Assembly (NCBI RefSeq): GCF_029910235.1
Contig: NZ_CP112874.1
Span: 2,666,001-2,730,000 of the forward strand
Length of the DNA: 64,000 nt
Reading direction: 5' to 3'
Source of the DNA: Pseudanabaena galeata CCNP1313
GTDB taxonomy: Bacteria; Cyanobacteriota; Cyanobacteriia; Pseudanabaenales; Pseudanabaenaceae
The notes under the pieces were generated by a model. The model was not told where the DNA came from. It saw only the letters and a program-made list of their open reading frames with translations, and ran no database searches. Every line of letters starts with the position of its first letter. The first letter of the stretch is position 1. The translations under genes and the position numbers were made by a program. This document shows positions 1-64,000 of the stretch, one piece after another.

Positions 1-1401
1 CTCTTTAAAAGGAGAGTGTTCGCTTGGAAACACAACAACTGCGTATTCTCCATCCATCCAAGAGATAATATCTTTCTCAATGTCGAGATCTAATCCAGAA
101 CCAGCAATCAAAGGAGTAAGCATTCGTAGTCCTTCGACAAAAATTTTGTAGGAAGGTAGCATTTTTGACTCTTCTACAAACCATTGCCATTGACGATTGA
201 GATTACGGCTGGTGATTGCTCCATAGAGATTGGAGGGCAGATAAGACAGGAGTCGATCGCGAGTTTTGGTGTCTTTGGGTAAAGGCGATCGCACTTCTGA
301 GAAATAACTATTACTCTGACTACGAATACCTTTGGGCGTTATCCATGTAAACAGATCAAAACTGCTGTACTGCCCCAACGTGTATTTTAAGCCTTGAATA
401 TATTCTGCTCGACTAAATCCTGGAATTTCCGAAGTCTCAGGTAGATCCACAGCCACAAGCTCAGAAATTTGCCCCAACTCTTTAAAATCACCGTAACCTG
501 CAATCACAGATCGATTCCACAGAGGATTATTTAACGATCGCAAAAACAAAGGATGATTAGCAAGAGGTGCTACCTTCAGTTCAGAAGTTTCAACTGATGT
601 ATCAATTATTTTCTGGATTGCTTGGCGATTGGTAGAAATCACGGCTACTCCACTGGGCAACTTGGTGATCGCCAAGCGTTTTAAGCTGAAATCAGGAACG
701 CTAGGTACAATTGGTTCTTCTTCAGAATCAGCATCTTCTTCTTGAGCATCTGTATCAGGCGAATTATCTTGTTTATTGCTTAACAAAGATTTTAGTGTGA
801 TTGCTGGTTTTTTCTGAGATAGAACTGGTTTCTTGTCTCCAATAGATTCTTCTTCGAGTTGCCATTCCAGAATCTTGACATTTTGATACAGAGTTTCTGT
901 AGGTTTTGGCAAATCGAGACTTTTTAACTTATTCAGAAAAAGCTCAAATTTCTGTCCATCTGCAACTGGAGATAATGCTGTAAAAGTTAATTCCAGTTTG
1001 TCTTCGGTATTCGCCGAAAAGGCGATCGCCATTTCTTTACCCAGCCAAGGTTGGACATCTTTGGCTATGGAAATTTGGGGGGATTGACTGAAAAAGGTCA
1101 ATAACTGATCAAGCGCAGAAATTGGATCGACAGTTTGAGATTTACTCACCACATTCCATGAGTCTGGATTCAGATCAACCACAACTAATCCGATGACATC
1201 TATGGGAAGCTGCTTAGCGAGATCTAGAGAACGTTGAGCAAATTGACTAGATGCAGAATTCTGAATATTTCCAGTAGCAATAGTACTTAGAAAGTTCGTT
1301 GATTTGGAACTAGTAACTGTATCGTTAATGGAATTAGCGATCGCAGGCAAAGCTGATGTACTGGCACTAATCGCCAAAATTGTGGCAAACAAACTCCTCA
1401 T
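1..1401 (-). CDS. DUF3352 family secreted protein (partial, C-terminus beyond window)
   Basis: The reading frame is open from an ATG at 1401 to the window edge, giving 467 codons with the C-terminus missing. It begins with a signal-peptide-like stretch (MRSLFATILAISASTSA then ALPAIANS), so the protein is probably exported to the periplasm or membrane. The body has the pattern of the cyanobacterial DUF3352 family, including an early segment around PWLGKEMAIAFS and a repeated SWMDGEYAVVVFP-type segment near the cut end. An acidic low-complexity insert lies near residue 220. The biochemical function of this family is unknown. It lies downstream of the Hpt gene, and a hairpin separates the two. 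Confidence 0.75.
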   Translation of the reverse strand, partial: MRSLFATILAISASTSALPAIANSINDTVTSSKSTNFLSTIATGNIQNSASSQFAQRSLDLAKQLPIDVIGLVVVDLNPDSWNVVSKSQTVDPISALDQLLTFFSQSPQISIAKDVQPWLGKEMAIAFSANTEDKLELTFTALSPVADGQKFELFLNKLKSLDLPKPTETLYQNVKILEWQLEEESIGDKKPVLSQKKPAITLKSLLSNKQDNSPDTDAQEEDADSEEEPIVPSVPDFSLKRLAITKLPSGVAVISTNRQAIQKIIDTSVETSELKVAPLANHPLFLRSLNNPLWNRSVIAGYGDFKELGQISELVAVDLPETSEIPGFSRAEYIQGLKYTLGQYSSFDLFTWITPKGIRSQSNSYFSEVRSPLPKDTKTRDRLLSYLPSNLYGAITSRNLNRQWQWFVEESKMLPSYKIFVEGLRMLTPLIAGSGLDLDIEKDIISWMDGEYAVVVFPSEHSPFKE

Positions 1402-1440
1402 AGAAGCAACCCTCTTTAAAGTAAACGGTAAAATTTTGTT

Positions 1441-1477
1441 ATGAGAATGGGCGGCGCAAAGTGCCGCCCATTCTCAT
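1441..1477. terminator. Hairpin between Hpt gene and DUF3352 gene
   Basis: A 15-bp inverted repeat (ATGAGAATGGGCGGC at 1441-1455, its complement at 1463-1477) has a 7-base loop. It lies just beyond the Hpt stop codon on the minus strand, so it could end that transcript. No strong U-run follows. Confidence 0.6.
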
Positions 1478-1485
1478 TAAGATGA

Positions 1486-2640
1486 TTAATTAATATTACA
1501 GCTAGCAATCTTCGCTAAGAGAGCAGCATACTGAGCCTGAAATTCTTTGGCTTTAGAATCCTTAGACTGATGCCATGATGCTAGCCAGAGTGGTGTAGGG
1601 AAATGTCCTTCAGGAGCGGTTTGAGTAGAACTGGCATTAGACGCAATCCAAGTTCCATTTTGTCGCCACCCAACGCAATCGCTAAAGACTTGCCAACCTT
1701 TCATCGCTTTATCTTCTTCGATCACCGCACCAAAAATTTTACTCACTTCATCGGCTGAAGTATTTTCCGAGGCAATGTTAGCCGCTTTGGTAGTTTGTGA
1801 GGGAGCTGTTTTAGGTGGTGAAGACTTACTGGTGACATTAGCGGGCAGCAATTGCAATAGCTGCGGTGATGCTTTAATTTGATCCGCTTTCTGTGCTAAA
1901 ACTTGTTCCTGAGATTGCTTGATTTCTTTGATTAGAATCGGTGCGAGGGTGCGAAATTGATTGTTGGGATTGGTTACGGCTATGTTTACCGATTCCATCA
2001 ACATCGACCAAGGTACTAGCCCAAAGCGATCGCCGATTTGCTGTAGCTGCATACAAATAGCCGCTAAATTTTGACGACTGCGAGGACTATCAGGTTGCTT
2101 AAACAACTCCAGCATATTTCGCAACTTGAGCGGTACTTCCGATTGAAATGCTGACAGCATTCCCCTTATGTCAATTTTAGGATCTGCCACCACCATTGTG
2201 GCTTCGGTGTCATTACCAGCAATTAAATTTTGCAGATGATTTTTGAGATTCGCAAAGATTTGATCAGACCCAGCCATAACTGTATCTACAGCATCTTTGG
2301 TCAAACCATAAGGGCTTTGCAAATGTTCTACAAGCTCTTGTAATTTGTCAAAAGCTTGTAAAAAAAGCGTCTGTAAATCTTGATCGACTTGAAAGTTAGT
2401 ATTCTCTCGCATAACTTTAAAATAGTCTTCAAAGTTATGGGCAACATGTTGAATGCTACTAAACCCTAGCATGGCAGCTCCACCCTTAATTGAGTGGGCT
2501 GCTCGGAATATTTCATTTACCGCTTCAGAGTTACCCATCAGTGATTGCAAATTGAGCAGTCCTGATTCAATTGTTTGGAGATGTTCCTTAGCCTCCTCAA
2601 TGAAGTAGCCTGTAATCTGCTTTTGCTTATCCTGATCCAT
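1486..2640 (-). CDS. Hpt (CheA-type histidine phosphotransfer) domain protein
   Basis: The N-terminal ~110 residues are a CheA/PilL-type Hpt helical bundle with the phospho-acceptor signature AAHSIKGGAAMLG, placing the acceptor at His49. A second helical region (about 150-260) and a Ser/Thr-rich linker (about 265-300) follow. No kinase ATPase domain or receiver is fused. By family, the protein would relay phosphate between a hybrid kinase and a response regulator, or act in a PilL/PixL-like motility path. It precedes the DUF3352 gene and follows the GUN4-domain gene on the same strand, with a 142-bp gap upstream. The start ATG at 2640 opens directly on the conserved N-terminus. The Hpt call is firm; the pathway is unknown. 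Confidence 0.85.
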   Translation of the reverse strand: MDQDKQKQITGYFIEEAKEHLQTIESGLLNLQSLMGNSEAVNEIFRAAHSIKGGAAMLGFSSIQHVAHNFEDYFKVMRENTNFQVDQDLQTLFLQAFDKLQELVEHLQSPYGLTKDAVDTVMAGSDQIFANLKNHLQNLIAGNDTEATMVVADPKIDIRGMLSAFQSEVPLKLRNMLELFKQPDSPRSRQNLAAICMQLQQIGDRFGLVPWSMLMESVNIAVTNPNNQFRTLAPILIKEIKQSQEQVLAQKADQIKASPQLLQLLPANVTSKSSPPKTAPSQTTKAANIASENTSADEVSKIFGAVIEEDKAMKGWQVFSDCVGWRQNGTWIASNASSTQTAPEGHFPTPLWLASWHQSKDSKAKEFQAQYAALLAKIASCNIN

Positions 2641-2782
2641 GACACTAACCCCTTATGATTTGCCTTGTGAATTGATTGTGAAGTTGCTAAGTACCTATAC
2701 AAATTACCCAAATCTTTAGCGTTGTAGCCCTTCGAGGCTAAACTTTACGGGTTGGGATTTGTAATTAATTGCGTCCATACAC

Positions 2783-3373
2783 TTACCCCAGAATTGATGA
2801 CATATAGATCTGATTTTGAGCGCTGAATCCATAGCGACCCTGACTATACTGCCGCCACAGGTTATCAATAATTTGTAAGTCATCACAGGAAATTTGCTTA
2901 ATCTCCTCGGCTGTCAACACCGAACCAATATTTTTACGTGCAGCCTGACACATCACATTCCATGTTTCTTGATTGGCTTCTTGCCATTTACCATTAGATA
3001 GAAAAGCTCTTAACTTAGTATAGTCAACGCCAGTGCTAGAAGTGAGTGATTGTAATTGAGTAGATGGCTCAACATTGGCGATCGCTAATCCTTTTTGAGG
3101 ACGACGAAACCGCAAAGTCATAGCTCCATTGCTTTGACCATCACCCAATAAAATGGCTTCGCCAGTATCTGTGAGTTTGATCGAAATCTCGACCTCATCT
3201 AGTGCTAACCCATTGGCATGACTTGGCGCATTGTCCGTAGCGAGTTGCTGCACCAAGCTAGCAAGTCTTTGAATGCTGTCTTTAATTTTCGTGGTGCTGA
3301 TCGATTTGATCGATTCACCATTGGCGCGATCGCCATTTCCCACAAATTCAATTAGTATTTCTTCGCTATCCAT
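2783..3373 (-). CDS. GUN4 domain protein with N-terminal accessory domain
   Basis: Residues about 116-196 carry the GUN4 fold signature: LRAFLSNGKWQEANQET, then DDLQIIDNLW and YSQGRYGFSAQNQIY. GUN4 binds Mg-protoporphyrin and, as a stand-alone protein, activates Mg-chelatase; many cyanobacterial copies are fused to signalling modules instead. The N-terminal ~95 residues (VEISIKLTDTGEAILLG and a MTLRFRRP strand) loosely resemble the small trypsin-co-occurring (Pepco) beta domain; that assignment is tentative. At 196 aa the architecture is small + GUN4, so it is probably not the chlorophyll-biosynthesis Gun4. It sits between the ClC channel and the Hpt gene on the same strand, 55 bp after the channel gene. 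Confidence 0.8.
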   Translation of the reverse strand: MDSEEILIEFVGNGDRANGESIKSISTTKIKDSIQRLASLVQQLATDNAPSHANGLALDEVEISIKLTDTGEAILLGDGQSNGAMTLRFRRPQKGLAIANVEPSTQLQSLTSSTGVDYTKLRAFLSNGKWQEANQETWNVMCQAARKNIGSVLTAEEIKQISCDDLQIIDNLWRQYSQGRYGFSAQNQIYMSSILG

Positions 3374-3428
3374 GACATCCTTAGTTTGGGCTAGTTGTCA
3401 GATATTTAAGACAAGCTCTGCGTAAATT

Positions 3429-5444
3429 TTAAGAGGAAATTGCCTCAGAACTATGCATATCTGACTCTCTGTTTAAGTTATTGGTTAAAGTGCTATCTAG
3501 ATTGTTACTTAAAGAATTACTTAAATTACTTAAATTATGTTCTTTATCGTTGCTCTTGTCATTAGCACTATTGCTCGGAATATTACTAGAACCATTACTA
3601 GCACCGTTAGTTATAGCTGTATAAGTATTATTCGCAATAGGTACGGTCGATTTAGTCGCTGTAATTCTAGCAGTAATCGCTCGTTTTGTTAGTGCTGTAT
3701 TATAGGCTGTGGTAATCGCCATCCGATCCACCATCCCAATTACCCGCTTAGGTTGGTGGCGATCGACCACAGGCATCTGCCGTAAGTCCCTAGTTGCCAT
3801 GCGTTTTAGAGCTTCAGCCAGAGATTCATCGGCAAAGGTACAGATTACTTCACTGGTGCAAATATTCTGTACCGTCATGTCCTCAAGGGGGCGATCAGTT
3901 GCAGGCGCGGATAGCAAGCGTTTTAGATCTTGAGTGGTTAGAATTCCCTGCAAATGGTTAATCTCATCTAATACTAAGGCGCTATGGTGGTAGCCACTGG
4001 TAATAAATTGGGCGGCTTGCATCAGGGGCATGGAATATTTGACCGAGGCGGGATTGAGGGTCATGACTTCGGCAATCTTGATTTTTTCAAGGACTTCGAT
4101 ATCAGCGGGTAGCCCAGACCATTGCATGATCATCCGATCTGCGGATTTTGATGAATCAATTTGGTCAAGTACCCATGCACAGAGTCCTACGGCTGCCATC
4201 AATGGTAAAACGATGCGATAGTCGCGAGTCATTTCAAATAGCAGCAATACTGATGTTAAGGGGGCGCGAACAGTCCCTGCCAAAACTGCGGCCATCCCCA
4301 CGAGGGCATAGGCAGGAGAAGCAGCGATCGGGATTGAAGCAGGTAAAAAACTAGCGATCGCCTGACCATACAAACTACCTAACACTGCGCCCAAGAAAAT
4401 CGAAGGTGCAAAAATACCACCGACAAAACCACTCGCAGAACTAATTGCCGTCAATAAAAGTTTAACTACCAACAAAATTGCTAATAGTGGAATTGTGAAC
4501 GGTGTATCTTGCAAGATCGATTCCACCGTTTCGTAGCCAATCCCAATTACTTCAGGAAAAGTTAAGGCAATCAGACCGACACATAGTCCACCAATCAATA
4601 ATTTGATTGGCATCGATAGCTTTTGCATAAATGGGGCGATCGCCCATTCCCCCGCAAAAAATTTCTTTGCTTGTTTAATTGCGCGAGTAAACATCAGGGC
4701 GACGACACTAGCCAGTACCCCTAATCCAAGGTATAGAGGCAACTCCCAGTAGCTGCGTACTTCGTAGACAGGCAAGCTAAAAGCTGGCCGTTCGCCGAGA
4801 CTAATCTGAGAAACTAACGCCGAAATGACGGAGGCAATTACAACAACACTTACATCAGAGTTAGGACTAGATTTATTAGTGCGATAGGAATCACGTAGCA
4901 AGACTTCAAGGGCAAAAAATACACCTGCGATCGGTGCATTAAATCCTGCCGCCAATCCTGCTGCTCCCCCTGCTCCTATTAGTAGCCGAATGCGTTCGCT
5001 AGAAAATTGCAGCATTTGACCAAGCAAAGAGCCAATATTGCTACCAAGCTCAACGCTTGGTCCCTCAGGTCCAAGAGAAGCACCTGAGCCCAGCGAAAGA
5101 GCCGCCGCCACGGTTTTCAGAGGAACTTGCGAATAGGAAAGCCCTAACTCTCGGCTAGAAGCACTGGCTTTTACTTGATCTAATTTATCTAATTTGAAAC
5201 GTAAAAGGCTAACAACTAGCGCTCCAAGCATCGGGATACAAATAATAGCCCAAGGCAAATGGTTACTGATAACTACGGCGATCTTGTGCCAATAGAGTTC
5301 TTGGGTAAATAAGATCAGCTTGCGAAATAGGGTTACACCAGTACCACTGATCAAGCCCACAGCGATCGCTGAAACAAGCATAACCGTCTCCGCAGATGGC
5401 TGAAGACGGTTTAGAACGGTCACCAATAGGCGGGAAAGCGACAT
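3429..5444 (-). CDS. ClC-type chloride channel/antiporter with CBS pair
   Basis: This is a multi-pass membrane protein of 671 aa. The gating-glutamate motif is visible as LGPEGPSVELGS (Glu127), and the pore motif GGIFAPSIFLGA lies near residue 345. The usual first selectivity motif GSGIP is not recognisable; KASASSREL occupies the expected place. A C-terminal CBS pair (about 450-575; repeats beginning VMTLNPASVKY and NICTSEVICTF) would sense nucleotides. The last ~80 residues are a low-complexity Asn/Ser/Leu tail. The family moves Cl- or exchanges Cl-/H+ across the cytoplasmic membrane. The next upstream gene on the same strand is the RNB-family gene, 103 bp away. Confidence 0.9.
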   Translation of the reverse strand: MSLSRLLVTVLNRLQPSAETVMLVSAIAVGLISGTGVTLFRKLILFTQELYWHKIAVVISNHLPWAIICIPMLGALVVSLLRFKLDKLDQVKASASSRELGLSYSQVPLKTVAAALSLGSGASLGPEGPSVELGSNIGSLLGQMLQFSSERIRLLIGAGGAAGLAAGFNAPIAGVFFALEVLLRDSYRTNKSSPNSDVSVVVIASVISALVSQISLGERPAFSLPVYEVRSYWELPLYLGLGVLASVVALMFTRAIKQAKKFFAGEWAIAPFMQKLSMPIKLLIGGLCVGLIALTFPEVIGIGYETVESILQDTPFTIPLLAILLVVKLLLTAISSASGFVGGIFAPSIFLGAVLGSLYGQAIASFLPASIPIAASPAYALVGMAAVLAGTVRAPLTSVLLLFEMTRDYRIVLPLMAAVGLCAWVLDQIDSSKSADRMIMQWSGLPADIEVLEKIKIAEVMTLNPASVKYSMPLMQAAQFITSGYHHSALVLDEINHLQGILTTQDLKRLLSAPATDRPLEDMTVQNICTSEVICTFADESLAEALKRMATRDLRQMPVVDRHQPKRVIGMVDRMAITTAYNTALTKRAITARITATKSTVPIANNTYTAITNGASNGSSNIPSNSANDKSNDKEHNLSNLSNSLSNNLDSTLTNNLNRESDMHSSEAISS

Positions 5445-5547
5445 GGTGGAGAACTCGTGGAAGGGAGTAATTGGAGCTAGAGCAATTCAGTATTGTACCT
5501 AGACTGGAGTTGAGAAATGCCTCAGTCCAACGGGACGATTTGGCAGA

Positions 5548-7872
5548 TCATTCTAGATTCTCTACATCGTCATCTTCAGAAAACTCTAAAGGTTCCTCTG
5601 ATTCTGCCCTCATTCCTGATTCGGAATTAGACAAGTCTCGATCGCCCTCAGAATTCACTACGGCAACTAAGTCGATTTGTTGGCGATAATAATCTACCCC
5701 TTTGACCTGTACTTCTACGCGATCGCCTAAACAATATTGACGACCACTACGACGACCAACGAGTAAAGTTGAAGCTCTCGCCCTACCTTTACCATTAATC
5801 AAGGGGAACTCGTACCAGTCATCCTTAAGAGAACTGACATGAACTAAGCCTTCAACCAAGAGAGACTCAATCTCTACAAAGAACCCATAGGACTGAACGC
5901 TGGTGATGATGCCATAGAAATTCCCGCCTGTGTGCGATCGCATAAATTCCGCTTTACGCAATCCATCCAGATCAGAAATTGAACGGTGATACAAAGCATC
6001 GGCTTGATTGAGCTTTGGCACAATGGCTTCCAAATCCTCAATTAACTGCCGCTCTGTTTCAGGTGGTAAAACACTCCAATTTACCTGACCATGAGCGCTA
6101 GAACTACGAAGATTAACACCGTCCTTAATCCTAATGCTGCGGCGATCACGTCCTTCTTCAAATACAGTATGTAAAATGCGTTGGATTAGTAGATCACCAT
6201 AATGATTTTGTGTAAACACGCCATGCACATAGGGCTGATCGATTAACCCTAATCCAAAGTGGAGTGATGGTGCAAGTACATACTCATTAGTCTTAAACAT
6301 GGACATTAGTAGATATTTGAGAATATCACGAGCTGCTTCCTGTTCAAGCTGATTTACCTGTGCCAAAATACGATGCAAATCAGCTATTTGAATCTGTTCA
6401 GGCGTTTCTAATTGCGCCGAAATACCCATGCTCTCTAATAGCTTTGTCCAGTCATCAACCTTGCCTTGATCGGGAGGGATTTGACGCAAATAGATAGAGG
6501 GAATTGATAAAGACTGGAGATGGGAAGCGATCGCTTTATTTGCCAAGATCATTACTTCTGTAACCTTGCCAGAGATCTGCAAAGTTAAGGGAACTACTGT
6601 CAAACCTCGTACTCCCTCATCCGCCTCTTGAGAAGGAATCTGTGGTAATACCAATCTGATCGCGTTAGATTTCTCTTGTAGTAAAGTTCCTACCTTGGCA
6701 ATTAGATGAACTAACTCTTCTACTTCTGTATCAATTTCTTGACTAGGTGCATCCTCATCAACAGCTACTTTCCCATCAAGAATTTGTTGCGCTCTCTGAT
6801 AGCTCAAGTTAGCCCGAACTAATACTGCTGAAGGCTGAATCTCGAAAGAAAGCATGTTTCCTTCGTGATCCAGTTTAATCAACACTGACATTGTGAGATA
6901 TTCGGGCTGATTAAATACATTCATCTCAGGCAACATTGGCAAAATGGTGTCACCCAAGAAAAATGACCGTAAACGCTTCTGAGCTTCCAAATCCAAAGGT
7001 GAGCCCGCCGTTACATAGGTCGCAACATCAGGAATATGTACACCCAATTCCCAACCAGTATCGTCCTCAGCGATCGAAATTGCTGCCGCATTGCCAATTC
7101 TGACAGTTAAAGTTTTACGTAAATCAAGACGATGTTTGAGATCGGCTTTTCGTACACCCCTAGGTAAACTTGCAGCGGCTGTCAAAGCCTTGGCACTAAA
7201 TCTTCTGGGCAAATTATGTTTGCAACATACCAGATCAATGTCATTAGTCGATTCGGCATCATCGCCCAAAATCTGCAAAATGCGTCCTAAAGGTAAGTGA
7301 TTACCCAAGGAAAATCTCACCATTTCTAAATGTACGAGTTTGCCATTCGCCACACTGAGATCGGGAGTTTCCTCGTCTGGTATTAGCTCTACTTCAAACA
7401 ATAGGCGATCATCTAGCGGTACGGCTCGATAACTATCATCCGTAAATTTCACGGTCGAAAGTAATGTTGGATTTGATCGCTCAAGGATCAACCGTACTTC
7501 ACCCTCAGGCGATCGCCGCCGCACGCCGTCTTTAGTTACCCGCACTAATACGCGATCGCCATTCCAAGCATTGCTCAAACGGCTTTCGCGTACATAGATG
7601 TCTTCAGCACCCTCAATATCTTGGATCGCAAAGCAAAAACCTTTACTTGAACAACGCAAACGACCTTCTACCAGACCTTCTTCTTGGATGCGGCGATATC
7701 GTCCTTTGTCTTTTTCAAGAATACCGATTTTTTCCAGCGCATCAAGGGCAACTTGGAGCCGACGAACACTTTTGTTGTCATCACCGATCCCAAGTTTTTT
7801 TTCGATCGCTTTGGGCGTAACTAGCTTGTCATCAGAGAAATTGTCTAACAGTTGATTAATCGAGAATTCCAT
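5548..7872 (-). CDS. RNase II/R-family (RNB) protein, Zam-like, catalytic Asp cluster absent
   Basis: Domains in order are an N-terminal winged helix (about 1-62), cold-shock-like OB domains (about 65-200), an RNB domain (about 245-610, with GWELGVHIPDVATYV and ILPMLPEMNVFNQPEYLTMSV), and a C-terminal S1 domain (about 655-745, GGNFYGIITSVQSYGFFVE). The family degrades RNA 3'-5'. In active RNase II/R the stretch before VHIADV carries four metal-binding Asp residues (pattern TIDxxxxxDxDDA). Here it reads TVRIGNAAAISIAEDDTGW (256-274), so the cluster appears deleted while the frame stays intact. Length and features recall cyanobacterial Zam, which is associated with acetazolamide resistance; that orthology is an inference. 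It may bind RNA without cutting it. Confidence 0.8.
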   Translation of the reverse strand: MEFSINQLLDNFSDDKLVTPKAIEKKLGIGDDNKSVRRLQVALDALEKIGILEKDKGRYRRIQEEGLVEGRLRCSSKGFCFAIQDIEGAEDIYVRESRLSNAWNGDRVLVRVTKDGVRRRSPEGEVRLILERSNPTLLSTVKFTDDSYRAVPLDDRLLFEVELIPDEETPDLSVANGKLVHLEMVRFSLGNHLPLGRILQILGDDAESTNDIDLVCCKHNLPRRFSAKALTAAASLPRGVRKADLKHRLDLRKTLTVRIGNAAAISIAEDDTGWELGVHIPDVATYVTAGSPLDLEAQKRLRSFFLGDTILPMLPEMNVFNQPEYLTMSVLIKLDHEGNMLSFEIQPSAVLVRANLSYQRAQQILDGKVAVDEDAPSQEIDTEVEELVHLIAKVGTLLQEKSNAIRLVLPQIPSQEADEGVRGLTVVPLTLQISGKVTEVMILANKAIASHLQSLSIPSIYLRQIPPDQGKVDDWTKLLESMGISAQLETPEQIQIADLHRILAQVNQLEQEAARDILKYLLMSMFKTNEYVLAPSLHFGLGLIDQPYVHGVFTQNHYGDLLIQRILHTVFEEGRDRRSIRIKDGVNLRSSSAHGQVNWSVLPPETERQLIEDLEAIVPKLNQADALYHRSISDLDGLRKAEFMRSHTGGNFYGIITSVQSYGFFVEIESLLVEGLVHVSSLKDDWYEFPLINGKGRARASTLLVGRRSGRQYCLGDRVEVQVKGVDYYRQQIDLVAVVNSEGDRDLSNSESGMRAESEEPLEFSEDDDVENLE

Positions 7873-8403
7873 GAGGCGAAGGTCGAACGATTGGTTAAGG
7901 TGAGCAAATTAGAGCAAACGAGGGGTAACAACAAAGTAGATATCTACTTGTAAACACAAACTAGAAGCAAATATCAACATCACAAATCAATGACAGTCAA
8001 GATTTCGACATTTAGCACAGACAAATTAACTGCGATAGATTCGACTTATCAAAACGAAACTGTGGAAGTTAATCTATCTTCTTAGAGACGATCTTGATAG
8101 CTCTGCGATGGTATTACAGACTCAATACAGGATAGTAAAATATGGATCGAAACGCATATCTACCTATCCTGAATAGAATTTCCCTAAGAAACTTTGTTTT
8201 TTCTAAAGGGGGGGTAGCTCTAGCTTTTTTGCATGCTTATAGGGCTTAGGTAAATTACCAAATTTGCAAAGTTAGGTTGCACAGTGTTCCCCTGCTAATC
8301 CTATTTTAGCCCAATTGCTCCAGCAAATATTTTGGATATTGACTTTAATTTAGTGTGATTTCAGCACAAGCTACAAAATTTCAGAAATTCTCATTACAAA
8401 AAC

Positions 8404-8448
8404 GATTTTAGGGTTTCCAGCACTTTAGGCGCTGGAAACCCTAAAATC
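8404..8448. repeat. 18-bp-arm hairpin upstream of porin
   Basis: The arms GATTTTAGGGTTTCCAGC (8404-8421) and its exact complement (8431-8448) enclose a 9-base loop. It is about 220 bp upstream of the porin start. It could be a terminator or attenuator in the leader, or one of the many intergenic palindromes in this genome. Confidence 0.7.
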
Positions 8449-8533
8449 CTTCTGCATAGATAATCTCTTGAATCACAACTTCAGGGAGTTTTGTATTTAT
8501 TTTTCGGGTTTATTGCAGTTGTAATAGAGCTTT

Positions 8534-8580
8534 TGAGCATAAATACATAAGTCTGAGCATAAATACATGGTTAATGTATT
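8534..8580. promoter_or_regulatory. Candidate operator: 15-bp direct repeat plus inverted repeat upstream of porin
   Basis: TGAGCATAAATACAT occurs at 8534-8548 and again at 8554-8568, a spacing of 20 bp (about two helical turns). The second copy runs into an inverted repeat AATACAT-GGTTA-ATGTATT (8562-8580). The arrangement suits a dimeric regulator acting about 90 bp upstream of the porin start. No regulator is assigned. Confidence 0.45.
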
Positions 8581-8667
8581 GAGCAACACTTAACTTTGTG
8601 CTGCTATTATTGCTACATTATTTCCACACAGATATTTAAGCTGTTATGTTGTGAGGAATAGTAACAA

Positions 8668-10281
8668 ATGTCTAAGTTTTCCAAGAAAAATTACAGCGTA
8701 GTAATTTCTGCTGCTGTTGCTGCTTCCGCTTTAATTAGCGGTGCTGCTAATGCTCAAGCTTCTCAAGACTCTGAAGTAATCCGCTCCGTAACTACTGACA
8801 GCTTGGTTCGTCCCAGTGCTGTTGCTCAAAATGTAACTTCAGTATCTCAACTCAGTGATGTCCGCCCTACTGACTGGGCTTTCACTGCATTGCAATCCTT
8901 GGTAGAGCGCTACGGTTGTATCGCTGGCTATCCTGACAGCACTTTCCGTGGTAGACAAGCAACCAGCCGCTTCGAGTTTGCTGCTGGTTTGAATGCTTGC
9001 TTGGACAAGATCAACGAAATTATCTCCGCAGGTTTGGCTGATAAGGTCAGCAAAGAAGACCTCGCGACTTTACAAAAGCTACAAGAAGAGTTTGCTGCTG
9101 AACTCGCAACCCTTCGTGGTCGTGTAGATGCTCTTGATGCTAAGACCGCTAAGCTCGAAGCTCAACAATTCTCGACAACCACCAAGCTACGCGGCGAAGC
9201 AGTCTTCTCGCTTGCTGCTGGTAGTGACGGTGTTCCTGCTGGTGTTGACAGAACTAATGTGACTTTCAGCTACCGAGCACGTCTTAATCTTGACACCAGC
9301 TTTACTGGTAAGGACTTGCTAAGAACTCGGTTACAAGCAACCAACACTGCAAGTTTCACTAACTTGGCTGGGAGCAACAGCACTCGGCTCTCTTATGATG
9401 GATTTGGTTCTACCAATACTGCTAATGCCTTTGATATCGGTCGCTTGTTTTATCGTTTCCCAATTGGTGAGAGCATCACTGCTTATGTCGCACCTATCGG
9501 CGCACCAGAAGATGTTATCAGCCCTCTGAATCCTTTGGAAAGCGACAGCCAAGGTACTATCTCCCGCTTTGGTCGTTTTAATCCTTTGATTCGCATTGCT
9601 TCTAGTGGTGGAACAGGGTTGGCTGTTGCAGGTTTGAATTTCAAATTCAACAATCAATCGAATCTTGAACTAGCCTATACTGCTGCAAACTCTCCTAATG
9701 CAACAGGTTCTGGTGGATTGACTGGTGGCGCTACAAAGTTGGCTGCTCAGTTGGTTTACAAGCCATCTAGCGTACTTACATTGGGTGTTGGCTATGCTAA
9801 TGCTTACATCCCAGGTAATAACCTAGGCTCTGGTTTAAATCTTGATTCTGTTGCTACACTTCTTCCAAGCATCGGCACCAAGACCAACACTGTTGCAGGA
9901 AGCTTGATTTGGGATATTACCAAGCAAGTAACCTTTAATACTTGGGGTGCATGGACTTTTGCTGATCGTATCGGTGGTACTGGTGCAACAACTGGCTCTA
10001 CAACCTTTACTAGCTGGATGGCTGCATTGTCTGCTAAGGATTTATTTACCCAAGGCGATCTTGCTGCCATATTGTTTGGTCAGCCACTATTCCGCAGCAG
10101 CGTGAGCAATGGAGCAACTGGATCGACTGATACTCCTTATCACCTAGAAGCTTTCTACCGCTTCCGTGTTTCTAGAAATATCAGCATTACTCCTGGTGTA
10201 TTCTTTGTATTCAATCAAAACAGTGCAAATGCTAACGGCACTGCAACCGTTGGTGTAATTCGTACCACTTTCTCATTCTAG
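8668..10281 (+). CDS. SLH-domain OprB-family outer-membrane porin
   Basis: The protein has 537 aa. A signal peptide (about 1-30, ending SGAANAQA) is followed by an SLH domain (about 57-115: LSDVRPTDWAFTALQSLV, GCIAGYPDSTFRGRQ) that binds peptidoglycan-linked polymer. A coiled-coil spacer (about 120-165) comes next, then an OprB-like beta-barrel ending in aromatic TTFSF at the C-terminus. This is the cyanobacterial Som/iron-uptake porin architecture, the main diffusion channel of the outer membrane. The start at ATG 8668 follows GAGGAAT at a suitable distance. Codon use is rich in GCT/ACT, as in highly expressed genes. A strong terminator follows. Confidence 0.92.
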   Translation: MSKFSKKNYSVVISAAVAASALISGAANAQASQDSEVIRSVTTDSLVRPSAVAQNVTSVSQLSDVRPTDWAFTALQSLVERYGCIAGYPDSTFRGRQATSRFEFAAGLNACLDKINEIISAGLADKVSKEDLATLQKLQEEFAAELATLRGRVDALDAKTAKLEAQQFSTTTKLRGEAVFSLAAGSDGVPAGVDRTNVTFSYRARLNLDTSFTGKDLLRTRLQATNTASFTNLAGSNSTRLSYDGFGSTNTANAFDIGRLFYRFPIGESITAYVAPIGAPEDVISPLNPLESDSQGTISRFGRFNPLIRIASSGGTGLAVAGLNFKFNNQSNLELAYTAANSPNATGSGGLTGGATKLAAQLVYKPSSVLTLGVGYANAYIPGNNLGSGLNLDSVATLLPSIGTKTNTVAGSLIWDITKQVTFNTWGAWTFADRIGGTGATTGSTTFTSWMAALSAKDLFTQGDLAAILFGQPLFRSSVSNGATGSTDTPYHLEAFYRFRVSRNISITPGVFFVFNQNSANANGTATVGVIRTTFSF

Positions 10282-10296
10282 GATTTAGTGTTACCT

Positions 10297-10343
10297 AAAA
10301 ATTAAAAAGGAGAGGCGCAAAGCGCCTCTCCTTTTTAATTTTT
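10297..10343 (+). terminator. Porin intrinsic terminator
   Basis: A perfect 22-bp inverted repeat (10297-10318 and 10322-10343) has an AAA loop, a GCGC tip and an A/T-rich base that gives a U-run. It begins 15 bases after the porin stop codon, as expected for a strong terminator. Confidence 0.85.
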
Positions 10344-10392
10344 AAAATAATATTATAGTTAAGTGTGATGCGCCTTAGTTGGAGTCGTAGCA

Positions 10393-10644
10393 ATGACTGT
10401 ACTTATACGAGCAGGATTATGCACTCCGAGCCGAGCAGATGGCTGATTTGTTGTTGGCAGGTCGTTTTGCTGAATTAGATATCGATAATTTGGTAGAAAA
10501 GGTGCGTGATTTATCCAAGCGAGAACGCGATCGCTTATTAAGTAGCGTGCGGCTGATCCTGCATCATTTCTCGAATGGGACTATCAACCCGAACGGCGAT
10601 CGTGGAGTTGGCAAATAACTATTCAATTGCCCCTATTCGATTAG
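10393..10644 (+). pseudogene. DUF29 family protein, frameshifted remnant
   Basis: Three reading frames together spell a DUF29 protein. It starts as MTV at ATG 10393, then continues in a second frame as YEQDYALRAEQMADLLLAG and FAELDIDNLVEKVRDLSKRE. Finally, after LILHH, it shifts to a third frame reading LEWDYQPERRSWSWQITIQ up to a stop at 10642-10644. Two frameshifts are therefore needed, so no intact product is expected. DUF29 genes are short, numerous and often near mobile DNA in cyanobacteria; their function is unknown. Sequencing error is possible but would have to occur twice. Confidence 0.75.
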
Positions 10645-10697
10645 AGATGTCCATGATCACCCTGTAGTTATAGAACCGTGATTTTAGGCTCATAATT

Positions 10698-11582
10698 TTA
10701 GGCTTTAGGCGATCGCTTAGATCTTGTCGGCTTTGTAATCTTTTTCGATTCTGTAGTGGATTTTTGTAATTTTTCAACCTGCTTAATCGTCAATCCCGTA
10801 AACTGAGCAACCAAATCGACAGACATATTAGAACGCAACATTTTCAGAGCAATTTGATTTCTCTCTTCAGCCTTACCTTCAGCCTTACCTTCAGCTTTGC
10901 CTTCAGCTTTGCCTTCAGCTTTGCCTTCAGCCTTACCTTTGACCGTACCCTCAAGTAAAATATCTTGATAAATTACTGACTCTCTCATAATGTCGCTCCT
11001 CAATAAATGTTGAATCACGTCCTTACTTAATGCTAACCCAGAAATAATTGCAGTTGCCGCACTGACATTATTTTTTACTTGCCTGTCTTTGATATTGTCG
11101 ATTATCTTTGCGGTTTTTCTCAGAGTTTCAGTCGGATCATCGGTTTTACTTAAAACTGACAAAGGTAGCAATCCCAAATAATTCTGTAAAACTTCAGTTG
11201 ACTGCTCCCACAACCTAATCACATTAAACTCGTGATTTAATTTACGAGAACTAAAAGTGGTTTGGTAAACCAAAGGCGAACTAGTCGGTTTTAAGTAAAT
11301 GACAACTTGGTGAATTTCTTTGTTCGGGTACTTGCCGTAAAGTCTTAGCCAATAATTTGCCATCCGATATGCCATTGACTCATCGGTTCTAGTTTGGAAT
11401 TCTAAGTGCAGAATTACTTCTGTCGATTCTAGAAAGATCACTGAGTCGGCGCGAATTGGCTCAAGTGAGAGTTCCGATGGTTCCAGTTTCGTGAGGGCGA
11501 TCGCTTTCCCTAATAACCAAATAGCAAAATCTGATGGAAATGTTTCGGCTAAGTATTTACAAGTGTTGTCGTATCCACTCAT
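10698..11582 (-). CDS. Rpn-like PD-(D/E)XK nuclease/transposase-family protein
   Basis: The protein has 294 aa. The N-terminal region has the PD-(D/E)XK-like layout of the Rpn/COG5464 family: PIRADSVIFL, then VILHLEFQT. A middle helical region follows. Around residues 220-243 there is a run of about six GKAE/EGKA units encoded by a 12-bp tandem DNA repeat, then a helical C-terminus (LRSNMSVDLVAQFTGLTIKQVEKLQ). Rpn proteins are DNA endonucleases that promote recombination and have been tied to phage defence in enterobacteria; the role here is unknown. Its ATG overlaps the stop of the upstream HEAT gene by 4 bp, so the two are probably translationally coupled. Confidence 0.75.
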   Translation of the reverse strand: MSGYDNTCKYLAETFPSDFAIWLLGKAIALTKLEPSELSLEPIRADSVIFLESTEVILHLEFQTRTDESMAYRMANYWLRLYGKYPNKEIHQVVIYLKPTSSPLVYQTTFSSRKLNHEFNVIRLWEQSTEVLQNYLGLLPLSVLSKTDDPTETLRKTAKIIDNIKDRQVKNNVSAATAIISGLALSKDVIQHLLRSDIMRESVIYQDILLEGTVKGKAEGKAEGKAEGKAEGKAEGKAEERNQIALKMLRSNMSVDLVAQFTGLTIKQVEKLQKSTTESKKITKPTRSKRSPKA

Positions 11583-12262
11583 AGTTGCGATCGCGTGGCT
11601 TCAGCAACTTGGGGCATAGGATCATTGGCTAGTTTTTCTAGAGCAGATTTAGCTTCATCGCCGCCGAGTTGAGCTAGAGACTGGGCAACTCGATGTCGGA
11701 TTTGCCAATCGGGATCTTCGACAAGGGGCAACAGAAGAGCCACCGAAGCGGGATTGCCTAAATCACCAAGGGAACCGATCGCTGCTATTCTGACTAGTTC
11801 ATTAGGACTTTGCAAAGCTTCAGCTAGTAAATCAAAGCCTTGAGGGTCGCCTAGCTCACCGATCGCGGCAATGATACTAAATTGAAACATCCAGTCGTTA
11901 GTGGACTCGTAGGCTTTTTTTAGTAAATCAAAGGCTTGGGTAAGTTGTAGAGAACCAAGCGAAGCGGCGGCGGCAGCGCGTACATCTATTTCAGGATCAG
12001 TATTTAGGCGATCGCTTAAAATTTCCAAGGATTTTTCTAAATCAACCGTGCCGACTGTGCCAAGTTGACTAACGGCATCATAACGAATACGCGCATAGGA
12101 GTCGATCGCGGCGATCGATAGTAAAGTAAATCTCTCAGAAATGGCAAGAGAGCGACTAGCATGAAGGGCTTTCATCCGAATACCCATATCATCTATAGCT
12201 AGTTGCTCTCTTAAGGTTTCAAACTGAGTTTCTGATGTTTCGCTCACAAGAAAATCTCGCAA
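11579..12262 (-). CDS. nblB: HEAT-repeat protein, NblB-like
   Basis: Up to 227 aa of about six HEAT/PBS-lyase repeats are visible, with units such as YARIRYDAVSQLG, IDVRAAAAASLG, LVRIAAIGSLGDLG and WQIRHRVAQSLAQLGG. Length and repeat pattern match cyanobacterial NblB, needed for phycobilisome breakdown in nutrient stress and related to the bilin lyases CpcE/F. Other HEAT proteins look similar, so the symbol is tentative. The longest start is a TTG touching the stop of the 82-aa gene; an in-frame GTG at 12247 is an alternative. The gene lies in a three-gene minus-strand run with the small gene upstream and the Rpn-like gene downstream. Confidence 0.65.
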   Translation of the reverse strand: MRDFLVSETSETQFETLREQLAIDDMGIRMKALHASRSLAISERFTLLSIAAIDSYARIRYDAVSQLGTVGTVDLEKSLEILSDRLNTDPEIDVRAAAAASLGSLQLTQAFDLLKKAYESTNDWMFQFSIIAAIGELGDPQGFDLLAEALQSPNELVRIAAIGSLGDLGNPASVALLLPLVEDPDWQIRHRVAQSLAQLGGDEAKSALEKLANDPMPQVAEATRSQL

Positions 12263-12511
12263 TTAATACGCTAACGTTTCTAGTGTCTCACGTAAGTAGC
12301 TACGCACGAGATCATCAAGAACGCTTTCTTGTACTGCTAAAACATCTTTGGGATCGCCTTTGGGATCACCATTTCGAGATCGCTGCCACTTATCAAATCC
12401 TGAACTGGTAGCGATCGCTTGTTTGAGATGACTCCAGACTTTAGGATCTTTGGCAGCTTCATGTAAAGGGAGAGCCAAGTCATTCGCTGTTGAGGATAAG
12501 TTCATAGACAT
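12263..12511 (-). CDS. Small conserved cyanobacterial protein of unknown function
   Basis: The 82-aa protein has no membrane segment or known motif. It is helical with a central charged part (SRNGDPKGDPKDVLAVQES) and ends LRETLETLAY. Its stop codon directly abuts the start of the NblB-like HEAT gene, so co-expression is likely and a role with that protein is plausible. I do not recognise the family. Confidence 0.6.
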   Translation of the reverse strand: MSMNLSSTANDLALPLHEAAKDPKVWSHLKQAIATSSGFDKWQRSRNGDPKGDPKDVLAVQESVLDDLVRSYLRETLETLAY

Positions 12512-12684
12512 TTCCTAAGCTTATATAGAGATTACCAAATGTGCTAAAAGCATAGTTAGTTAAGAATAAACCAACTAAAGAGCATAATTAACTCAATAAT
12601 ATTTATCCTATCACTTCAATAAAGAAGCCATAGACCTAGAATTAAATGTATATCTATAGGTATAAATCAACCATTTAAATCATT

Positions 12685-13089
12685 ATGACTACATCAAATC
12701 CTTTTGTTGATCCAAACATTGCATCGCAGGCTACAGAACTAAATCCAAACTATGCAATACCAGTTGTACTTGTGTTGGCAGGAGTTCCACTTATTTGGGT
12801 TCAACCAATTGCTGCGGGTGTAGTTGCAATTTTTGGATTGTTCTTAGTTTATCAAGCAGCGACGATTCGGTTAGTATTTACCGCGACAGATTTAGAGGTT
12901 TATCGATCACAAGAAAAGTTCCGTACTTTCCCTTATCAAGAGTGGCAAGATTGGAAGGTTTTTTGGGTTGCATTTCCAATTTTGTTTTATTTCAAAGAAG
13001 TAAAAAGTATTCATTTCTTGCCAGTTTTATTTGATGCAAGTATGTTGAAAACTTGTTTAGAAAAACATATTCCTTTGAAAAAGTTATAG
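12685..13089 (+). CDS. DUF3119 family membrane protein
   Basis: The protein has 134 aa. Two hydrophobic segments (about 24-40 and 42-60: IPVVLVLAGVPLIWV and IAAGVVAIFGLFLVY) form a hairpin. A cytosolic domain follows with RSQEKFRTFPYQEWQDWKVFW and FKEVKSIHFLPVLFDA. This pattern matches DUF3119, found in cyanobacteria and plastids. Function is unknown. It is transcribed on its own and is followed by a strong hairpin. Confidence 0.8.
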   Translation: MTTSNPFVDPNIASQATELNPNYAIPVVLVLAGVPLIWVQPIAAGVVAIFGLFLVYQAATIRLVFTATDLEVYRSQEKFRTFPYQEWQDWKVFWVAFPILFYFKEVKSIHFLPVLFDASMLKTCLEKHIPLKKL

Positions 13090-13140
13090 CAATTAGGGTT
13101 GGCTATTTCCACCCTACAACTAATTAATACAGTAGTACAT

Positions 13141-13185
13141 AAATATTTTTAAAAGCGTTGCTAAGCAACGCTTTTAAAAATATTT
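13141..13185 (+). terminator. Terminator hairpin after DUF3119 gene
   Basis: A near-perfect palindrome with 22-bp arms (AAATATTTTTAAAAGCGTTG and complement) starts about 50 bp after the stop codon. A second small hairpin AGCGC-AAA-GCGCT follows at 13202-13214. Confidence 0.75.
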
Positions 13186-13227
13186 TCGGGTTTTAAGTCA
13201 GCGCAAAGCGCTGTATTAGCAATTAGC

Positions 13228-14517
13228 ATGAATTACTTTTTAGGTATTGATTTTGGGACTTCGGGCGTGAGGGCGATCGCCATTAATCCAAGTAAAGAAA
13301 TCGCCGCAGTCTCTCTCGCTGAATATGACATTCGTGATTGCGAAACATGGCTATTAGCGCTTTATGAAGTAATTACAGGTTTACCTCAGGAAATTAGGCA
13401 AAATACTAAAAAAATAGTTGTTGATGGCACTTCCTCTACTGTTTTGATATGCGATCGCAATGGTAAGGCGATCGCTACACCAATGATCTATAGCGATGCC
13501 TGTGAGTCTGAAGTTGTAAATCAAGTAAAAAAAATCGCACCACCAAAACACTCAGTTTGTAGTGCAACTTCCAGTTTTGCTAAATTAATTTCATTCCTTG
13601 CCAAGGTAGAGATTCCAGATTCATTTACAAGCCCAGTGCGATCGCTTTATTTTTTGCATCAAGCTGATTGGCTCGGTTATTTACTCCATGGCAAATTGGG
13701 CGTGAGTGATTATCACAATGCGCTCAAGTTAGGATACGATCCTTTGCTGCTGCAATATCCTGATTGGTTACAGTCATGGCTACTCAACAATCCTGCGGTA
13801 GTTTTGCCTGAAGTTTTTGCACCAAGTAAAACCGTAGGCAAGATTGAGGAGACGATCGCCTTAAAATTAAATTTGCCATTAGATTGTGCGATTGGTGCGG
13901 GAACGACTGATAGTAATGCTGCTTTTTTAGCTAGTGTTGGTACGGCGACTCCTGCCATCGGTACAGCAGTGACCTCTCTCGGTTCAACGATGGTGCTAAA
14001 AGTTTTAAGCGATCGCCCCATTAATGATCCCAGTTACGGGATTTATAGCCATCGGTTTGAGCATCCAGAATTGGGGTGCTTATGGCTAGTTGGTGGGGCT
14101 TCCAATGTTGGCGGGGCTGTATTGCGACAATTTTTTACAGATTCAGAGTTGCAAGAGTTTAGCGATCGCATTGATCCACAAATTGCTAGTTCATTGGATT
14201 ACTATCCTCTAACCAAAATAGGCGATCGCTTTCCGATTAACGATCCTCTGCTTGTACCAAGACTAGAACCACGTCCTGATGATCCCATTGAGTTTTTGCA
14301 TGGATTGCTGGAAAGTATGGCAAGAATTGAGGCAAAGGGCTATCAACTCTTGCAAAAATTAGGCGCTTCACCAATTCAGCGAATTTATACCGCAGGGGGT
14401 GGAGCAAAAAATCAGGTGTGGACAAAAATACGTGATCGCCTTTTACAGATCTCAATGCAACAGTCTCAACAACCAGAAGCAGCCTATGGGGCTGCTTTAT
14501 ATGCTGCACTCAATTAA
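13228..14517 (+). CDS. FGGY-family sugar kinase, probable D-ribulose kinase
   Basis: The protein has 429 aa. The N-terminal phosphate-1 motif FLGIDFGTSGVRAI and the later nucleotide-binding segments (VVDGTSSTVLICD, GTAVTSLGSTMVLK, IYTAGGGAKNQVW) are those of FGGY carbohydrate kinases. It is shorter than typical xylulokinases (about 480-500 aa) and resembles the cyanobacterial/plant D-ribulose kinase group (plant XK-1), which returns ribulose to ribulose 5-phosphate. Substrate choice is inferred. It stands alone on the plus strand; its 3' end overlaps that of the convergent gene by 8 bp with no terminator between. Confidence 0.8.
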   Translation: MNYFLGIDFGTSGVRAIAINPSKEIAAVSLAEYDIRDCETWLLALYEVITGLPQEIRQNTKKIVVDGTSSTVLICDRNGKAIATPMIYSDACESEVVNQVKKIAPPKHSVCSATSSFAKLISFLAKVEIPDSFTSPVRSLYFLHQADWLGYLLHGKLGVSDYHNALKLGYDPLLLQYPDWLQSWLLNNPAVVLPEVFAPSKTVGKIEETIALKLNLPLDCAIGAGTTDSNAAFLASVGTATPAIGTAVTSLGSTMVLKVLSDRPINDPSYGIYSHRFEHPELGCLWLVGGASNVGGAVLRQFFTDSELQEFSDRIDPQIASSLDYYPLTKIGDRFPINDPLLVPRLEPRPDDPIEFLHGLLESMARIEAKGYQLLQKLGASPIQRIYTAGGGAKNQVWTKIRDRLLQISMQQSQQPEAAYGAALYAALN

Positions 14518-15781
14518 ACCAAACTACAAAGCCAAATAAATTACTACCAAAAGCACTAACCATATCATTCCAAACATTCATATCGGTAATCTTTCCTTTT
14601 TCTAAATAGGGAGTAGCGGCTGTTCCTTGAACCCATGATCCCAAATCAAAAATGCGTGGCTCAGTAAAAATCCTTACAAAATCAATGCTGAGATTCTCAT
14701 CACGCCAGAAGGGTAAATTCTTCTTGCCGTCAAGAATTGCGGTGATTTCATCAAGAGCGGCTAGCCAAGATTTCACCATTTCATCCGTAACCCGAACTTG
14801 AGGGATTGCAGAAGTCTGCTTAGGATTGGGAATCCATTCGTGATCGCTATCCGTTTCTGCCAAAATCGACTTCCATGACTCACGACTGAGACTAATTACT
14901 GATTTCATATGATTGAGAATAGTCGTCATACGTTGCGGTTCCGCTAAAGGGAACTTAGCAAGATGAACTGCTGAAACCAAATCGAGAATCTCAAAGAAAC
15001 TGGAACTATAGTCTTCAGGAGATTTTCTACGCGTTGTGAGCAAAAATTTATGGGGCGTATCTACATCTTGGAAAAATAAGTGAGCGCAAGCAGCAAATAA
15101 CTCGCGGCTATCGTAAGCCCGCAAAAATTCACTAATTGCTCCTAAGACATGGGTATAGCCCTGTAACCACAATGCATCACCACGATCAAAAGCGATTAGA
15201 AACTGTTGTGCTTCTTTTTCGGTAACGTTCGCACCAGTCACAGAATTAAAAATCTGCCATAACATTTCTTTGTCATCGGCTTTGCCATTGCCATCAAAAT
15301 CTAAACGAATCAAGCCTAAACGTAAGGCAAGTTTAAGATTTTGATCTTTAATTGGTTCGAGGGTAGTCCGCACTGTAGCCAGATCATTAATCCAAGCCTG
15401 AAAAACCTGCTGAAGCCCGTCATAAGTTAAAGTTTGTGGTTTGGGGTTTTGAGGTACTGGCAAGCGTAATAAAGGGATCGATCCACTTACGGGATTTTGG
15501 ATCAGTCCATAACGATAGAGCGACTGCATTAACCGTTCAGTACTACTCATAAATTGGATTACGCCCAACCCAAAGCGAGCTTTGTCATCCTGAGAATTAT
15601 TTTTTAGATAGTCGTTAAAGACCTTTTCACCCTCAGCAAGCTTTCCTGTGGTGAGATAGGGGTCAGGTAATGGCGCGATCGCTGCATTACTTGGCTGTAA
15701 AGCGATCGCGGTAAATCCTATCAAACAAGAAATCAAGATAGCGAACAGCGATCGCCATAGCCACTGCATTTTTTTTTGCAT
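14510..15781 (-). CDS. Secreted conserved protein with EF-hand-like loop, unknown function
   Basis: The preferred start is ATG 15781 (423 aa), which opens on a classical signal peptide MQKKMQWLWRSLFAILIS, a hydrophobic core and cleavage near PSNAAIA; a longer start at 15817 is possible. A TPR-like helical pair (about residues 45-75, LAEGEKVFNDYLKNNSQDD) follows. A canonical EF-hand-like Ca loop, DFDGNGKADDKE, occurs near residue 165. The rest (for example LWLQGYTHVLGAISEFLRAYD, PHKFLLTTRRK) matches nothing I know. It is probably periplasmic and calcium-binding, but no activity can be assigned. It is convergent with the FGGY kinase gene. Confidence 0.65.
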   Translation of the reverse strand: MQKKMQWLWRSLFAILISCLIGFTAIALQPSNAAIAPLPDPYLTTGKLAEGEKVFNDYLKNNSQDDKARFGLGVIQFMSSTERLMQSLYRYGLIQNPVSGSIPLLRLPVPQNPKPQTLTYDGLQQVFQAWINDLATVRTTLEPIKDQNLKLALRLGLIRLDFDGNGKADDKEMLWQIFNSVTGANVTEKEAQQFLIAFDRGDALWLQGYTHVLGAISEFLRAYDSRELFAACAHLFFQDVDTPHKFLLTTRRKSPEDYSSSFFEILDLVSAVHLAKFPLAEPQRMTTILNHMKSVISLSRESWKSILAETDSDHEWIPNPKQTSAIPQVRVTDEMVKSWLAALDEITAILDGKKNLPFWRDENLSIDFVRIFTEPRIFDLGSWVQGTAATPYLEKGKITDMNVWNDMVSAFGSNLFGFVVWFN

Positions 15782-15876
15782 ATTCAAATTCCTAAGTACA
15801 AAAAATAAATGATTCAAACTTAGCTTACATCATTTATTTTTCGCATATAAAGCAATGCAAATTTTACTTAGGACAT

Positions 15877-15931
15877 AAAACCCAAATAAAGTAAGGAGGC
15901 GCTTCGCGCCTCCTTACTTTATTTGGGTTTT
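15877..15931. repeat. Long palindrome (26-bp arms), GCGC-TTC-GCGC core
   Basis: Perfect 26-bp arms at 15877-15902 and 15906-15931 enclose a TTC loop. The base of the stem reads AAAACCCAAATAAAG and the tip GGAGGCGC. The left flank carries AGGACATAAA, which is shared with the copy near 16606. It lies between two minus-strand genes, directly after the stop of the Mo-nitrogenase-type gene, and may also act as a terminator. Confidence 0.8.
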
Positions 15932-15938
15932 AATTGGC

Positions 15939-16277
15939 TTAACAATAAGCACTAATGTCTTCGCCACAGCGATCCGCTAAAAAGCAAAGGGCACGGAATC
16001 GAAGCCCGACGAGTTCATCATATACAGGGTTGAGTTTACACAGGGGTGGAATGTGGATGAGAGTGTGACCAAAGAATTTAATGGTGCGCTCAAAGGGACA
16101 TTGAGCAGGAATTAGTTTAGCAATGCGATGGGCAGTTTTAGATTTGTGGATTTCAAAGTTATCGATGGTCTTACGTAAAGGTTGAAGCAGATCGAAGTTT
16201 TTTTTGGGTTGAGGTCTGCCGATATATGAGTTTTCCCCACCAAATCCTGAGCTATTAATACTTGACATATTCACCAA
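15939..16277 (-). CDS. Mo-dependent nitrogenase C-terminal family protein
   Basis: The protein has 112 aa. The C-terminal ~70 residues (PAQCPFERTIKFFGHTLIH, then IPPLCKLNPVYDELVGLRF and RALCFLADRCGED) match the small cyanobacterial family annotated as Mo-dependent nitrogenase C-terminal. No nif genes are near. Such orphan copies are common in cyanobacteria, including ones that do not fix nitrogen, so the name does not prove nitrogen fixation. Conserved Cys residues suggest metal binding. The start at 16277 is followed by a second Met at codon 4, which is equally possible. Confidence 0.75.
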   Translation of the reverse strand: MVNMSSINSSGFGGENSYIGRPQPKKNFDLLQPLRKTIDNFEIHKSKTAHRIAKLIPAQCPFERTIKFFGHTLIHIPPLCKLNPVYDELVGLRFRALCFLADRCGEDISAYC

Positions 16278-16468
16278 ACGCTCTTTACAACAGAGTATGT
16301 AGATCTAAAGCATTTACGTTACTAATCGTAACATAACCGTCTTAAATAGAGAATAGAAAATACATTATTCATTCTTATGTATGAGATATGCAATCCAAAC
16401 AGAACGAATAGAGCTTTTTCTATGACCTTGATAATTTAGATCGTACCCACTTGTCTGTATAGCCGATC

Positions 16469-16524
16469 GCTATAGCTATAATTCACAAAAGTTTGCCAAC
16501 ACTTTTGTGAATTATAGCTATAGC
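16469..16524. repeat. Palindrome with 24-bp arms
   Basis: GCTATAGCTATAATTCACAA... (16469-16492) is exactly complemented at 16501-16524 around loop TTGCCAAC. It is AT-rich and lacks the GCGC tip of its neighbours, so it belongs to a different family. Confidence 0.8.
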
Positions 16525-16534
16525 CACCTGTATC

Positions 16535-16606
16535 AGGACAAATCAAAACCCAAATAGTGTGAGGCGACGCTTCGCGTCGCCTCACACTATTTGGGTTTTA
16601 TGTCCT
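16535..16606. repeat. Palindromic element with AGGACA ends and GCGC-TTC core
   Basis: The perfect 26-bp arms are 16545-16570 and 16574-16599, loop TTC. Outside the stem the left end reads AGGACAAATC and the right end TTATGTCCT, so the element is bounded by AGGACA/TGTCCT. The copy at 28022-28092 has the same two ends in the opposite orientation but different arm sequence in the middle. Confidence 0.8.
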
Positions 16607-16627
16607 AACAAGAATGGCGACAGCTAT

Positions 16628-16682
16628 AAAAGCCCAAAGAGTCAAGGCGGCGCGAAGCGCCGCCTTGACTCTTTGGGCTTTT
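16628..16682 (-). terminator. Palindrome after lpxA, likely operon terminator
   Basis: Perfect 26-bp arms (16628-16653, 16657-16682) have loop GAA and tip GGCGGCGC. It sits 4 bases downstream of the lpxA stop on the minus strand; the A-rich base gives a short U-run in that transcript. Confidence 0.75.
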
Positions 16683-16686
16683 AAGA

Positions 16687-17505
16687 TTAGAGACGGATGG
16701 GAATTGGACCACGTCGATGAGAAATAGTGATCGAATCTTGTAAAAATTGGCGCAGATGCTGAACATGAGGGTTATCGACAAGGGTGACTAGTTTCTCAAG
16801 AGCCTCAACAAGGGTTAAATCTTGGTGATATAACAATCGAAATGCCGACTTCAAAGCTTGTTGGGTTTCCCCATCTAGTCCAGCCCGATCAATGCCAACT
16901 CGATTTAGAGTTCGCACCCGCGAGGGATTACCCTCGACTAGAGTGTAAGGAGGTACATCTCGCTCGATCCGACTCATACCTCCAACCATTGATAATCGCC
17001 CAATTCGCACAAACTGATGCACACCTAGCACCCCACTGATTCTGGCATGGGACTCGATATGAACATGTCCTGCCAGAGCTACACCATTAGCAATAATCAC
17101 GCGATCTTCGATCTCGCAATTATGCCCCACATGGACATAGGCCATCAGTAAATTGCCGTTGCCAACATGGGTAACTTCATCAGCTTCATTGGCGCGATTA
17201 ATGGTGACGTACTCACGAATGCGGTTGTCATTACCGATTTTGACAAGGCTCTCAGCACCAGCATATTTCAAGTCTTGAGAATCCAAACCGATCGCTGCCC
17301 CTGGATAAATTTGGTTGCGATCGCCGATTTCAGTTCTCCCTTCGACAATGGCGTGATGCCCAATGACAGTATGAGCGCCAATTTTCACCTGTTCACCGAT
17401 GACAGCATAAGCTCCAACTTTGACAGTCGGATGGAGTTGGGCATCAGGATGCACTATGGCTGTCGGGTGAATAAATTCAGACACAGGCGCATGAGACACA
17501 GGCAT
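16687..17505 (-). CDS. lpxA: Acyl-ACP:UDP-N-acetylglucosamine O-acyltransferase
   Basis: The protein has 272 aa. An N-terminal left-handed beta-helix of hexapeptide repeats starts IHPTAIVHPDAQLHPTVKVG. The region containing the catalytic His reads NLLMAYVHVGHNCEIEDRV, and GVLGVHQFVRIGRLSMVGG and the C-terminal helical domain follow. It transfers a 3-hydroxyacyl chain to UDP-GlcNAc, the first step of lipid A synthesis in the cytoplasm. It is the last gene of bamA-lpxC-fabZ-lpxA, 99 bp after fabZ. Confidence 0.95.
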   Translation of the reverse strand: MPVSHAPVSEFIHPTAIVHPDAQLHPTVKVGAYAVIGEQVKIGAHTVIGHHAIVEGRTEIGDRNQIYPGAAIGLDSQDLKYAGAESLVKIGNDNRIREYVTINRANEADEVTHVGNGNLLMAYVHVGHNCEIEDRVIIANGVALAGHVHIESHARISGVLGVHQFVRIGRLSMVGGMSRIERDVPPYTLVEGNPSRVRTLNRVGIDRAGLDGETQQALKSAFRLLYHQDLTLVEALEKLVTLVDNPHVQHLRQFLQDSITISHRRGPIPIRL

Positions 17506-17604
17506 AAAAAGTTTGGCTCGCTTGATACTAAGTTAGATCGCTTGATTTGCGATCGCTTGGATCGCCAGATAACAAATTAAAATTTGAAACGAGAGTGAAA
17601 AGAT

Positions 17605-18111
17605 TTAAAGGTTAACTAATGAAAACATCAATTCACCTTCGCAGGCTAATTGACCATCAACTTCAGCACGTCCATGCATCTTACCAAAGCGCTTGCGTGC
17701 AACTATCAGCTCGGTAGTAATAGTTAAGCGATCGCCAGGAACTACGGGACGGCGGAATCGAACTTTATCGATACCAGCAAATAATGAAAGTTGATTTTCC
17801 ATTCCTGGTAAATGTCTTAGGACGATACCACCTACTTGCGCCATCGCCTCGACAATTAGTACACCAGGCATAATCGGTCTTTCAGGAAAATGACCTTGAA
17901 AGAATGGTTCATTAAAAGTGACATTTTTAATTCCTGTGGCAGATTTATTTGGCACAAAATCAATAATGCGATCAACTAGCAGAAATGGGTAGCGGTGAGG
18001 TAACAATTTCTGAATATCTTCAATCATTAAAACCTGACTAGTTACGCTGTTGGTACTATCAGTATTGAGTTCAGCACTATTTATGGTCGGTTCTTCGGTC
18101 AAAGTTGACAT
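17605..18111 (-). CDS. fabZ: 3-hydroxyacyl-[ACP] dehydratase FabZ
   Basis: The protein has 168 aa. The hot-dog fold signature is clear: [14 protein letters not shown], then the active-site segment [20 protein letters not shown] with catalytic His and Glu. It dehydrates 3-hydroxyacyl-ACP in fatty acid elongation and competes with LpxA/LpxD for the substrate. The N-terminal ~25 residues (Thr/Ser/Asn-rich) are an extension beyond the core; an internal in-frame ATG at MIEDIQKLL would remove it. It lies between lpxC (39 bp upstream) and lpxA. Confidence 0.95.
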
Positions 18112-18150
18112 ATTAACTAATTTTGCATAGGAGGAAAATGAATTGTGGGG

Positions 18151-18978
18151 CTATAGCTTTTGAGCTAAGGCGATCGCAAATTCAGCATGAAGATTATGGC
18201 TAGCTTTGTAGGCAAGAATATGCGCTCTCGGTAAGAATCCTAGCAAGCTTAGGTCACCAATAAGATCTAAAAGTTTATGACGACATGGTTCATCGGCAAA
18301 ACGTAGAGGTGGATTGATCCACTTCTCAGCATCGCAAACCAGCGCATTTTCTAGGCTTCCGCCCTTGATTAACCCTGCCGCACGAGCTTGATCAATATAT
18401 GCTGCAAGCGTAAAAGTTCTTGCGGGTGCTATTTCACTAGCAAATTTTTCGCCAAAGTTAGCGATCGCAGGTGACCAGCTAAACCACTGCTCACCAATCG
18501 CCTGAGTTGGGTATTCAATGCCATAGGTGAAGCGCAAAGTATCCGCAGGTATCGCCGTGACAAAGCTGTCACCTTTAGAAACTGTCACTGCTTCGGGGAG
18601 GGGGATTAGGCGATCGCCTTGCACTTGAGTTTTAATACCAACTTTAGCGATCGCTTCCACCCAAGGCAACGCCGACCCGTCAAGGATCGGCAATTCAGGA
18701 CGATCAAGCTGAATACAGGCATTATGTACACCCATTCCAAATAAAGCGGACAGCAAATGTTCGACTGTGCGAACACCTGTGCCATTTTGGCGTAACTCCG
18801 TCGATAACTGCGAAGCCGAAACTACAGTCGTATCCGCAGGTATCTTGGCTTCACCATAGATGAAATAGCGACCTGAATTAATGGGCGCAGGACTGACAGT
18901 CACAGAAACTTGCTCACCACTATGCAACCCAATCCCCGACAACGAAAATGGGGCAGCGATCGTCTGTTGGTAGAGCAT
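18151..18978 (-). CDS. lpxC: UDP-3-O-acyl-N-acetylglucosamine deacetylase
   Basis: The protein has 275 aa. Zinc ligands are visible in GVRTVEHLLSALFG (His) and in EPCRHKLLDLIGDLSLLG (His and Asp). FSLSGIGLHSGEQVSVT is the family N-terminus. It catalyses the committed deacetylation of lipid A synthesis. Its ATG begins 2 bases after the bamA stop codon, so translation is probably coupled to bamA. Confidence 0.95.
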   Translation of the reverse strand: MLYQQTIAAPFSLSGIGLHSGEQVSVTVSPAPINSGRYFIYGEAKIPADTTVVSASQLSTELRQNGTGVRTVEHLLSALFGMGVHNACIQLDRPELPILDGSALPWVEAIAKVGIKTQVQGDRLIPLPEAVTVSKGDSFVTAIPADTLRFTYGIEYPTQAIGEQWFSWSPAIANFGEKFASEIAPARTFTLAAYIDQARAAGLIKGGSLENALVCDAEKWINPPLRFADEPCRHKLLDLIGDLSLLGFLPRAHILAYKASHNLHAEFAIALAQKL

Positions 18979-18980
18979 GA

Positions 18981-20987
18981 CTAGAATTTTTCTCCTAGCC
19001 CAAAGCTAAACTGTGTACCGCCATTTGAGCCGATGCCGTAATCTACTCTGATGGAACCTAAAGGCGACTGTACCCGAACACCAATTCCATAACCTGCACC
19101 GTCACCTGGTTTATTTCTTGCTCCTGCGGGATTGCCTGGTACGGCTGAGGCCGAGCCTAGATCCGTACCATAATCAAAGAACAATACGCCCCCGACGATA
19201 TTAAAGACAGGGAAGCGATATTCTGCCGAGAAGATGCCAAAACTGCGACCGCTACCTATTTTTCCTTCATCCCAGCCACGAACTGAGTTGCTACCACCTA
19301 GCTGAAAAGCTTCGTAGGGTGGCAAAGTACCGATTACAGTCCCCGCTTGAACGTTAAATGCGAGAGCCTGTGTACCTTCAGAGAAATTCAAGAAATTAAC
19401 AGGGATAAAGTAGCTGTAGCTAGCACGAACTCGATTTAAGAAAACGGAACCTAAACCAATGGGAATCGACTGCTCAGTAGCAATCCGAAATACAGAGCCA
19501 GAGGATGGCTTAATCGGATTATCACGTTGATCGGTGGCATAGGCAAATTGCAGCAAGAGTAGATCGTCTTGCCCAGTACCACTAGCAGACAGAGGATTGC
19601 CGAGGGAGTCGGTAGGAGAGATCTCGTTATTGTTGCTATTGGTAATGCTGACTCGTTCGTAGCGCAATCCCAGTGAAGCCGTCGTGGCTGTGCCAAGAGG
19701 TCGTGAGAAACTAAAACCTGTACCAAGTCTGTTGATGCGCGGACTAACATTGTCAGGACCAATCCCAATTGGAGTATCAAAAATAAAGCTGAACAAGCTA
19801 CGGTTAAAGATATTGGCAGTAAATGAAGTGCGATTGGGGTCACCCGCTAGCCAAGGATCGGTGAAGTTGAGGTCAAATAGTAGCTCACGTTCACCAACTT
19901 GGATGTCTAAACCGAGCTTCTGATTGTTGCCACCAAGGTTTTGTTGTTGGAAACTAACTGTACCAAATAAACCTGTGGAGGAGCTTAAACCAGCACCTGC
20001 GGCGATCGATCCTGTGTTGCGTTCTTTGACATTGACAGTCACGATTACTTTGCGTGGATCGGTACCTGGGGCAAGCCCAATGTTGAGATCTTCAAACAAT
20101 CCAAGAGCAAATACCTTTTGTAAATCGCCCTGAACTGCATTTCTGTTGAAGATTTCACCTTCTTTAATCGTCAGTTCACGGGTAATGATAAAGTCGCGAG
20201 TAGTACCAGTGACTGGTTTGCCTTCATTGTCTACGGTTTTGCCATCTTCATTGATAAAGGCAACCTTGATGTCTTCGATTACACCTTCAGATACAACGAG
20301 ATTAATATTTCCTTCTGGTGTAGCTTTGATATCAACGATTTGAGCTAAAACATAGCCCTTGTCTTGGTAATATTTTTCAAGCTCTTTCACCCCTGCTTGA
20401 ATATCTTTGAGATTAGTAACTTTGCCAATCTGTGAACCAAAGATGCGATCAATCACACCTTCCTCTAGCACTTGTGTACCTTCAGTATTGACGGATCTAA
20501 GAACAGGATTTGGTAATACGAAGAACGTTACACGCACACCAATGTCAGTATCTTCTGGCTCCGCTTGAACATTTGAGAAAAAGCCTGTGGCAAATACAGC
20601 ATTGATGTCAGATTGAAGCTGGGTTCGAGTTACTGTCCGCCCTGGCTTTGTAGCGATCGCATCATAAATTCTTTGCTCAAGTTCAGGAGGCAAAGGAGGT
20701 TGCCCCTCTGGGGTTTTAATAGCAACTTCTCCAACTAGTACTTGAGTTTCTGTTGTAGTTGCTGGAGGAGGAGTGGTCGAGGGCAGGGTAAAAGTTGGTG
20801 ATGTACTTGGGGGTGGGGAACTTGGTTGAGTTGGGGTCTCCTCAGTTGTAGTTGGAGGAGGAGTTGGCTGCGGGGTTGGTGCTTGAGCAATCTCTTGCTT
20901 TACAGGAGCAGCCTGTGCCAGCAAAGGACTTGTTAGTAACGTGCTGGATGCGGCAATGGCTGTGAATACGAGCAAGTTTATACGCAT
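18981..20987 (-). CDS. bamA: Omp85/BamA outer-membrane assembly factor
   Basis: The chosen start is ATG 20987 (668 aa), which opens on a signal peptide MRINLLVFTAIAASSTLL cleaved near LLAQAAP; an upstream TTG gives 4 more residues. A Pro/Thr-rich linker (about 35-80) precedes three POTRA repeats (about 85-330; for example VLAQIVDIKATPEGN). The 16-strand barrel follows with the signature GGSNSVRGWDEGKIG and terminal FSFGLGEKF. It inserts beta-barrel proteins into the outer membrane. It heads the operon with lpxC, fabZ and lpxA, coupling protein and lipid A assembly. Confidence 0.92.
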   Translation of the reverse strand: MRINLLVFTAIAASSTLLTSPLLAQAAPVKQEIAQAPTPQPTPPPTTTEETPTQPSSPPPSTSPTFTLPSTTPPPATTTETQVLVGEVAIKTPEGQPPLPPELEQRIYDAIATKPGRTVTRTQLQSDINAVFATGFFSNVQAEPEDTDIGVRVTFFVLPNPVLRSVNTEGTQVLEEGVIDRIFGSQIGKVTNLKDIQAGVKELEKYYQDKGYVLAQIVDIKATPEGNINLVVSEGVIEDIKVAFINEDGKTVDNEGKPVTGTTRDFIITRELTIKEGEIFNRNAVQGDLQKVFALGLFEDLNIGLAPGTDPRKVIVTVNVKERNTGSIAAGAGLSSSTGLFGTVSFQQQNLGGNNQKLGLDIQVGERELLFDLNFTDPWLAGDPNRTSFTANIFNRSLFSFIFDTPIGIGPDNVSPRINRLGTGFSFSRPLGTATTASLGLRYERVSITNSNNNEISPTDSLGNPLSASGTGQDDLLLLQFAYATDQRDNPIKPSSGSVFRIATEQSIPIGLGSVFLNRVRASYSYFIPVNFLNFSEGTQALAFNVQAGTVIGTLPPYEAFQLGGSNSVRGWDEGKIGSGRSFGIFSAEYRFPVFNIVGGVLFFDYGTDLGSASAVPGNPAGARNKPGDGAGYGIGVRVQSPLGSIRVDYGIGSNGGTQFSFGLGEKF

Positions 20988-21233
20988 AAAGTCTTCCAAA
21001 CACCTACAGAATATTTAAACAGAATACTGAACAGGAAACTATTGACGGACAAATGTGAACAGAAAGTTTCTGAGAATAGTAATAAATAACTATAACTTTC
21101 AACATCCCTATATTGCTAGCAGTAATTAACTAAGAACTAAATTTTTTCATAGCGATCGCCGATGTTAAAAATCATAACTACCTCAAAAGTCTACCGTTGA
21201 AGCCCTTTTTTGCAAAAATTTGTAAAAACTATG

Positions 21234-21959
21234 CTAACTGATCGCTGCTAAGACTCGTTTCATAACCTCTTGATAGGCTTCAGCAACATTACCGAGATCT
21301 TGACGAAAGCGGTCTTTATCTAGGATACGGGCGGTGGGGTCGGCGATCGCCTTATCCCAGAGACGACAGGTATCGGGACTAATTTCATCGGCTAGCAGTA
21401 AATGCCCATTAGCGTCAGATCCAATTTCCACCTTAAAATCAACGAGGATTAAATTGCAGCGCTCAAAAAAAGTTTGCAGATGGTGATTAATATCTAGAGC
21501 TAGTTGTTTGAGTTGAGTAACTTGTTCAGGTGTGGCGAGATCAAGCATGGAGACATGGGCATCAGTAATCAGAGGATCGCCAAGGTCATCATTTTTATAG
21601 AAAAATTCGACTAGGGGCTGCTTGAGTGGTTGACCTTGTGCTAAACCAAGGCGTTTGCAAATGCTCCCTGCGGCAATATTCCGAACCACAACTTCGATGG
21701 GCAATATCTGGACGGCGGCAACTTGCATCTCATTAGGTGAAACTTGCTTGATGAAGTGGGTAGCAATACCTTGAGTTTCCAGATACTGAAAAATATGCGA
21801 AGCGATCGCGCAGTTCATTTCTCCTTTATTGGCGATCGTGCCTTTTTTGAGAGCATTGAAGGCGGTTGCATCATCTTTGTAGCGCGACAGCAAAATATGG
21901 GGATCGTCTGTTGTAAACAGGATTTTGGCTTTGCCTTCGTAGAGCTTAGTTCCACTCAT
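21234..21959 (-). CDS. purC: SAICAR synthetase (purine synthesis)
   Basis: The protein has 241 aa, the usual length. The family N-terminus KLYEGKAKILFTTDDP, IPIEVVVRNIAAGS-like segment (LPIEVVVRNIAAGSICKRLG), LILVDFKVEIG and LADEISPDTCRLWD are all present. It joins CAIR and aspartate with ATP in de novo purine synthesis. It is monocistronic, with a hairpin in the 149-bp space between it and the chorismate-binding gene. Confidence 0.96.
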   Translation of the reverse strand: MSGTKLYEGKAKILFTTDDPHILLSRYKDDATAFNALKKGTIANKGEMNCAIASHIFQYLETQGIATHFIKQVSPNEMQVAAVQILPIEVVVRNIAAGSICKRLGLAQGQPLKQPLVEFFYKNDDLGDPLITDAHVSMLDLATPEQVTQLKQLALDINHHLQTFFERCNLILVDFKVEIGSDANGHLLLADEISPDTCRLWDKAIADPTARILDKDRFRQDLGNVAEAYQEVMKRVLAAIS

Positions 21960-22003
21960 GGATAGATATATGGCGATAGTAGTTGCTTAAGTATTCTATA
22001 GGA

Positions 22004-22087
22004 TCGCTAACCCCACAAGATATTTGGGGCGCGAAGCACCCCAAATATCTTGTGGGGTTAGCGATGGCGCGGCTGAGCCACGCCATC
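22004..22087. repeat. Two adjacent hairpins upstream of purC
   Basis: A 28-bp-arm hairpin (about 22004-22064, base TCGCTAACCCCACAAGATA, one mismatch near the GCGC-GAA tip) is followed by a shorter one based on GATGGCG/CGCCATC (22063-22087). They lie between the purC start and the stop of the next gene, on a minus-strand pair, and probably end the upstream transcript. Confidence 0.7.
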
Positions 22088-22108
22088 AGAAAATTTATGG
22101 TGAAGCAC

Positions 22109-23467
22109 TCAATTTAAGCCTAGTGCAGCCAATTGAGCTTGGGCTTTTTGCAAAGATTCTAGCCATTCCCGATCGCTCATACTATCAGCGACAATGCCTG
22201 CCCCAACCTGTCCCCAGATATGATTATTAGTCTTGAGTAAAGTGCGAATTAAGATATTCAGATCCATGTTGCCGCGCCTATCAATATAGCCACAGGAGCC
22301 ATAAAACAAACTGCGTCGCTGAGGTTCCAACTTTTCGACGATTTCCATACAGCGTACTTTAGGACAGCCCGTAATTGTTCCCCCAGGGAAAGTAGCCCGA
22401 ATGAGATCTACCAACGTGCGATCACTACGCAATGTCCCTACCACATTACTAACAAGGTGCATTACATGGCTGTAGCGCTCGATCGCTAATAGCTCATCGA
22501 CTTTAACGCTGCCCCATTCACAAACTCGTCCAAGGTCGTTACGCTCTAGATCGACTAGCATAATGTGTTCGGCTTGTTCCTTGGTGCAAGCCAGTAATTC
22601 ACGCTCAAAGTCCAGATCTTGCTGTTTAGTTTTGCCGCGTGGTCTTGTACCTGCGATCGGACGAGTTTCGGCATGGCGATCGCTTAGGCTAACTAGGCGC
22701 TCAGGCGAGACGCTGATTACCTCTCCCCAAGTTGTTCGCCAATAGCTCGCAAAGGGTGATGGATTAATCTTTTGCAAATGGCGGTATAGTTGCCACCCAT
22801 CCGAGTTCCAAGGATAGCCAAACCGCATTGAGAGATTTGCCTGAAAAATATCGCCAGCATAAATATGCTGTTTCGCTTTTTCCACCATGGCTTCATAGTC
22901 TTGTCGTTCTGGCAAATAAGTTGGAATAGCTTGTGTAATATGAGCTTTACTCTGACAGGCAAGGGGCTTAAGCCCCTTGTTTGCTGAATTGCTAAGGCGA
23001 TCGCTTAATTCGGTTAATTCAAGGCGATCGCTAGCGGCTAGCCATACTGTTTGAGTTTGATGGTCAATCACCGCGAAACTAGATGGCTCATACCAAAAGG
23101 CAACGGGAAAAGGTAAAGTATCAGGCTTGGTATAGGGCAAGCGTTCAATTTCCCAAGCGAGGTCATAGCCCAACCATCCTAAATATCCCCCTGTAAATGG
23201 CAAATGATCAGGTAAATCAGAATGAGAATTTTGCATCTGCGATCGCAATTTTTCCAAACATGGCAAAATCTCACCAACTTCAGGATTCCAAACTTGTCGC
23301 GGCTTCCCTGCGGCGATCGAATATCTTGCTAGTTTTGAAGGAACTTTATCAATGGCAGGGCTTTCTAGCAGAACTGCAATCGGTTCATGAGCATAGAGCG
23401 ATTCCCATAGATCTGCACCTGTCATATTTGCTGGTAGCGATCGCTGAAGCCACAACCAATCGGTCAT
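22109..23467 (-). CDS. Anthranilate/aminodeoxychorismate synthase component I family
   Basis: The protein has 452 aa of the chorismate-binding family: GYLGWLGYDLAWEIE, YAGDIFQANLSMRFGYP, PIAGTRPRGKTKQQD, HIMLVDLERNDLG and ATFPGGTITGCPKVR. The motif PIAGT (Ala rather than Lys) is that of anthranilate synthase, while PIKGT marks PabB. Product choice is therefore uncertain but leans to anthranilate, or to a bifunctional cyanobacterial homologue. No glutaminase partner (trpG/pabA) is adjacent. Confidence 0.85.
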   Translation of the reverse strand: MTDWLWLQRSLPANMTGADLWESLYAHEPIAVLLESPAIDKVPSKLARYSIAAGKPRQVWNPEVGEILPCLEKLRSQMQNSHSDLPDHLPFTGGYLGWLGYDLAWEIERLPYTKPDTLPFPVAFWYEPSSFAVIDHQTQTVWLAASDRLELTELSDRLSNSANKGLKPLACQSKAHITQAIPTYLPERQDYEAMVEKAKQHIYAGDIFQANLSMRFGYPWNSDGWQLYRHLQKINPSPFASYWRTTWGEVISVSPERLVSLSDRHAETRPIAGTRPRGKTKQQDLDFERELLACTKEQAEHIMLVDLERNDLGRVCEWGSVKVDELLAIERYSHVMHLVSNVVGTLRSDRTLVDLIRATFPGGTITGCPKVRCMEIVEKLEPQRRSLFYGSCGYIDRRGNMDLNILIRTLLKTNNHIWGQVGAGIVADSMSDREWLESLQKAQAQLAALGLN

Positions 23468-23493
23468 AGATAGATTACGTAAGGTATGGTTTT

Positions 23494-23532
23494 ATTATAG
23501 AGAGGCGGCGCTTCGCACCGCCTCTCTATAAT
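23494..23532. repeat. Hairpin between divergent genes
   Basis: The arms ATTATAGAGAGGCGGCG and GCACCGCCTCTCTATAAT have a near-GCGC-TTC tip with one mismatch. It sits between the starts of the chorismate-binding gene (minus) and the small membrane gene (plus), so it is not placed as a simple terminator. Confidence 0.65.
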
Positions 23533-23548
23533 TTAAAAGCAAAAACCT

Positions 23549-23734
23549 ATGAATCGCACCTTATTTATTGGGATTCTCGTCTTAATTGGGCTAATGGTGT
23601 TGGCAAGTTCGTTACCGAATAAGTTCTACGGTGCAAGCGATCGCAAGTTCATCATAATCACGATTATCACCTGTATCGTTTCGGTGATCGGCTTAGCAGT
23701 ATTTTTCAGCATTCCTTTCTTGACCTCAAACTAA
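23549..23734 (+). CDS. Small two-helix membrane protein, unknown
   Basis: The 61-aa protein has two hydrophobic segments, about 4-21 (TLFIGILVLIGLMVL) and 35-56 (IIITIITCIVSVIGLAVFF), with a short polar loop. I do not recognise the family. It is followed at once by a hairpin shared with the convergent rhodanese gene. It is probably real because of codon use, the terminator position and an intact frame filling the space. Confidence 0.55.
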   Translation: MNRTLFIGILVLIGLMVLASSLPNKFYGASDRKFIIITIITCIVSVIGLAVFFSIPFLTSN

Positions 23735-23760
23735 AAAATTTGCGAAGCAAATTTTTTAGT
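23730..23760. terminator. Bidirectional terminator
   Basis: The 14-bp arms ACTAAAAAATTTGC/GCAAATTTTTTAGT have loop GAA and overlap the ends of both convergent genes (stops near 23734 and 23756). T-runs occur on both strands. Confidence 0.8.
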
Positions 23761-24094
23761 ACTTTGCCATGCTTGGCTCAACCGCATAGGCATAGGCATC
23801 AATGCCGCCACCAATATTTTTGACATTAGTAAAGCCTTGATTGACTAGCCATTGGCACATTTGCGCCGATCGCATTCCGTGATGACACAGCACTAATGTT
23901 TCCGCATGGGGATCAAACTTTTCCTTAAAATTTACTGACCACTCGGCATATTCACTGAGAGGTAAGATCGTAAAATCAGCGATCGCGGCAATTTCTACCT
24001 CATCGCGTTCCCGCACATCGATCAGTTGTAAATCTTGGCGATCGCCAGCCAAACGTTCGGCTAGCTCTTGGACAGTAATTTGTATGATAGACAT
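23756..24094 (-). CDS. Rhodanese-like domain protein
   Basis: The 112-aa protein is a single rhodanese domain: LQLIDVRERDEVEIAAI and the active-site loop LVLCHHGMRSAQM with the catalytic Cys. FTNVKNIGGGIDAYAY is the family C-terminal segment. It would carry a persulfide on Cys for sulfur transfer or detoxification. The gene is single and ends in the shared terminator. Confidence 0.9.
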   Translation of the reverse strand: MSIIQITVQELAERLAGDRQDLQLIDVRERDEVEIAAIADFTILPLSEYAEWSVNFKEKFDPHAETLVLCHHGMRSAQMCQWLVNQGFTNVKNIGGGIDAYAYAVEPSMAKY

Positions 24095-24190
24095 ACGCGC
24101 AAAATATCTCTTAGGTATGAGTTAAAAAACTAACACAAGTCCCGCTTTTAGTTCAAACTTTAGATTATTGCGCTTTGCCATCGCAACAAA

Positions 24191-24245
24191 CTCAAATAAT
24201 TTTTTAAAAACCTTGCAAAGCAAGGTTTTTAAAAAATTATTTGAG
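24191..24245. repeat. Palindrome, 26-bp arms, AT-rich
   Basis: CTCAAATAATTTTTTAAAAA... (24191-24216) is exactly complemented at 24220-24245, loop AAA, tip CCTTGC/GCAAGG. It sits between the divergent rhodanese and TPR genes, about 27 bp before the TPR start codon, and could affect initiation there. Confidence 0.75.
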
Positions 24246-24271
24246 CACTATAAATTTATTTGTCTAGACTA

Positions 24272-24739
24272 ATGAGCCAACCCATCGAAGAATTGTTGAG
24301 AGACCTCAAAAGTGAAGATGAGGAGATTCGTGATCGCGCCACGCAGGGACTGTGGGAAATGTGGTTTATGCAAAAGGGAATGCAGGGCTTGCAAGTTTTG
24401 CGTCAGAGCCAAATGATGGCAGATAGTGGCAACGTCAGACAAGCAGAACTAATGCTCACCCAATTAATTCATGCTCAACCAGATTTTGTCGAAGCATGGA
24501 ATCGGCGGGCGGTTTTGTTTTATATGCAAGGGGATTACAAACGTTCAATCAAGGATTGTCAGAAGGCGATCGCCCTGAATCCTTATCATTTTGGAGCAGT
24601 GCACGGTTTGGGTTTGTGCTACGCGGCGATCGGTAATTACCATGAGGCGATCGCTACTTTCCGCAGAGCGCTGGAGATTCAACCCTACTCACTCACCAAC
24701 CAAAAACTAATTCTTGAATGTACAGCTATGCTTAACTAA
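24272..24739 (+). CDS. TPR-repeat protein
   Basis: ATG 24272 is preferred (155 aa); the longer frame would need a TTG. After a charged N-terminal helix (IEELLRDLKSEDEEIRDRA), three TPR units follow at about 58-150: AELMLTQLIHAQPDFVEAWN, YKRSIKDCQKAIALNPYHF and YHEAIATFRRALEIQPYSL. It is probably a cytosolic scaffold or adaptor, as in many small cyanobacterial TPR proteins. The partner is unknown. Confidence 0.8.
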   Translation: MSQPIEELLRDLKSEDEEIRDRATQGLWEMWFMQKGMQGLQVLRQSQMMADSGNVRQAELMLTQLIHAQPDFVEAWNRRAVLFYMQGDYKRSIKDCQKAIALNPYHFGAVHGLGLCYAAIGNYHEAIATFRRALEIQPYSLTNQKLILECTAMLN

Positions 24740-24742
24740 CCA

Positions 24743-24773
24743 AGCAAAAAACTTGCGAAGTGAGTTTTTTGCT
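24743..24773. terminator. Hairpin between convergent genes
   Basis: The arms AGCAAAAAACTT and AGTTTTTTGCT (with a mismatch) enclose GCGAAGTG. It spans the TPR gene end and the stop of the membrane gene. Confidence 0.65.
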
Positions 24774-26199
24774 AGTAGTTTGTATTCCAAAGAGGAGTAC
24801 GACGTACAAAGGAAAGGATGCAAACACCGATGCTAATGCTGAGCCAGCCACAAATGAGAGTTAATAGGGGCAATGATTGATTGAATGTGCCTAAGGAAGT
24901 GATGTTCTCTGTGGTTTGTCTGGATAGAAACGCACTAATTAATAAAAGTGCTGTACCGATTTCCCAAGGTTGTAAATGATTTTTTATATAGCTAGGGGGA
25001 TCGCTTTGTAAACTATTGGGGGCAACTAATTGCAAGAAAAATCTGGCGATCGCAGGACTGACGAGACAAACACCTAGCCAAGCGATCGCACTTTCTGCGG
25101 ATAGGTTTGTGGGTAGAGGGAAAATAAATAGAAGCAATCCCCCGACCATGATAAATGCAGTTCCTGCTAAAATCCCTGCGCCCTGTGGCAGTAATACATT
25201 CGCCATCCCTAAACTGTCTCGCTCAGATTCTTGTTTGGCAAGGTGAAACTGATCGCGAATGGTTTGCCCTAACTGATCATTTTGATTTGGGCTTTCTTTA
25301 GTACTTGATGTCACAACCGTCATCGCTAAAGGGATGGTGATGTCACTCTTATTGCCTGATAGCTGCATCCAGCTTAGTTCGCCACTCGCCTCTTGCAGTT
25401 TAACCACTGACAGACTTGAGAATGGGCGTAAATCGATCGCATATTCAGCATCAATCCCCCATAAGCCACTAAATCTCAGATGTAAAATCTTTTCGGGCGA
25501 TCGCAACTGGGCTTGCCATGTAAAAAATCCTGTAAGTCCTGAAGCTGTCAAAGCGATCGCCGCGATCGCCCTCAAATTTGCCGAAAAATCGAGCATTGTC
25601 CAAAAGAAAAAGCCCAACACGATTAGCACCAAACTATTAAACTGTCGTGGCTGTTGACCTATAGCCGATGGGCTAACCAAAACTGTTTGGTCAGAATAGG
25701 TAATTACATTCAATATGTCCGCATTAACGGCTTCGATGATTTGCTTTTTTTCCGCTGCTGTCTTCGATTTACCTGAACGCCAAGCTAGAGAGCTAGCCAT
25801 ACCTGCGAAAATCGCAGCAGGTAAAATCCACCACAATGCGATCAATGACTTTGCAAAAGCTTCGGAAGATACACTTAGCCCTGCGATTAAAACTAACCAA
25901 TAGGCTGTCATCCCAATTAACTGCGATCGCGAAAATAAATAATCTGAGTTTTGGCGGCATACTTCAACCACAGATTTAGCTGTATATAGACCGACCACAA
26001 AGCCCACAATCAATATGACAACGACGATCGCCATAATACTCGCATCACCTAATCGCACTAATTGAGCGATCGCCAATCCGAAAATCAACAAACCTGCAAA
26101 AATAAAATTCGCAGAAATAGGATAAGTCGCCTGCCGCCAGCCCCACCCGACTTTACCCGATACCAATTGTCGCTGTGAGTGAGAAGGCAAAACTTGCAT
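24772..26199 (-). CDS. Polytopic membrane protein of unknown function
   Basis: The 475-aa protein has about ten hydrophobic segments (for example IFAGLLIFGLAIAQL, IMAIVVVILIVGFVVGLY, LIALWWILPAAIFAGM, ILAGTAFIMVGGLLLFIF). A soluble insert at about 235-330 contains LHLRFSGLWGIDAEYAIDL. I know no family for it. It follows the PIN/TRAM gene by 52 bp on the same strand, so the two may be co-transcribed. Confidence 0.6.
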   Translation of the reverse strand: MQVLPSHSQRQLVSGKVGWGWRQATYPISANFIFAGLLIFGLAIAQLVRLGDASIMAIVVVILIVGFVVGLYTAKSVVEVCRQNSDYLFSRSQLIGMTAYWLVLIAGLSVSSEAFAKSLIALWWILPAAIFAGMASSLAWRSGKSKTAAEKKQIIEAVNADILNVITYSDQTVLVSPSAIGQQPRQFNSLVLIVLGFFFWTMLDFSANLRAIAAIALTASGLTGFFTWQAQLRSPEKILHLRFSGLWGIDAEYAIDLRPFSSLSVVKLQEASGELSWMQLSGNKSDITIPLAMTVVTSSTKESPNQNDQLGQTIRDQFHLAKQESERDSLGMANVLLPQGAGILAGTAFIMVGGLLLFIFPLPTNLSAESAIAWLGVCLVSPAIARFFLQLVAPNSLQSDPPSYIKNHLQPWEIGTALLLISAFLSRQTTENITSLGTFNQSLPLLTLICGWLSISIGVCILSFVRRTPLWNTNY

Positions 26200-26251
26200 A
26201 GGCGATAGTGACTTGGTAATTAATTTTTACTTTCTACTTTTTACTTTTGCC

Positions 26252-27328
26252 TTACACAGTGGCGATCGCTTCGTGACGCGCAAAAATCATGCGACCAGCC
26301 GAAGTTTGTAAAGCACTAGTAACTATCACAATAATTTGTTTGCCGAGGTACTCACGACCTTCCTCAATGACAACCATTGTGCCATCTTCCAGATAGCCAA
26401 TGCCTTGCGATGCTTCTTTGCCTTCCTTGAGTACTTTGATTTCAATCAGATCCCCTGGTAAATAGGTCGGGCGCAAAGCTTGAGCCAGATCATTGATATT
26501 TAAAACTTCAACCTGCTGTAAATTGGCGACTTTGTTGAGGTTGTAATCATTGGTGATCAGCGTGCAGCTTAGCTCTTGGGCTAAACGAACTAACTTGGCA
26601 TCTACAGTATGCAAGTCTTCATAATCGGCGGAATGAATTGTGATGCGATCGCTAAACTGATCACGCATATTGTTGAGAATATCCAATCCTCGGCGACCAC
26701 GCACCCGTTTTTGATCGTTGGAGCTATCAGCGATCGTCTGCAATTCTTGAATTACAAAATGGGGGATCAGTAATTGTCCTTCTAGGAAGCCTGTCTCCAT
26801 CAAGGTCTGAATTCGTCCATCAATTACGGTGCTAGTATCCAAAACCTTCGCTGTCGCGGTACGCAAAGTTCCATCGGCGAGGAGACTGCTTTCGACATTA
26901 TTGGGATTAATCAACCGCAACAATGCACGCCCATGAGTATCCGATAGAGTCATCCCCGAATAGGCAAAGATAATACTTACCAAAATAGCTGTGAGGGGCT
27001 TAATAAAGTCAAAGTTATCGGGAATAGGGATCAAAAATAATGGTGCTAGCATCAAGTTAGCTACCAGTAGACCAAATACCAATCCTACAGCACGACCCAA
27101 AATTGTCTCAATTGGCATTGAACGAATGTTCGTTTCAATACGGCGATAGGTATTTTGGACGATTAAACCAGCAATTAGCCCGACTACCGAGCCGACACCA
27201 AGTGTGACCCAGCGCAAATTTTGGACGTTGAGATGGGAGATCGTCTCTGGTGGTAAGAAATCAATGCCATGGAAGCCAGTGCCTGCTCCCGCAAGGATAA
27301 ATGTGAAAATAATAATAGCGTCAATCAT
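26252..27328 (-). CDS. Membrane-anchored PIN/TRAM domain protein
   Basis: The protein has 358 aa. Four transmembrane segments (about 1-135) precede a PIN domain (about 163-285; KVLDTSTVIDGRI, VIQELQTIADS, LITNDYNLNKVA carrying the conserved acidic residues). A TRAM domain follows (about 290-350; YLPGDLIEIKVLKEGKEASQ). This architecture is the YacL-type family found in cyanobacteria and Firmicutes, with a predicted ribonuclease on the inner face of a membrane; substrates are unknown. Confidence 0.88.
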   Translation of the reverse strand: MIDAIIIFTFILAGAGTGFHGIDFLPPETISHLNVQNLRWVTLGVGSVVGLIAGLIVQNTYRRIETNIRSMPIETILGRAVGLVFGLLVANLMLAPLFLIPIPDNFDFIKPLTAILVSIIFAYSGMTLSDTHGRALLRLINPNNVESSLLADGTLRTATAKVLDTSTVIDGRIQTLMETGFLEGQLLIPHFVIQELQTIADSSNDQKRVRGRRGLDILNNMRDQFSDRITIHSADYEDLHTVDAKLVRLAQELSCTLITNDYNLNKVANLQQVEVLNINDLAQALRPTYLPGDLIEIKVLKEGKEASQGIGYLEDGTMVVIEEGREYLGKQIIVIVTSALQTSAGRMIFARHEAIATV

Positions 27329-27479
27329 AGGGCGGAACTCCGCTTGGACGAATAAATATAAGGACGTGAGATCAACTCAAATAACCTCTAGCCTAAAGCT
27401 TTAATTGAGTTTAGTTAATAGTTTTCCAACTTTCTCAATCCTTTGCATACAATTCTACACAAATGTAATAGAGGATTGT

Positions 27480-27881
27480 CTATTTTGGGGGTTGAACACA
27501 TCCTTCGCTAGATTTTTGTCCATCGGGCATAGTTGCGCCACAAAAGTTAGTTTCTGACATATACGCACTTGTCAGATCGGCTCCCGTGAGATCAGCTCCC
27601 CTTAAATCCGCTTTATCTAGAATCGCGCCTATTAAGTTTGCCTCTCGCAAATCAGCAAGCTTAAGATCTGCTGAAAACAGATTTGCGTTGCGTAAATTTG
27701 CGCCTCTCAGGTTTACAAAACTTAGTTTTGCCCTTGATAGATCGCAACCTTGGCATTCTCTAGTTTGCAAAACCTGACGGATTTGGTTGGGATCAGCAGA
27801 TGCGGATTCTGTCCAACTAATTAGGGCGATCGCGCTGACTAGTCCTGAAATCATCAAGCAAGTCTTGATTAGAGTTTTCAT
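27480..27881 (-). CDS. Secreted pentapeptide-repeat protein
   Basis: The protein has 133 aa. A signal peptide (about 1-29, ending SASADP) and a short Cys pair (ECQGCDLS) precede about ten A(D/N)Lxx pentapeptides: ANLRNANLFSADLKLADLRE and onward to TGADLTSAYMSETNF. A right-handed quadrilateral helix is predicted. The exported location is typical for cyanobacterial pentapeptide proteins. The closing CGATMPDG...GCVQPP could form a disulfide. Confidence 0.85.
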   Translation of the reverse strand: MKTLIKTCLMISGLVSAIALISWTESASADPNQIRQVLQTRECQGCDLSRAKLSFVNLRGANLRNANLFSADLKLADLREANLIGAILDKADLRGADLTGADLTSAYMSETNFCGATMPDGQKSSEGCVQPPK

Positions 27882-27982
27882 TTCTTTAGATCTTAGTTGT
27901 TGAGCTTACTGTCAGTATAAAACCTAGAAAGTAGAGTCCGTGTAAAGTCGCATCTTTAGCATTAGCAAATTTCAATCACCCC

Positions 27983-28020
27983 AAAAATGAAAGCGTTGCT
28001 TTGCAACCCTTTCATTTTTT
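27983..28020. repeat. Hairpin, 16-bp arms with mismatch
   Basis: AAAAATGAAAGCGTTGC pairs with GCAACCCTTTCATTTTT, and a T-run follows. It lies directly beside the next palindrome. Confidence 0.65.
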
Positions 28021-28021
28021 T

Positions 28022-28092
28022 GACATAAAGCCCAAGAATTGACTGGCGGCGCGGAGCGCCGCCAGTCAATTCTTGGGCTTTGATTTGTCCTA
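28022..28092. repeat. Palindromic element with TGACA/TGTCCT ends and GCGC core
   Basis: Perfect 26-bp arms (28027-28052 and 28056-28081) have loop GGA. The left outer end reads TGACATAAA and the right TGATTTGTCCTA, matching in inverted order the ends of the 16535-16606 copy. The middle of the arms (AAGAATTGACTGG) is different from that copy. Confidence 0.8.
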
Positions 28093-28349
28093 AGACAAGT
28101 AACTGTAGCTATATCACTGCGGAGTGCGATCGCAATCACAGGGGTAGATATCTGGTGTCACTTGCGATTATCAAAAAAAGCTAGATGATGACTTCATGGA
28201 GTTAATCACTCACAAGTTAAAGATCACCCAGTCGGTTGAATTGATAGAAGGAAGTAGCGATCGCTACTTTTGATAGAAAATTAAATTTATAGAAGTTTGA
28301 TTTTCTAATTCGTTGCAAGTAATTAGAGAACGTAGAAGTAGAGGCAGTC

Positions 28350-28700
28350 ATGAAAAGTACAATCGTCGCCACGTTTTTAGCCATTTCGGGTTTCGCCATT
28401 TCAGGTTTTGCATTCGCTACATCAGCTAATGCTCAAACAGCGATCGTCGCCGCTCTCTATCAAAACCCTACTGCTCCTCAAACCGAAGTTCGTTATGACA
28501 GTGCTGCTACTAGCACCAATCAAATTATCCTTGCGGTCAATACCACCCCTGAAGTAATGGCGATCGCGTACAACTTGGTTACTGGTGATAGTTATGATCG
28601 CATCGTAACTGTGAGTCACAAAGATAGTCTTGCTTGCTTAGTAAGTGGCACTGGCTCTGTTGATGGTACTGTTATGTGTGGATTCATCGACTATGAATAA
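28350..28700 (+). CDS. Small secreted protein, unknown
   Basis: The protein has 116 aa. A clear signal peptide (KSTIVATFLAISGFAISGF, cleavage near TSANAQ) is followed by a small domain with two Cys (DSLACLVSGTG, GTVMCGFIDYE) that could pair. It is probably periplasmic or extracellular. I do not recognise the family. A terminator begins at its stop codon. Confidence 0.6.
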   Translation: MKSTIVATFLAISGFAISGFAFATSANAQTAIVAALYQNPTAPQTEVRYDSAATSTNQIILAVNTTPEVMAIAYNLVTGDSYDRIVTVSHKDSLACLVSGTGSVDGTVMCGFIDYE

Positions 28701-28729
28701 TAAAAGGGACGCGAAGCGTCCCTTTTATT
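28699..28729. terminator. Bidirectional terminator
   Basis: The 14-bp arms AATAAAAGGGACGC/GCGTCCCTTTTATT have loop GAA and lie between convergent stop codons at about 28700 and 28733. Confidence 0.8.
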
Positions 28730-28732
28730 GAT

Positions 28733-29236
28733 TTAGGCAATATTGGCGTTATTTTTAAGTTCGTTTAGCTTTTGCAGCCCGAACTGAGCGCGTTTAATTT
28801 GTTTTTCGCATAATTCTTCAATATCGGTACGCGCAATTTCAATCCCGTTTTGCGTATCCGTGGCTCTATCAAAAAATACAATGCTGTCCACCTGTTTCAT
28901 CCCAATTAGGCGAAACAGCATATCAATTACGTTATATTCTCCACATTCGAGATTTTCGTCATTTAATCGCAATCGGTCAATATTGGCAGGCGTGCGATCG
29001 CAATAGGCATAGATCGTAGTTTTTTCCAGTTCAGGATTGTCATGATTGCTAAGCGGTGTGAGTAACCAACCACCTTCAATATCTTGAATCACAAAATAAA
29101 TTGTATGTTTAAGATTTTGGGCGATCGCCTTTAGTACTGACGCAATCAAACTAACTGCGCTAGCCGTTTCTTCATCGGGTGTACTCTGAACTAATAAAGC
29201 AACTTGGCGATCGAGAATTTGATCTTTAGTTAGCAT
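28733..29236 (-). CDS. Conserved cyanobacterial protein, unknown
   Basis: The 167-aa protein is soluble, with no signal or membrane segments. Visible stretches are TIYFVIQDIEGGWLLTPLS, TTIYAYCDRTPAN and MKQVDSIVFFDRATDTQNG, ending in a basic helical tail (CEKQIKRAQFGLQKLNEL). I cannot name the family. It lies 86 bp downstream of the membrane gene at 29323-30048, with a hairpin between the two. Confidence 0.55.
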   Translation of the reverse strand: MLTKDQILDRQVALLVQSTPDEETASAVSLIASVLKAIAQNLKHTIYFVIQDIEGGWLLTPLSNHDNPELEKTTIYAYCDRTPANIDRLRLNDENLECGEYNVIDMLFRLIGMKQVDSIVFFDRATDTQNGIEIARTDIEELCEKQIKRAQFGLQKLNELKNNANIA

Positions 29237-29283
29237 GAATCTTTAGTTAACGTTGATCGTGATTAATATCTTGAGTATCTTGA

Positions 29284-29328
29284 ATTTAGATGATTAAGCC
29301 GCGCTCTGCGCGGCTTAATCATCTAAAT
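29284..29328 (-). terminator. Hairpin after the armadillo-fold membrane gene
   Basis: Perfect 21-bp arms (ATTTAGATGATTAAGCCGCG... and complement) have loop TCT and overlap the stop region of the upstream minus-strand gene. Confidence 0.75.
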
Positions 29329-30048
29329 ATTATTGGCTGATCTCTGAAGTGCAGGTTTGGCTGTAATCGATTGCAATGACTCTAAAGTCTCAAAAATTGC
29401 CTCACGCATAGTTGTCTCGGTTTCGCGATTTAGCAATACTTGGCAATAATCAGCGATCGCCCGTTCTTGAGCAGCAGGCAACCGATTATCTTGAACATAT
29501 TGATTGATTTTCTTAATGGCAATCAGTCTTGCTAGATCATCATTTACTGCTAGCTGAGCAATAAGCTGATCAAAATTATTTTGTTGACGTTGCAACCATT
29601 GGCTAAAAGCTTGACGCACGAGCAACACTAAAATCCCTAAAGTTGCGACAAGCTGCAAAATGTTAGCTGACGCTAACCAATGATTTTCTTGGTTAGACCA
29701 TACAGCTAATACTGTATAGGTCAAAAAAACTGTGACCGTGCCGCTCGCGACTGATAAAGGTAAGTGGCGATAGGGACTTTGCAAAAACTTCTGAATGCGC
29801 CACAAAATCACATTCCAGTTCCAGTCCTGCATCATATAGACCGCAGTCATGGCAAAGATCCCCGCACTAGTTGCCGCGATTAGCTGCCAGTTCCACAGTA
29901 GCAACATCACCAAAAAAATCGCTAACAAAGCCCATACTGGCAAACCTTGCTCACGGGCAAGCCCACGCCAAAGCGATCGCATTAATTGTTGAGCTGGCGA
30001 TGGAGATGCAGTTGATTCTTGTTCTGAATGATGTGAAGTTTTGACCAC
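29323..30048 (-). CDS. Cyanobacterial membrane protein with armadillo-like C-terminus
   Basis: The protein has 241 aa. Four hydrophobic segments occur between about residues 38 and 145 (LPVWALLAIFLVMLLLW, LIAATSAGIFAMTAVYMM, LSVASGTVTVFLTYTVLAV, ILQLVATLGILVLLV). A helical tail (RQQNNFDQLIAQLAVNDDLA, then VNDDLARLIAIKKINQYVQ and TMREAIFETLESLQS) has the look of an ARM/HEAT domain. Cyanobacterial homologues are called armadillo-type fold proteins; function is unknown. The N-terminal 25 residues are polar. Confidence 0.6.
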   Translation of the reverse strand: MVKTSHHSEQESTASPSPAQQLMRSLWRGLAREQGLPVWALLAIFLVMLLLWNWQLIAATSAGIFAMTAVYMMQDWNWNVILWRIQKFLQSPYRHLPLSVASGTVTVFLTYTVLAVWSNQENHWLASANILQLVATLGILVLLVRQAFSQWLQRQQNNFDQLIAQLAVNDDLARLIAIKKINQYVQDNRLPAAQERAIADYCQVLLNRETETTMREAIFETLESLQSITAKPALQRSANNI

Positions 30049-30103
30049 AGATTGCCACTTATATCCCTAAGGACTGTAATAGCTACTTTACAGGATTTTA
30101 GTT

Positions 30104-30142
30104 AAAAAAGGTGAGAGGCACTTAGTCACTCTCACCTTTTTT
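30104..30142 (-). terminator. Terminator of the EamA transporter gene
   Basis: The arms AAAAAAGGTGAGAG and CTCTCACCTTTTTT enclose an 11-base loop. On the minus strand it follows the stop codon and ends in a U-run. Confidence 0.8.
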
Positions 30143-31901
30143 ATTTAACAGGTTTCTTGTACATATTTTGCAAGCTGAGTAGCCCCACCCCACCTGTCAC
30201 CAGAAACACCCCAAATAGCTGGATGAAATCTAGTTTGTTTCCCAAGATTGTGAAGGCTAGGAACGTGGTAAACACGGGACCACTAGCACTCACAATTGAA
30301 GCTTGCGCCGCCCCCATTAGCTTTGTGCCGAAACTGGTCAGCAAATAACCACCTAAAGTCGTTAATGCGATCAGGAAGCACATAAATATTAGTGAGCTAT
30401 TAAAGGAAATCGAAGCTAAGGTAAAGGGCAATGTTCCAAAGCAGAGCAGTAAAATTATCGCAAAGTTGATTGATGTAAAAGAAACAGGATTTAGTTGTTT
30501 AAAACAAGCCTGCGAGGTAATGATATATCCCGCAAAAGAAATTCCCGAAAGCATCGCTGCAATTACACCCCATGTGTCGGGCTTGTTCACGCCGAAAACG
30601 TTGTAAGTCAGCATAATGCCTACATAAATCACCCCAATTACCAACCAGCGCTCCTTGCTAGGGCGATCGCCAAATAGTAACCAAGCCATCAAAACTGTAA
30701 CCGTCGGGAAGATGAAAAACAGGGTAACTGCTAATCCCGGATTCAAAATGCCTAAAGCTACATAAATGAAGGCAAAAGAGGCAAATTGCAGTAAAGCACT
30801 GAAGGTAACCCGCCAGAATAATAATCTGCGGTTAGGTGTAAGCAATTGCTGAAAGTCACGTAATACATCCACCCGAAAAATAAGCTTAGCAACTATCCAC
30901 ATAATTGGTGTGGCGAATATCATTCGTAACAACAACAACATGAAGGAGTTAGGTATGCTTGGCTTAATCAATCCCCCAAAACTAAATAGTCCAAAGATAC
31001 TGGAATTGGAGAAAATCACCCTTACTAAAATATTTTGCAAGGACAAAACCACTGAAGCGCCTAATACCAAGATAAATCCTAACCACCAGTCATTGAGACG
31101 CTTAGTTGGTTGAGCTATGGGAGGGGCTGATTCTAGAGAGTTAGATGGTTCTGTGGGATCACCAGCATAGGGGCGAGTGTCATTGGGGTCATATTGCCTA
31201 AACTGGCTACTACTAAATGTGGGAATCTGAATTTGTCCATAATTAGCATTGCCATTAGGATTAATAGGTACGGGGCTATTGTTGCCATTAGCGCCGATCG
31301 CCCCTGCAAAACCAGATGTCCCCGTGAAGTTGACAGGTGGATTACTGCCTAGGTTTCCACCTGTGTAGCGATCGCCTGAAGATCGCCGCAAGTATTCATC
31401 AATTCTTTCAACAAGAGCTGAGAGCATTAACTCGCCTTGCTGTCTTTGGGTATACATGCGCTGCATCTGATCGTCGAGATCGCGCTGATAGGTATCTACA
31501 TCCCGTTGTAAAGACTGGAATGTTGTGCGAATAGCACTATCAAGATTAAGCATTAACTGCTCAAAGTTCTCAGAATGATCGTTAAGTACCTTTGAGTTAG
31601 TAACGATCACATCATTTTTTAAATGATAGGTGATCGCTTGGGCAAGTTGCTCGATCCATTGTTGGCGCTGGATTTCTTGCTGGTTCATGCCTTGCTGCGC
31701 GACAGTTAGCACCTCTAGCTCTTTGCGTTGAGACTGGAGGCGCTGAATATCATCAGTTAGGGCATTTTTTTGGGCTTGTAAAATCAAAATTTCACGGCTG
31801 AGCTTGCCCAAGATATTTGCCCGCAGATCCGACAAGTCCTTGGTGACTCCCGCGAGGGTCTGCTCGTAATTATTATTACTACGAATATTATTGCTCTCCA
31901 T
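30141..31901 (-). CDS. Coiled-coil plus EamA (DMT-superfamily) transporter fusion
   Basis: The start is set at ATG 31901 because GAGGTGA lies 9 bases upstream; a GTG start 4 codons earlier is also open. Of 586 aa, roughly the first 190 are soluble: a long coiled coil (LSDLRANILGKLSREILILQ, LTDDIQRLQSQRKELEVL) and an Asn/Pro/Gly-rich linker. The remaining ~310 residues form ten membrane helices of two EamA units (WWLGFILVLGASVVLSL; GAAQASIVSASGPVFTTFLA). The family exports metabolites; the substrate is unknown. The large coiled-coil N-terminus is not part of the usual ~300-aa EamA protein and suggests oligomerisation or a partner. Confidence 0.8.
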   Translation of the reverse strand: MESNNIRSNNNYEQTLAGVTKDLSDLRANILGKLSREILILQAQKNALTDDIQRLQSQRKELEVLTVAQQGMNQQEIQRQQWIEQLAQAITYHLKNDVIVTNSKVLNDHSENFEQLMLNLDSAIRTTFQSLQRDVDTYQRDLDDQMQRMYTQRQQGELMLSALVERIDEYLRRSSGDRYTGGNLGSNPPVNFTGTSGFAGAIGANGNNSPVPINPNGNANYGQIQIPTFSSSQFRQYDPNDTRPYAGDPTEPSNSLESAPPIAQPTKRLNDWWLGFILVLGASVVLSLQNILVRVIFSNSSIFGLFSFGGLIKPSIPNSFMLLLLRMIFATPIMWIVAKLIFRVDVLRDFQQLLTPNRRLLFWRVTFSALLQFASFAFIYVALGILNPGLAVTLFFIFPTVTVLMAWLLFGDRPSKERWLVIGVIYVGIMLTYNVFGVNKPDTWGVIAAMLSGISFAGYIITSQACFKQLNPVSFTSINFAIILLLCFGTLPFTLASISFNSSLIFMCFLIALTTLGGYLLTSFGTKLMGAAQASIVSASGPVFTTFLAFTILGNKLDFIQLFGVFLVTGGVGLLSLQNMYKKPVK

Positions 31902-32090
31902 TGAAGAAATCACCTCGTAACAATGCCATCTGAAATAACGCTAGGGACTAAGTTTGGCACTAATTTTTTAATTGGCTTAATTGGTTGCGTCTAGTTTGCG
32001 AACTTTATAACACTAATTTGAGCATCTGACATATTTTGTTTTGTTTGTTGATCAAAAAAACATGGTGATTATGGAAATTTTGCGATCGCT

Positions 32091-33008
32091 TTAGCCATTT
32101 CTGAGTTTGGTGATCGCATCTACGCTTAGTCCTGTACTCTGACAAATTGCTTCGTCATCAAGTACTGCCAATAGTTGCTGGGCGATCGCCAGTTTTGCTT
32201 TTAATTCTCCTTGCTCGATACCTTGCTCGATACCCTGTTGAATACCTTGCTGGATTCCCTCTTTTTTGCCTTGCTCAAGCCCCAATCTGGTTGCTTTTTT
32301 GAGGGCGTTGCGTTGGTCATGGATAAAGATCGAACGGCGCTCTAGATCATCTAGCTCCTGCTTACTTAGGTTGGCTTGACTGGCGATCGCAAAAGCTTTT
32401 TTGATTGCTGGCTCATTGTCCATCACCGTTGGTACAGCATCTAACTTACGGGCAGTTTTGAGAAAATATAGCCATTTGTCGGTGATTGTTTCTAGCTCTT
32501 CTAATTCCTTTTTGAATTTGGGTAACTCAATAAATACCAGTTCAATATCATAAACTGGATAATCAGTAAGGTAAGTCTTTTCCTTGAGAATGAAGCGAGA
32601 TAGAATTTGTTCTAGCTCTGGAAACATCTCAAAATCGGTAATTGTCAGTGCGATGACTGGTTGCAAAATCGTATAGTCTTCACCAATATCTAGTTGAGTG
32701 GAATATGCCTTGGACGCATTGTATAAAATCCGCTTTTCAAAGCCTTCTACGTTTAACACTTGCATTTCAATAATTACAGAAGTTATTTCGCCTTCTTGAT
32801 TGCGAATATTTGCCTTCACGTCAACGTAGGTGTCTTTAATGCCGCGTATCTTTGGTGCAAGGTATGGGTCAAGTATTTCTAAGTCTTGGATGATATCAAG
32901 CCCTTCATAAAGCATGGCATTGAGAAAGCTAATTAAAATATCATGGCTTTGTTCTGAGCCAAATATTCTTTTGAAGGCAAAGTCAATTTTGGGATTAATA
33001 AATTTCAT
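32091..33008 (-). CDS. Rpn family nuclease/putative transposase
   Basis: The 305-aa protein starts MKFINPKIDFAFKRIFG, the hallmark of the Rpn/PD-(D/E)XK transposase-like family. The motif residues are visible in DTYVDVKANIRN and SVIIEMQVLN. A degenerate 12-bp tandem repeat encodes QQGIQQGIEQGIEQG near residues 250-267, before a short C-terminal helical part. It follows mfd by 22 bp on the same strand, so it may be co-transcribed with it. Rpn proteins cut DNA and promote RecA-independent recombination; the role here is inferred. Confidence 0.85.
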   Translation of the reverse strand: MKFINPKIDFAFKRIFGSEQSHDILISFLNAMLYEGLDIIQDLEILDPYLAPKIRGIKDTYVDVKANIRNQEGEITSVIIEMQVLNVEGFEKRILYNASKAYSTQLDIGEDYTILQPVIALTITDFEMFPELEQILSRFILKEKTYLTDYPVYDIELVFIELPKFKKELEELETITDKWLYFLKTARKLDAVPTVMDNEPAIKKAFAIASQANLSKQELDDLERRSIFIHDQRNALKKATRLGLEQGKKEGIQQGIQQGIEQGIEQGELKAKLAIAQQLLAVLDDEAICQSTGLSVDAITKLRNG

Positions 33009-33030
33009 AACTACCGTTAGTTCTCAATAA

Positions 33031-36000
33031 TTAAGCTTCAGCTTTGGCGAGATGCATGGTATCAAGCCATTCAATCAGACTATCAAGCTGCTTGTCGTGA
33101 GATAGTGTGCCTAAGCCTCGCACGGTGACATTACCTTGACTATAAACAAAGCGCGATCGCAGATGACTAGGTAAATGCTCATGCAATAGTTTCCATGCTG
33201 GCTCTTCCATCTTAGACTCTAGGACAACATGTTGCTTGCCTTCTGGCTTAATCCGCGAGAACCCAATCCGCTTAGCGATCAGTTTTAATTCCATAACTTT
33301 TAGAAGTTGCATAGCAGGAGCAGGGACATTGCCATAGCAGTCCTTCCACTCTTCGATAATTTGGGAAAGTTCCCGACGTGATGTAACAGAGGCAACCGCA
33401 CGGTAAGCGCTCATTTTGCGATCGCCATCGGGAATATATTCCGCAGGAATAAAGGCTGTAATTGGCAGATCGACTTGTGTATCATCGACTTCAGGGATTT
33501 CTGAGCCACGTATTTCGGCGATCGCCTCTTGCAGCATTTCCATATATAAATCAAAGCCAATTGTATTGATTTGTCCCGACTGCTCAGAGCCTAAGAGATT
33601 GCCCACGCCGCGAATTTCCATGTCACGCATTGCTAATTGGTAACCTGAACCAAGGTGGGTAAATTCTTGAATTGCTTTGAGTCGTTTGCGAGCAACATCG
33701 GTTAGTTCACCTTTTTCCTGATAGAACAACCACGCATGGGCTTGAATACCTGCCCGACCGACCCGACCACGCAATTGATAAAGCTGCGCGAGTCCAAATC
33801 TTTGGGCATCTTCGATAATGATTGTGTTGACACGGGGAATGTCCAATCCTGATTCAATAATTGTGGTGCAGATCATCATGTCGGCTTCACCACTATTGAA
33901 ACTGAGCATCGTTGCTTCTAGTTCTGATTCGGGCATCTGTCCGTGGGCGATCGCCATGCGTACCGATGGCAACATTTCATGGACTCGCGCCGAAACTTCT
34001 TCAATATCGTCAATGCGCGACACCACATAGAAAATCTGACCACCGCGATCGAGTTCCTGTCGAATCGCGGCGCGAACTAGCTCAAGGTTATAACGCGATA
34101 AATGCGTCATAATCGATCGCCTTGATGGTGGTGGGGTCGTAATCAGGCTCATTTCGCGCACCCCAGACATAGCCATATAGAGGGTTCGGGGAATAGGCGT
34201 TGCCGATAGAGTCAGCACATCTACTTCCGTTTTCATGGTTTTGATTTTCTCTTTTTGAGCAACCCCAAAGCGCTGCTCTTCATCTATGACCAATAGCCCT
34301 AAATCTTTAAATTCCACATCTTTGGATAAAAGTTGATGCGTACCGACAACAATATCCAGTTCTCCAGTCTTCAGCTTACGACAAATTTCTTTTTTCTCGG
34401 AAGTGGTGCGGAAGCGATTAAGCAGTGCAATATTCACTGGATAAGCAGCATAGCGCTCTTGCAAACTGTGATAATGCTGCTGTGCGAGAATCGTGGTCGG
34501 AACTAGTAGCGCTGCTTGTTTTCCTGTTGTTACAGCTTTAAAAATTGTGCGGATAGCAACTTCGGTTTTGCCAAAGCCCACATCGCCGCAGACGAGCCGA
34601 TCCATTGGGCGCGAACTTTCCATATCTTGCTTAACATCCTGAGTTGCTTTCAATTGGTCAGGAGTTGCTTGATAAGGAAAAGAATCTTCCATTTCCTGTT
34701 GCCAAGGATTATCAGGCGGAAAAGCAAATCCCAACTGTTGCGATCGCTTAGCGTAAAGTTCTAGCAAATCAAAAGCAATTTTCTTAATCGCTTTCTTGGC
34801 TTTAGCTGTGGTATTTGTCCATGTTTTGCCCGTCATTTTGTGAAGTTCTGGTCTGCCCTCATTCATGCCCCGATAACGAGACAAAATCGACATCTGATCG
34901 ACTACTACGCGCAATAATCCATCGGCATATTTGAGAACTAGGTATTCACGAGTTTCATTATTGACCGTCAATTTTTCTAATTTGATAAACTGACCCACAC
35001 CATGATTTTTATGAACAACATAGTCTCCTGCGGAGAGCTTATTGAGATTTACTTGTTTAGAAACAGCCCTGCGACGTTTGCGAACATAGTTGGGAGTACC
35101 CAAAGCATGTTGACCAAAAAACTCGCGATCGCTGATCACCACAATGCGATAAGTGGGCAGCACAAAACCTTGAATTTCAGCAATGCCTGAATATTTCAAA
35201 GCAACGGCGATGCGGAGGTTATGGGTTTTGTCGATCGCAGGATAATCGCGAACATTGGGAATAAATTGGGCTTGGCAATCATGTTCTTGCAGCAGAGCAA
35301 CTGTGCGCGATGGTTGGGCGGAGATAAGAATGATTTTATACTTCTGTTCGCGGTAGTCACGGATAGTTTGGGCGATTTTGCCGAACTGATGGGGAATTGC
35401 AGGAATCGACCGACTGGACATATTCACGCCGCGATTTTCTTCACCTAGTTCAAATAATTCAAGGCGATCAAACTTGGATATTTGTTCTAAACATTCAGCA
35501 AAGGAGCGATGGAGTTTGCCCTCCTCTCTTTCTCCCCTCACCCAGAGGGAGAGGGGTTGGGGGTGAGGGCAAATTTCTTCGGCAGATTCGTGCCAGCGAT
35601 CGCAATGTGCCTTGCATTGATCGATTTCATCAATTACTACCAAGCAGTTCTCTGAAGTCGGTAAATAATCTAATAGAGAAGCTGTAGATTTGGGATGAAC
35701 TGCAAACCCCTGAATGCTAAATTCATCTTCTAGATTGCCATCATTTGCTGGTAGTTTGCCTAAAATATGTCCATAGCTAATCGGCGCTAACATCACCGAG
35801 GGAATGCTATCTAGTGGTCTTTGGGTAGAAGGCTCGAATTCGCGAATTCGTTCTATTTCATCGCCAAACCAATCAATCCGCACAGGCATTTCACTGGAAA
35901 CTGGGAAAATATCAATAATATCGCCACGTCTTCCCCATTGTCCTTCTGTCTCGACCGTTGATGTATGCTCATAGCCCATCAGAGTCAGCTTCTCTGACAT

Positions 36001-36477
36001 GTCCTTCAGTGTAATTTCTGAGCCAACTTCTAAGGATAAGCAATATTCTCTAAATTCTTCAGGACTTGGTAAATGTGGCTGGAGGGCGCGATCGGTTGCC
36101 ACGATCGCTACTTTTTTCTTTTCTCCTTCCCGTTCATCCCAGTTGATTAAATCTGCCAAAATCTGCATTTGTCCCCAAACGACCTCTGATTCAGGTGCAT
36201 AGGGTTCGTAGGGTAGGACATCAGAAGTAGGATAAAAATGTACAGTCTGCCAACCCATAGTATCTAGTTGTACCGACCAGCGTCCTGCCTCTTCGATCGT
36301 GGCGGCAATAACTAACATCAGTCGTTCTTGCTTTTGGCTCAGGGTCGAACTAACCAGCCCTTTGCCGACTCGCGATAACCCCGAAAGCGTGATTTGATGC
36401 GATCGCACCAATTTACTCTCTAGTTCATCAGTGAGAGGTGATCGGATTAAAGAACGAATTACTGAGGAAAATGGCAT
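33031..36477 (-). CDS. mfd: Transcription-repair coupling factor
   Basis: The protein has 1148 aa. Domains in order are a UvrB-like N-terminus (about 1-330), an RNA-polymerase-interacting CarD-like domain (about 460-530, [20 protein letters not shown]), and an SF2 translocase (Walker [13 protein letters not shown], Walker [13 protein letters not shown], then [13 protein letters not shown]). A C-terminal TRCF domain is last. Mfd removes RNA polymerase stalled at lesions and recruits UvrA. Residues about 303-320 ([19 protein letters not shown]) do not belong to the family: they are the translation of a palindromic repeat at 35518-35570 inserted in frame. The start ATG 36477 opens on the usual N-terminus. 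Confidence 0.95.
35518..35570. repeat. Palindromic repeat inserted within mfd
   Basis: The segment begins GCCCTCC and ends GAGGGC, with inner CCCCTCACCC and GGGGGTGAGGG. It is the widespread CCCTCACCCCCAACCCC-type repeat, also seen inside the element at 44542-44698. Here it is translated as part of Mfd. Confidence 0.8.
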
Positions 36478-36583
36478 GGGCTAAAAGGCAATATTAGGAA
36501 GTGGCAATACATCAAAGTTTAGCAATATTATTCAGTCATTTAGTGATGAAGGTTAAACTGAAAAATATAGGCTAACACCCCCC

Positions 36584-36644
36584 AGTAAGTAATACTAAAT
36601 TTAAGAAATGTCTACGCCATTTCTTAAATTTAGTATTACTTACT
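36584..36644. repeat. Palindrome, 27-bp arms
   Basis: AGTAAGTAATACTAAATTTA... (36584-36610) is perfectly complemented at 36618-36644 around loop TCTACGC. The right arm abuts the end of the next element. Confidence 0.8.
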
Positions 36645-36783
36645 AATTGTTACGTGGAACGCTGAGATTGGGGCTTGGAGACCAAGCCGTTACTTTTACA
36701 AAATGTAGGGATTTGGTCTCCAAATCCTCTTTTAAGATGATATGGAAACATGATGACGATCTTTGTTCTACGTAACATCAGTT
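36641..36783. mobile_element. MITE-like element, ACTGATGTTACGTGGAA-end family
   Basis: The left end TACTAATTGTTACGTGGAAC and right end GTTCTACGTAACATCAGTT are imperfect inverted repeats. The ~143-bp interior has no ORF. The same ends occur at 44542-44698, and one end at 39547-39563. Confidence 0.6.
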
Positions 36784-36848
36784 GCTTACTGGGTTTGGTT
36801 TTTACAGCGTTTTGCGCTCAAACCCAAACCCAAAATCACAAGCATTTT

Positions 36849-36963
36849 CTTAAACTAATTGTCGAAGTTCTATCAAAACCTACTGAAGCATTTGATAGAG
36901 ACGATAAATTTGTCGATTAGCAGCAACTAGGTGATTTCAAAAAATCGATTCTGGTATTTCCAG
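36849..36963 (+). pseudogene. Uma2 family remnant
   Basis: One frame reads LKLIVEVLSKPTEAFDRDDK then FVD, a stop codon, and QQLGDFKKSILVF. This matches the conserved Uma2 core (LIVEVLSPSTExxDRxxKFxxY then a QL-containing stretch) with Tyr replaced by TAG. No start or N-terminal half is visible, so it is a decayed fragment. An intact Uma2 gene is at 41919-42578. Confidence 0.6.
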
Positions 36964-37091
36964 CGCCAAAGGTGCTCTTCATGCCAAAATTAGTCTCATA
37001 ATGATAATCGCTAACTGTTCGTCCTTTTTAGCTCTTAAACCTGTGGAAACGAGTTACACTGTCAGAATATTTGCTTTTCATTATATAACCC

Positions 37092-37577
37092 ATGACCTGT
37101 CCAGTTCCCAAAGACCAACAACCACTCAATGAATATATTGAACTTAAGGAAGCGTTCTTTTATCGTTGGGCTAAGCTGGCGCGATCGCAGTATTTGCGAA
37201 TGTTATTGTTCATGTGGCTAGGATTTACTATTATTTTTTCACCTGTGGCGATGAGCATTGAGTCACCAAGCCGACACCTATGGCAATTTATCTGTGTAGC
37301 AAGTATTGGCGGTGCTGTAGGGCTGATTTTACCAGTGTTGTTATTGCTGTCAGGATGGAGTCACGTCAAGCAAAGACTAGATAGTGCGAAAATTTTTTAT
37401 GAAGAGTCGGGTTGGTATGACGGGCAAATATGGGAAAAGCCAGAAGCAGACCTAGCCAAGGATCGGTTGCTGGTCACTTACGAAATAAAGCCAGTCATGA
37501 CGAGATTACAAAAAACACTTTTGGGAATCATCGGTTTTCTTGTACTTGGCTTTGGCACTCTAAATATCTTCAGCTAA
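37092..37577 (+). CDS. CGLD27 family (DUF1230) protein
   Basis: The protein has 161 aa. The N-terminus CPVPKDQQPLNEYIELKEAF followed by FYRWAKLARSQYLRML is the family signature. Three membrane segments are visible (LLFMWLGFTIIFSPVAM, FICVASIGGAVGLILPVLLLL, TLLGIIGFLVLGFGTL). CGLD27 is conserved in cyanobacteria, algae and plants and has been connected with iron-limited photosynthetic growth in algae; its molecular role is not known. It is monocistronic, with a good terminator. Confidence 0.88.
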   Translation: MTCPVPKDQQPLNEYIELKEAFFYRWAKLARSQYLRMLLFMWLGFTIIFSPVAMSIESPSRHLWQFICVASIGGAVGLILPVLLLLSGWSHVKQRLDSAKIFYEESGWYDGQIWEKPEADLAKDRLLVTYEIKPVMTRLQKTLLGIIGFLVLGFGTLNIFS

Positions 37578-37589
37578 ATGTCATTTTAG

Positions 37590-37631
37590 AAAGATTGAGA
37601 AAAGTGATATGCACTTTTCTCAATCTTTTTT
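37590..37631 (+). terminator. Terminator of CGLD27 gene
   Basis: The 17-bp arms AAAGATTGAGAAAAGTG and complement (37612-37628) are followed by further T residues. Confidence 0.85.
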
Positions 37632-37776
37632 ATGCCCTGTAGGGGGAAGTTAATTTGCTAGCAAAAGTCTTAATATATGTTTACAAACCAATCAAATTTA
37701 TAGTAAAACTCTAATAAAGCTTGCTTATCTTCATCAAACGAAGTTTTCAGCTTTAAAGTAGTTGAGGTAAGGGAAT

Positions 37777-38133
37777 ATGACAGTTTTAGATCAATATTTT
37801 AAACTTTCTGATCGCGCTAGTGATGATGAACAAGCATTTAATGAATTGGTAGATTTGTTTGCGGAGCAGGCTGAAGTTCATCCATCTGGGGCGCGAAAAG
37901 TAGTTGGCAAAGATGAAATCGCCCAACTATACCGTAAGTTTTTTCAATCTTATTCAGGAATGCAACGTGTTTGGACGACCAGAAAGACGGAAAATGGACT
38001 AGAAGCAATTTGGGCGATCGCAGGTAAGCGTGATAGTGGTGAACTATTCGCGATGCAAGGCAGACATATTGCCGAAGTCGATGCCCATGGCAAAATCTAC
38101 GCCTTAGAAGTTCATGTCTCCAAAGCTAGCTAA
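37777..38133 (+). CDS. NTF2/SnoaL-like family protein
   Basis: The 118-aa protein has a single cone-shaped NTF2-like fold, with YFKLSDRASDDEQAFNELVD, LFAEQAEVHPSGARKVVGKD and IAQLYRKFFQ followed by beta strands. Such proteins are small-molecule-binding isomerase-like or adaptor proteins; no catalytic assignment is possible. GAGGTAAGG precedes the ATG. Its last 20 bases overlap the start of folC in another frame, so the two are co-transcribed. Confidence 0.8.
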   Translation: MTVLDQYFKLSDRASDDEQAFNELVDLFAEQAEVHPSGARKVVGKDEIAQLYRKFFQSYSGMQRVWTTRKTENGLEAIWAIAGKRDSGELFAMQGRHIAEVDAHGKIYALEVHVSKAS

Positions 38134-39382
38134 CCTATCTCCCGCAGAATATCTTGCCAGTTTCGATAAGTTTGGCATTCATCTCGGTTTAGACCGAATT
38201 TATCAACTACTTGTTGCTTTAGGAAATCCCCATCAACAGATTCCCGTGATTCATGTCGCAGGCACAAATGGAAAAGGTTCTGTTTGTGCTTTTTTGTTGT
38301 CAATTTTGCAGGCTTCAGGGCTTCGCGTTGGTCGCTATACGTCGCCACACCTGATGGATTGGCGAGAACGGATTACGATTAATGGCGAATGGATTAGCGA
38401 TCAGGATTTATTAGAGGCTTTGGAGCAAGTAGAAAGGGCGATCGCTCCTGAATTTCCTCCCACTCAATTTGAAGTGATTACGGCGGCGATGTGGTGGTAT
38501 TTTGCTAAACAGGAAGTTGATATGGCGATCCTAGAAACTGGTTTGGGGGGGAGATTGGACGCTACGAATGTTTGCGATCGCCCTTTGGTTTCTGTCATTA
38601 CTTCCATCGGTCTAGATCATTGTCAACAATTAGGAAATACATTAGCGGAGATCGCTTCTGAAAAAGCAGGAATTATTAAACGAAGATGTCCTGTGGTAGT
38701 TGCGGAAAACCATCCTGAAGTGAGTGCCACTTTGCAAGCAAAAGCAACAGATGATGATGCGCCTATAACCTTGGTAAATGCAGCTATGAGAACGGCTACA
38801 GGTGCTATCTATCAAGGTTTTGAGTATGCTTTGCAATTGTTAGGAAATCATCAGTTAATTAATTCTGCGGTGGCGATCGCCACGGTTCAATCATTGCGAG
38901 AGCAGGGTTGGCAAATTAGTGACGAGGCGATGCGTACAGGATTGGCAAATACTCAATGGTCAGGACGGTTGCAATGGGTGGAATTTAAATTAAATGGTAA
39001 GTCCTGTAAAATCCTAGTTGATGGAGCGCATAATGTAGCGGCAGCAGAATATCTACGTCAATTTGTCAATGAAGCTTTTCCTAATCATCGCAAACGTTGG
39101 GTAATGGGGATTTTGAATACGAAAGATCAATTTGGTATTCTCAAAGTGCTTTTGGATACTGATGATTTACTTTTTCCTGTGCCTGTGCCTAGCTCTGCAA
39201 CTACCTCTCCACAGGACTTATCTGAAATTGCATCTTCTCTTCTCAAGGTTAAGCCATACCCTTATGAAAGCTTGAATTTAGGGTTAGAAGCAGCTTTTGA
39301 CGATCAGCAAAATGATGTAGTTATTCTTTGTGGGTCTTTATATTTAGTAGGAGAATTCCTCAGTCAACGAACAAGTGGTTAG
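38114..39382 (+). CDS. folC: Folylpolyglutamate/dihydrofolate synthase
   Basis: The protein has 422 aa. The P-loop IHVAGTNGKGSVCAFLLSIL, RYTSPHLMDWRERI, ILETGLGGRLDATN and VDGAHNVAA are the FolC motifs. It adds glutamate to dihydropteroate and then to folates. The start ATG 38114 lies within the end of the NTF2-like gene (20-bp overlap) and opens directly on the conserved N-terminus, so translation is probably coupled. Confidence 0.94.
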   Translation: MSPKLANLSPAEYLASFDKFGIHLGLDRIYQLLVALGNPHQQIPVIHVAGTNGKGSVCAFLLSILQASGLRVGRYTSPHLMDWRERITINGEWISDQDLLEALEQVERAIAPEFPPTQFEVITAAMWWYFAKQEVDMAILETGLGGRLDATNVCDRPLVSVITSIGLDHCQQLGNTLAEIASEKAGIIKRRCPVVVAENHPEVSATLQAKATDDDAPITLVNAAMRTATGAIYQGFEYALQLLGNHQLINSAVAIATVQSLREQGWQISDEAMRTGLANTQWSGRLQWVEFKLNGKSCKILVDGAHNVAAAEYLRQFVNEAFPNHRKRWVMGILNTKDQFGILKVLLDTDDLLFPVPVPSSATTSPQDLSEIASSLLKVKPYPYESLNLGLEAAFDDQQNDVVILCGSLYLVGEFLSQRTSG

Positions 39383-39406
39383 ATTTCCTAAATTTGGACT
39401 TAAACA

Positions 39407-39473
39407 ATGTGAGTTCGATATAGCCATTTGCGTCGTGCTTCGCACGACGCAAATGGCTATATCGAACTCACGT
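39407..39473. mobile_element. Single-hairpin member of the ACGTGAGTTCGA-end family
   Basis: Perfect 30-bp arms GTGAGTTCGATATAGCCATT... (39409-39438) and 39442-39471 have loop TTC. It shares its ends and GCGTCGTGC-TTC core with one half of the 111-bp elements at 49373 and 53119. It lies 24 bases after folC and may serve as terminator. Confidence 0.75.
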
Positions 39474-39546
39474 TAAATTATTGGGGTAGGGGCAATCCCC
39501 CCGTGGTTACCCTGTCGTGCTAGCAGCAAAAGATTCATCATCTGAG

Positions 39547-39563
39547 TTCCACGTAACATCAGT
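39547..39563. repeat. Solo end of ACTGATGTTACGTGGAA-end element
   Basis: TTCCACGTAACATCAGT matches the right end of the 44542-44698 element exactly; no partner end is found on the left, where the 39407-39473 hairpin lies. It may be a decayed copy. Confidence 0.6.
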
Positions 39564-39605
39564 AAATATCATGAACTTGAGGATTGTTTAATGTAAAACG
39601 CCAAT

Positions 39606-39950
39606 TCAATGCATTTGGCAATAGCGGGCTAATAAAGTAAAGCGATCGCAGGCTTGTTGATGTCGCTTTTGCCATGTGGCTTGACTGCGGGAAGTTTGCA
39701 ACATGCTTAAATCCACGCTGAGCATTTTTAATTGTTTATCAATTTCCACTTGCAAAGATAAATTTTGGGGCGTTATCTCTAAATTGGTATTGATAATTTT
39801 TGACTGAAAAAACTTTTGGATTTCATCCAGCGATCGCCGCCATTCTTTGACGATTTCAGAGGCAGGTTCTGACTGTGGAGCGATCAATATTTGCAATCTT
39901 TCTAACTGCTCTTGCAAATCATCAATCAAATTTCCATAGTCCTGTGCCAC
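39606..39950 (-). CDS. PatD-like small helical protein
   Basis: The 114-aa protein is all-helical. The C-terminal half (LQVEIDKQLKMLSVDLSMLQ, TSRSQATWQKRHQQ, CDRFTLLARYCQMH) resembles PatD, a cyanobacterial protein that affects heterocyst frequency and interacts with FtsZ in Anabaena. The similarity is from memory and could be to a broader family. No other pattern-formation genes are close. Confidence 0.55.
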   Translation of the reverse strand: MAQDYGNLIDDLQEQLERLQILIAPQSEPASEIVKEWRRSLDEIQKFFQSKIINTNLEITPQNLSLQVEIDKQLKMLSVDLSMLQTSRSQATWQKRHQQACDRFTLLARYCQMH

Positions 39951-40105
39951 TTAATTCATAGACCTTGTTTTTACAAAAATTAGGACTTACGCAAAAATGC
40001 TCCAAAATCTTATCTTACCGTAGGGGCAATTCATGAATTGCCCCTACATTTCGTTCTTTTGTGTAAATCTTAAAAAATTTTACTTCTAACCGTAGCCTAA
40101 CTATC

Positions 40106-40369
40106 TCAAGCTTTCTGGATCGGTTTTTCTTGAGACAATACCCAAATCCCATGACCGAGGATGAGGATTCCCCAGATCACGGCAACCCAAATTGACCAGA
40201 TCCAGACTTTCTCCGTAATTGACTGGATAAACCACATACAGGTCATGCAAGCTGAGTAGATAGCAAGGTGTAGATAAAAGTTAACTCTGCGTTCGAGGTT
40301 TTGGTATTCAGGATCGTTAGGATCTGGTGGTTTTGATAACTTGGGCATAGAAAATCGAAAATTTGGCAA
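40106..40369 (-). CDS. 2TM domain protein
   Basis: The protein has 87 aa. After a polar N-terminus (PKLSKPPDPNDPEYQNLERR) there is the 2TM domain: VNFYLHLAIYSACMTCMWFI and VWIWSIWVAVIWGILILGHG. Function is unknown; similar domains often sit at the N-terminus of histidine kinases or DNA-binding proteins, but here it stands alone. Confidence 0.75.
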   Translation of the reverse strand: MPNFRFSMPKLSKPPDPNDPEYQNLERRVNFYLHLAIYSACMTCMWFIQSITEKVWIWSIWVAVIWGILILGHGIWVLSQEKPIQKA

Positions 40370-40400
40370 ATTTAACTAAAACTTATGCTAACGCAAAAGC

Positions 40401-40447
40401 ATCCAAAAATGAGTGTCAGCACTTCGTGCTGACACTCATTTTTGGAT
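40401..40447 (-). terminator. Terminator of argH
   Basis: Perfect 22-bp arms ATCCAAAAATGAGTGTCAGC... have loop TTC. The right arm touches the argH stop codon, so it ends that transcript. Confidence 0.8.
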
Positions 40448-41839
40448 TTAAGCAATAAGTTTTTTGGCAGCTTCTACTTGGATTCGGACTTGCTCGAAGC
40501 CAGTACCACCATAACTATTACGCACCTTAACGACTTGGGCAGGAGCAATCGCCTCGACAATATCCGCCTCAAACTGAGGATGAAAAGTCTGCCAACGTTC
40601 CACTGACAAATCCTTGAGTAAAATCCCTTCACTAGTACAGGTTTTCACAAGTTTGCCAACCAGTTGATAAGCCTCACGGAAAGGAACTCCTTTAGAAGCG
40701 AGATAATCGGCAACATCGGTCGCATTAGAGAAGTCTTCAGCAACTGCCTCAGCAAGGCGTTTTGTCTGAAATTCGATCCCTTCATCAATCAAAATTGTCA
40801 TTGCTTCCAAACAAGCCCGAACCGTGACCACTGCATCAAAGATACCTTCCTTATCCTCTTGCATATCCTTGTTATAAGCTAGAGGCAAGCCCTTGATAAT
40901 TGTCAGTAAACCTTGCAAATGTCCAAATACACGGCCTGTTTTGCCACGTACCAATTCGGGAACATCAGGATTTTTCTTTTGGGGCATGATGCTGGAGCCA
41001 GTACTGACGCGATCGCTGAGTTTTACAAAACTAAATTCCTGTGATGACCAAAGAATTACTTCTTCAGAAAGGCGGCTGAGATGCACCATGATTAGACTCG
41101 CAGCGCAGAGAAATTCTACGGCAAAGTCGCGATCGGATACACCATCAAGGCTATTGCGTCCTACGGAACCAAAATCTAAAAGTTCGGCGGTGTAATGGCG
41201 ATCGATGGGGTGAGGTGTTCCCGCTAATGCGCCCGAACCAAGGGGGCAAACATTGACCCTTTGATAGATTTCATCAAGTCTTGTCCAGTCGCGCTGCGCC
41301 ATCTCAAAGTAAGCAAGCAGATGATGGGCGAGGCTAATTGGCTGGGCACGTTGCAAATGGGTATATCCGGGGATGAACGTCTCGACATACTGCTCAGCTT
41401 TATTCACTAAAGTTTGTTGCCAAGTTCTGATATCCGTTTGAATTTTGCGAATCTGGTCACGCAAATATAAACGCACATCGGTAGCAACCTGATCATTACG
41501 CGATCGCGCGGTATGCACTTTTTTCCCAACATCACCGATTAACTCAGTCAGGCGACGCTCTACCGCAAAATGCACATCTTCGGCATCAACCCCAGGATTA
41601 AAATTTCCAGACCGATATTCTTGGTGGATTTGCTCTAAACCATTAACAAGCATTTCCCCTTCTTCGGCACTAATGATCCCCACTTTCGCCAACATTCGCG
41701 AGTGCGCTTGCGATCCTGTGATGTCATATTCAATTAAATTAATGTCAAAACTGATACTGGCATTAAATCGCGCGATCGCAGGATGTAGCGCTGTCTCGAA
41801 ACGCTGACTCCAAGGTTGGGGGGCTGTTGGCTGGCTCAT
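40448..41839 (-). CDS. argH: Argininosuccinate lyase
   Basis: The protein has 463 aa. The fumarase-superfamily signature [17 protein letters not shown] and [20 protein letters not shown] are clear, with [17 protein letters not shown]. It splits argininosuccinate into arginine and fumarate in the cytosol. It is a single gene with a terminator. Confidence 0.96.
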
Positions 41840-41918
41840 ACAAAAAAACTGTGTTAATTGAGAGTTAAGTTTACTTTTTGACAGGAGGTTTTGCGCCTTT
41901 TTGTCATAAGTTCATTAT

Positions 41919-42578
41919 TTAACTACTTTCCTTGAGCCATTTCCGTACTGCACGGACAATGCTAATACTGTCTTCAGTGTTGAGCATTTGTAAGAAGCGA
42001 TCAAGCACAACCCCAGAAATCATCGGAAAAGCAGCACTAAATTCACATTCTTGGTATTGACCATTGTGTAATTGATAAACTTTTATGGTTCCATTGGCAT
42101 AGCGCCATATTTCAGGAATACCTAATTGTTGATAAACTGCAAAACTTCGCATACTGGAATTAGTAATATCAATTTCCAATACTAAATCTGGGGGCGGATC
42201 TACAGAGATATCGATTTTAGTGCCTTTGATGCGATCGCTATTTTGAATATAAAAGCTAGAGTCTGGCTCTACACCTTTGTTGATGTCTTGACGGTTGAGC
42301 GTCACTGAACCAAATTCTTTTAATGGCAAATCTAGTTCTTCGGCTAAAACCCCAACAATTCGCGCTAATAAACGGTTAATTGCTTCATGTAGGTCAGACG
42401 GCATTCTAATTTCTACAACTCCTTGGTCATAATTTAAACGTGCTGAACGGTGATCGCCCATGTCAGCTAGCATGGCTTGATAGGTTTGCCAGCTAATATT
42501 TTTTAGTACAGCATTACTCGCACTACTAATGTTTGTTGTAGTAATTTCTGGCTTGAGAGGGAGGGGAGTAGTAGTCAT
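41919..42578 (-). CDS. Uma2 family endonuclease-like protein
   Basis: The start is chosen at ATG 42578 (219 aa). The PD-(D/E)XK-like Uma2 core is present: GVEPDSSFYIQN, PPPDLVLEIDITNSS and YQQLGIPEIWRY. Uma2 genes are numerous in cyanobacteria and spread like selfish or defence-linked elements; the substrate is unknown. It stands between argH and the 42663-42853 element. Confidence 0.85.
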   Translation of the reverse strand: MTTTPLPLKPEITTTNISSASNAVLKNISWQTYQAMLADMGDHRSARLNYDQGVVEIRMPSDLHEAINRLLARIVGVLAEELDLPLKEFGSVTLNRQDINKGVEPDSSFYIQNSDRIKGTKIDISVDPPPDLVLEIDITNSSMRSFAVYQQLGIPEIWRYANGTIKVYQLHNGQYQECEFSAAFPMISGVVLDRFLQMLNTEDSISIVRAVRKWLKESS

Positions 42579-42662
42579 AAATTTGCGATCGCGCAACACA
42601 AATGATCATAATTTGATCATAATTTAATCTGTCATATTGTCCTAGTCTTGTGTAATTCAGAT

Positions 42663-42853
42663 GTAGCGATCGTTATCATGTAAGAAACCATTTAAGAATG
42701 ACTTTCTATGGTCAAAAGCTCTAAGAGATCCCCCTCAATCCCCCTTAAAAAGGGGGAAGAAGATAATTCTCCCCCCTTTTTAAGGGGGGCTGGGGGGGAT
42801 CTAGACAATTCTTAAAATGGTTTCTAAGACTCTTACATGATAACGATCGCTAT
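42663..42853. mobile_element. MITE-like element with HIP1-containing terminal inverted repeats
   Basis: The left end GTAGCGATCGTTATCATGTA... (42663-42699) and right end (42808-42853, the complement of the same with an extra 10 bases) are long inverted repeats. The interior 42725-42802 is the common GATCCCCCTCAATCCCCCTT palindrome, possibly a nested insertion. It has no ORF. Confidence 0.65.
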
Positions 42854-42874
42854 AAATCACCAATTACGAGACAA

Positions 42875-43165
42875 ATGAGTACATCAGAACGTATCGAACA
42901 ACTAGCTGCCACTATTGCCGAAGATGTTTATATTGATATTGCAAAGTGGCACTTGTACTTAAATGACGCACATTTGCATCGCCCTCTTGCTGAAAAGTTC
43001 TATCCCATGTTGCTCAATGGTATTAAGTCGGCGGATGTCACTAAAGTATTAAATGAAACGATGATTGCGATCGGTGGTGGTCATCGTGAAATTCCTTTAA
43101 GTGACTTGATTCCTAAGTCTTGTCAAAATCGATTAGTAACGATTTTAGAAGAGTTTGAATATTAA
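42875..43165 (+). CDS. DUF3181 family protein
   Basis: The 96-aa protein begins with STSERIEQLAATIAEDVYID. IAKWHLYLNDAHLHRPLAEK, VTKVLNETMIAIGGGHREI and PLSDLIPKSCQNRL follow, matching DUF3181, a small cyanobacterial/plastid family of unknown function. It begins 21 bases beyond the mobile element at 42853, whose end may now contribute to its promoter. Confidence 0.8.
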   Translation: MSTSERIEQLAATIAEDVYIDIAKWHLYLNDAHLHRPLAEKFYPMLLNGIKSADVTKVLNETMIAIGGGHREIPLSDLIPKSCQNRLVTILEEFEY

Positions 43166-43176
43166 AATCCTAAGCC

Positions 43177-43205
43177 CTGTAGCGCACGCACAGCGTGCGC
43201 TACAG
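43177..43205. terminator. Hairpin between DUF3181 and histidine kinase genes
   Basis: The 13-bp arms CTGTAGCGCACGC/GCGTGCGCTACAG have loop ACA. It lies 20 bases before the kinase ATG at 43225, so it could also hide that ribosome site. Confidence 0.7.
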
Positions 43206-43224
43206 CTTTGCCATTAAATTACTC

Positions 43225-44547
43225 ATGACCATTGTCACTCCCAATCCTGTCTTTCAGTCAATGCGCCGCCGTTTGGCGCTTTGGTATGCGATTGTCACGG
43301 CAATTTTATTAATTGTGTTCGCGACAGGATTCTATCTATATGTGCAGACAACCTTAATCGATCGCATTGACGACACAATCGACCATGTTGCGGAAGTAAT
43401 CGAGCGATCACTGATACGGTCTAACTTAATTGATTTAGAATCAGATTTTAGTCGCAGCTTTTCGGCAAACGCTCAAGCGATCGATGCCGATCATATTGAT
43501 ATTGACTGGTTTAGCCCCAGCGGAGAGATTCTCTGGACGACTAATGCGAATACGGAGCCATTACAACAGAGAGAGAGAGGAATCTTACAACCACTCTATC
43601 GCACTGTGCATTTGTCAGAAGCAGAGCCATTGCGACAGATGATTGAGCCAATTGTGATTAATGACAAACTATTGGGATATTTGCGAATTAGTCATCCTTG
43701 GTTTGAAGTTACTAAACCCGTCAAGCAATTGTTTCTCGATTTGGCGATCGGCACAACGCTGATGGTATTTGTGGTTTTACTATGCGGTTGGTGGTTAGCT
43801 GGGATCGCTATGGAACCTGTGCGCGAATCCTACCAACGTTTAAAACAGTTCACCGCCGATGCTTCCCATGAACTTCGCAATCCCATCGCTGTGATTCAAA
43901 CTAATGTCCAAGTTGCCCTTGCCGATCCTCATCCTGATCTAGAATTTCAGCGATCGCAACTGGAAGCAATTGAGAGAATTACCAGACGTTTAGGTAGATT
44001 AATCGAAGATTTGCTATTTTTAGCAAGACATGATGGTGGTATTACTAATCAAAGGCGGGAGCCTTGCAATTTATCGCAAATTTTGCGTGAGGTGGGTGAA
44101 GAGCAACAGACGATCGCGCAACAAAAACAAATCAGTTTGGAGCTACCTAGCTTGGAACCAAAACTATCGGTGTCAGGCGATCGCGATCGCCTAGGGCGTT
44201 TGTTTACCAATCTCGTCAGTAATGCGATCGCCTATACTTCCGCAGGTGGGAAAGTCCAAATTACCGTGCAAATCACTTCTCAAAATCAAATCCAAGTTCA
44301 AGTTCAAGATACTGGGATGGGGATTCCTGAAGCAGAGCTATCTCAAATTTTTGAGCGTTTCTATCGCTACCAACCACAAAAAAACATTAAATCTAGTTCT
44401 AAATCTAGTAATCTCTACACCAGTGGTTCAGGGCTGGGATTAGCCATTGCCAAAGCGATCGCCGAAAGTCATCAGGGACAAATCAAGGTAGAGAGCAAGG
44501 TCGGTCAGGGAACAATATTTACGGTAAGTTTTTTAAATTCTAACTGA
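43225..44547 (+). CDS. Orphan sensor histidine kinase
   Basis: ATG 43225 is chosen (440 aa) because the longer frame begins at a GTG inside the hairpin. Two membrane segments (LALWYAIVTAILLIVFAT, IGTTLMVFVVLLCGWWLAG) flank a periplasmic domain of about 130 aa. The phospho-acceptor motif is FTADASHELRNPIAVIQTNV; the ATP-binding boxes are LGRLFTNLVSNAIAYT, DTGMGIPEAELSQIFERF and GSGLGLAIAKAI. No response regulator is adjacent. Its TGA stop is supplied by the terminal repeat of the element at 44542. Confidence 0.9.
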   Translation: MTIVTPNPVFQSMRRRLALWYAIVTAILLIVFATGFYLYVQTTLIDRIDDTIDHVAEVIERSLIRSNLIDLESDFSRSFSANAQAIDADHIDIDWFSPSGEILWTTNANTEPLQQRERGILQPLYRTVHLSEAEPLRQMIEPIVINDKLLGYLRISHPWFEVTKPVKQLFLDLAIGTTLMVFVVLLCGWWLAGIAMEPVRESYQRLKQFTADASHELRNPIAVIQTNVQVALADPHPDLEFQRSQLEAIERITRRLGRLIEDLLFLARHDGGITNQRREPCNLSQILREVGEEQQTIAQQKQISLELPSLEPKLSVSGDRDRLGRLFTNLVSNAIAYTSAGGKVQITVQITSQNQIQVQVQDTGMGIPEAELSQIFERFYRYQPQKNIKSSSKSSNLYTSGSGLGLAIAKAIAESHQGQIKVESKVGQGTIFTVSFLNSN

Positions 44548-44698
44548 TGCTACGTGGAAGTTTCTAAGACCCTCACCCCTAGCCCCTCTCCCAAAGGGCG
44601 AGGGGAACAAGAATTTTCTGGATTTTGCTCCCCCTCTCCTCTCTGGGAGAGGGCGCTGGGGGGGGTGAGGGCAATCTTCATTCCACGTAACATCAGTT
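44542..44698. mobile_element. MITE-like element overlapping the histidine kinase stop
   Basis: The ends AACTGATGCTACGTGGAA (44542-44559) and TTCCACGTAACATCAGTT (44681-44698) are inverted repeats with one mismatch. The interior is the CCCTCACCCCTAGCCCC/GGGGGTGAGGGC palindrome family also found in mfd. It is 157 bp with no ORF. Confidence 0.75.
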
Positions 44699-44874
44699 CA
44701 AATCTTTAGCTATACGAACACGAAAGTTAAAGAGCTAAAGCATTGCTAGCGGCAACAGTTAGTGACAAGCCTCTTATTTCACCTCAAACAACGCTGATTA
44801 GCCGTGAATATGAGGAGGAGTGCGGCATCTCTATCTTTGCTATACTTCTACTGACTATTAGCTTGAGGAAAAAT

Positions 44875-45504
44875 ATGGAATGGATTATCGGTAATGTAGC
44901 GATCGCAATTACTGCTTTTACTGCTACAAATATCGATGACATTCTCATTCTCACAATTTTCTTTGCTCAAGTTGATGAAAAATTTCGTCCGCGTCATATT
45001 CTGATTGGTCAGTACTTAGGTTTTGGATTAATTCTCTTAGCGAGTTTGCCTGCATATTTGGGTGGTCTGATTATTGACCCTAAATGGATTGGACTGTTAG
45101 GGCTATTACCGATCGCGATCGGGCTTAAAGATTTATTCCAAAAACAAGAAGAAGTAACTGTGCAAACTTGCGCGATTCCTGAGCAAAGGAAATCAACTCT
45201 AATCGCGCCACAGACTTATCATGTGGCGGCTGTCACTTTTGCCAATGGCGGCGACAATATTGGCGTTTATATTCCTCTATTTGCGAGTAGCAATGCAGTT
45301 ACTCTCTCAATTACGATCGCTACTTTTTTGATTCTGATCACAGTTTGGTGTTATGCCGCCAAAAGTATCAGTAGTCATCCTGCGATCGCTAAGTTTCTTA
45401 CACAATACAGTGATGCGATCATGCCTTTTGTCTTAATTGCGCTAGGTATTTACATTCTCTACGAAAGCAAAACCTATCAATTGCTTCCTTTTGTTAAATC
45501 ATGA
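44875..45504 (+). CDS. CadD-type cadmium resistance/transport membrane protein
   Basis: The start is ATG 44875 with TTGAGGAAA just upstream (209 aa); a longer frame begins earlier but lacks a ribosome site. It has six hydrophobic segments with the family signature ITAFTATNIDDILILTIFF and the repeated TFANGGDNIGVYIPLFA. CadD proteins export Cd2+ or related ions; specificity cannot be read. Its 3' end overlaps the convergent TOPRIM-like gene by 6 bp. Confidence 0.8.
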   Translation: MEWIIGNVAIAITAFTATNIDDILILTIFFAQVDEKFRPRHILIGQYLGFGLILLASLPAYLGGLIIDPKWIGLLGLLPIAIGLKDLFQKQEEVTVQTCAIPEQRKSTLIAPQTYHVAAVTFANGGDNIGVYIPLFASSNAVTLSITIATFLILITVWCYAAKSISSHPAIAKFLTQYSDAIMPFVLIALGIYILYESKTYQLLPFVKS

Positions 45505-46125
45505 TTCTTCAGATATTTCAATATTTCTACTCTCAAGTTGCTCAATAAAAATCTTCAAGCTTGGATTTTTAGAATAGAGATTTAATAAATCATCGTGATT
45601 GCGGTATCTCTCGGTAATTTCTTGATAATAATCGTATTTTTTCCTAAAGCTGGGAACGGTTTTTTCTAAAGTTTGACAACAGTTTTCTATTTCTGCACTT
45701 TTATCATCAGAGGCTAATAAAGGAAATAGCCAGCACTCTATTGAATGGACTGCGATCGCAAAAATAATTCGATGTCCATACTGACTATAAAATTCTTCTC
45801 CCATCTGCTTTTTAAATTTATCGACTGTTTTATCAATTAATTGTTGTGGAGAAAGTGGTTGATTATTTTCGTAATGTGAAACGCCAAAACTTTCGGATAC
45901 ATCAGTATCGACATGAATAATAATATATCTGTTAGCTAGAAAAGCTCGTTTTAATTTTTCTGGCTTACAGCTTTTAAAAACTTTGTCGTAATTAGATGAG
46001 GCTTTAAAGTTGATAGGGCTAATCGGGTTGATATCAATTTTACTGTCTTGAAAATATCCTATCAAAATACTATTAATAATAGGAAAATCAGTTATTCCTT
46101 CTACAATTGCGCCAAATGTATACAT
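45499..46125 (-). CDS. TOPRIM/RloB-DUF4276-like protein, partner of ATPase
   Basis: The start ATG 46125 is one base after the stop of the ATPase gene, so the two are translationally coupled (208 aa; a longer frame begins inside the ATPase). Acidic motifs fit a TOPRIM-like nuclease: FGAIVEGITDFPIINSIL (Glu), YIIIHVDTDVSES (DxD) and AIAVHSIECWLFPLL, the last like the E-W motif in RloB/DUF4276 proteins. Together with the adjacent AAA ATPase it resembles AbiL-type abortive infection or other two-gene phage-defence systems. Function is inferred; no nuclease assay or search supports it. Confidence 0.6.
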   Translation of the reverse strand: MYTFGAIVEGITDFPIINSILIGYFQDSKIDINPISPINFKASSNYDKVFKSCKPEKLKRAFLANRYIIIHVDTDVSESFGVSHYENNQPLSPQQLIDKTVDKFKKQMGEEFYSQYGHRIIFAIAVHSIECWLFPLLASDDKSAEIENCCQTLEKTVPSFRKKYDYYQEITERYRNHDDLLNLYSKNPSLKIFIEQLESRNIEISEES

Positions 46126-46126
46126 A

Positions 46127-47353
46127 TTAAAAATTTTTCGGTAGTCCACCAATATAACCATTTATAAAAGCCTCTGACAAAGGCGCAATTTCATCGTCGT
46201 CTAAGGGTTCTAATGGAGCTATACGCCTAGCTTGAGTATGCCCATCCATATTTCGATAAATAACAAAAAGCTTTTGTTCATCGTCACTTAAATCTAATCC
46301 ATCTAAAATCGCAGGATTATGAGTTGTAAATATAACTTGTTTATCATATTTCTTAGCTAGTTCTACTAATTCTTGAATTAGTCTTGTACATAGTTTAGGA
46401 TTTAGTGCATTTTCAATATTGTCAATCGCAAAGAATTTCGGCGTATCATCACTGACAAATAAAGCAAAATAAAACATCAAAAACAAAAAACCTTCATTAG
46501 AGCTTCTTTGATTAAAGTAAGGTAACTCTTTATCTAAGTATCTATCTTTAATTTGAATAATTCTTTCTAATTCAGAATCAACTGAAAGCTTAAAATCATC
46601 AAACCAATCAATTAAATTGAGCCTTTGTTTGATTTCATTGATTTTATCTTGATTGTTATTTAAAACTCTTAAAAGTTTTAATAAGCCTTCTCCTTTAATG
46701 CCTAAAGGTTGAACTTGACCTTCTTCAGCGAAGATTCGTAACAGAGAGTTTTCAGGAGAATAAATTATAAAATGTTTGATTTCATCACTATATTGAATGT
46801 ACTTATTTTTTAAGTTAAGTAAGAAGTAAGTTATTGCATCGTATGAAATTTTCTCGCCAAATTGACTCTCAAAAAAATCTTGAGTAATCTTAGCTATACG
46901 CTCAGTTTCTTCACTGGATTTTAGATTTAAAGCTACTTTTTCGTATTGACTAGTTACACCTTGAGGAACCCAGTTTAAAACATCAAGTTTCCCAATTACT
47001 CCAGCTTGAAGCCAATTTGAGTAAGGTTGATTGTCATGCTGAATTATAAACTGCAAATTACTTTCTTCTAAATTTTCTTTTTGCTTTTTCTTTAAATTTA
47101 TTTTTATATCTTTTGTAATATTCTCTTTATCAAAGGCTGATCGCATAAATTCTGGCTCAGTAACTCTAATTCCTCTAGGAGCTAAAAACTCATTGTCTAA
47201 CTTGTCAGCGGCGGCAGCAGAAGCCAACGCGATCGCTTCTAAAATATTGCTCTTCCCACAACCATTCTCACCAATGAACACATTAACCCGACCCAAATTT
47301 ATCTTGAGATTTTGGATAGACTTATAGTTCTCGATTTGAACTTTGGTAAACAT
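46127..47353 (-). CDS. AAA15/21-type SMC-like ATPase
   Basis: The protein has 408 aa. The N-terminus VQIENYKSIQNLKINLGRVN and Walker A FIGENGCGKSN are followed by a long helical insert. Near the C-terminus come a Walker B-like FFAIDNIENALNP and an H-switch IFTTHNPAILDGL. This is the ATPase seen in OLD, AbiLi, PARIS (AriA) and similar defence proteins, here without a fused TOPRIM. The next gene supplies a TOPRIM-like protein. Local sequence is visibly AT-rich with AT-biased codons, suggesting acquisition. Confidence 0.8.
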   Translation of the reverse strand: MFTKVQIENYKSIQNLKINLGRVNVFIGENGCGKSNILEAIALASAAAADKLDNEFLAPRGIRVTEPEFMRSAFDKENITKDIKINLKKKQKENLEESNLQFIIQHDNQPYSNWLQAGVIGKLDVLNWVPQGVTSQYEKVALNLKSSEETERIAKITQDFFESQFGEKISYDAITYFLLNLKNKYIQYSDEIKHFIIYSPENSLLRIFAEEGQVQPLGIKGEGLLKLLRVLNNNQDKINEIKQRLNLIDWFDDFKLSVDSELERIIQIKDRYLDKELPYFNQRSSNEGFLFLMFYFALFVSDDTPKFFAIDNIENALNPKLCTRLIQELVELAKKYDKQVIFTTHNPAILDGLDLSDDEQKLFVIYRNMDGHTQARRIAPLEPLDDDEIAPLSEAFINGYIGGLPKNF

Positions 47354-47449
47354 AGGATTGAGACTTAGGTGAACAACCGTGATGAGTTAGCTATAGCTTA
47401 GCATTCACCTTAGTTAAGTAACCACCAGCGATATTGCTATGTGTTGCTA

Positions 47450-48100
47450 CTAATCTTTAGAAAGCCTTGAGATTAGCAGCATGGCGATCGCGCCAATTAC
47501 AAAACCGCTAATATGAGCGAAATAAGCCACCCCTGGTAAATTGGGATTTGCCATTGCAGCATAAACAGTTTGTGCTGCAATCCATAAACCTAAAAACACA
47601 GCCGCAGGAATGGGAATCGCAGTGATAAAAATCCCTAAAAATACTAGACTCAAAATCCTTGCACGCGGAAACCTGACTAGATATGCACCCATTATTCCTG
47701 ATATTGCACCACTAGCACCCACCATTGGCACTAGCGATGTGGGAGCCGTGATTACCTGCACCAGTCCCGCCACAACTCCACAAAGCAAGTAGAAAAATAA
47801 AAACTTCCAATGCCCAAGTTGATCTTCGATATTATTGCCAAATAGATAGAGAAACCACATGTTCCCAACTAAATGGAAGATACTGGCATGGAGAAATTGC
47901 GATGAGAATAAAGCGATCGCTTCTTTTGAAGGGTTAGCAATTAATTCCTTTGGAACTAAAGCCCAATTGTTTAGCCATTCACCAAGTTGAAAGTTTGGCA
48001 AACTGACCTGATATCCAAAAATCAGCACATTTACCAAAATCAACGCATAGACAACTACAGAAGTATCTTGGGTGGGATTGTCATCATGTAAAGGAAACAT
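47450..48100 (-). CDS. Rhomboid-family intramembrane serine protease
   Basis: The protein has 216 aa with about six membrane helices. Catalytic Ser is in VGASGAISGIMGAYLV and His in YFAHISGFVIGAIAM; LVGNMWFLYLFGNNIEDQLG is the L1-TM2 motif. It cleaves membrane-spanning substrates inside the cytoplasmic membrane. It is 29 bp downstream of the ABC permease gene. Confidence 0.92.
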   Translation of the reverse strand: MFPLHDDNPTQDTSVVVYALILVNVLIFGYQVSLPNFQLGEWLNNWALVPKELIANPSKEAIALFSSQFLHASIFHLVGNMWFLYLFGNNIEDQLGHWKFLFFYLLCGVVAGLVQVITAPTSLVPMVGASGAISGIMGAYLVRFPRARILSLVFLGIFITAIPIPAAVFLGLWIAAQTVYAAMANPNLPGVAYFAHISGFVIGAIAMLLISRLSKD

Positions 48101-48129
48101 TGCTAACCATAAGCGACACTTTATAGATT

Positions 48130-49158
48130 TTATTCCATGTCATCAAGCTTAATGCGCGGATCGACGGCTTTAAGCAATAAGTCACCAATAAGATTGCCGA
48201 CTACTAACATCAAAGTTCCTAACATTAGCCCAGCCATAACCAGATTCGTATCTTTTTCTTTGGTTGCGTCTAGCAACAACTTGCCTAATCCCGGCCAGCT
48301 AAAAAAGAACTCTGTAATAAAGGCTCCACCCAGTAATCCGCCAAACTCAAATCCTAACAATGTAACTAAAGGATTGATGGCATTGCGGAGAGCATGGACA
48401 TAGATCACCTTATTCTCAGGTAATCCCTTCGCACGTGCTGTTTTGATGTAGTCTTGCCGCAATACATCTAGCAAACTGCCGCGCATAATCCTTTGCAATC
48501 CTGCAAAGCTAACCACTGTCAACGTCAAAGTTGGCAAGATCATGTGATGGCTAATATCGAGGAACTTGCCAAAGGGTGAGAGATCGGCAAAATCAATACT
48601 AGTCATCCCTCCAACAGGAAACCAACCTGTATTTTGCGCCAACATCAACAATAAGATTGCTAGAACAAAGCTAGGAAAACCTTGTGTCCCATAACTTACT
48701 ATTTGGATCAGGCGATCGCTCCAAGTATTTTGTTTAACAGCGCTGTAAATACCTAGGGGTATCGCCAAAAACCATGTCGTGAACAAGGACGCAAGCGACA
48801 TCAGCAATGTATTGCCAGCCCGCTCAACAATTAATGGTGTAACAGGTGCTAAGCCTTGACAACGCACTCCTAAGTCACCACTTAGAGTATTTTGTAACCA
48901 TAGAAGGTACTGTACTGCTTCAGGCTTATCGTAATTCAGTTGTTTTTCTAACTGTTCAATGGTCTTTTTTGGGGTACTGGGATTGTTTCGCAGATCTGCA
49001 AAGCAATTTCCAGGAGACTTCGTGATTGCAAAAAAACTTAAAATTGACACACCCAAAACGACAATAATCGCTTGTCCTAAACGCTTTGCCACAAAACCCG
49101 TCGTATCATTAATGATTAAGCGCCAGAAAGAGCGATTTCCTTGATTTGCAGTTGTCAT
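48130..49158 (-). CDS. Dipeptide/oligopeptide-type ABC transporter permease (DppB/OppB)
   Basis: The protein has 342 aa and six membrane segments. It carries the permease EAA-loop DYIKTARAKGLPENKVIYVH, followed by ALRNAINPLVTLLG, and ends DPRIKLDDME. It forms half of the channel of a nickel/peptide-type importer. Its DppC partner, ATPases and binding protein are not adjacent, as is common for cyanobacteria where these genes are scattered. The substrate is unknown. Confidence 0.88.
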   Translation of the reverse strand: MTTANQGNRSFWRLIINDTTGFVAKRLGQAIIVVLGVSILSFFAITKSPGNCFADLRNNPSTPKKTIEQLEKQLNYDKPEAVQYLLWLQNTLSGDLGVRCQGLAPVTPLIVERAGNTLLMSLASLFTTWFLAIPLGIYSAVKQNTWSDRLIQIVSYGTQGFPSFVLAILLLMLAQNTGWFPVGGMTSIDFADLSPFGKFLDISHHMILPTLTLTVVSFAGLQRIMRGSLLDVLRQDYIKTARAKGLPENKVIYVHALRNAINPLVTLLGFEFGGLLGGAFITEFFFSWPGLGKLLLDATKEKDTNLVMAGLMLGTLMLVVGNLIGDLLLKAVDPRIKLDDME

Positions 49159-49262
49159 AGCTCAAAGTTGCTTAGTCAATTTGGGTCATTTTCTATGCAG
49201 TTATATTAGTCTAAACACTCATCTAGGTAAATAGACGTGAGTTCGGGTGAATTTCAAACCAC

Positions 49263-49337
49263 CTCCTAGATAGGATTCCCTATCTAGGAGCCAAAACAGT
49301 AAAAGCCTCGCTTCGCGAGGCTTTTACTGTTTTGGCT
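49263..49337. repeat. Two abutting hairpins
   Basis: CTCCTAGATAGG-ATTC-CCTATCTAGGAG (49263-49290) is followed at once by a 23-bp-arm palindrome (49289-49311 and 49315-49337, tip CCTCGC-TTC-GCGAGG). Confidence 0.8.
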
Positions 49338-49372
49338 TTTAACATTTTGTAGCTTATCCCGCACTCATGTTA

Positions 49373-49483
49373 ACGTCAGTTCGACGAAAGCGAAAAACGG
49401 TAAGAATCGCTAAGCGATTCTTACCATTTTTCGTCATTTGCGTCGTGCTTCGCACGACGCAAATGGCTATATCGAACTCACGT
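49373..49483 (+). mobile_element. 111-bp double-hairpin element, copy 1
   Basis: The element begins ACGTCAGTTCGA and ends TCGAACTCACGT. Inside, hairpin A is built on GGTAAGAATCGC-TAA-GCGATTCTTACC and hairpin B on CATTTGCGTCGTGC-TTC-GCACGACGCAAATG. Flanking TTA on both sides may be a short target duplication. Copy 2 at 53119-53229 is the same element inverted. Confidence 0.8.
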
Positions 49484-49648
49484 TTAGTTAATGATGTCAA
49501 GTAACCATATGCATTGAACAAGGGTGCTTAAATCGCTTACTTTTTTATGCCGCTCACTACAGCCTAGAGGTGAAACATTTTGCTGTAGACTTATGGAACA
49601 ATCGATATATTTTAATATAAACATAGTAAAAACTCTATAGTAGAATCA

Positions 49649-51523
49649 ATGATCCTAGAAACAGCTTGGTTACTTCCTTGCTATGGTTTGCTGGGCGCAG
49701 GGCTTACCCTTCCTTGGTCGTTAAGGATAGTACGTCGTACTGGTCCCCGTCCTGCGGCTTACCTAAATATTTTAATGACAGCCCTTGCCTTAGTGCATAG
49801 TTGTTGGTTATTAACATCAGTTTGGGGGCAACCTCCTCAACAATTTGAGTTTATATGGTTTCAAACGTTTGATTTAAATATTGCCTGCTCCTTTGAACTC
49901 TCCACGATTAGTGCTGGTGCATCAGTGATGATCGCCACCATGAGCTTAATCTCACAGGTCTATGGGTTAGGATCGCTAGAAACTGACTGGGCGATCGCCA
50001 GATTTTGTGCCTTAATTGGTTTTTTTGAAGCGGCGATTACAGGGATAGCCTTTAGTGACTCCTTGTTTTTTAGCTATGCTTTACTAGAAATGCTGACCCT
50101 CTCCACCTATTTATTAGTAGGATTTTGGTATGCACAGCCCCTAGTAGTCACCGCAGCAAGAGATGCTTTTTGGACAAAGCGGGTTGGTGACTTGTTTTTG
50201 TTAATGGCTGTAGTTACACTCGCCAATCTTACGGACAGTCTAAATTTTTCTGATCTAAACTCATGGGCTGCCGCACCACAAACGATCGCCTATTTTGCCG
50301 AACATCAACAATTTGGCACTTTATTGGGGCTAGCTCTAATTGCGGGGCCACTAGGTAAATGCGCTCAGTTTCCCTTACATCTCTGGCTTGATGAGGCGAT
50401 GGAAGGTCCAAACCCAGCGTCGATTTTGCGAAATTCAGTTGTTGTGGGCGCTGGAGCCTATGTGCTGATCAAGTTTCAACCTGTATTGTCTTTGTTTCCT
50501 GTCGCTGCGGAAGTCTCGGTGATCATTGGCGCAATTACCGCGATTGGTGCATCGTTAGTAGCGATCGCCCAAATCGATATGAAACGCGCTCTATCCCACT
50601 CCACCAGTGCTTACCTCGGTCTAGTTTTCATCGCTGTGGGGATGCAACAACCTGATCTAGCTTTGGGGCTACTCTTTAGTCATGGCATCAGCAAAGCGCT
50701 GCTATTCCTAAGTTCAGGTGCGGTGATGATGTCTACCATGACTCAAGATCTCACGGAAATGGGAGGCATTAAAACGCGAATGCCCGCCACCCTAGTCGCC
50801 TTCATTGTTGGCTCACTAGGACTAGTAGCGCTGGTTCCCTTTGGAGGATTTTGGACACTCTTACGCTGGGAAGAAACTTTTTGGAATAGTGACCCTTGGC
50901 TAATTGCGATCGCCTTATTAGTAAATAGCATTACCGCCTTTGGACTGATGCGCCTATTTGGGCTGGTATTCCTCGGCCCCGTTCAACCTAAAACCCGTCG
51001 TGTTCCCGAAGTCGCTTGGCAAGTCGCACTTCCATTAGTCTCACTGACAATCATTACTTTACTTGTTCCCATCTTGCTTCCATCGTGGGACTTTGTAGAT
51101 ATCGACTTAAATACAGTTGATGTTTTGAGTGCGACCGTATTATCAGCTTCAGGCTTATTTGGTTTTGGGGTAGGTGCATACATCTATATCAAGCCCTATT
51201 ATGGCACTACCACTTCAGTATCTATGCCTCCCAAATTTATTCGCAGTTCATGGAAAGCGGTTCAGGATTTACTTGCCTACGATCTCTATGTGCAGACTAT
51301 CTATAAATATACGGTGGTCTTAATTGTGGGCGGCGGTTCTAAGGTTTTAGCTTGGATAGATCGCTACTTAGTTGATGGCTCCGTCAATTTTTTGGGATTT
51401 GCTTCGATATTTAGTGGCGAGAGTCTGAAATATACGGTGACAGGTCGATTACAGCAGTATGTGCTAACGATCATGATCGGGCTTATTCTGATTGGCTTTG
51501 CTGCTTTTTATGGTCTTAATTAA
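49649..51523 (+). CDS. ndhF: NDH-1 subunit NdhF, CO2-uptake type (NdhF3/F4-like)
   Basis: The protein has 624 aa and about 15 membrane helices, of the NuoL/MrpA proton-pumping antiporter family. The N-terminus LPCYGLLGAGLTLPWSLRIV followed by RRTGPRPAAYLN is that of the NdhF3/F4 proteins used in NDH-1MS complexes for CO2 hydration, rather than NdhF1. LWLDEAMEGPNPASILRNS is the family core. Its direct pairing with ndhD fits ndhF3-ndhD3 or ndhF4-ndhD4; no cupA/cupB gene follows. Confidence 0.85.
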   Translation: MILETAWLLPCYGLLGAGLTLPWSLRIVRRTGPRPAAYLNILMTALALVHSCWLLTSVWGQPPQQFEFIWFQTFDLNIACSFELSTISAGASVMIATMSLISQVYGLGSLETDWAIARFCALIGFFEAAITGIAFSDSLFFSYALLEMLTLSTYLLVGFWYAQPLVVTAARDAFWTKRVGDLFLLMAVVTLANLTDSLNFSDLNSWAAAPQTIAYFAEHQQFGTLLGLALIAGPLGKCAQFPLHLWLDEAMEGPNPASILRNSVVVGAGAYVLIKFQPVLSLFPVAAEVSVIIGAITAIGASLVAIAQIDMKRALSHSTSAYLGLVFIAVGMQQPDLALGLLFSHGISKALLFLSSGAVMMSTMTQDLTEMGGIKTRMPATLVAFIVGSLGLVALVPFGGFWTLLRWEETFWNSDPWLIAIALLVNSITAFGLMRLFGLVFLGPVQPKTRRVPEVAWQVALPLVSLTIITLLVPILLPSWDFVDIDLNTVDVLSATVLSASGLFGFGVGAYIYIKPYYGTTTSVSMPPKFIRSSWKAVQDLLAYDLYVQTIYKYTVVLIVGGGSKVLAWIDRYLVDGSVNFLGFASIFSGESLKYTVTGRLQQYVLTIMIGLILIGFAAFYGLN

Positions 51524-51555
51524 AAACTCAGCGTATGAGGCTCTGAGCTTTTAAT
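51519..51555 (+). promoter_or_regulatory. Hairpin between ndhF and ndhD
   Basis: TTAAAAACTCAG and CTGAGCTTTTAA pair around GCGTATGAGGCT, followed by a T-rich tract. It may be an attenuator that lowers ndhD expression, or a processing site. Confidence 0.5.
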
Positions 51556-51584
51556 TTTTTTAATTATTATTTTTTAAATCAAAC

Positions 51585-53108
51585 ATGCTTAGTACATTAG
51601 TGTGGGTTCCGATCGCAGGTGCGCTGCTGATCGTTTTACTAGGAGCATTCCTCGACCCTCAAAATTTACGACGAATATCATTAGGAATTGCGATCGCTAC
51701 CTTTGGTTGGTCGATCTTCTTACTCACTAAATTTGATATTAGTCTTGCCACAATCCAATTAAGTGAATCCATTGTTTGGTTAGATCCCATTGGACTTACC
51801 TATCGACTAGGCTTAGATGGTCTGTCTTTTCCTCTAGTTTTACTGAACGGATTGCTACTAATTATCGCCATCTATATTAGCAATGATATTCAACGCCCGC
51901 GACTGTATTTCCCATTAATATTAATACTCGGTGGTGGCGTAAATGGGGCTTTTCTTGCTCAAAATCTCCTCCTTTTCTTCCTCTTTTTTGAAGTCGAACT
52001 AATTCCCCTCTATCTCTTAATCGCCATTTGGGGCGGTGAAAGACGGGGCTACGCAGCCACTAAATTTTTGATTTATACAGCCATCTCAGGCGTTCTGATC
52101 TTATCAGCTTTCTTTGGTATGGCAGTCTTCGGTAGTGCTGATGGAACAGCCTTTACCTTCAACTATCAGGACTTAAATCTCGAAGGCGTATCCAAAACCA
52201 CCAAAAGAATTTTGCTGGTTTTACTACTCCTCGGATTTGGCATCAAAATTCCGATCGTGCCATTGCATACATGGTTACCTGATGCTCACGTTGAAGCCTC
52301 AACCCCAGTCTCCACGTTACTTGCTGGAGTTCTACTTAAACTGGGAACCTACGGTTTATTGCGCTTTGGACTGGGCTTATTGCCAGACGCATGGCAATCG
52401 ATCGCCCCTTTTCTGGCAGGATGGGCTGTAGTCAGTGTGATCTATGGTTGTCTTACCGCAATTACCCAAACTGATATGAAAAAAATGGTGGCTTATAGTT
52501 CCGTTGGACATATGGGCTATATCCTTCTAGCTTTAGCTGCGGCTACGCCCCTCTCCCTAGTAGGCGCAACCTTCCAAATGATTAGTCATGGTCTAATTTC
52601 GGCACTGTTATTTATTTTGGTAGGCATTGTTTACAAAAAAACGGGAACCCGCAATATTAATTCTTTGAATGGATTACTCAATCCTGAACGTGGTTTACCG
52701 ATCACAGGTTCACTGATGATCTTGGCGGCGATGGCAAGCGCAGGCACGCCGGGGATGGTGGGATTTATTGCCGAGTTTGTGATTTTCCGTAGTAGCTTTG
52801 CAGTTTTCCCTGTGCAGACACTGCTCTGCATGATAGGCACAGGCTTAACGGCTGTTTATTTTCTAATCATGATCGATCGCGTATTTTTCGGTCGTCTTGC
52901 GGTTGAGAAAAGTGTGAACAAACCACCAGTTAGTAGTTTTCCCTTTGCCAAATGGCAAGAAAAATTCCCTGCGATCGCCTTAGCCCTAATCATCGTTTTC
53001 TTTGGATTAATCCCCAATTTTGCTACCCAAATAATCGAGAGTTCGGCAAAGGCGATCGCGCCAAATCACACTAAACAAACTCAAGTTGCTTTAGTAGAAT
53101 CAACTTAA
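51585..53108 (+). CDS. ndhD: NDH-1 subunit NdhD (NuoM-type)
   Basis: The protein has 507 aa and about 14 membrane helices. The NuoM core is clear: IVPLHTWLPDAHVEASTPVS, AYSSVGHMGYILLALAA and GTPGMVGFIAEFVIF. It is the proton-pumping partner of the preceding NdhF in a specialised NDH-1 complex of the thylakoid membrane. It lies 61 bp after ndhF. The distal terminator has been split by a mobile element (53119-53229). Confidence 0.9.
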   Translation: MLSTLVWVPIAGALLIVLLGAFLDPQNLRRISLGIAIATFGWSIFLLTKFDISLATIQLSESIVWLDPIGLTYRLGLDGLSFPLVLLNGLLLIIAIYISNDIQRPRLYFPLILILGGGVNGAFLAQNLLLFFLFFEVELIPLYLLIAIWGGERRGYAATKFLIYTAISGVLILSAFFGMAVFGSADGTAFTFNYQDLNLEGVSKTTKRILLVLLLLGFGIKIPIVPLHTWLPDAHVEASTPVSTLLAGVLLKLGTYGLLRFGLGLLPDAWQSIAPFLAGWAVVSVIYGCLTAITQTDMKKMVAYSSVGHMGYILLALAAATPLSLVGATFQMISHGLISALLFILVGIVYKKTGTRNINSLNGLLNPERGLPITGSLMILAAMASAGTPGMVGFIAEFVIFRSSFAVFPVQTLLCMIGTGLTAVYFLIMIDRVFFGRLAVEKSVNKPPVSSFPFAKWQEKFPAIALALIIVFFGLIPNFATQIIESSAKAIAPNHTKQTQVALVEST

Positions 53109-53269
53109 CAGTTATTTAACGTGATTTCGATATAGCCATTTGTGTCGTGCTTCGCACGACACAAATGGCAAAAAATGGTAAGAATCGCTAAGCGATTCTT
53201 ACCATTTTTTGCTTTCGTCGAACTGACGTTTATTTAAAAGGCTTGCTTTGCAAGCCTTTTAAATAACTG
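53107..53269. terminator. Bidirectional terminator interrupted by a mobile element
   Basis: AACAG (53107-53111) plus TTATTTAAAAGGCTTGC (53230-53246) pair with GCAAGCCTTTTAAATAACTG and TT (53250 onward). The left arm is split by the 111-bp element. The shorter stem that remains may still terminate ndhD and the convergent glycosyltransferase gene. Confidence 0.8.
53119..53229 (-). mobile_element. 111-bp double-hairpin element, copy 2 (inverted)
   Basis: It begins ACGTGATTTCGA and ends TCGAACTGACGT. It has the same two hairpins as copy 1 in reverse order with a few substitutions. It is flanked by TTATTTA on both sides (53112-53118, 53230-53236), and removing the element plus one TTATTTA restores a perfect older hairpin. 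Confidence 0.85.
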
Positions 53270-53270
53270 T

Positions 53271-54485
53271 TTACAAAATCTTTTTATATAGATCGATGTA
53301 ACGTTTTGCTTGTAGTTCTAGAGAATATTCAGCAAGGGCGATCGCCCGACAATTAGCGCTCATTGTTTGCCGTAATTGCTCATCTTCTAGCAACATCACA
53401 ATACCCTTACAAAAATCCTTAGCATCTTCAGGTTTTGCTAAATAACCAGTGAACATATGTCTCACTAGATCTGGAACACCACCGATATCAAAGGAAACCA
53501 TTGGAGTTCCACAAGCCATACTTTCTTGTAGTACTAGAGGTAGGTTGTCAGCACGGGTAGGAAAAACAAATAAATCAGATGCCGAATAAGCAATAGACTT
53601 TAAGCGATCGCTATAAATATATCCCAAATTAATAGTTCGCATTCCTAATTCAGAGGTAATAGTTTCACTACCATTACCAAAAGTTAAAAGTACTGTTTCA
53701 GATTTTAAAAATTGAGGTAATTGTTGCAGAGTCTTTAATAATAAATCTCCTCCTTTTCGTGTGTCTTTAAGACTATCTGCACCAAATAAAAGAACTCTTT
53801 TGTTACTAGGAATATCTAAAATAGATTTACATAAAAGTCTATCTACTGGTAGATAAGCATTTGTATCAATACCATAGGGAATTTGGTGAATGGGAAACCC
53901 CTTAAGCATACTTTTTTTGGCTTGCTCAGTTAACCAATTACTAGGAGTGACGATTACTAAATTTGATTTACTGTAACTCCAGTCTTTAAGTTTCCATTCA
54001 ATCCGAGTACTATCGCGATAAATGGCAGGATAGGTATCAGGATGAGGGCATTTGCCACAGCCAAGTTCCCAGCGATCGCAGTCATAGCTATAGGCACAAT
54101 GTCCAGTAAAACTCCACATATCATGGAGCGTGAAAACTGCGGGTTTAGTTTTAGTTAATGTAGGAATAGCTAAATAGTTAAAGTAACCAGTATGTAAATT
54201 ATGAAAGTTGAGAAGATCTGCATCTTGATAAAACTTGTGCTTGGGAATATTAAAACTGCTAAAAAGATTAATGTAGTTAAGCCCAGAATACCTTGTCAAC
54301 CGATTCAGTTGATTTTCAAAACGAGGTTTACGAGGAATAGATGCTATGCGATCGCTATCAGTCTTCACAGTTCCAACCAGCATCCTAGAATCAATCCCTT
54401 GTGCTAATAAGCCTTGATGTAGGCGAAATCCTGCGATCGCCGCCCCACCAGAAATATCAGATTGATTGACATGAAGTATCTTCAT
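53271..54485 (-). CDS. GT4-family glycosyltransferase
   Basis: The 404-aa protein has a two-Rossmann GT-B fold. The N-terminus KILHVNQSDISGGAAIAGFR and C-terminal PTRADNLPLVLQESMACGTP with DIGGVPDLV are the GT4 pattern. A Cys-rich insert HCAYSYDCDRWELGCGKCPH (about 130-150) could bind zinc and is typical of one GT4 subgroup. It probably adds a sugar to a surface polysaccharide. The start overlaps the methyltransferase stop upstream by 4 bp. Confidence 0.88.
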   Translation of the reverse strand: MKILHVNQSDISGGAAIAGFRLHQGLLAQGIDSRMLVGTVKTDSDRIASIPRKPRFENQLNRLTRYSGLNYINLFSSFNIPKHKFYQDADLLNFHNLHTGYFNYLAIPTLTKTKPAVFTLHDMWSFTGHCAYSYDCDRWELGCGKCPHPDTYPAIYRDSTRIEWKLKDWSYSKSNLVIVTPSNWLTEQAKKSMLKGFPIHQIPYGIDTNAYLPVDRLLCKSILDIPSNKRVLLFGADSLKDTRKGGDLLLKTLQQLPQFLKSETVLLTFGNGSETITSELGMRTINLGYIYSDRLKSIAYSASDLFVFPTRADNLPLVLQESMACGTPMVSFDIGGVPDLVRHMFTGYLAKPEDAKDFCKGIVMLLEDEQLRQTMSANCRAIALAEYSLELQAKRYIDLYKKIL

Positions 54486-55330
54486 ACTACTGGCTTTACA
54501 GCTTCTATATATAGGGAGTCAGGTTTGTAAACAGAACCATCGGGTTCTGTGTCTAAATAAAATTTAGTCCATTCATCAATAAAGCTCTCATATGCATTTC
54601 TTTTTGTGATTTCTGCTAGCCCACAATTTTTTAGCAAGATAGATAATGAATAACGATCATACATCCATTGATGAACTTCCCCACTTTGTCGAAATTGACC
54701 AATTTTCAGTGCATCTAACTCTGCTGTGCTAAGAATAAGTTTGAGCAGTTCTTGATGACGGTAATCACGATATTTCAATAGACGATAAATATATTTGATC
54801 AGTTTTACCATCAAGTTTTCAGTCGTAGGACTTGGCAAATATTTGTATTTTTGAGCAGTAATAATATTTTGAATTTCAACTCCACAACGACTAACTATAA
54901 AGTCTTTGCTATACAGATCTTGACGAGAAAGAAAATTAATCATTTCTCCTCCTGTCTGGTTTCTCACAGTTTGATCATACATTTCTAGAAGTACCCATTG
55001 GTAATTCTGATCTAATTCCTGAGAATTAATATTAGCTTTTTCTAAGCAATCCAGATAAATTCTCGCTATTTGTTCAAGATCTGGAACTACTATTCGTAAA
55101 ATTCCTTTTGGGCGTAAAACGCGATAGCACTCCTTTATAAATAGTTCTGCTTCAGCTTTAGGGATATGTTCCAAAACATGAGAATGATAGACTACATCAA
55201 ATGATTGGTCTTGGAAGGGAATTCCTTGCCTTAAATCATGGGCAATCACAGTCTCACCTGTAGATATAAAGTTAATATTTGTCCAAGATGGATGAAAGCG
55301 CTGACCGCAACCAAGATTAAGATATTTCAT
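54482..55330 (-). CDS. SAM-dependent methyltransferase (type 11)
   Basis: The protein has 282 aa. Motif I YLNLGCGQRFHPSW is followed by VVYHSHVLEHIPKAEAELFI and VLRPKGILRIVVPDLEQIAR, the class I methyltransferase pattern. The substrate is probably a sugar in the same polysaccharide cluster. It overlaps the next methyltransferase by 14 bp upstream and the GT4 gene by 4 bp downstream. Confidence 0.85.
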   Translation of the reverse strand: MKYLNLGCGQRFHPSWTNINFISTGETVIAHDLRQGIPFQDQSFDVVYHSHVLEHIPKAEAELFIKECYRVLRPKGILRIVVPDLEQIARIYLDCLEKANINSQELDQNYQWVLLEMYDQTVRNQTGGEMINFLSRQDLYSKDFIVSRCGVEIQNIITAQKYKYLPSPTTENLMVKLIKYIYRLLKYRDYRHQELLKLILSTAELDALKIGQFRQSGEVHQWMYDRYSLSILLKNCGLAEITKRNAYESFIDEWTKFYLDTEPDGSVYKPDSLYIEAVKPVV

Positions 55331-56234
55331 CTAACTTTTGAAATTGTATATATATACTTTGTCCAGTCAAAAAGTGTCTTAAGCCAGATTTAAGAATATA
55401 GCTATAGATATTATTAGTGTAACGATTGAATAAAATCTTAGCCTGTGGGCAGATACTATAAAAGTAATTGCTATACGCATTGATATATCCATTCACATGA
55501 TATCGAGCTAATGGTTCTTTAATCACTCGTTCCAACTTTATAGGAAAAATATTTTCTAATGATTTAAATGTCAAAATTTCCCATTGAGTCATATGATGAG
55601 GTGGCATATCCATCAGGTTATACTGATATTTTAGAAAACTCTGAGCATTTGGTACACATAAAATCAATTTCCCATTAGGCTTTAATATCTGAAGACATAG
55701 TTCAATAAATTTTCTAGGTTCGGAGATATGTTCAAGTACTTGAAAACAACAAATTGCATCTTGAGATAAAGGATAAAGTTTTGCAAAGTCATTTAAATCA
55801 ATGTTTTCAATAGGTAGATTATTACTTTTAGCTACTTTAACTGCGGCTAGATTAAGTTCAATACCTTTAGCATTAATACCTAAGTTTAACGCTGATTCCA
55901 CAAACGAACCAAATGCACAACCTACTTCTAAGATGTCATTGCAGTCTAATAAATTTTTTAGAGCAACTTTATGTTCCCACTTGTTTGGCATATAAAACCA
56001 ATCTAATTTTTGCAATTGCTCATAGAGTTTTTCAGAACCAGCAATATCAAATGGGAAGAAAAATCTAAGTTTACTGTCATTGCATTGATATAAATAGATT
56101 TCTGGATAGTGGTTTAATTCTTCTGTTATATCGATATCATAAATATTTCTCCAATCATAAATTAACTGATTGGTATTAAATATTTTTAATAAAGTTATAT
56201 TTTGAGAATAAGTTAAGGGACTGATAGCCATCAT
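55317..56234 (-). CDS. SAM-dependent methyltransferase
   Basis: The 305-aa protein has an N-terminal ~85-residue extension before the class I core. Motif I is ILEVGCAFGSFVESALNLG, followed by QDAICCFQVLEHISEPRKF and ILKPNGKLILCVPNAQSFL. The substrate is unknown; the context points to polysaccharide decoration. It lies 12 bp after the upstream glycosyltransferase. Confidence 0.82.
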   Translation of the reverse strand: MMAISPLTYSQNITLLKIFNTNQLIYDWRNIYDIDITEELNHYPEIYLYQCNDSKLRFFFPFDIAGSEKLYEQLQKLDWFYMPNKWEHKVALKNLLDCNDILEVGCAFGSFVESALNLGINAKGIELNLAAVKVAKSNNLPIENIDLNDFAKLYPLSQDAICCFQVLEHISEPRKFIELCLQILKPNGKLILCVPNAQSFLKYQYNLMDMPPHHMTQWEILTFKSLENIFPIKLERVIKEPLARYHVNGYINAYSNYFYSICPQAKILFNRYTNNIYSYILKSGLRHFLTGQSIYIQFQKLDEIS

Positions 56235-56246
56235 AAATACTAGCCT

Positions 56247-57242
56247 TTAACAACTATTAGGGGTGAGTTTTTTAATTGCCGAAAAATAAAGACCTATTGG
56301 ATCTTTAAATAAGCGAATAATTCTCTGTTTAGATGTTGCAAGATAAGAACGTAGCCTACCAGAAAAACTATTCGCTTCTTTCATCGCTATTCCCCCAAAA
56401 ACATGATTAAAAGTATATTCATCAGCTATGCGATCGCGTACTAGGAAAGATGGGTGATAAATTTCACCAATATCTTGAACTGGTATATTAGCAAACTTTG
56501 AATCCCATGTAATATGAGTTCCATCACTACGACAACCGATATTTGAGACTAAGTTAACATTTGGCAATACTGTCAGTCCACTATTTTGCCAGCACGTAAA
56601 AGTCCAAGGATAAGCCCAAGAATTAGGCTGACCTAATGTGTCTAATCTCTCAAAGATATCACACCAATATTTTATTTCTAACTCACTATCCAGAATGCTT
56701 TTTAGATAGTGACCATCTCTAACTGTTTGCCAGTTAGATAGATCGTGATCATAATATTGCCAAGCTCGCCGCCAACTTGCCCAACCCCAGCAGTGGTTAT
56801 AGTTTGAGAAATAATAGCTTCCATTACCACGCCATTGTCCATTTTGAAAGTTATCGCCACTAATGCACCAGATCCGTTTATCTTCACGATAATATTCCAG
56901 TAGCTCTTGACAATATCTAAAAAAGGAAGGATGTGGAAAACAATCATCTTCTAAAATAATTGCCTCCTCCACTTGTTCAAAAACCCAATCTAGTCCGCTA
57001 CTTACTCGCTTACGACAACCGAGATTTTTATCTGCGTAGTTTCTTAGGACTTCACAATCCCAATCTACCACTTCAGTGACAGCACGAGCTTGCTGACATA
57101 GTTCCACTTCTGACTCATTGCGTGCGCTATCGGCTATAACTAAAAGTTTCTTAGGTTTAGCTTGTCGAATCGCCTCAAAAACTTGAGCAGTTAGATCGGG
57201 GCGACGGAAGATAAAAAATGCGATCGGGGTTTCACAGTGCAT
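56247..57242 (-). CDS. Glycosyltransferase (GT-A, GNT-I-like)
   Basis: The protein has 331 aa. The start TPIAFFIFRRPDLTAQVFEA and the sugar-nucleotide metal motif EEAIILEDDCFPHPSFFRY (EDD) are characteristic. NHCWGWASWRRAWQYYD is the family C-terminal motif. It probably transfers a hexose in the same cluster. A 249-bp gap precedes it, so it may begin a second transcript. Confidence 0.82.
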   Translation of the reverse strand: MHCETPIAFFIFRRPDLTAQVFEAIRQAKPKKLLVIADSARNESEVELCQQARAVTEVVDWDCEVLRNYADKNLGCRKRVSSGLDWVFEQVEEAIILEDDCFPHPSFFRYCQELLEYYREDKRIWCISGDNFQNGQWRGNGSYYFSNYNHCWGWASWRRAWQYYDHDLSNWQTVRDGHYLKSILDSELEIKYWCDIFERLDTLGQPNSWAYPWTFTCWQNSGLTVLPNVNLVSNIGCRSDGTHITWDSKFANIPVQDIGEIYHPSFLVRDRIADEYTFNHVFGGIAMKEANSFSGRLRSYLATSKQRIIRLFKDPIGLYFSAIKKLTPNSC

Positions 57243-57491
57243 AAATTCGCATCTATAAATTACTTGAGGGAGTCATTCAGAATCAAGAATTTCTATTAAA
57301 GAATAAGGGCAAAGGGGGGGATTTGAAAAGATAGCTGGGATTTACGAATTGCGGCACTTTAAGTTTTTAGATAAGCTTTGTCCAGTATTTTTACAGAGTT
57401 ATTGTAAAGGAAGTTAGACTATAATAGTATATCTAGTCTTGATCTAAAATTATCAATTCCTTCTTATCTCTATAACCCAGAGATGCCTAAC

Positions 57492-58496
57492 TTATAAAAG
57501 CTTAAAAGATTTAGCTAAATTAAGAATCTCTTGGGTTCGTTCGGATTTTATAGCCTTGACTATTCCATATAAGCTTCCTATATAGCTTGCGATCTCAAAA
57601 CTAATTTCATGTTTACGCTTTGGGCGTAATATTTGCTTTATTTTTAACTTGACAAGCCTCTTATGAATTTGTAGCTTTGATGGTAAGTTGTAGTCTTGCT
57701 CTTTCTTCTCAGGAAACGATTGATATAGAGCAGGCATATAAGCTGAGGATGTACCGAAATGCAGTCTCGCCATGTATGAAAAATTAGCTTTTGAAATAGG
57801 AATTAAATGATTGCACTTGAGTATAGGAATCATCCCTGCCGCAAAGCCTAACTTCATACCTTCCCAGACAATCTGAACATCGCCAGCACTAGAAAGTTGA
57901 GTTCCTTTACGGTCATTTGACTGAAGGTTTCCATTCTCTACAGCTTCCAAGTATTTATTTAATATTTTTCTTCTCACTGCAAACCCGGTACCATTTGGAT
58001 AATACTGCCCCCAATTTGCTGGCTCACAAATATATGCAAAAGGTCGTCTTCGTTGTTGGAATTTTTCTTTGTTATCTAAAAACCATAAATCTACAGCATC
58101 CACGTATTCAACTTCTATGTGACCAGGTCCCCAAATTCCCACATTAGGATATTTTTTAAAATATTGGGAAAGTATCTCTAGGTAGTCAGGAGCAGGTTCG
58201 TTATCGTCATCAAAAAACACTACTATTGAAGCTAATGTAGCCTTAATTGCAGTACATCTTGCAGCGGTCAATCCCTGTTTTGTTTCAATAATACATTGAG
58301 AATTTGGTGCTTCGCACAAAAAATCTCGTACTTCTGAATAAGAATTAAGAGGAGGTGACGAATTATTATCAACAATGATCACATCTACTTTCTCTGTATC
58401 TGATTTAATGATTTGTAGCAGTGCATTAAGCAACCTAGCCAATAAACGCAGGTCTGGATTATATGTACAGATAGCGATCGCAAACTGACTTTCCAT
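57492..58496 (-). CDS. GT2-family glycosyltransferase
   Basis: The 334-aa protein has the GT2 pattern QFAIAICTYNPDLRLLARLL, VDVIIVDNNSSPPLNSYSE, TASIVVFFDDDNEPAPDYL-like DDD segment and YPNGTGFAVRRKILNKYLE. A basic tail (KRLVKLKIKQILRPKRK) may contact the membrane. It is a polysaccharide glycosyltransferase of unknown donor, 21 bp after the upstream methyltransferase. Confidence 0.85.
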   Translation of the reverse strand: MESQFAIAICTYNPDLRLLARLLNALLQIIKSDTEKVDVIIVDNNSSPPLNSYSEVRDFLCEAPNSQCIIETKQGLTAARCTAIKATLASIVVFFDDDNEPAPDYLEILSQYFKKYPNVGIWGPGHIEVEYVDAVDLWFLDNKEKFQQRRRPFAYICEPANWGQYYPNGTGFAVRRKILNKYLEAVENGNLQSNDRKGTQLSSAGDVQIVWEGMKLGFAAGMIPILKCNHLIPISKANFSYMARLHFGTSSAYMPALYQSFPEKKEQDYNLPSKLQIHKRLVKLKIKQILRPKRKHEISFEIASYIGSLYGIVKAIKSERTQEILNLAKSFKLL

Positions 58497-58517
58497 TGAT
58501 TATACCTAATTTCTATT

Positions 58518-59249
58518 TTAGCTAACCAGTACCTTTAATGACTTTATAAACATTTTAATATATGTCTTAGGACTAATTTCTCCATCAATCATCTTTCTAT
58601 TTATATCCAATTGCCTAATGTAACTCTGATAATAACTTTCATACAAGATAGGATGGACAAGAGGCAATATACGCTCTTCTGTGCCTGCTATTTTTTCATC
58701 TTTTTTAGCAACAAATATATTTTGCTTATACCAATATTCAGGAAAGTCGTAGTTCCAGATTATCGGTCTAATTTCGTCGAAACAAGCATAACCATAATTA
58801 TTAAAAATTTCCTGCCAATATGAAGGCCATTGACAATTTATATGTCCTTGCCCACCTTGATGTGGACATGCAGCAGAAAAGATAATTGTGTTGGAATGAA
58901 GAATCAATGAATAGATAAGGTTGACGGCAGATTCTTCAGGTAAATGTTCGGCTACTTCTAAACATATTGCCAAATCAAATTTCTTGTTTAAATCCCATTT
59001 TCCTCTCAAATCTTGATAAAAAAAACTTTCTTTTGATACTAAAAAGTTGTCACTTATGACTTCTATCCCATCAACGCCTAAAAAATCTTCGATCCCACAT
59101 TCGGATATGACTTTCAGCCAAGTTCCTTTACCACAGCCGATATCTAATACACTCTTAGGGTTGTATTTTTTATTGATTATTGGGAATATACGAGAAGGAG
59201 CATCTATTAAATGTAAATTTTGAGAATGATCATAATCAATTTTATTCAT
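58518..59249 (-). CDS. SAM-dependent methyltransferase
   Basis: The start is ATG 59249, with GGAGGAGCT placed ideally upstream (the ribosome site lies in the end of the TylF-like gene). It has 243 aa; motif I is SVLDIGCGKGTWLKVISECG. DLAICLEVAEHLPEESAVNL and AACPHQGGQGHINCQWPSYW follow. A longer frame of 11 extra residues lacks this ribosome site. The substrate is probably a glycan. Confidence 0.85.
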   Translation of the reverse strand: MNKIDYDHSQNLHLIDAPSRIFPIINKKYNPKSVLDIGCGKGTWLKVISECGIEDFLGVDGIEVISDNFLVSKESFFYQDLRGKWDLNKKFDLAICLEVAEHLPEESAVNLIYSLILHSNTIIFSAACPHQGGQGHINCQWPSYWQEIFNNYGYACFDEIRPIIWNYDFPEYWYKQNIFVAKKDEKIAGTEERILPLVHPILYESYYQSYIRQLDINRKMIDGEISPKTYIKMFIKSLKVLVS

Positions 59250-59251
59250 AA

Positions 59252-59938
59252 TTAAGCTCCTCCTTTTTTTTTGATTACACAAATACCATTAAAAGATTCT
59301 ATTCTTTCAGTTTTAGATGTTTTGCTCAAAAAATCATGCACAGCTCTACTACATCCGTCCCAAGTATAGTAATCATCTAAGACAATTATTCCTCCTTCTA
59401 CAACTAAATCAAACAGATTCTCTAAACATGTATAGGTTGATTTATACCAGTCTGCATCAAGACGTAGAAATGCGATTTTCTCGTTAAGTCTAAAATTAGG
59501 TAATGTTTCCTCAAACCATCCTTCTTTTAGAAAAAAATTATCAGCTATAGACATTTCCATTGCTTTTTGTGCGTATTCCCTTGGTGCATAGCAATTTTCA
59601 TAGTAATTTTTAGCACTAGTATTAGATTGCCACCTGATAGCAGCTTCTCCATCAATCGTTTGAGCTTCTGGAAGACCCTGAAAACTGTCGAACAGATAAT
59701 AGTTCCTATTGTTACCAAGTAAATCAGCTAATCCAGCTATCATACCTCCTCGCCAAACTCCGCATTCAATTATACATCCATCTAGGTTAGAGACTCCTTC
59801 GGCAATTAGAAGATTATGTGTGTACGTCCTTTCAGATATCATGGTGAACCGTTGAAACTTAGTATATATTTTTCTAAGTTTTGACAGTTTTTTTTGAGTT
59901 CTTAATTTCCCAATTCCGTAGTCTATTAAATTGATCAT
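59252..59938 (-). CDS. TylF/MycF-family sugar O-methyltransferase
   Basis: The protein has 228 aa. Motifs GCIIECGVWRGGMIAGLADL, NYYLFDSFQGLPEAQTIDGE and GGIIVLDDYYTWDGCSRAVHDF are those of TylF/MycF macrocin-type O-methyltransferases. In surface-polysaccharide loci such genes methylate sugar hydroxyls. It lies between the Wzt-type ATPase (23 bp upstream) and another methyltransferase. Confidence 0.88.
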   Translation of the reverse strand: MINLIDYGIGKLRTQKKLSKLRKIYTKFQRFTMISERTYTHNLLIAEGVSNLDGCIIECGVWRGGMIAGLADLLGNNRNYYLFDSFQGLPEAQTIDGEAAIRWQSNTSAKNYYENCYAPREYAQKAMEMSIADNFFLKEGWFEETLPNFRLNEKIAFLRLDADWYKSTYTCLENLFDLVVEGGIIVLDDYYTWDGCSRAVHDFLSKTSKTERIESFNGICVIKKKGGA

Positions 59939-59961
59939 GTTATAGATAACTTTTTTACAAA

Positions 59962-61206
59962 TTATATTTCTGACGAAAATGAAATTGGGACAATATATCC
60001 ATGATCTTTTGTGTGGGGATATGTTCTGCCTATTATGGGAGAGTCATTCACTTCAAACAAAGTTACTTCTTTTACCCAGTCAATTGTTTGTGAATTGTGG
60101 CTACCCACCCATACTGAGGTTAAGTAATGACCAGGGATTAAAGGAGGAAGTTTAATTATTACTCTTAGAAAATGTAATTTATCTTTATCTGTGATTGACT
60201 TTTCAAGTGTTGGTATTGCCTGCATAATGACTATTCCAGAATTATCTGCAATATCAATTGCCAAAAAAGCTGGTTTATGTGAGCTAGTAGATTCAAGCTT
60301 TATTTCAAACTCAAGTTCTAAATTAGGCTGCTTTGCCTTGAGAATTGTTTTAACGTAGACGATCATCAATGTGCATTTTTGCATATCTTCAGATCTAGCC
60401 CAAGTCATGCCTTGATGTTGTATATTTTCACCCTCATAAATTAAAAGACAGTCAGAAGAACTACCGACTCTTGTAAGCCTACCCTCTCTTAATAGTATTA
60501 CTGTTGAGCATAGTTTTCTAATAGCAGACACATTATGGCTAACAAATAAGACAGTTCTTCCCTCCTTTTCCGCCACATCCTCCATCTTCCCTAGACATTT
60601 TTTTTGAAATATCGCATCTCCTACGGCTAATACTTCATCAACGATCAAAATCTCTGGCTCTAGATGTGCTGCTACTGCAAAAGCCAAGCGTACATACATT
60701 CCTGAGGAATAACGCTTAACTGGAGTATCTAAAAAATTTTCTACTTCTGCAAAGGCAACTATTTCGTCAAATTTTTTCTTGATTTCTGATCTATCCATTC
60801 CCAAAATTGCGCCGTTAAGATAAATATTCTCGCGACCTGTTAATTCTGGATGGAAACCTGTACCGACTTCTAGGAGACTAGCTACTCTGCCTCTGATGGA
60901 GATTTTGCCAGCAGTGGGTTCGGTGATGCGGCTGAGGATTTTGAGGAGAGTGGATTTGCCTGCGCCATTGCGTCCGATAATACCAACGCGATCGCCTTGC
61001 TTAATTTCAAAGGATACATCTTTGAGCGCCCAGAACTCCTCACTAAGATCCTCATGCTTTGCTTGGCGATCGCCAGTTAAGCCCTGCCAAAAAGACATGG
61101 CTCCATTAGCGATCACATCACGTAAAGCTGTGTAGCGTTCTTGCTTTTGGTGACCGATAATGTACTTCTTACTTAAGTTTTCGACGCGAATTACGACATC
61201 AGACAT
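59962..61206 (-). CDS. Polysaccharide ABC exporter ATPase (Wzt-type)
   Basis: The protein has 414 aa. Walker A GIIGRNGAGKSTLLKILSRI, signature YSSGMYVRLAFAVA and Walker B PEILIVDEVLAVGD are clear. A C-terminal ~150-residue beta domain, typical of Wzt, would bind the glycan end and set export specificity. It heads the glycan cluster. The membrane partner (Wzm permease) is not in the window. Confidence 0.9.
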   Translation of the reverse strand: MSDVVIRVENLSKKYIIGHQKQERYTALRDVIANGAMSFWQGLTGDRQAKHEDLSEEFWALKDVSFEIKQGDRVGIIGRNGAGKSTLLKILSRITEPTAGKISIRGRVASLLEVGTGFHPELTGRENIYLNGAILGMDRSEIKKKFDEIVAFAEVENFLDTPVKRYSSGMYVRLAFAVAAHLEPEILIVDEVLAVGDAIFQKKCLGKMEDVAEKEGRTVLFVSHNVSAIRKLCSTVILLREGRLTRVGSSSDCLLIYEGENIQHQGMTWARSEDMQKCTLMIVYVKTILKAKQPNLELEFEIKLESTSSHKPAFLAIDIADNSGIVIMQAIPTLEKSITDKDKLHFLRVIIKLPPLIPGHYLTSVWVGSHNSQTIDWVKEVTLFEVNDSPIIGRTYPHTKDHGYIVPISFSSEI

Positions 61207-61244
61207 TTGTAAGTTCTTAAATGGTATCGGTAAGAGTTCTGCAA

Positions 61245-61301
61245 TTTAAACTAGATTTTTGACGGTGCGGCGAAGCCGCGCCATCAAAAATCTAGTTTAA
61301 A
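61245..61301 (-). terminator. Palindrome before the Wzt-type gene
   Basis: The 18-bp arms TTTAAACTAGATTTTTGA and complement are extended by a GC-rich tip GGTGCGGC-GAA-GCCGCGCC with one mismatch and one wobble. It lies downstream of the stop of the 61305-61847 gene. Confidence 0.75.
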
Positions 61302-61304
61302 GCC

Positions 61305-61847
61305 CTATTGACCAGATTTGACGAGTTTTAAAATTGAAGTTCTGAGATTGTGGATAGCTTGAGTATTTTCTTCTTCAGATGTATAGGTATCGTCGTGGGA
61401 GTCTTCATGAGCTTCTTGATCTTGATCTTCTGACTTTTGCGCTAGGCGATCGCATAGCTCGTCAAGATGCGATACCAGTGTGACAGGGATATGGGGGACA
61501 ACTGAGTCAAGGTTAGGATGAGTGGGTAAATCATCGCAGGGACAGCACACAGGAACTCTTGGGCCAATGTCGATGGATGGTACAAGTAAGTTGCAACGGG
61601 CGCAAGCAATAATTTCCCATTTATTACTGAGTAAGTCACTAACGGTTTGATTCGTACCGCTTAGATATGCTTCTTGGGCTTTAGTGGTACTAATTTCATC
61701 CCAGAGTTGGTTAAATAAAGGTGAGTATTTTTCCCCTTGTACTATCTTGTAGATCCGAACTTGTTCACCTTGAGTAGACAAGCTTACGGTTTTGCCCATC
61801 TGCATCCACTGTGCGACATAATTTTTGACTAAGGTTCGTGAGGCCAT
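61305..61847 (-). CDS. Conserved cyanobacterial protein with Cys motif, unknown
   Basis: The protein has 180 aa. A conserved N-terminus LVKNYVAQWMQMGKTVSLS is followed by possible metal ligands (IIACARCNLLVPS, VPVCCPCDDLPTH) and an acidic tail (SEDQDQEAHEDSHDDTYTSE). I do not recognise the function. It is divergent from the DevA-type gene and separated from the glycan cluster by a terminator. Confidence 0.6.
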   Translation of the reverse strand: MASRTLVKNYVAQWMQMGKTVSLSTQGEQVRIYKIVQGEKYSPLFNQLWDEISTTKAQEAYLSGTNQTVSDLLSNKWEIIACARCNLLVPSIDIGPRVPVCCPCDDLPTHPNLDSVVPHIPVTLVSHLDELCDRLAQKSEDQDQEAHEDSHDDTYTSEEENTQAIHNLRTSILKLVKSGQ

Positions 61848-61997
61848 AATTTTAGAACCTTCAATGAATAATTAAGTAGATTTAACTGCACAGGTAAAAT
61901 GCACCTGCCATAATAATTAATATAGTCTGAGAGCTTCATTGATAGTTTGAATAAATCCTATAATTTGTTATTTATTTTGCTCACAGGACAATAGCTT

Positions 61998-62792
61998 ATG
62001 CTCGATACTTACCTAGATTCTACGCCACAGTCCTTATCCCCCAACTTCGAGCCATCAGTTCAAATCCGCAATTTAAATTTTCATTACGGTGAAGGAGATT
62101 TATTTAAGCAGGTTTTATTTGACATCAATCTAGAGATCCGCTCTGGACAAATTGTGATCCTTACGGGACCATCTGGCTCAGGTAAAACCACGCTTCTAAC
62201 TTTAATAGGGGCTTTAAGGACAATCCAAGATGGTAGTCTGAAAGTTTTGGGTCAGGAACTAAAAGGACTAAACCCTAAAAAATTGGTGCAAATCCGTAAG
62301 AATATTGGCTTTATATTTCAGGCGCATAACCTCTTTCATTCTTTGACAGCAAGACAAAATGTGATGATGTCAACGGATCTATTTACCCATGAGGGTGGTA
62401 ATGCGATGGCAGCGAATAAAGCGGCGGAAATTTTGACGCAGCTTGGGCTAGGAGAAAGAGTTGACTATAAGCCCCATGCTCTATCGGGTGGACAAAAACA
62501 ACGGGTGGCGATCGCAAGGGCTTTGGTCAATCGTCCTAGTTTAATCCTTGCCGATGAGCCAACGGCGGCTCTAGATAAAAAATCTGGGCGCGATGTGGTG
62601 ACTTTGATGCAAAAAATGGCTAAGGAGGAAAACATCACTATTTTGATGGTGACCCATGACAACCGTATTCTTGATGTTGCCGATCGCATTATTAACTTGG
62701 TGGATGGCAATTTAGAATCTGACAATGTGATGAATGATTTTCTGGCGAATCGTGATGCTTCAGGTGTTGATTCACGTACATTTATGCTGTAG
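61998..62792 (+). CDS. devA: DevA-type ABC transporter ATPase
   Basis: The protein has 264 aa. Walker A ILTGPSGSGKTTLLTLIGAL, signature HALSGGQKQRVAIARAL, Walker B PSLILADEPTAALDKK and the family insert IFQAHNLFHSLTARQNV are all present. The N-terminus matches DevA, the ATPase of DevBCA glycolipid exporters, which also exists in non-heterocystous cyanobacteria. devB and devC are not adjacent in this window. It belongs to the MacB-like class. Confidence 0.82.
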   Translation: MLDTYLDSTPQSLSPNFEPSVQIRNLNFHYGEGDLFKQVLFDINLEIRSGQIVILTGPSGSGKTTLLTLIGALRTIQDGSLKVLGQELKGLNPKKLVQIRKNIGFIFQAHNLFHSLTARQNVMMSTDLFTHEGGNAMAANKAAEILTQLGLGERVDYKPHALSGGQKQRVAIARALVNRPSLILADEPTAALDKKSGRDVVTLMQKMAKEENITILMVTHDNRILDVADRIINLVDGNLESDNVMNDFLANRDASGVDSRTFML

Positions 62793-62863
62793 ATAAGTAT
62801 GGTTGGAGCTTTGCGCCAACCATACTTATCTGAAATTATTGAAAGCAGCGCTTTCAATAATTT
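62791..62863 (+). terminator. Tandem hairpins after devA
   Basis: The arms AGATAAGTATGGTTGG/CCAACCATACTTATCT (62791-62831) are followed by AAATTATTGAAAGC-AGC-GCTTTCAATAATTT (62833-62863). The first overlaps the devA stop. Confidence 0.8.
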
Positions 62864-62902
62864 AAATAGGCTGTAACTAATTTATTTGGAGTTAATTTTT
62901 TG

Positions 62903-64000
62903 ATGAGCAGACATCTAGAAGAACAAGCACTAGAAAAAGCGTTTTATCAACTTGCCGATCGCTTGATTGATAGTCTGCATCAGGGTGAACACCTAACGAT
63001 TAACTTGGAGAGTGAACGTAGTCAATTCACCAGATTTAACCATGCCAAAGTCCGACAGTCAGGAGTGGTCGCTGATGGGAACGTGACCATTTTGCTAATT
63101 TATAATCAGCGTGAAGCTTTTGCTAAGTTTCCGTTTACAGGCGATCGCGAAATTGATATGGCTTATGCGATCGCTAATCTTGAATATCTCAGGCAAGAAG
63201 TTGCCCAAATCCCTGAGAACCCTTATCTAGTCATTCCTGAGAACCAAGGCTCAAGTCGCGAGGTTTATCAAGGTAATTTGTTAAAGCCAGAGGAGGCGAT
63301 CGCCACAATTCTCGCGCCAGTGAATAATGTTGATTTTACTGGCTTCTATGCTTCAGGTTCGGTAATTCGCGCTAACGCGAATTCCGCAGGTCAAAGACAT
63401 TGGTTTGCGACGGATTCTTTTTTTGTGGATTATTCGATGTTTGTCCAGACTGATTCAGGCGAAAAAGCCGTCAAAGGTATTTATGCTGGCAAAGATTGGG
63501 ATGCACAAGCTTATAAATTACAGATTAATCGCTCTCAGCAACAATTAGTAGCATTGCAAAAGCCAAGTAAAACGTTAGAGCGTGGTCAGTACCGTACTTA
63601 CTTTGCGCCTGCGGCTTCATCGGAGCTATTGGGCTTTTTGACTTGGAGTGCGGGGGAGTCTGGTTTGCAGCAGAGTAGTAGCGCTCTTTTAAAGTTAAAA
63701 AACCAAGAAAAAGCTCTCTCACCTTTACTATCCATTAGTGAAAACTTTACCTATGGGAATGTACCGCGTTTTAACGATTTAGGCGAGGTTGCTCCTGAAT
63801 ATTTACCCATTATTACTGAGGGAAAACTTGTTAATACTTTGGTAAGTTCGCGCAGTGCCAAAGAATATGGCAAGATTGCTAATGGTGCTGATGAAGGTGA
63901 ATCGATGCGATCGCCTGAAGTTGCCGCAGGGAGTTTAGCTGAGTCTGACATTCTCAAACAGTTAGATACGGGACTCTATCTATCCAATTTGCATTACCTC
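62903..64000 (+). CDS. TldD/PmbA family protein (partial, C-terminus beyond window)
   Basis: ATG 62903 opens a frame running without a stop to the window edge (366 codons). Motifs GEHLTINLESERSQFTRFN, DFTGFYASGSVIRANANSAG and RSAKEYGKIANG fit the TldD/PmbA family, whose members form metalloprotease complexes that process peptides such as microcin precursors; cyanobacterial copies are not characterised. The metal-binding His segment is not clearly in view. It is 110 bp after devA with two hairpins between. Confidence 0.8.
   Translation, partial: MSRHLEEQALEKAFYQLADRLIDSLHQGEHLTINLESERSQFTRFNHAKVRQSGVVADGNVTILLIYNQREAFAKFPFTGDREIDMAYAIANLEYLRQEVAQIPENPYLVIPENQGSSREVYQGNLLKPEEAIATILAPVNNVDFTGFYASGSVIRANANSAGQRHWFATDSFFVDYSMFVQTDSGEKAVKGIYAGKDWDAQAYKLQINRSQQQLVALQKPSKTLERGQYRTYFAPAASSELLGFLTWSAGESGLQQSSSALLKLKNQEKALSPLLSISENFTYGNVPRFNDLGEVAPEYLPIITEGKLVNTLVSSRSAKEYGKIANGADEGESMRSPEVAAGSLAESDILKQLDTGLYLSNLHYL

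Follow-up and report, generated by a model that had tools for sequence, protein, structure and literature searches.

The question raised by positions 45499-47353 of the window, as we call the whole 64,000-nucleotide stretch of Pseudanabaena galeata CCNP1313 DNA analysed here, is what kind of system its two adjacent genes form, and which part of that system might recognize a phage. To our knowledge, the phage-recognising part is not known for most ATPase-TOPRIM defence pairs.

The gene pair, its family and its distribution

The two genes are as follows.

46127..47353, minus strand: ATPase gene, 408 aa, OLD-family ABC ATPase (PDC-M31A); full-length match to PADLOC PDC-M31A (2.1e-79), with further matches to Pfam AAA_21 and AAA_15
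45499..46125, minus strand: effector gene, 208 aa, predicted TOPRIM-type nuclease-like protein (PDC-M31B, DUF4276-like); PDC-M31B 8.7e-7, DUF4276 5.5e-6; model pLDDT 92

The genes are adjacent, lie on the same (minus) strand and, as the first-pass annotation had read them, are separated by one base. The ATPase ORF runs from the ATG at 47353 to the TAA at 46127 and the effector ORF, downstream of it, from the ATG at 46125 to the TGA at 45499, giving the junction TAA-T-ATG. The ORF list contains a 220-aa version of the effector, which begins at an in-frame upstream ATG overlapping the ATPase; comparison with relatives supports the 208-aa version. The pair is also more AT-rich than its neighbours, as had been noticed: the GC content is 27-29% in the middle of the ATPase and 31% in the effector, and 27-39% in segments of the region, versus 41.6% for the window. 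Its neighbours encode a rhomboid protease, a permease and a cadmium transporter, the gene downstream of the effector being the cadmium-transporter homologue, on the opposite strand. Promoter and terminator scans returned hits at chance level only. Elsewhere in the window, positions 53271-61206 form an AT-rich stretch with glycosyltransferases, methyltransferases and a polysaccharide ABC-transporter ATPase, which resembles an ordinary surface-glycan locus.

Among the defence-system models searched, PDC-M31 matched best, over AriA and AbiLi. The ATPase aligns with PDC-M31A at 2.1e-79 (265.5 bits) through residues 1-406 and positions 1-394 of the 395-position profile; the next matches are far weaker, namely AriA at 1.4e-32 (112 bits), HEC-01A, and AbiLi at 3.3e-23 (80.8 bits). 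The AAA15/21 type assigned earlier agrees with the Pfam matches (AAA_21 8.9e-21, AAA_15 1.3e-19). The effector matches PDC-M31B at 8.7e-7, as judged by E-value, over positions 8-203 of 233, and Pfam DUF4276 (PF14103) at 5.5e-6 with 27.2 bits, which is under the curated cut-off of 30.2; a plasmid-borne relative bears the DUF4276 annotation. Of the 63 effectors aligned, PDC-M31B matches 61, DUF4276 38, HEC-01B 20, RloB 17 and AbiLii 3, and DUF4276 and RloB are the only Pfam families matched. The ATPase with a separate TOPRIM/RloB-like effector that had been proposed is supported, and so is a DUF4276/RloB/AbiLii-like kinship of the effector.

By these profile matches the pair is a divergent member of the PADLOC candidate system PDC-M31: the ATPase matches over its full length, the effector matches PDC-M31B and the genes are adjacent, the difference being a divergent effector (8.7e-7). 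The proposal that it might be a divergent AbiL-like system or a new type thus has to be corrected, since the pair is already in PADLOC and AbiLi reaches only 3.3e-23. The PADLOC entry has candidate status only and gives no mechanism. No paper naming PDC-M31 or DUF4276 was found by a name search whose scope took in few subscription papers.

PARIS, AbiL, Gabija and fused OLD nucleases were each weighed as the family of this pair and rejected. PARIS (AriA/AriB) likewise consists of two adjacent genes for an OLD-family ABC ATPase sensor and a separate TOPRIM nuclease; however, AriA scores 153 bits below PDC-M31A and the effector has no DUF4435/AriB match (E up to 1), in line with the earlier remark that it does not clearly match AriB or a fused OLD nuclease; encoded by its own gene, it is no fused OLD nuclease. 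AbiL (AbiLi/AbiLii) and the RloB/DUF4276 proteins share the combination of an ATPase with an RloB/TOPRIM-type effector in two genes, but the AbiLi match has only 80.8 bits (3.3e-23), and AbiLii matches 3 of the 63 relatives and not the window effector. Gabija and fused OLD nucleases differ in that the window ATPase and nuclease are separate genes and no UvrD-like helicase partner lies downstream.

The pairing is beyond chance and obligate. An effector, intact or partial, stands directly behind the ATPase in 81 of the 87 homologous loci, mostly with a gap of 0-5 bases. The 87 loci come from Cyanobacteria, Bacteroidota, Gammaproteobacteria, Desulfobacterales, Myxococcota and Armatimonadota; of those with a name, the nearest belong to Pseudanabaena species. 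In the other six the ATPase stands alone (L036, L049, L052, L055, L059 and L060), with an effector remnant in L055. In L052 Walker B is degenerate, as if the ATPase decays after effector loss. Frameshifts split the effector genes behind intact ATPases at L047:4511-5225 and L093:8409-9199, which suggests that effector loss is tolerated or selected. Two Microcoleaceae loci carry an apparent small antitoxin and PIN-type toxin pair after the effector's place (L036:11263-11768 and L059:1406-2112). A Thiotrichaceae MAG (L044:1080-5267) has an ATPase whose reading frame continues upstream, with no stop, through a restriction-methyltransferase-like protein, making one frame of 1395 aa, possibly a fusion or a lost stop beside a restriction enzyme.

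The distribution is patchy and partly plasmid-borne. In the genus, 17 of 26 genomes have the ATPase, and for the most part its sites differ between them; the rhomboid gene is present in 26 of 26, and the pair lies near it in three. Relatives are carried on plasmids of 5.8 kb (Paracoccus), 10-13 kb (Acinetobacter) and 134 kb (Pseudanabaena), the small ones being mobilizable. Around 38 homologues, with up to four flanking genes on each side, no neighbour family is seen more than three times among the 133 genes; therefore the pair is no housekeeping operon, the arrangement that the first-pass annotation had named as speaking against a defence role. Defence genes are few among the same 133, a count that, having no matched control, is evidence neither way.

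Conserved residues of the effector and the ATPase

The residues discussed here are the following.

46087..46101, minus strand: effector E9...D13 (EGxTD), metal A and metal B acids spaced i/i+4 as in OLD (PMC7049728); E9 in 63/63, D13 in 62/63
45901..45909, minus strand: effector D73-T-D75 (TOPRIM DxD), 63/63
45736..45744, minus strand: effector S128-x-E130 (metal B S/T-x-E; PMC7049728); E130 in 62/63, S/T128 in 48/63
45640..45642, minus strand: effector K162, invariant (63/63), candidate for the OLD catalytic Lys/Arg
47249..47272, minus strand: ATPase Walker A GENGCGKS (residues 28-35); K34 in 70/70 relatives
46490..46498, minus strand: ATPase signature-region NEG (residues 286-288), invariant in 70/70
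46418..46423, minus strand: ATPase Walker B D311-N312, Asn for the catalytic Glu in 69/70
46319..46321, minus strand: ATPase H-loop His345, invariant in 70/70

All three effector motifs picked out by the first-pass annotation are present: VEGITD at residues 8-13, HVDTD at 71-75 and IECWLF at 129-134. Among the 63 relatives, E9, G10, D73, D75, C131, W132, C149 and K162 are invariant. OLD nucleases use a Glu, an acid at +4, DxD, S/T-x-E and a Lys/Arg, which in Ts OLD are E377, D381, D431/D433, S478/E480 and R487 (PMC7049728). In the alignment, the window set E9, D13, D73/D75, S128-x-E130 and K162 reproduces the OLD metal A/B ligands; K162, by its invariance, is a candidate equivalent of the Lys/Arg. 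OLD nucleases and GajA have in common with the window pair the ATPase superfamily and the nuclease residue set, and they are among the best solved-structure matches of the effector model.

A model of the effector built from 63 sequences (pLDDT 92, pTM 0.89) superseded an earlier, mediocre one from seven sequences (pLDDT 71). Re-aligned to solved structures, it gave Z 8.1 with PH0156 (the first row), 7.8 with the TOPRIM of B. pseudomallei OLD, 6.4 with Ts OLD and 5.3 with GajA; the STING and lumazine-synthase rows of the structure comparisons we took as common alpha/beta arrangements. Z values of 6-8 are supportive of a TOPRIM fold, short of proof. Foldseek alone gave no significant match for the model, and a sequence search of solved structures found nothing; accordingly, the fold claim draws on model and motif together, by which the effector looks TOPRIM-like and is a predicted nuclease of TOPRIM type (OLD-like). 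A fold lacking a TOPRIM core, which had been named as evidence against the defence proposal, is not what was predicted.

In the ATPase, the profile alignment places a Glu in the solved retron ATPases and in Eco8 OLD at the column of N312; the sole exception to D-N among the 70 relatives is the degenerate motif of L052, a locus that has no effector. Loss of the Walker B Glu slows hydrolysis in ABC ATPases and favours the ATP-bound dimer. Because this Glu is Asn, the ATP-bound state of the window ATPase is probably long-lived, and the natural absence of the Glu predicts a switch rather than a motor. The replacement is a point of difference from PARIS; Ts OLD is likewise off consensus at this position (PMC7049728).

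Mosaic ATPase and reassortment with the effector

Compared among 16 Pseudanabaena genomes, the ATPase is a mosaic, in which a segment exchanged as a whole block lies between conserved parts.

47108..47353, minus strand: N module, residues 1-82, conserved; Pseudanabaena alleles average 93% identity
46760..47086, minus strand: hypervariable cassette V, residues 90-198 (edges ~85 and ~205), mean 23% and median 19% identity; proposed sensor
46319..46735, minus strand: C1 module, residues 207-345 (signature, Walker B, H-loop), conserved, mean 86%
46130..46276, minus strand: C2 tail, residues 360-408, whose variation in Pseudanabaena goes with the effector allele (Mantel r 0.72)

Identity is 90-100% up to residue ~85, falls to no usable homology until ~205 and is 80-100% again to ~345; the means are 92.7% for N, 23.0% for V (median 19%), 86.4% for C1, 80.2% for C2 and 58.2% for the effector. 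The V values are two-peaked, 112 of the 120 allele pairs having 10-30% identity and the remainder 40-100%, and the cassettes, ~77-120 aa long, are swapped as whole blocks. In SR411 (L024), the nearest syntenic strain, the flanks are mostly 92-100% identical to those of the window, with no homology in the cassette; its effector is 64-73% identical over most of its length, and identity is 98% again just beyond the effector end. SR411 also has ~1.5 kb of extra DNA, absent from the window, between the rhomboid gene and the ATPase (L024:2721-4250). The same segment is hypervariable in other groups, with V at 27% versus 91% for N in Microcoleaceae, 17% versus 80% in Methylococcales and 11% versus 54% in Bacteroidota.

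The possibility that V is a plain fast-evolving SMC arm was rejected by a control with the RecN proteins of these 16 genomes, RecN being an ABC ATPase similar in build: no 40-column window of RecN falls below 59% mean identity, whereas the cassette drops to 13-18%. A separate single-gene OLD-type ATPase-TOPRIM protein of this genome (592 aa, L151:653-2431) occurs in 2 of the 26 genomes of the genus and was unusable as a control. Binding of acidic DNA mimics through positive charge was rejected as well, the cassettes being neutral to net -9, so that charge gives no support to it. Tandem or flanking repeats, as a source of diversification, were looked for at the locus and none were seen.

In Pseudanabaena, V and the effector reassort independently. 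Each of the 7 genome pairs with a shared V (51-100% identity) has different effectors (44-59%), and each of the 20 with a shared effector type (78-95%) has different V cassettes (13-47%). The Mantel correlation is -0.09 between V and effector (p 0.83), compared with 0.72 between C2 and effector and 0.53 between C1 and V (both p 5e-5). Neither V nor effector identity follows RecN relatedness (r -0.01 and -0.08, respectively): genomes with 97% identical RecN have V cassettes of 16-21% identity, and genomes with 84% identical RecN have V cassettes of 99%. Microcoleaceae, Methylococcales and Bacteroidota show a weak positive V-effector correlation (r 0.27-0.51), which probably reflects shared ancestry, and complete decoupling is therefore shown for Pseudanabaena only. 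The C2-effector correlation is 0.72 in Pseudanabaena, 0.52 in Bacteroidota, 0.46 in Methylococcales and 0.13 in Microcoleaceae. We rejected residues 360-408 as an effector-docking site, since the link is missing in Microcoleaceae (0.13) and physical linkage explains it equally well.

The first-pass annotation was borne out in its two-gene architecture and had missed the ATPase mosaic, the V-effector reassortment and the absent Walker B Glu. What was already known is the pair as an unnamed candidate system; newly described here are the cassette, its reassortment and the conserved loss of the Walker B Glu, for none of which a description was found in the literature searched, a body that covers few subscription papers. 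The PADLOC description of PDC-M31 has no cassette structure; set beside PARIS, the cassette is a feature described here for the window pair. A likeness in working is to the HsdS specificity subunits of type I restriction systems, in which a conserved framework carries variable blocks exchanged between strains by recombination. HsdS differs in having no sequence relation to the ATPase, and the window block lies inside an ABC ATPase.

Proposed mechanism and alternatives

In PARIS, the TOPRIM nuclease AriB stays sequestered by AriA until a phage protein such as Ocr binds and sets it free to cut tRNA (PMC12409363; PMC11455837); in E. coli, AAA ATPase/TOPRIM_OLD pairs likewise behave as antitoxin-toxin couples (PMC10440598). 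The same logic fits the window pair, and we lean, by a little, towards reading it as a two-gene, toxin-antitoxin-like abortive-infection system of PDC-M31 type that works like PARIS and AbiL. The ABC ATPase would assemble, stay ATP-bound for long and keep the TOPRIM nuclease inactive; a phage component would bind the hypervariable segment and alter the assembly, and the nuclease so freed would cut an essential nucleic acid (tRNA or DNA), whereupon the infected cell would stop. Homologous recombination in the conserved ATPase parts would swap the segment, and the effector with the ATPase tail would be swapped separately, leaving strains with differing sensor-effector combinations. Of this picture, the pairing, the catalytic residues, the mosaic, the independent reassortment and the patchy, partly plasmid-borne distribution are observed, whereas the trapped ATP state, the hold of the ATPase over the effector, the sensing of a trigger through the segment and the anti-phage function itself are what we infer. 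Block exchange independent of the effector would be the pattern expected of a sensor under changing phage pressure. That the pair is a combinatorial immune receptor, with an exchangeable sensor domain between the halves of the ATP core, reassorting TOPRIM alleles and an ATP lock brought about by the Glu loss, we regard as plausible, if on balance somewhat doubtful.

The same abortive-infection system could instead vary its segment to escape phage inhibitors or DNA mimics while a conserved part reads the trigger. Such an arms race, too, would favour numerous old alleles and exchanges among them, and the conserved modules N and C1 could be where a general trigger, for example DNA ends or nucleotides, is bound; however, whole-block swaps with length change (~77-120 aa), rather than changes of surface sites, resemble specificity-domain exchange more. 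This version carries real weight as an alternative, although we consider it unlikely. Less probable still is an addiction module of the toxin-antitoxin kind, serving to stabilise plasmids or islands with no phage sensing, the ATPase being the antitoxin and its variability blocking cross-neutralisation between co-resident modules. Although small mobilizable plasmids do carry the pair and E. coli offers the precedent of AAA ATPases that neutralise TOPRIM_OLD toxins (PMC10440598), the antitoxin segment and the toxin should then covary, against r -0.09 in Pseudanabaena, and most copies are on genome-assembly contigs rather than known plasmids.

We give very little weight to a self/non-self locus, whose cassette alleles would recognise products of competing mobile elements or strains as in allorecognition: the many alleles per genus, unrelated to the species phylogeny and exchanged by recombination, would suit it, but secretion signals, an immunity partner or a contact-dependent function are not in evidence. 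Equally improbable is a DNA-repair or cell-cycle ATPase-nuclease pair with no immune role, because, although ordinary genes adjoin the pair in the window and related OLD-family ATPases can be housekeeping, as reported for the archaeal OLD-family protein Cran1 (PMC12796447), this pair is missing in 9 of the 26 genomes of the genus, mostly sits at different sites, is found on plasmids, is hypervariable and has neighbours among which no Pfam family is seen more than three times in 133 genes.

Under the abortive-infection reading, the variation found in nature singles out a stretch of ~110 residues, clearly bounded, as the candidate recognition segment, and through the cassette it becomes possible to test directly what ATPases of this kind sense. 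Matched strains differ mainly in the segment or mainly in the effector, so that sensing and killing should be separable by swap. If this is confirmed, the sensor could be re-aimed through cassette exchange, and defence surveys based on whole-protein identity would undercount the functional diversity of this family. If the combinatorial receptor is true, one locus would hold a genus-wide repertoire of sensor-weapon combinations.
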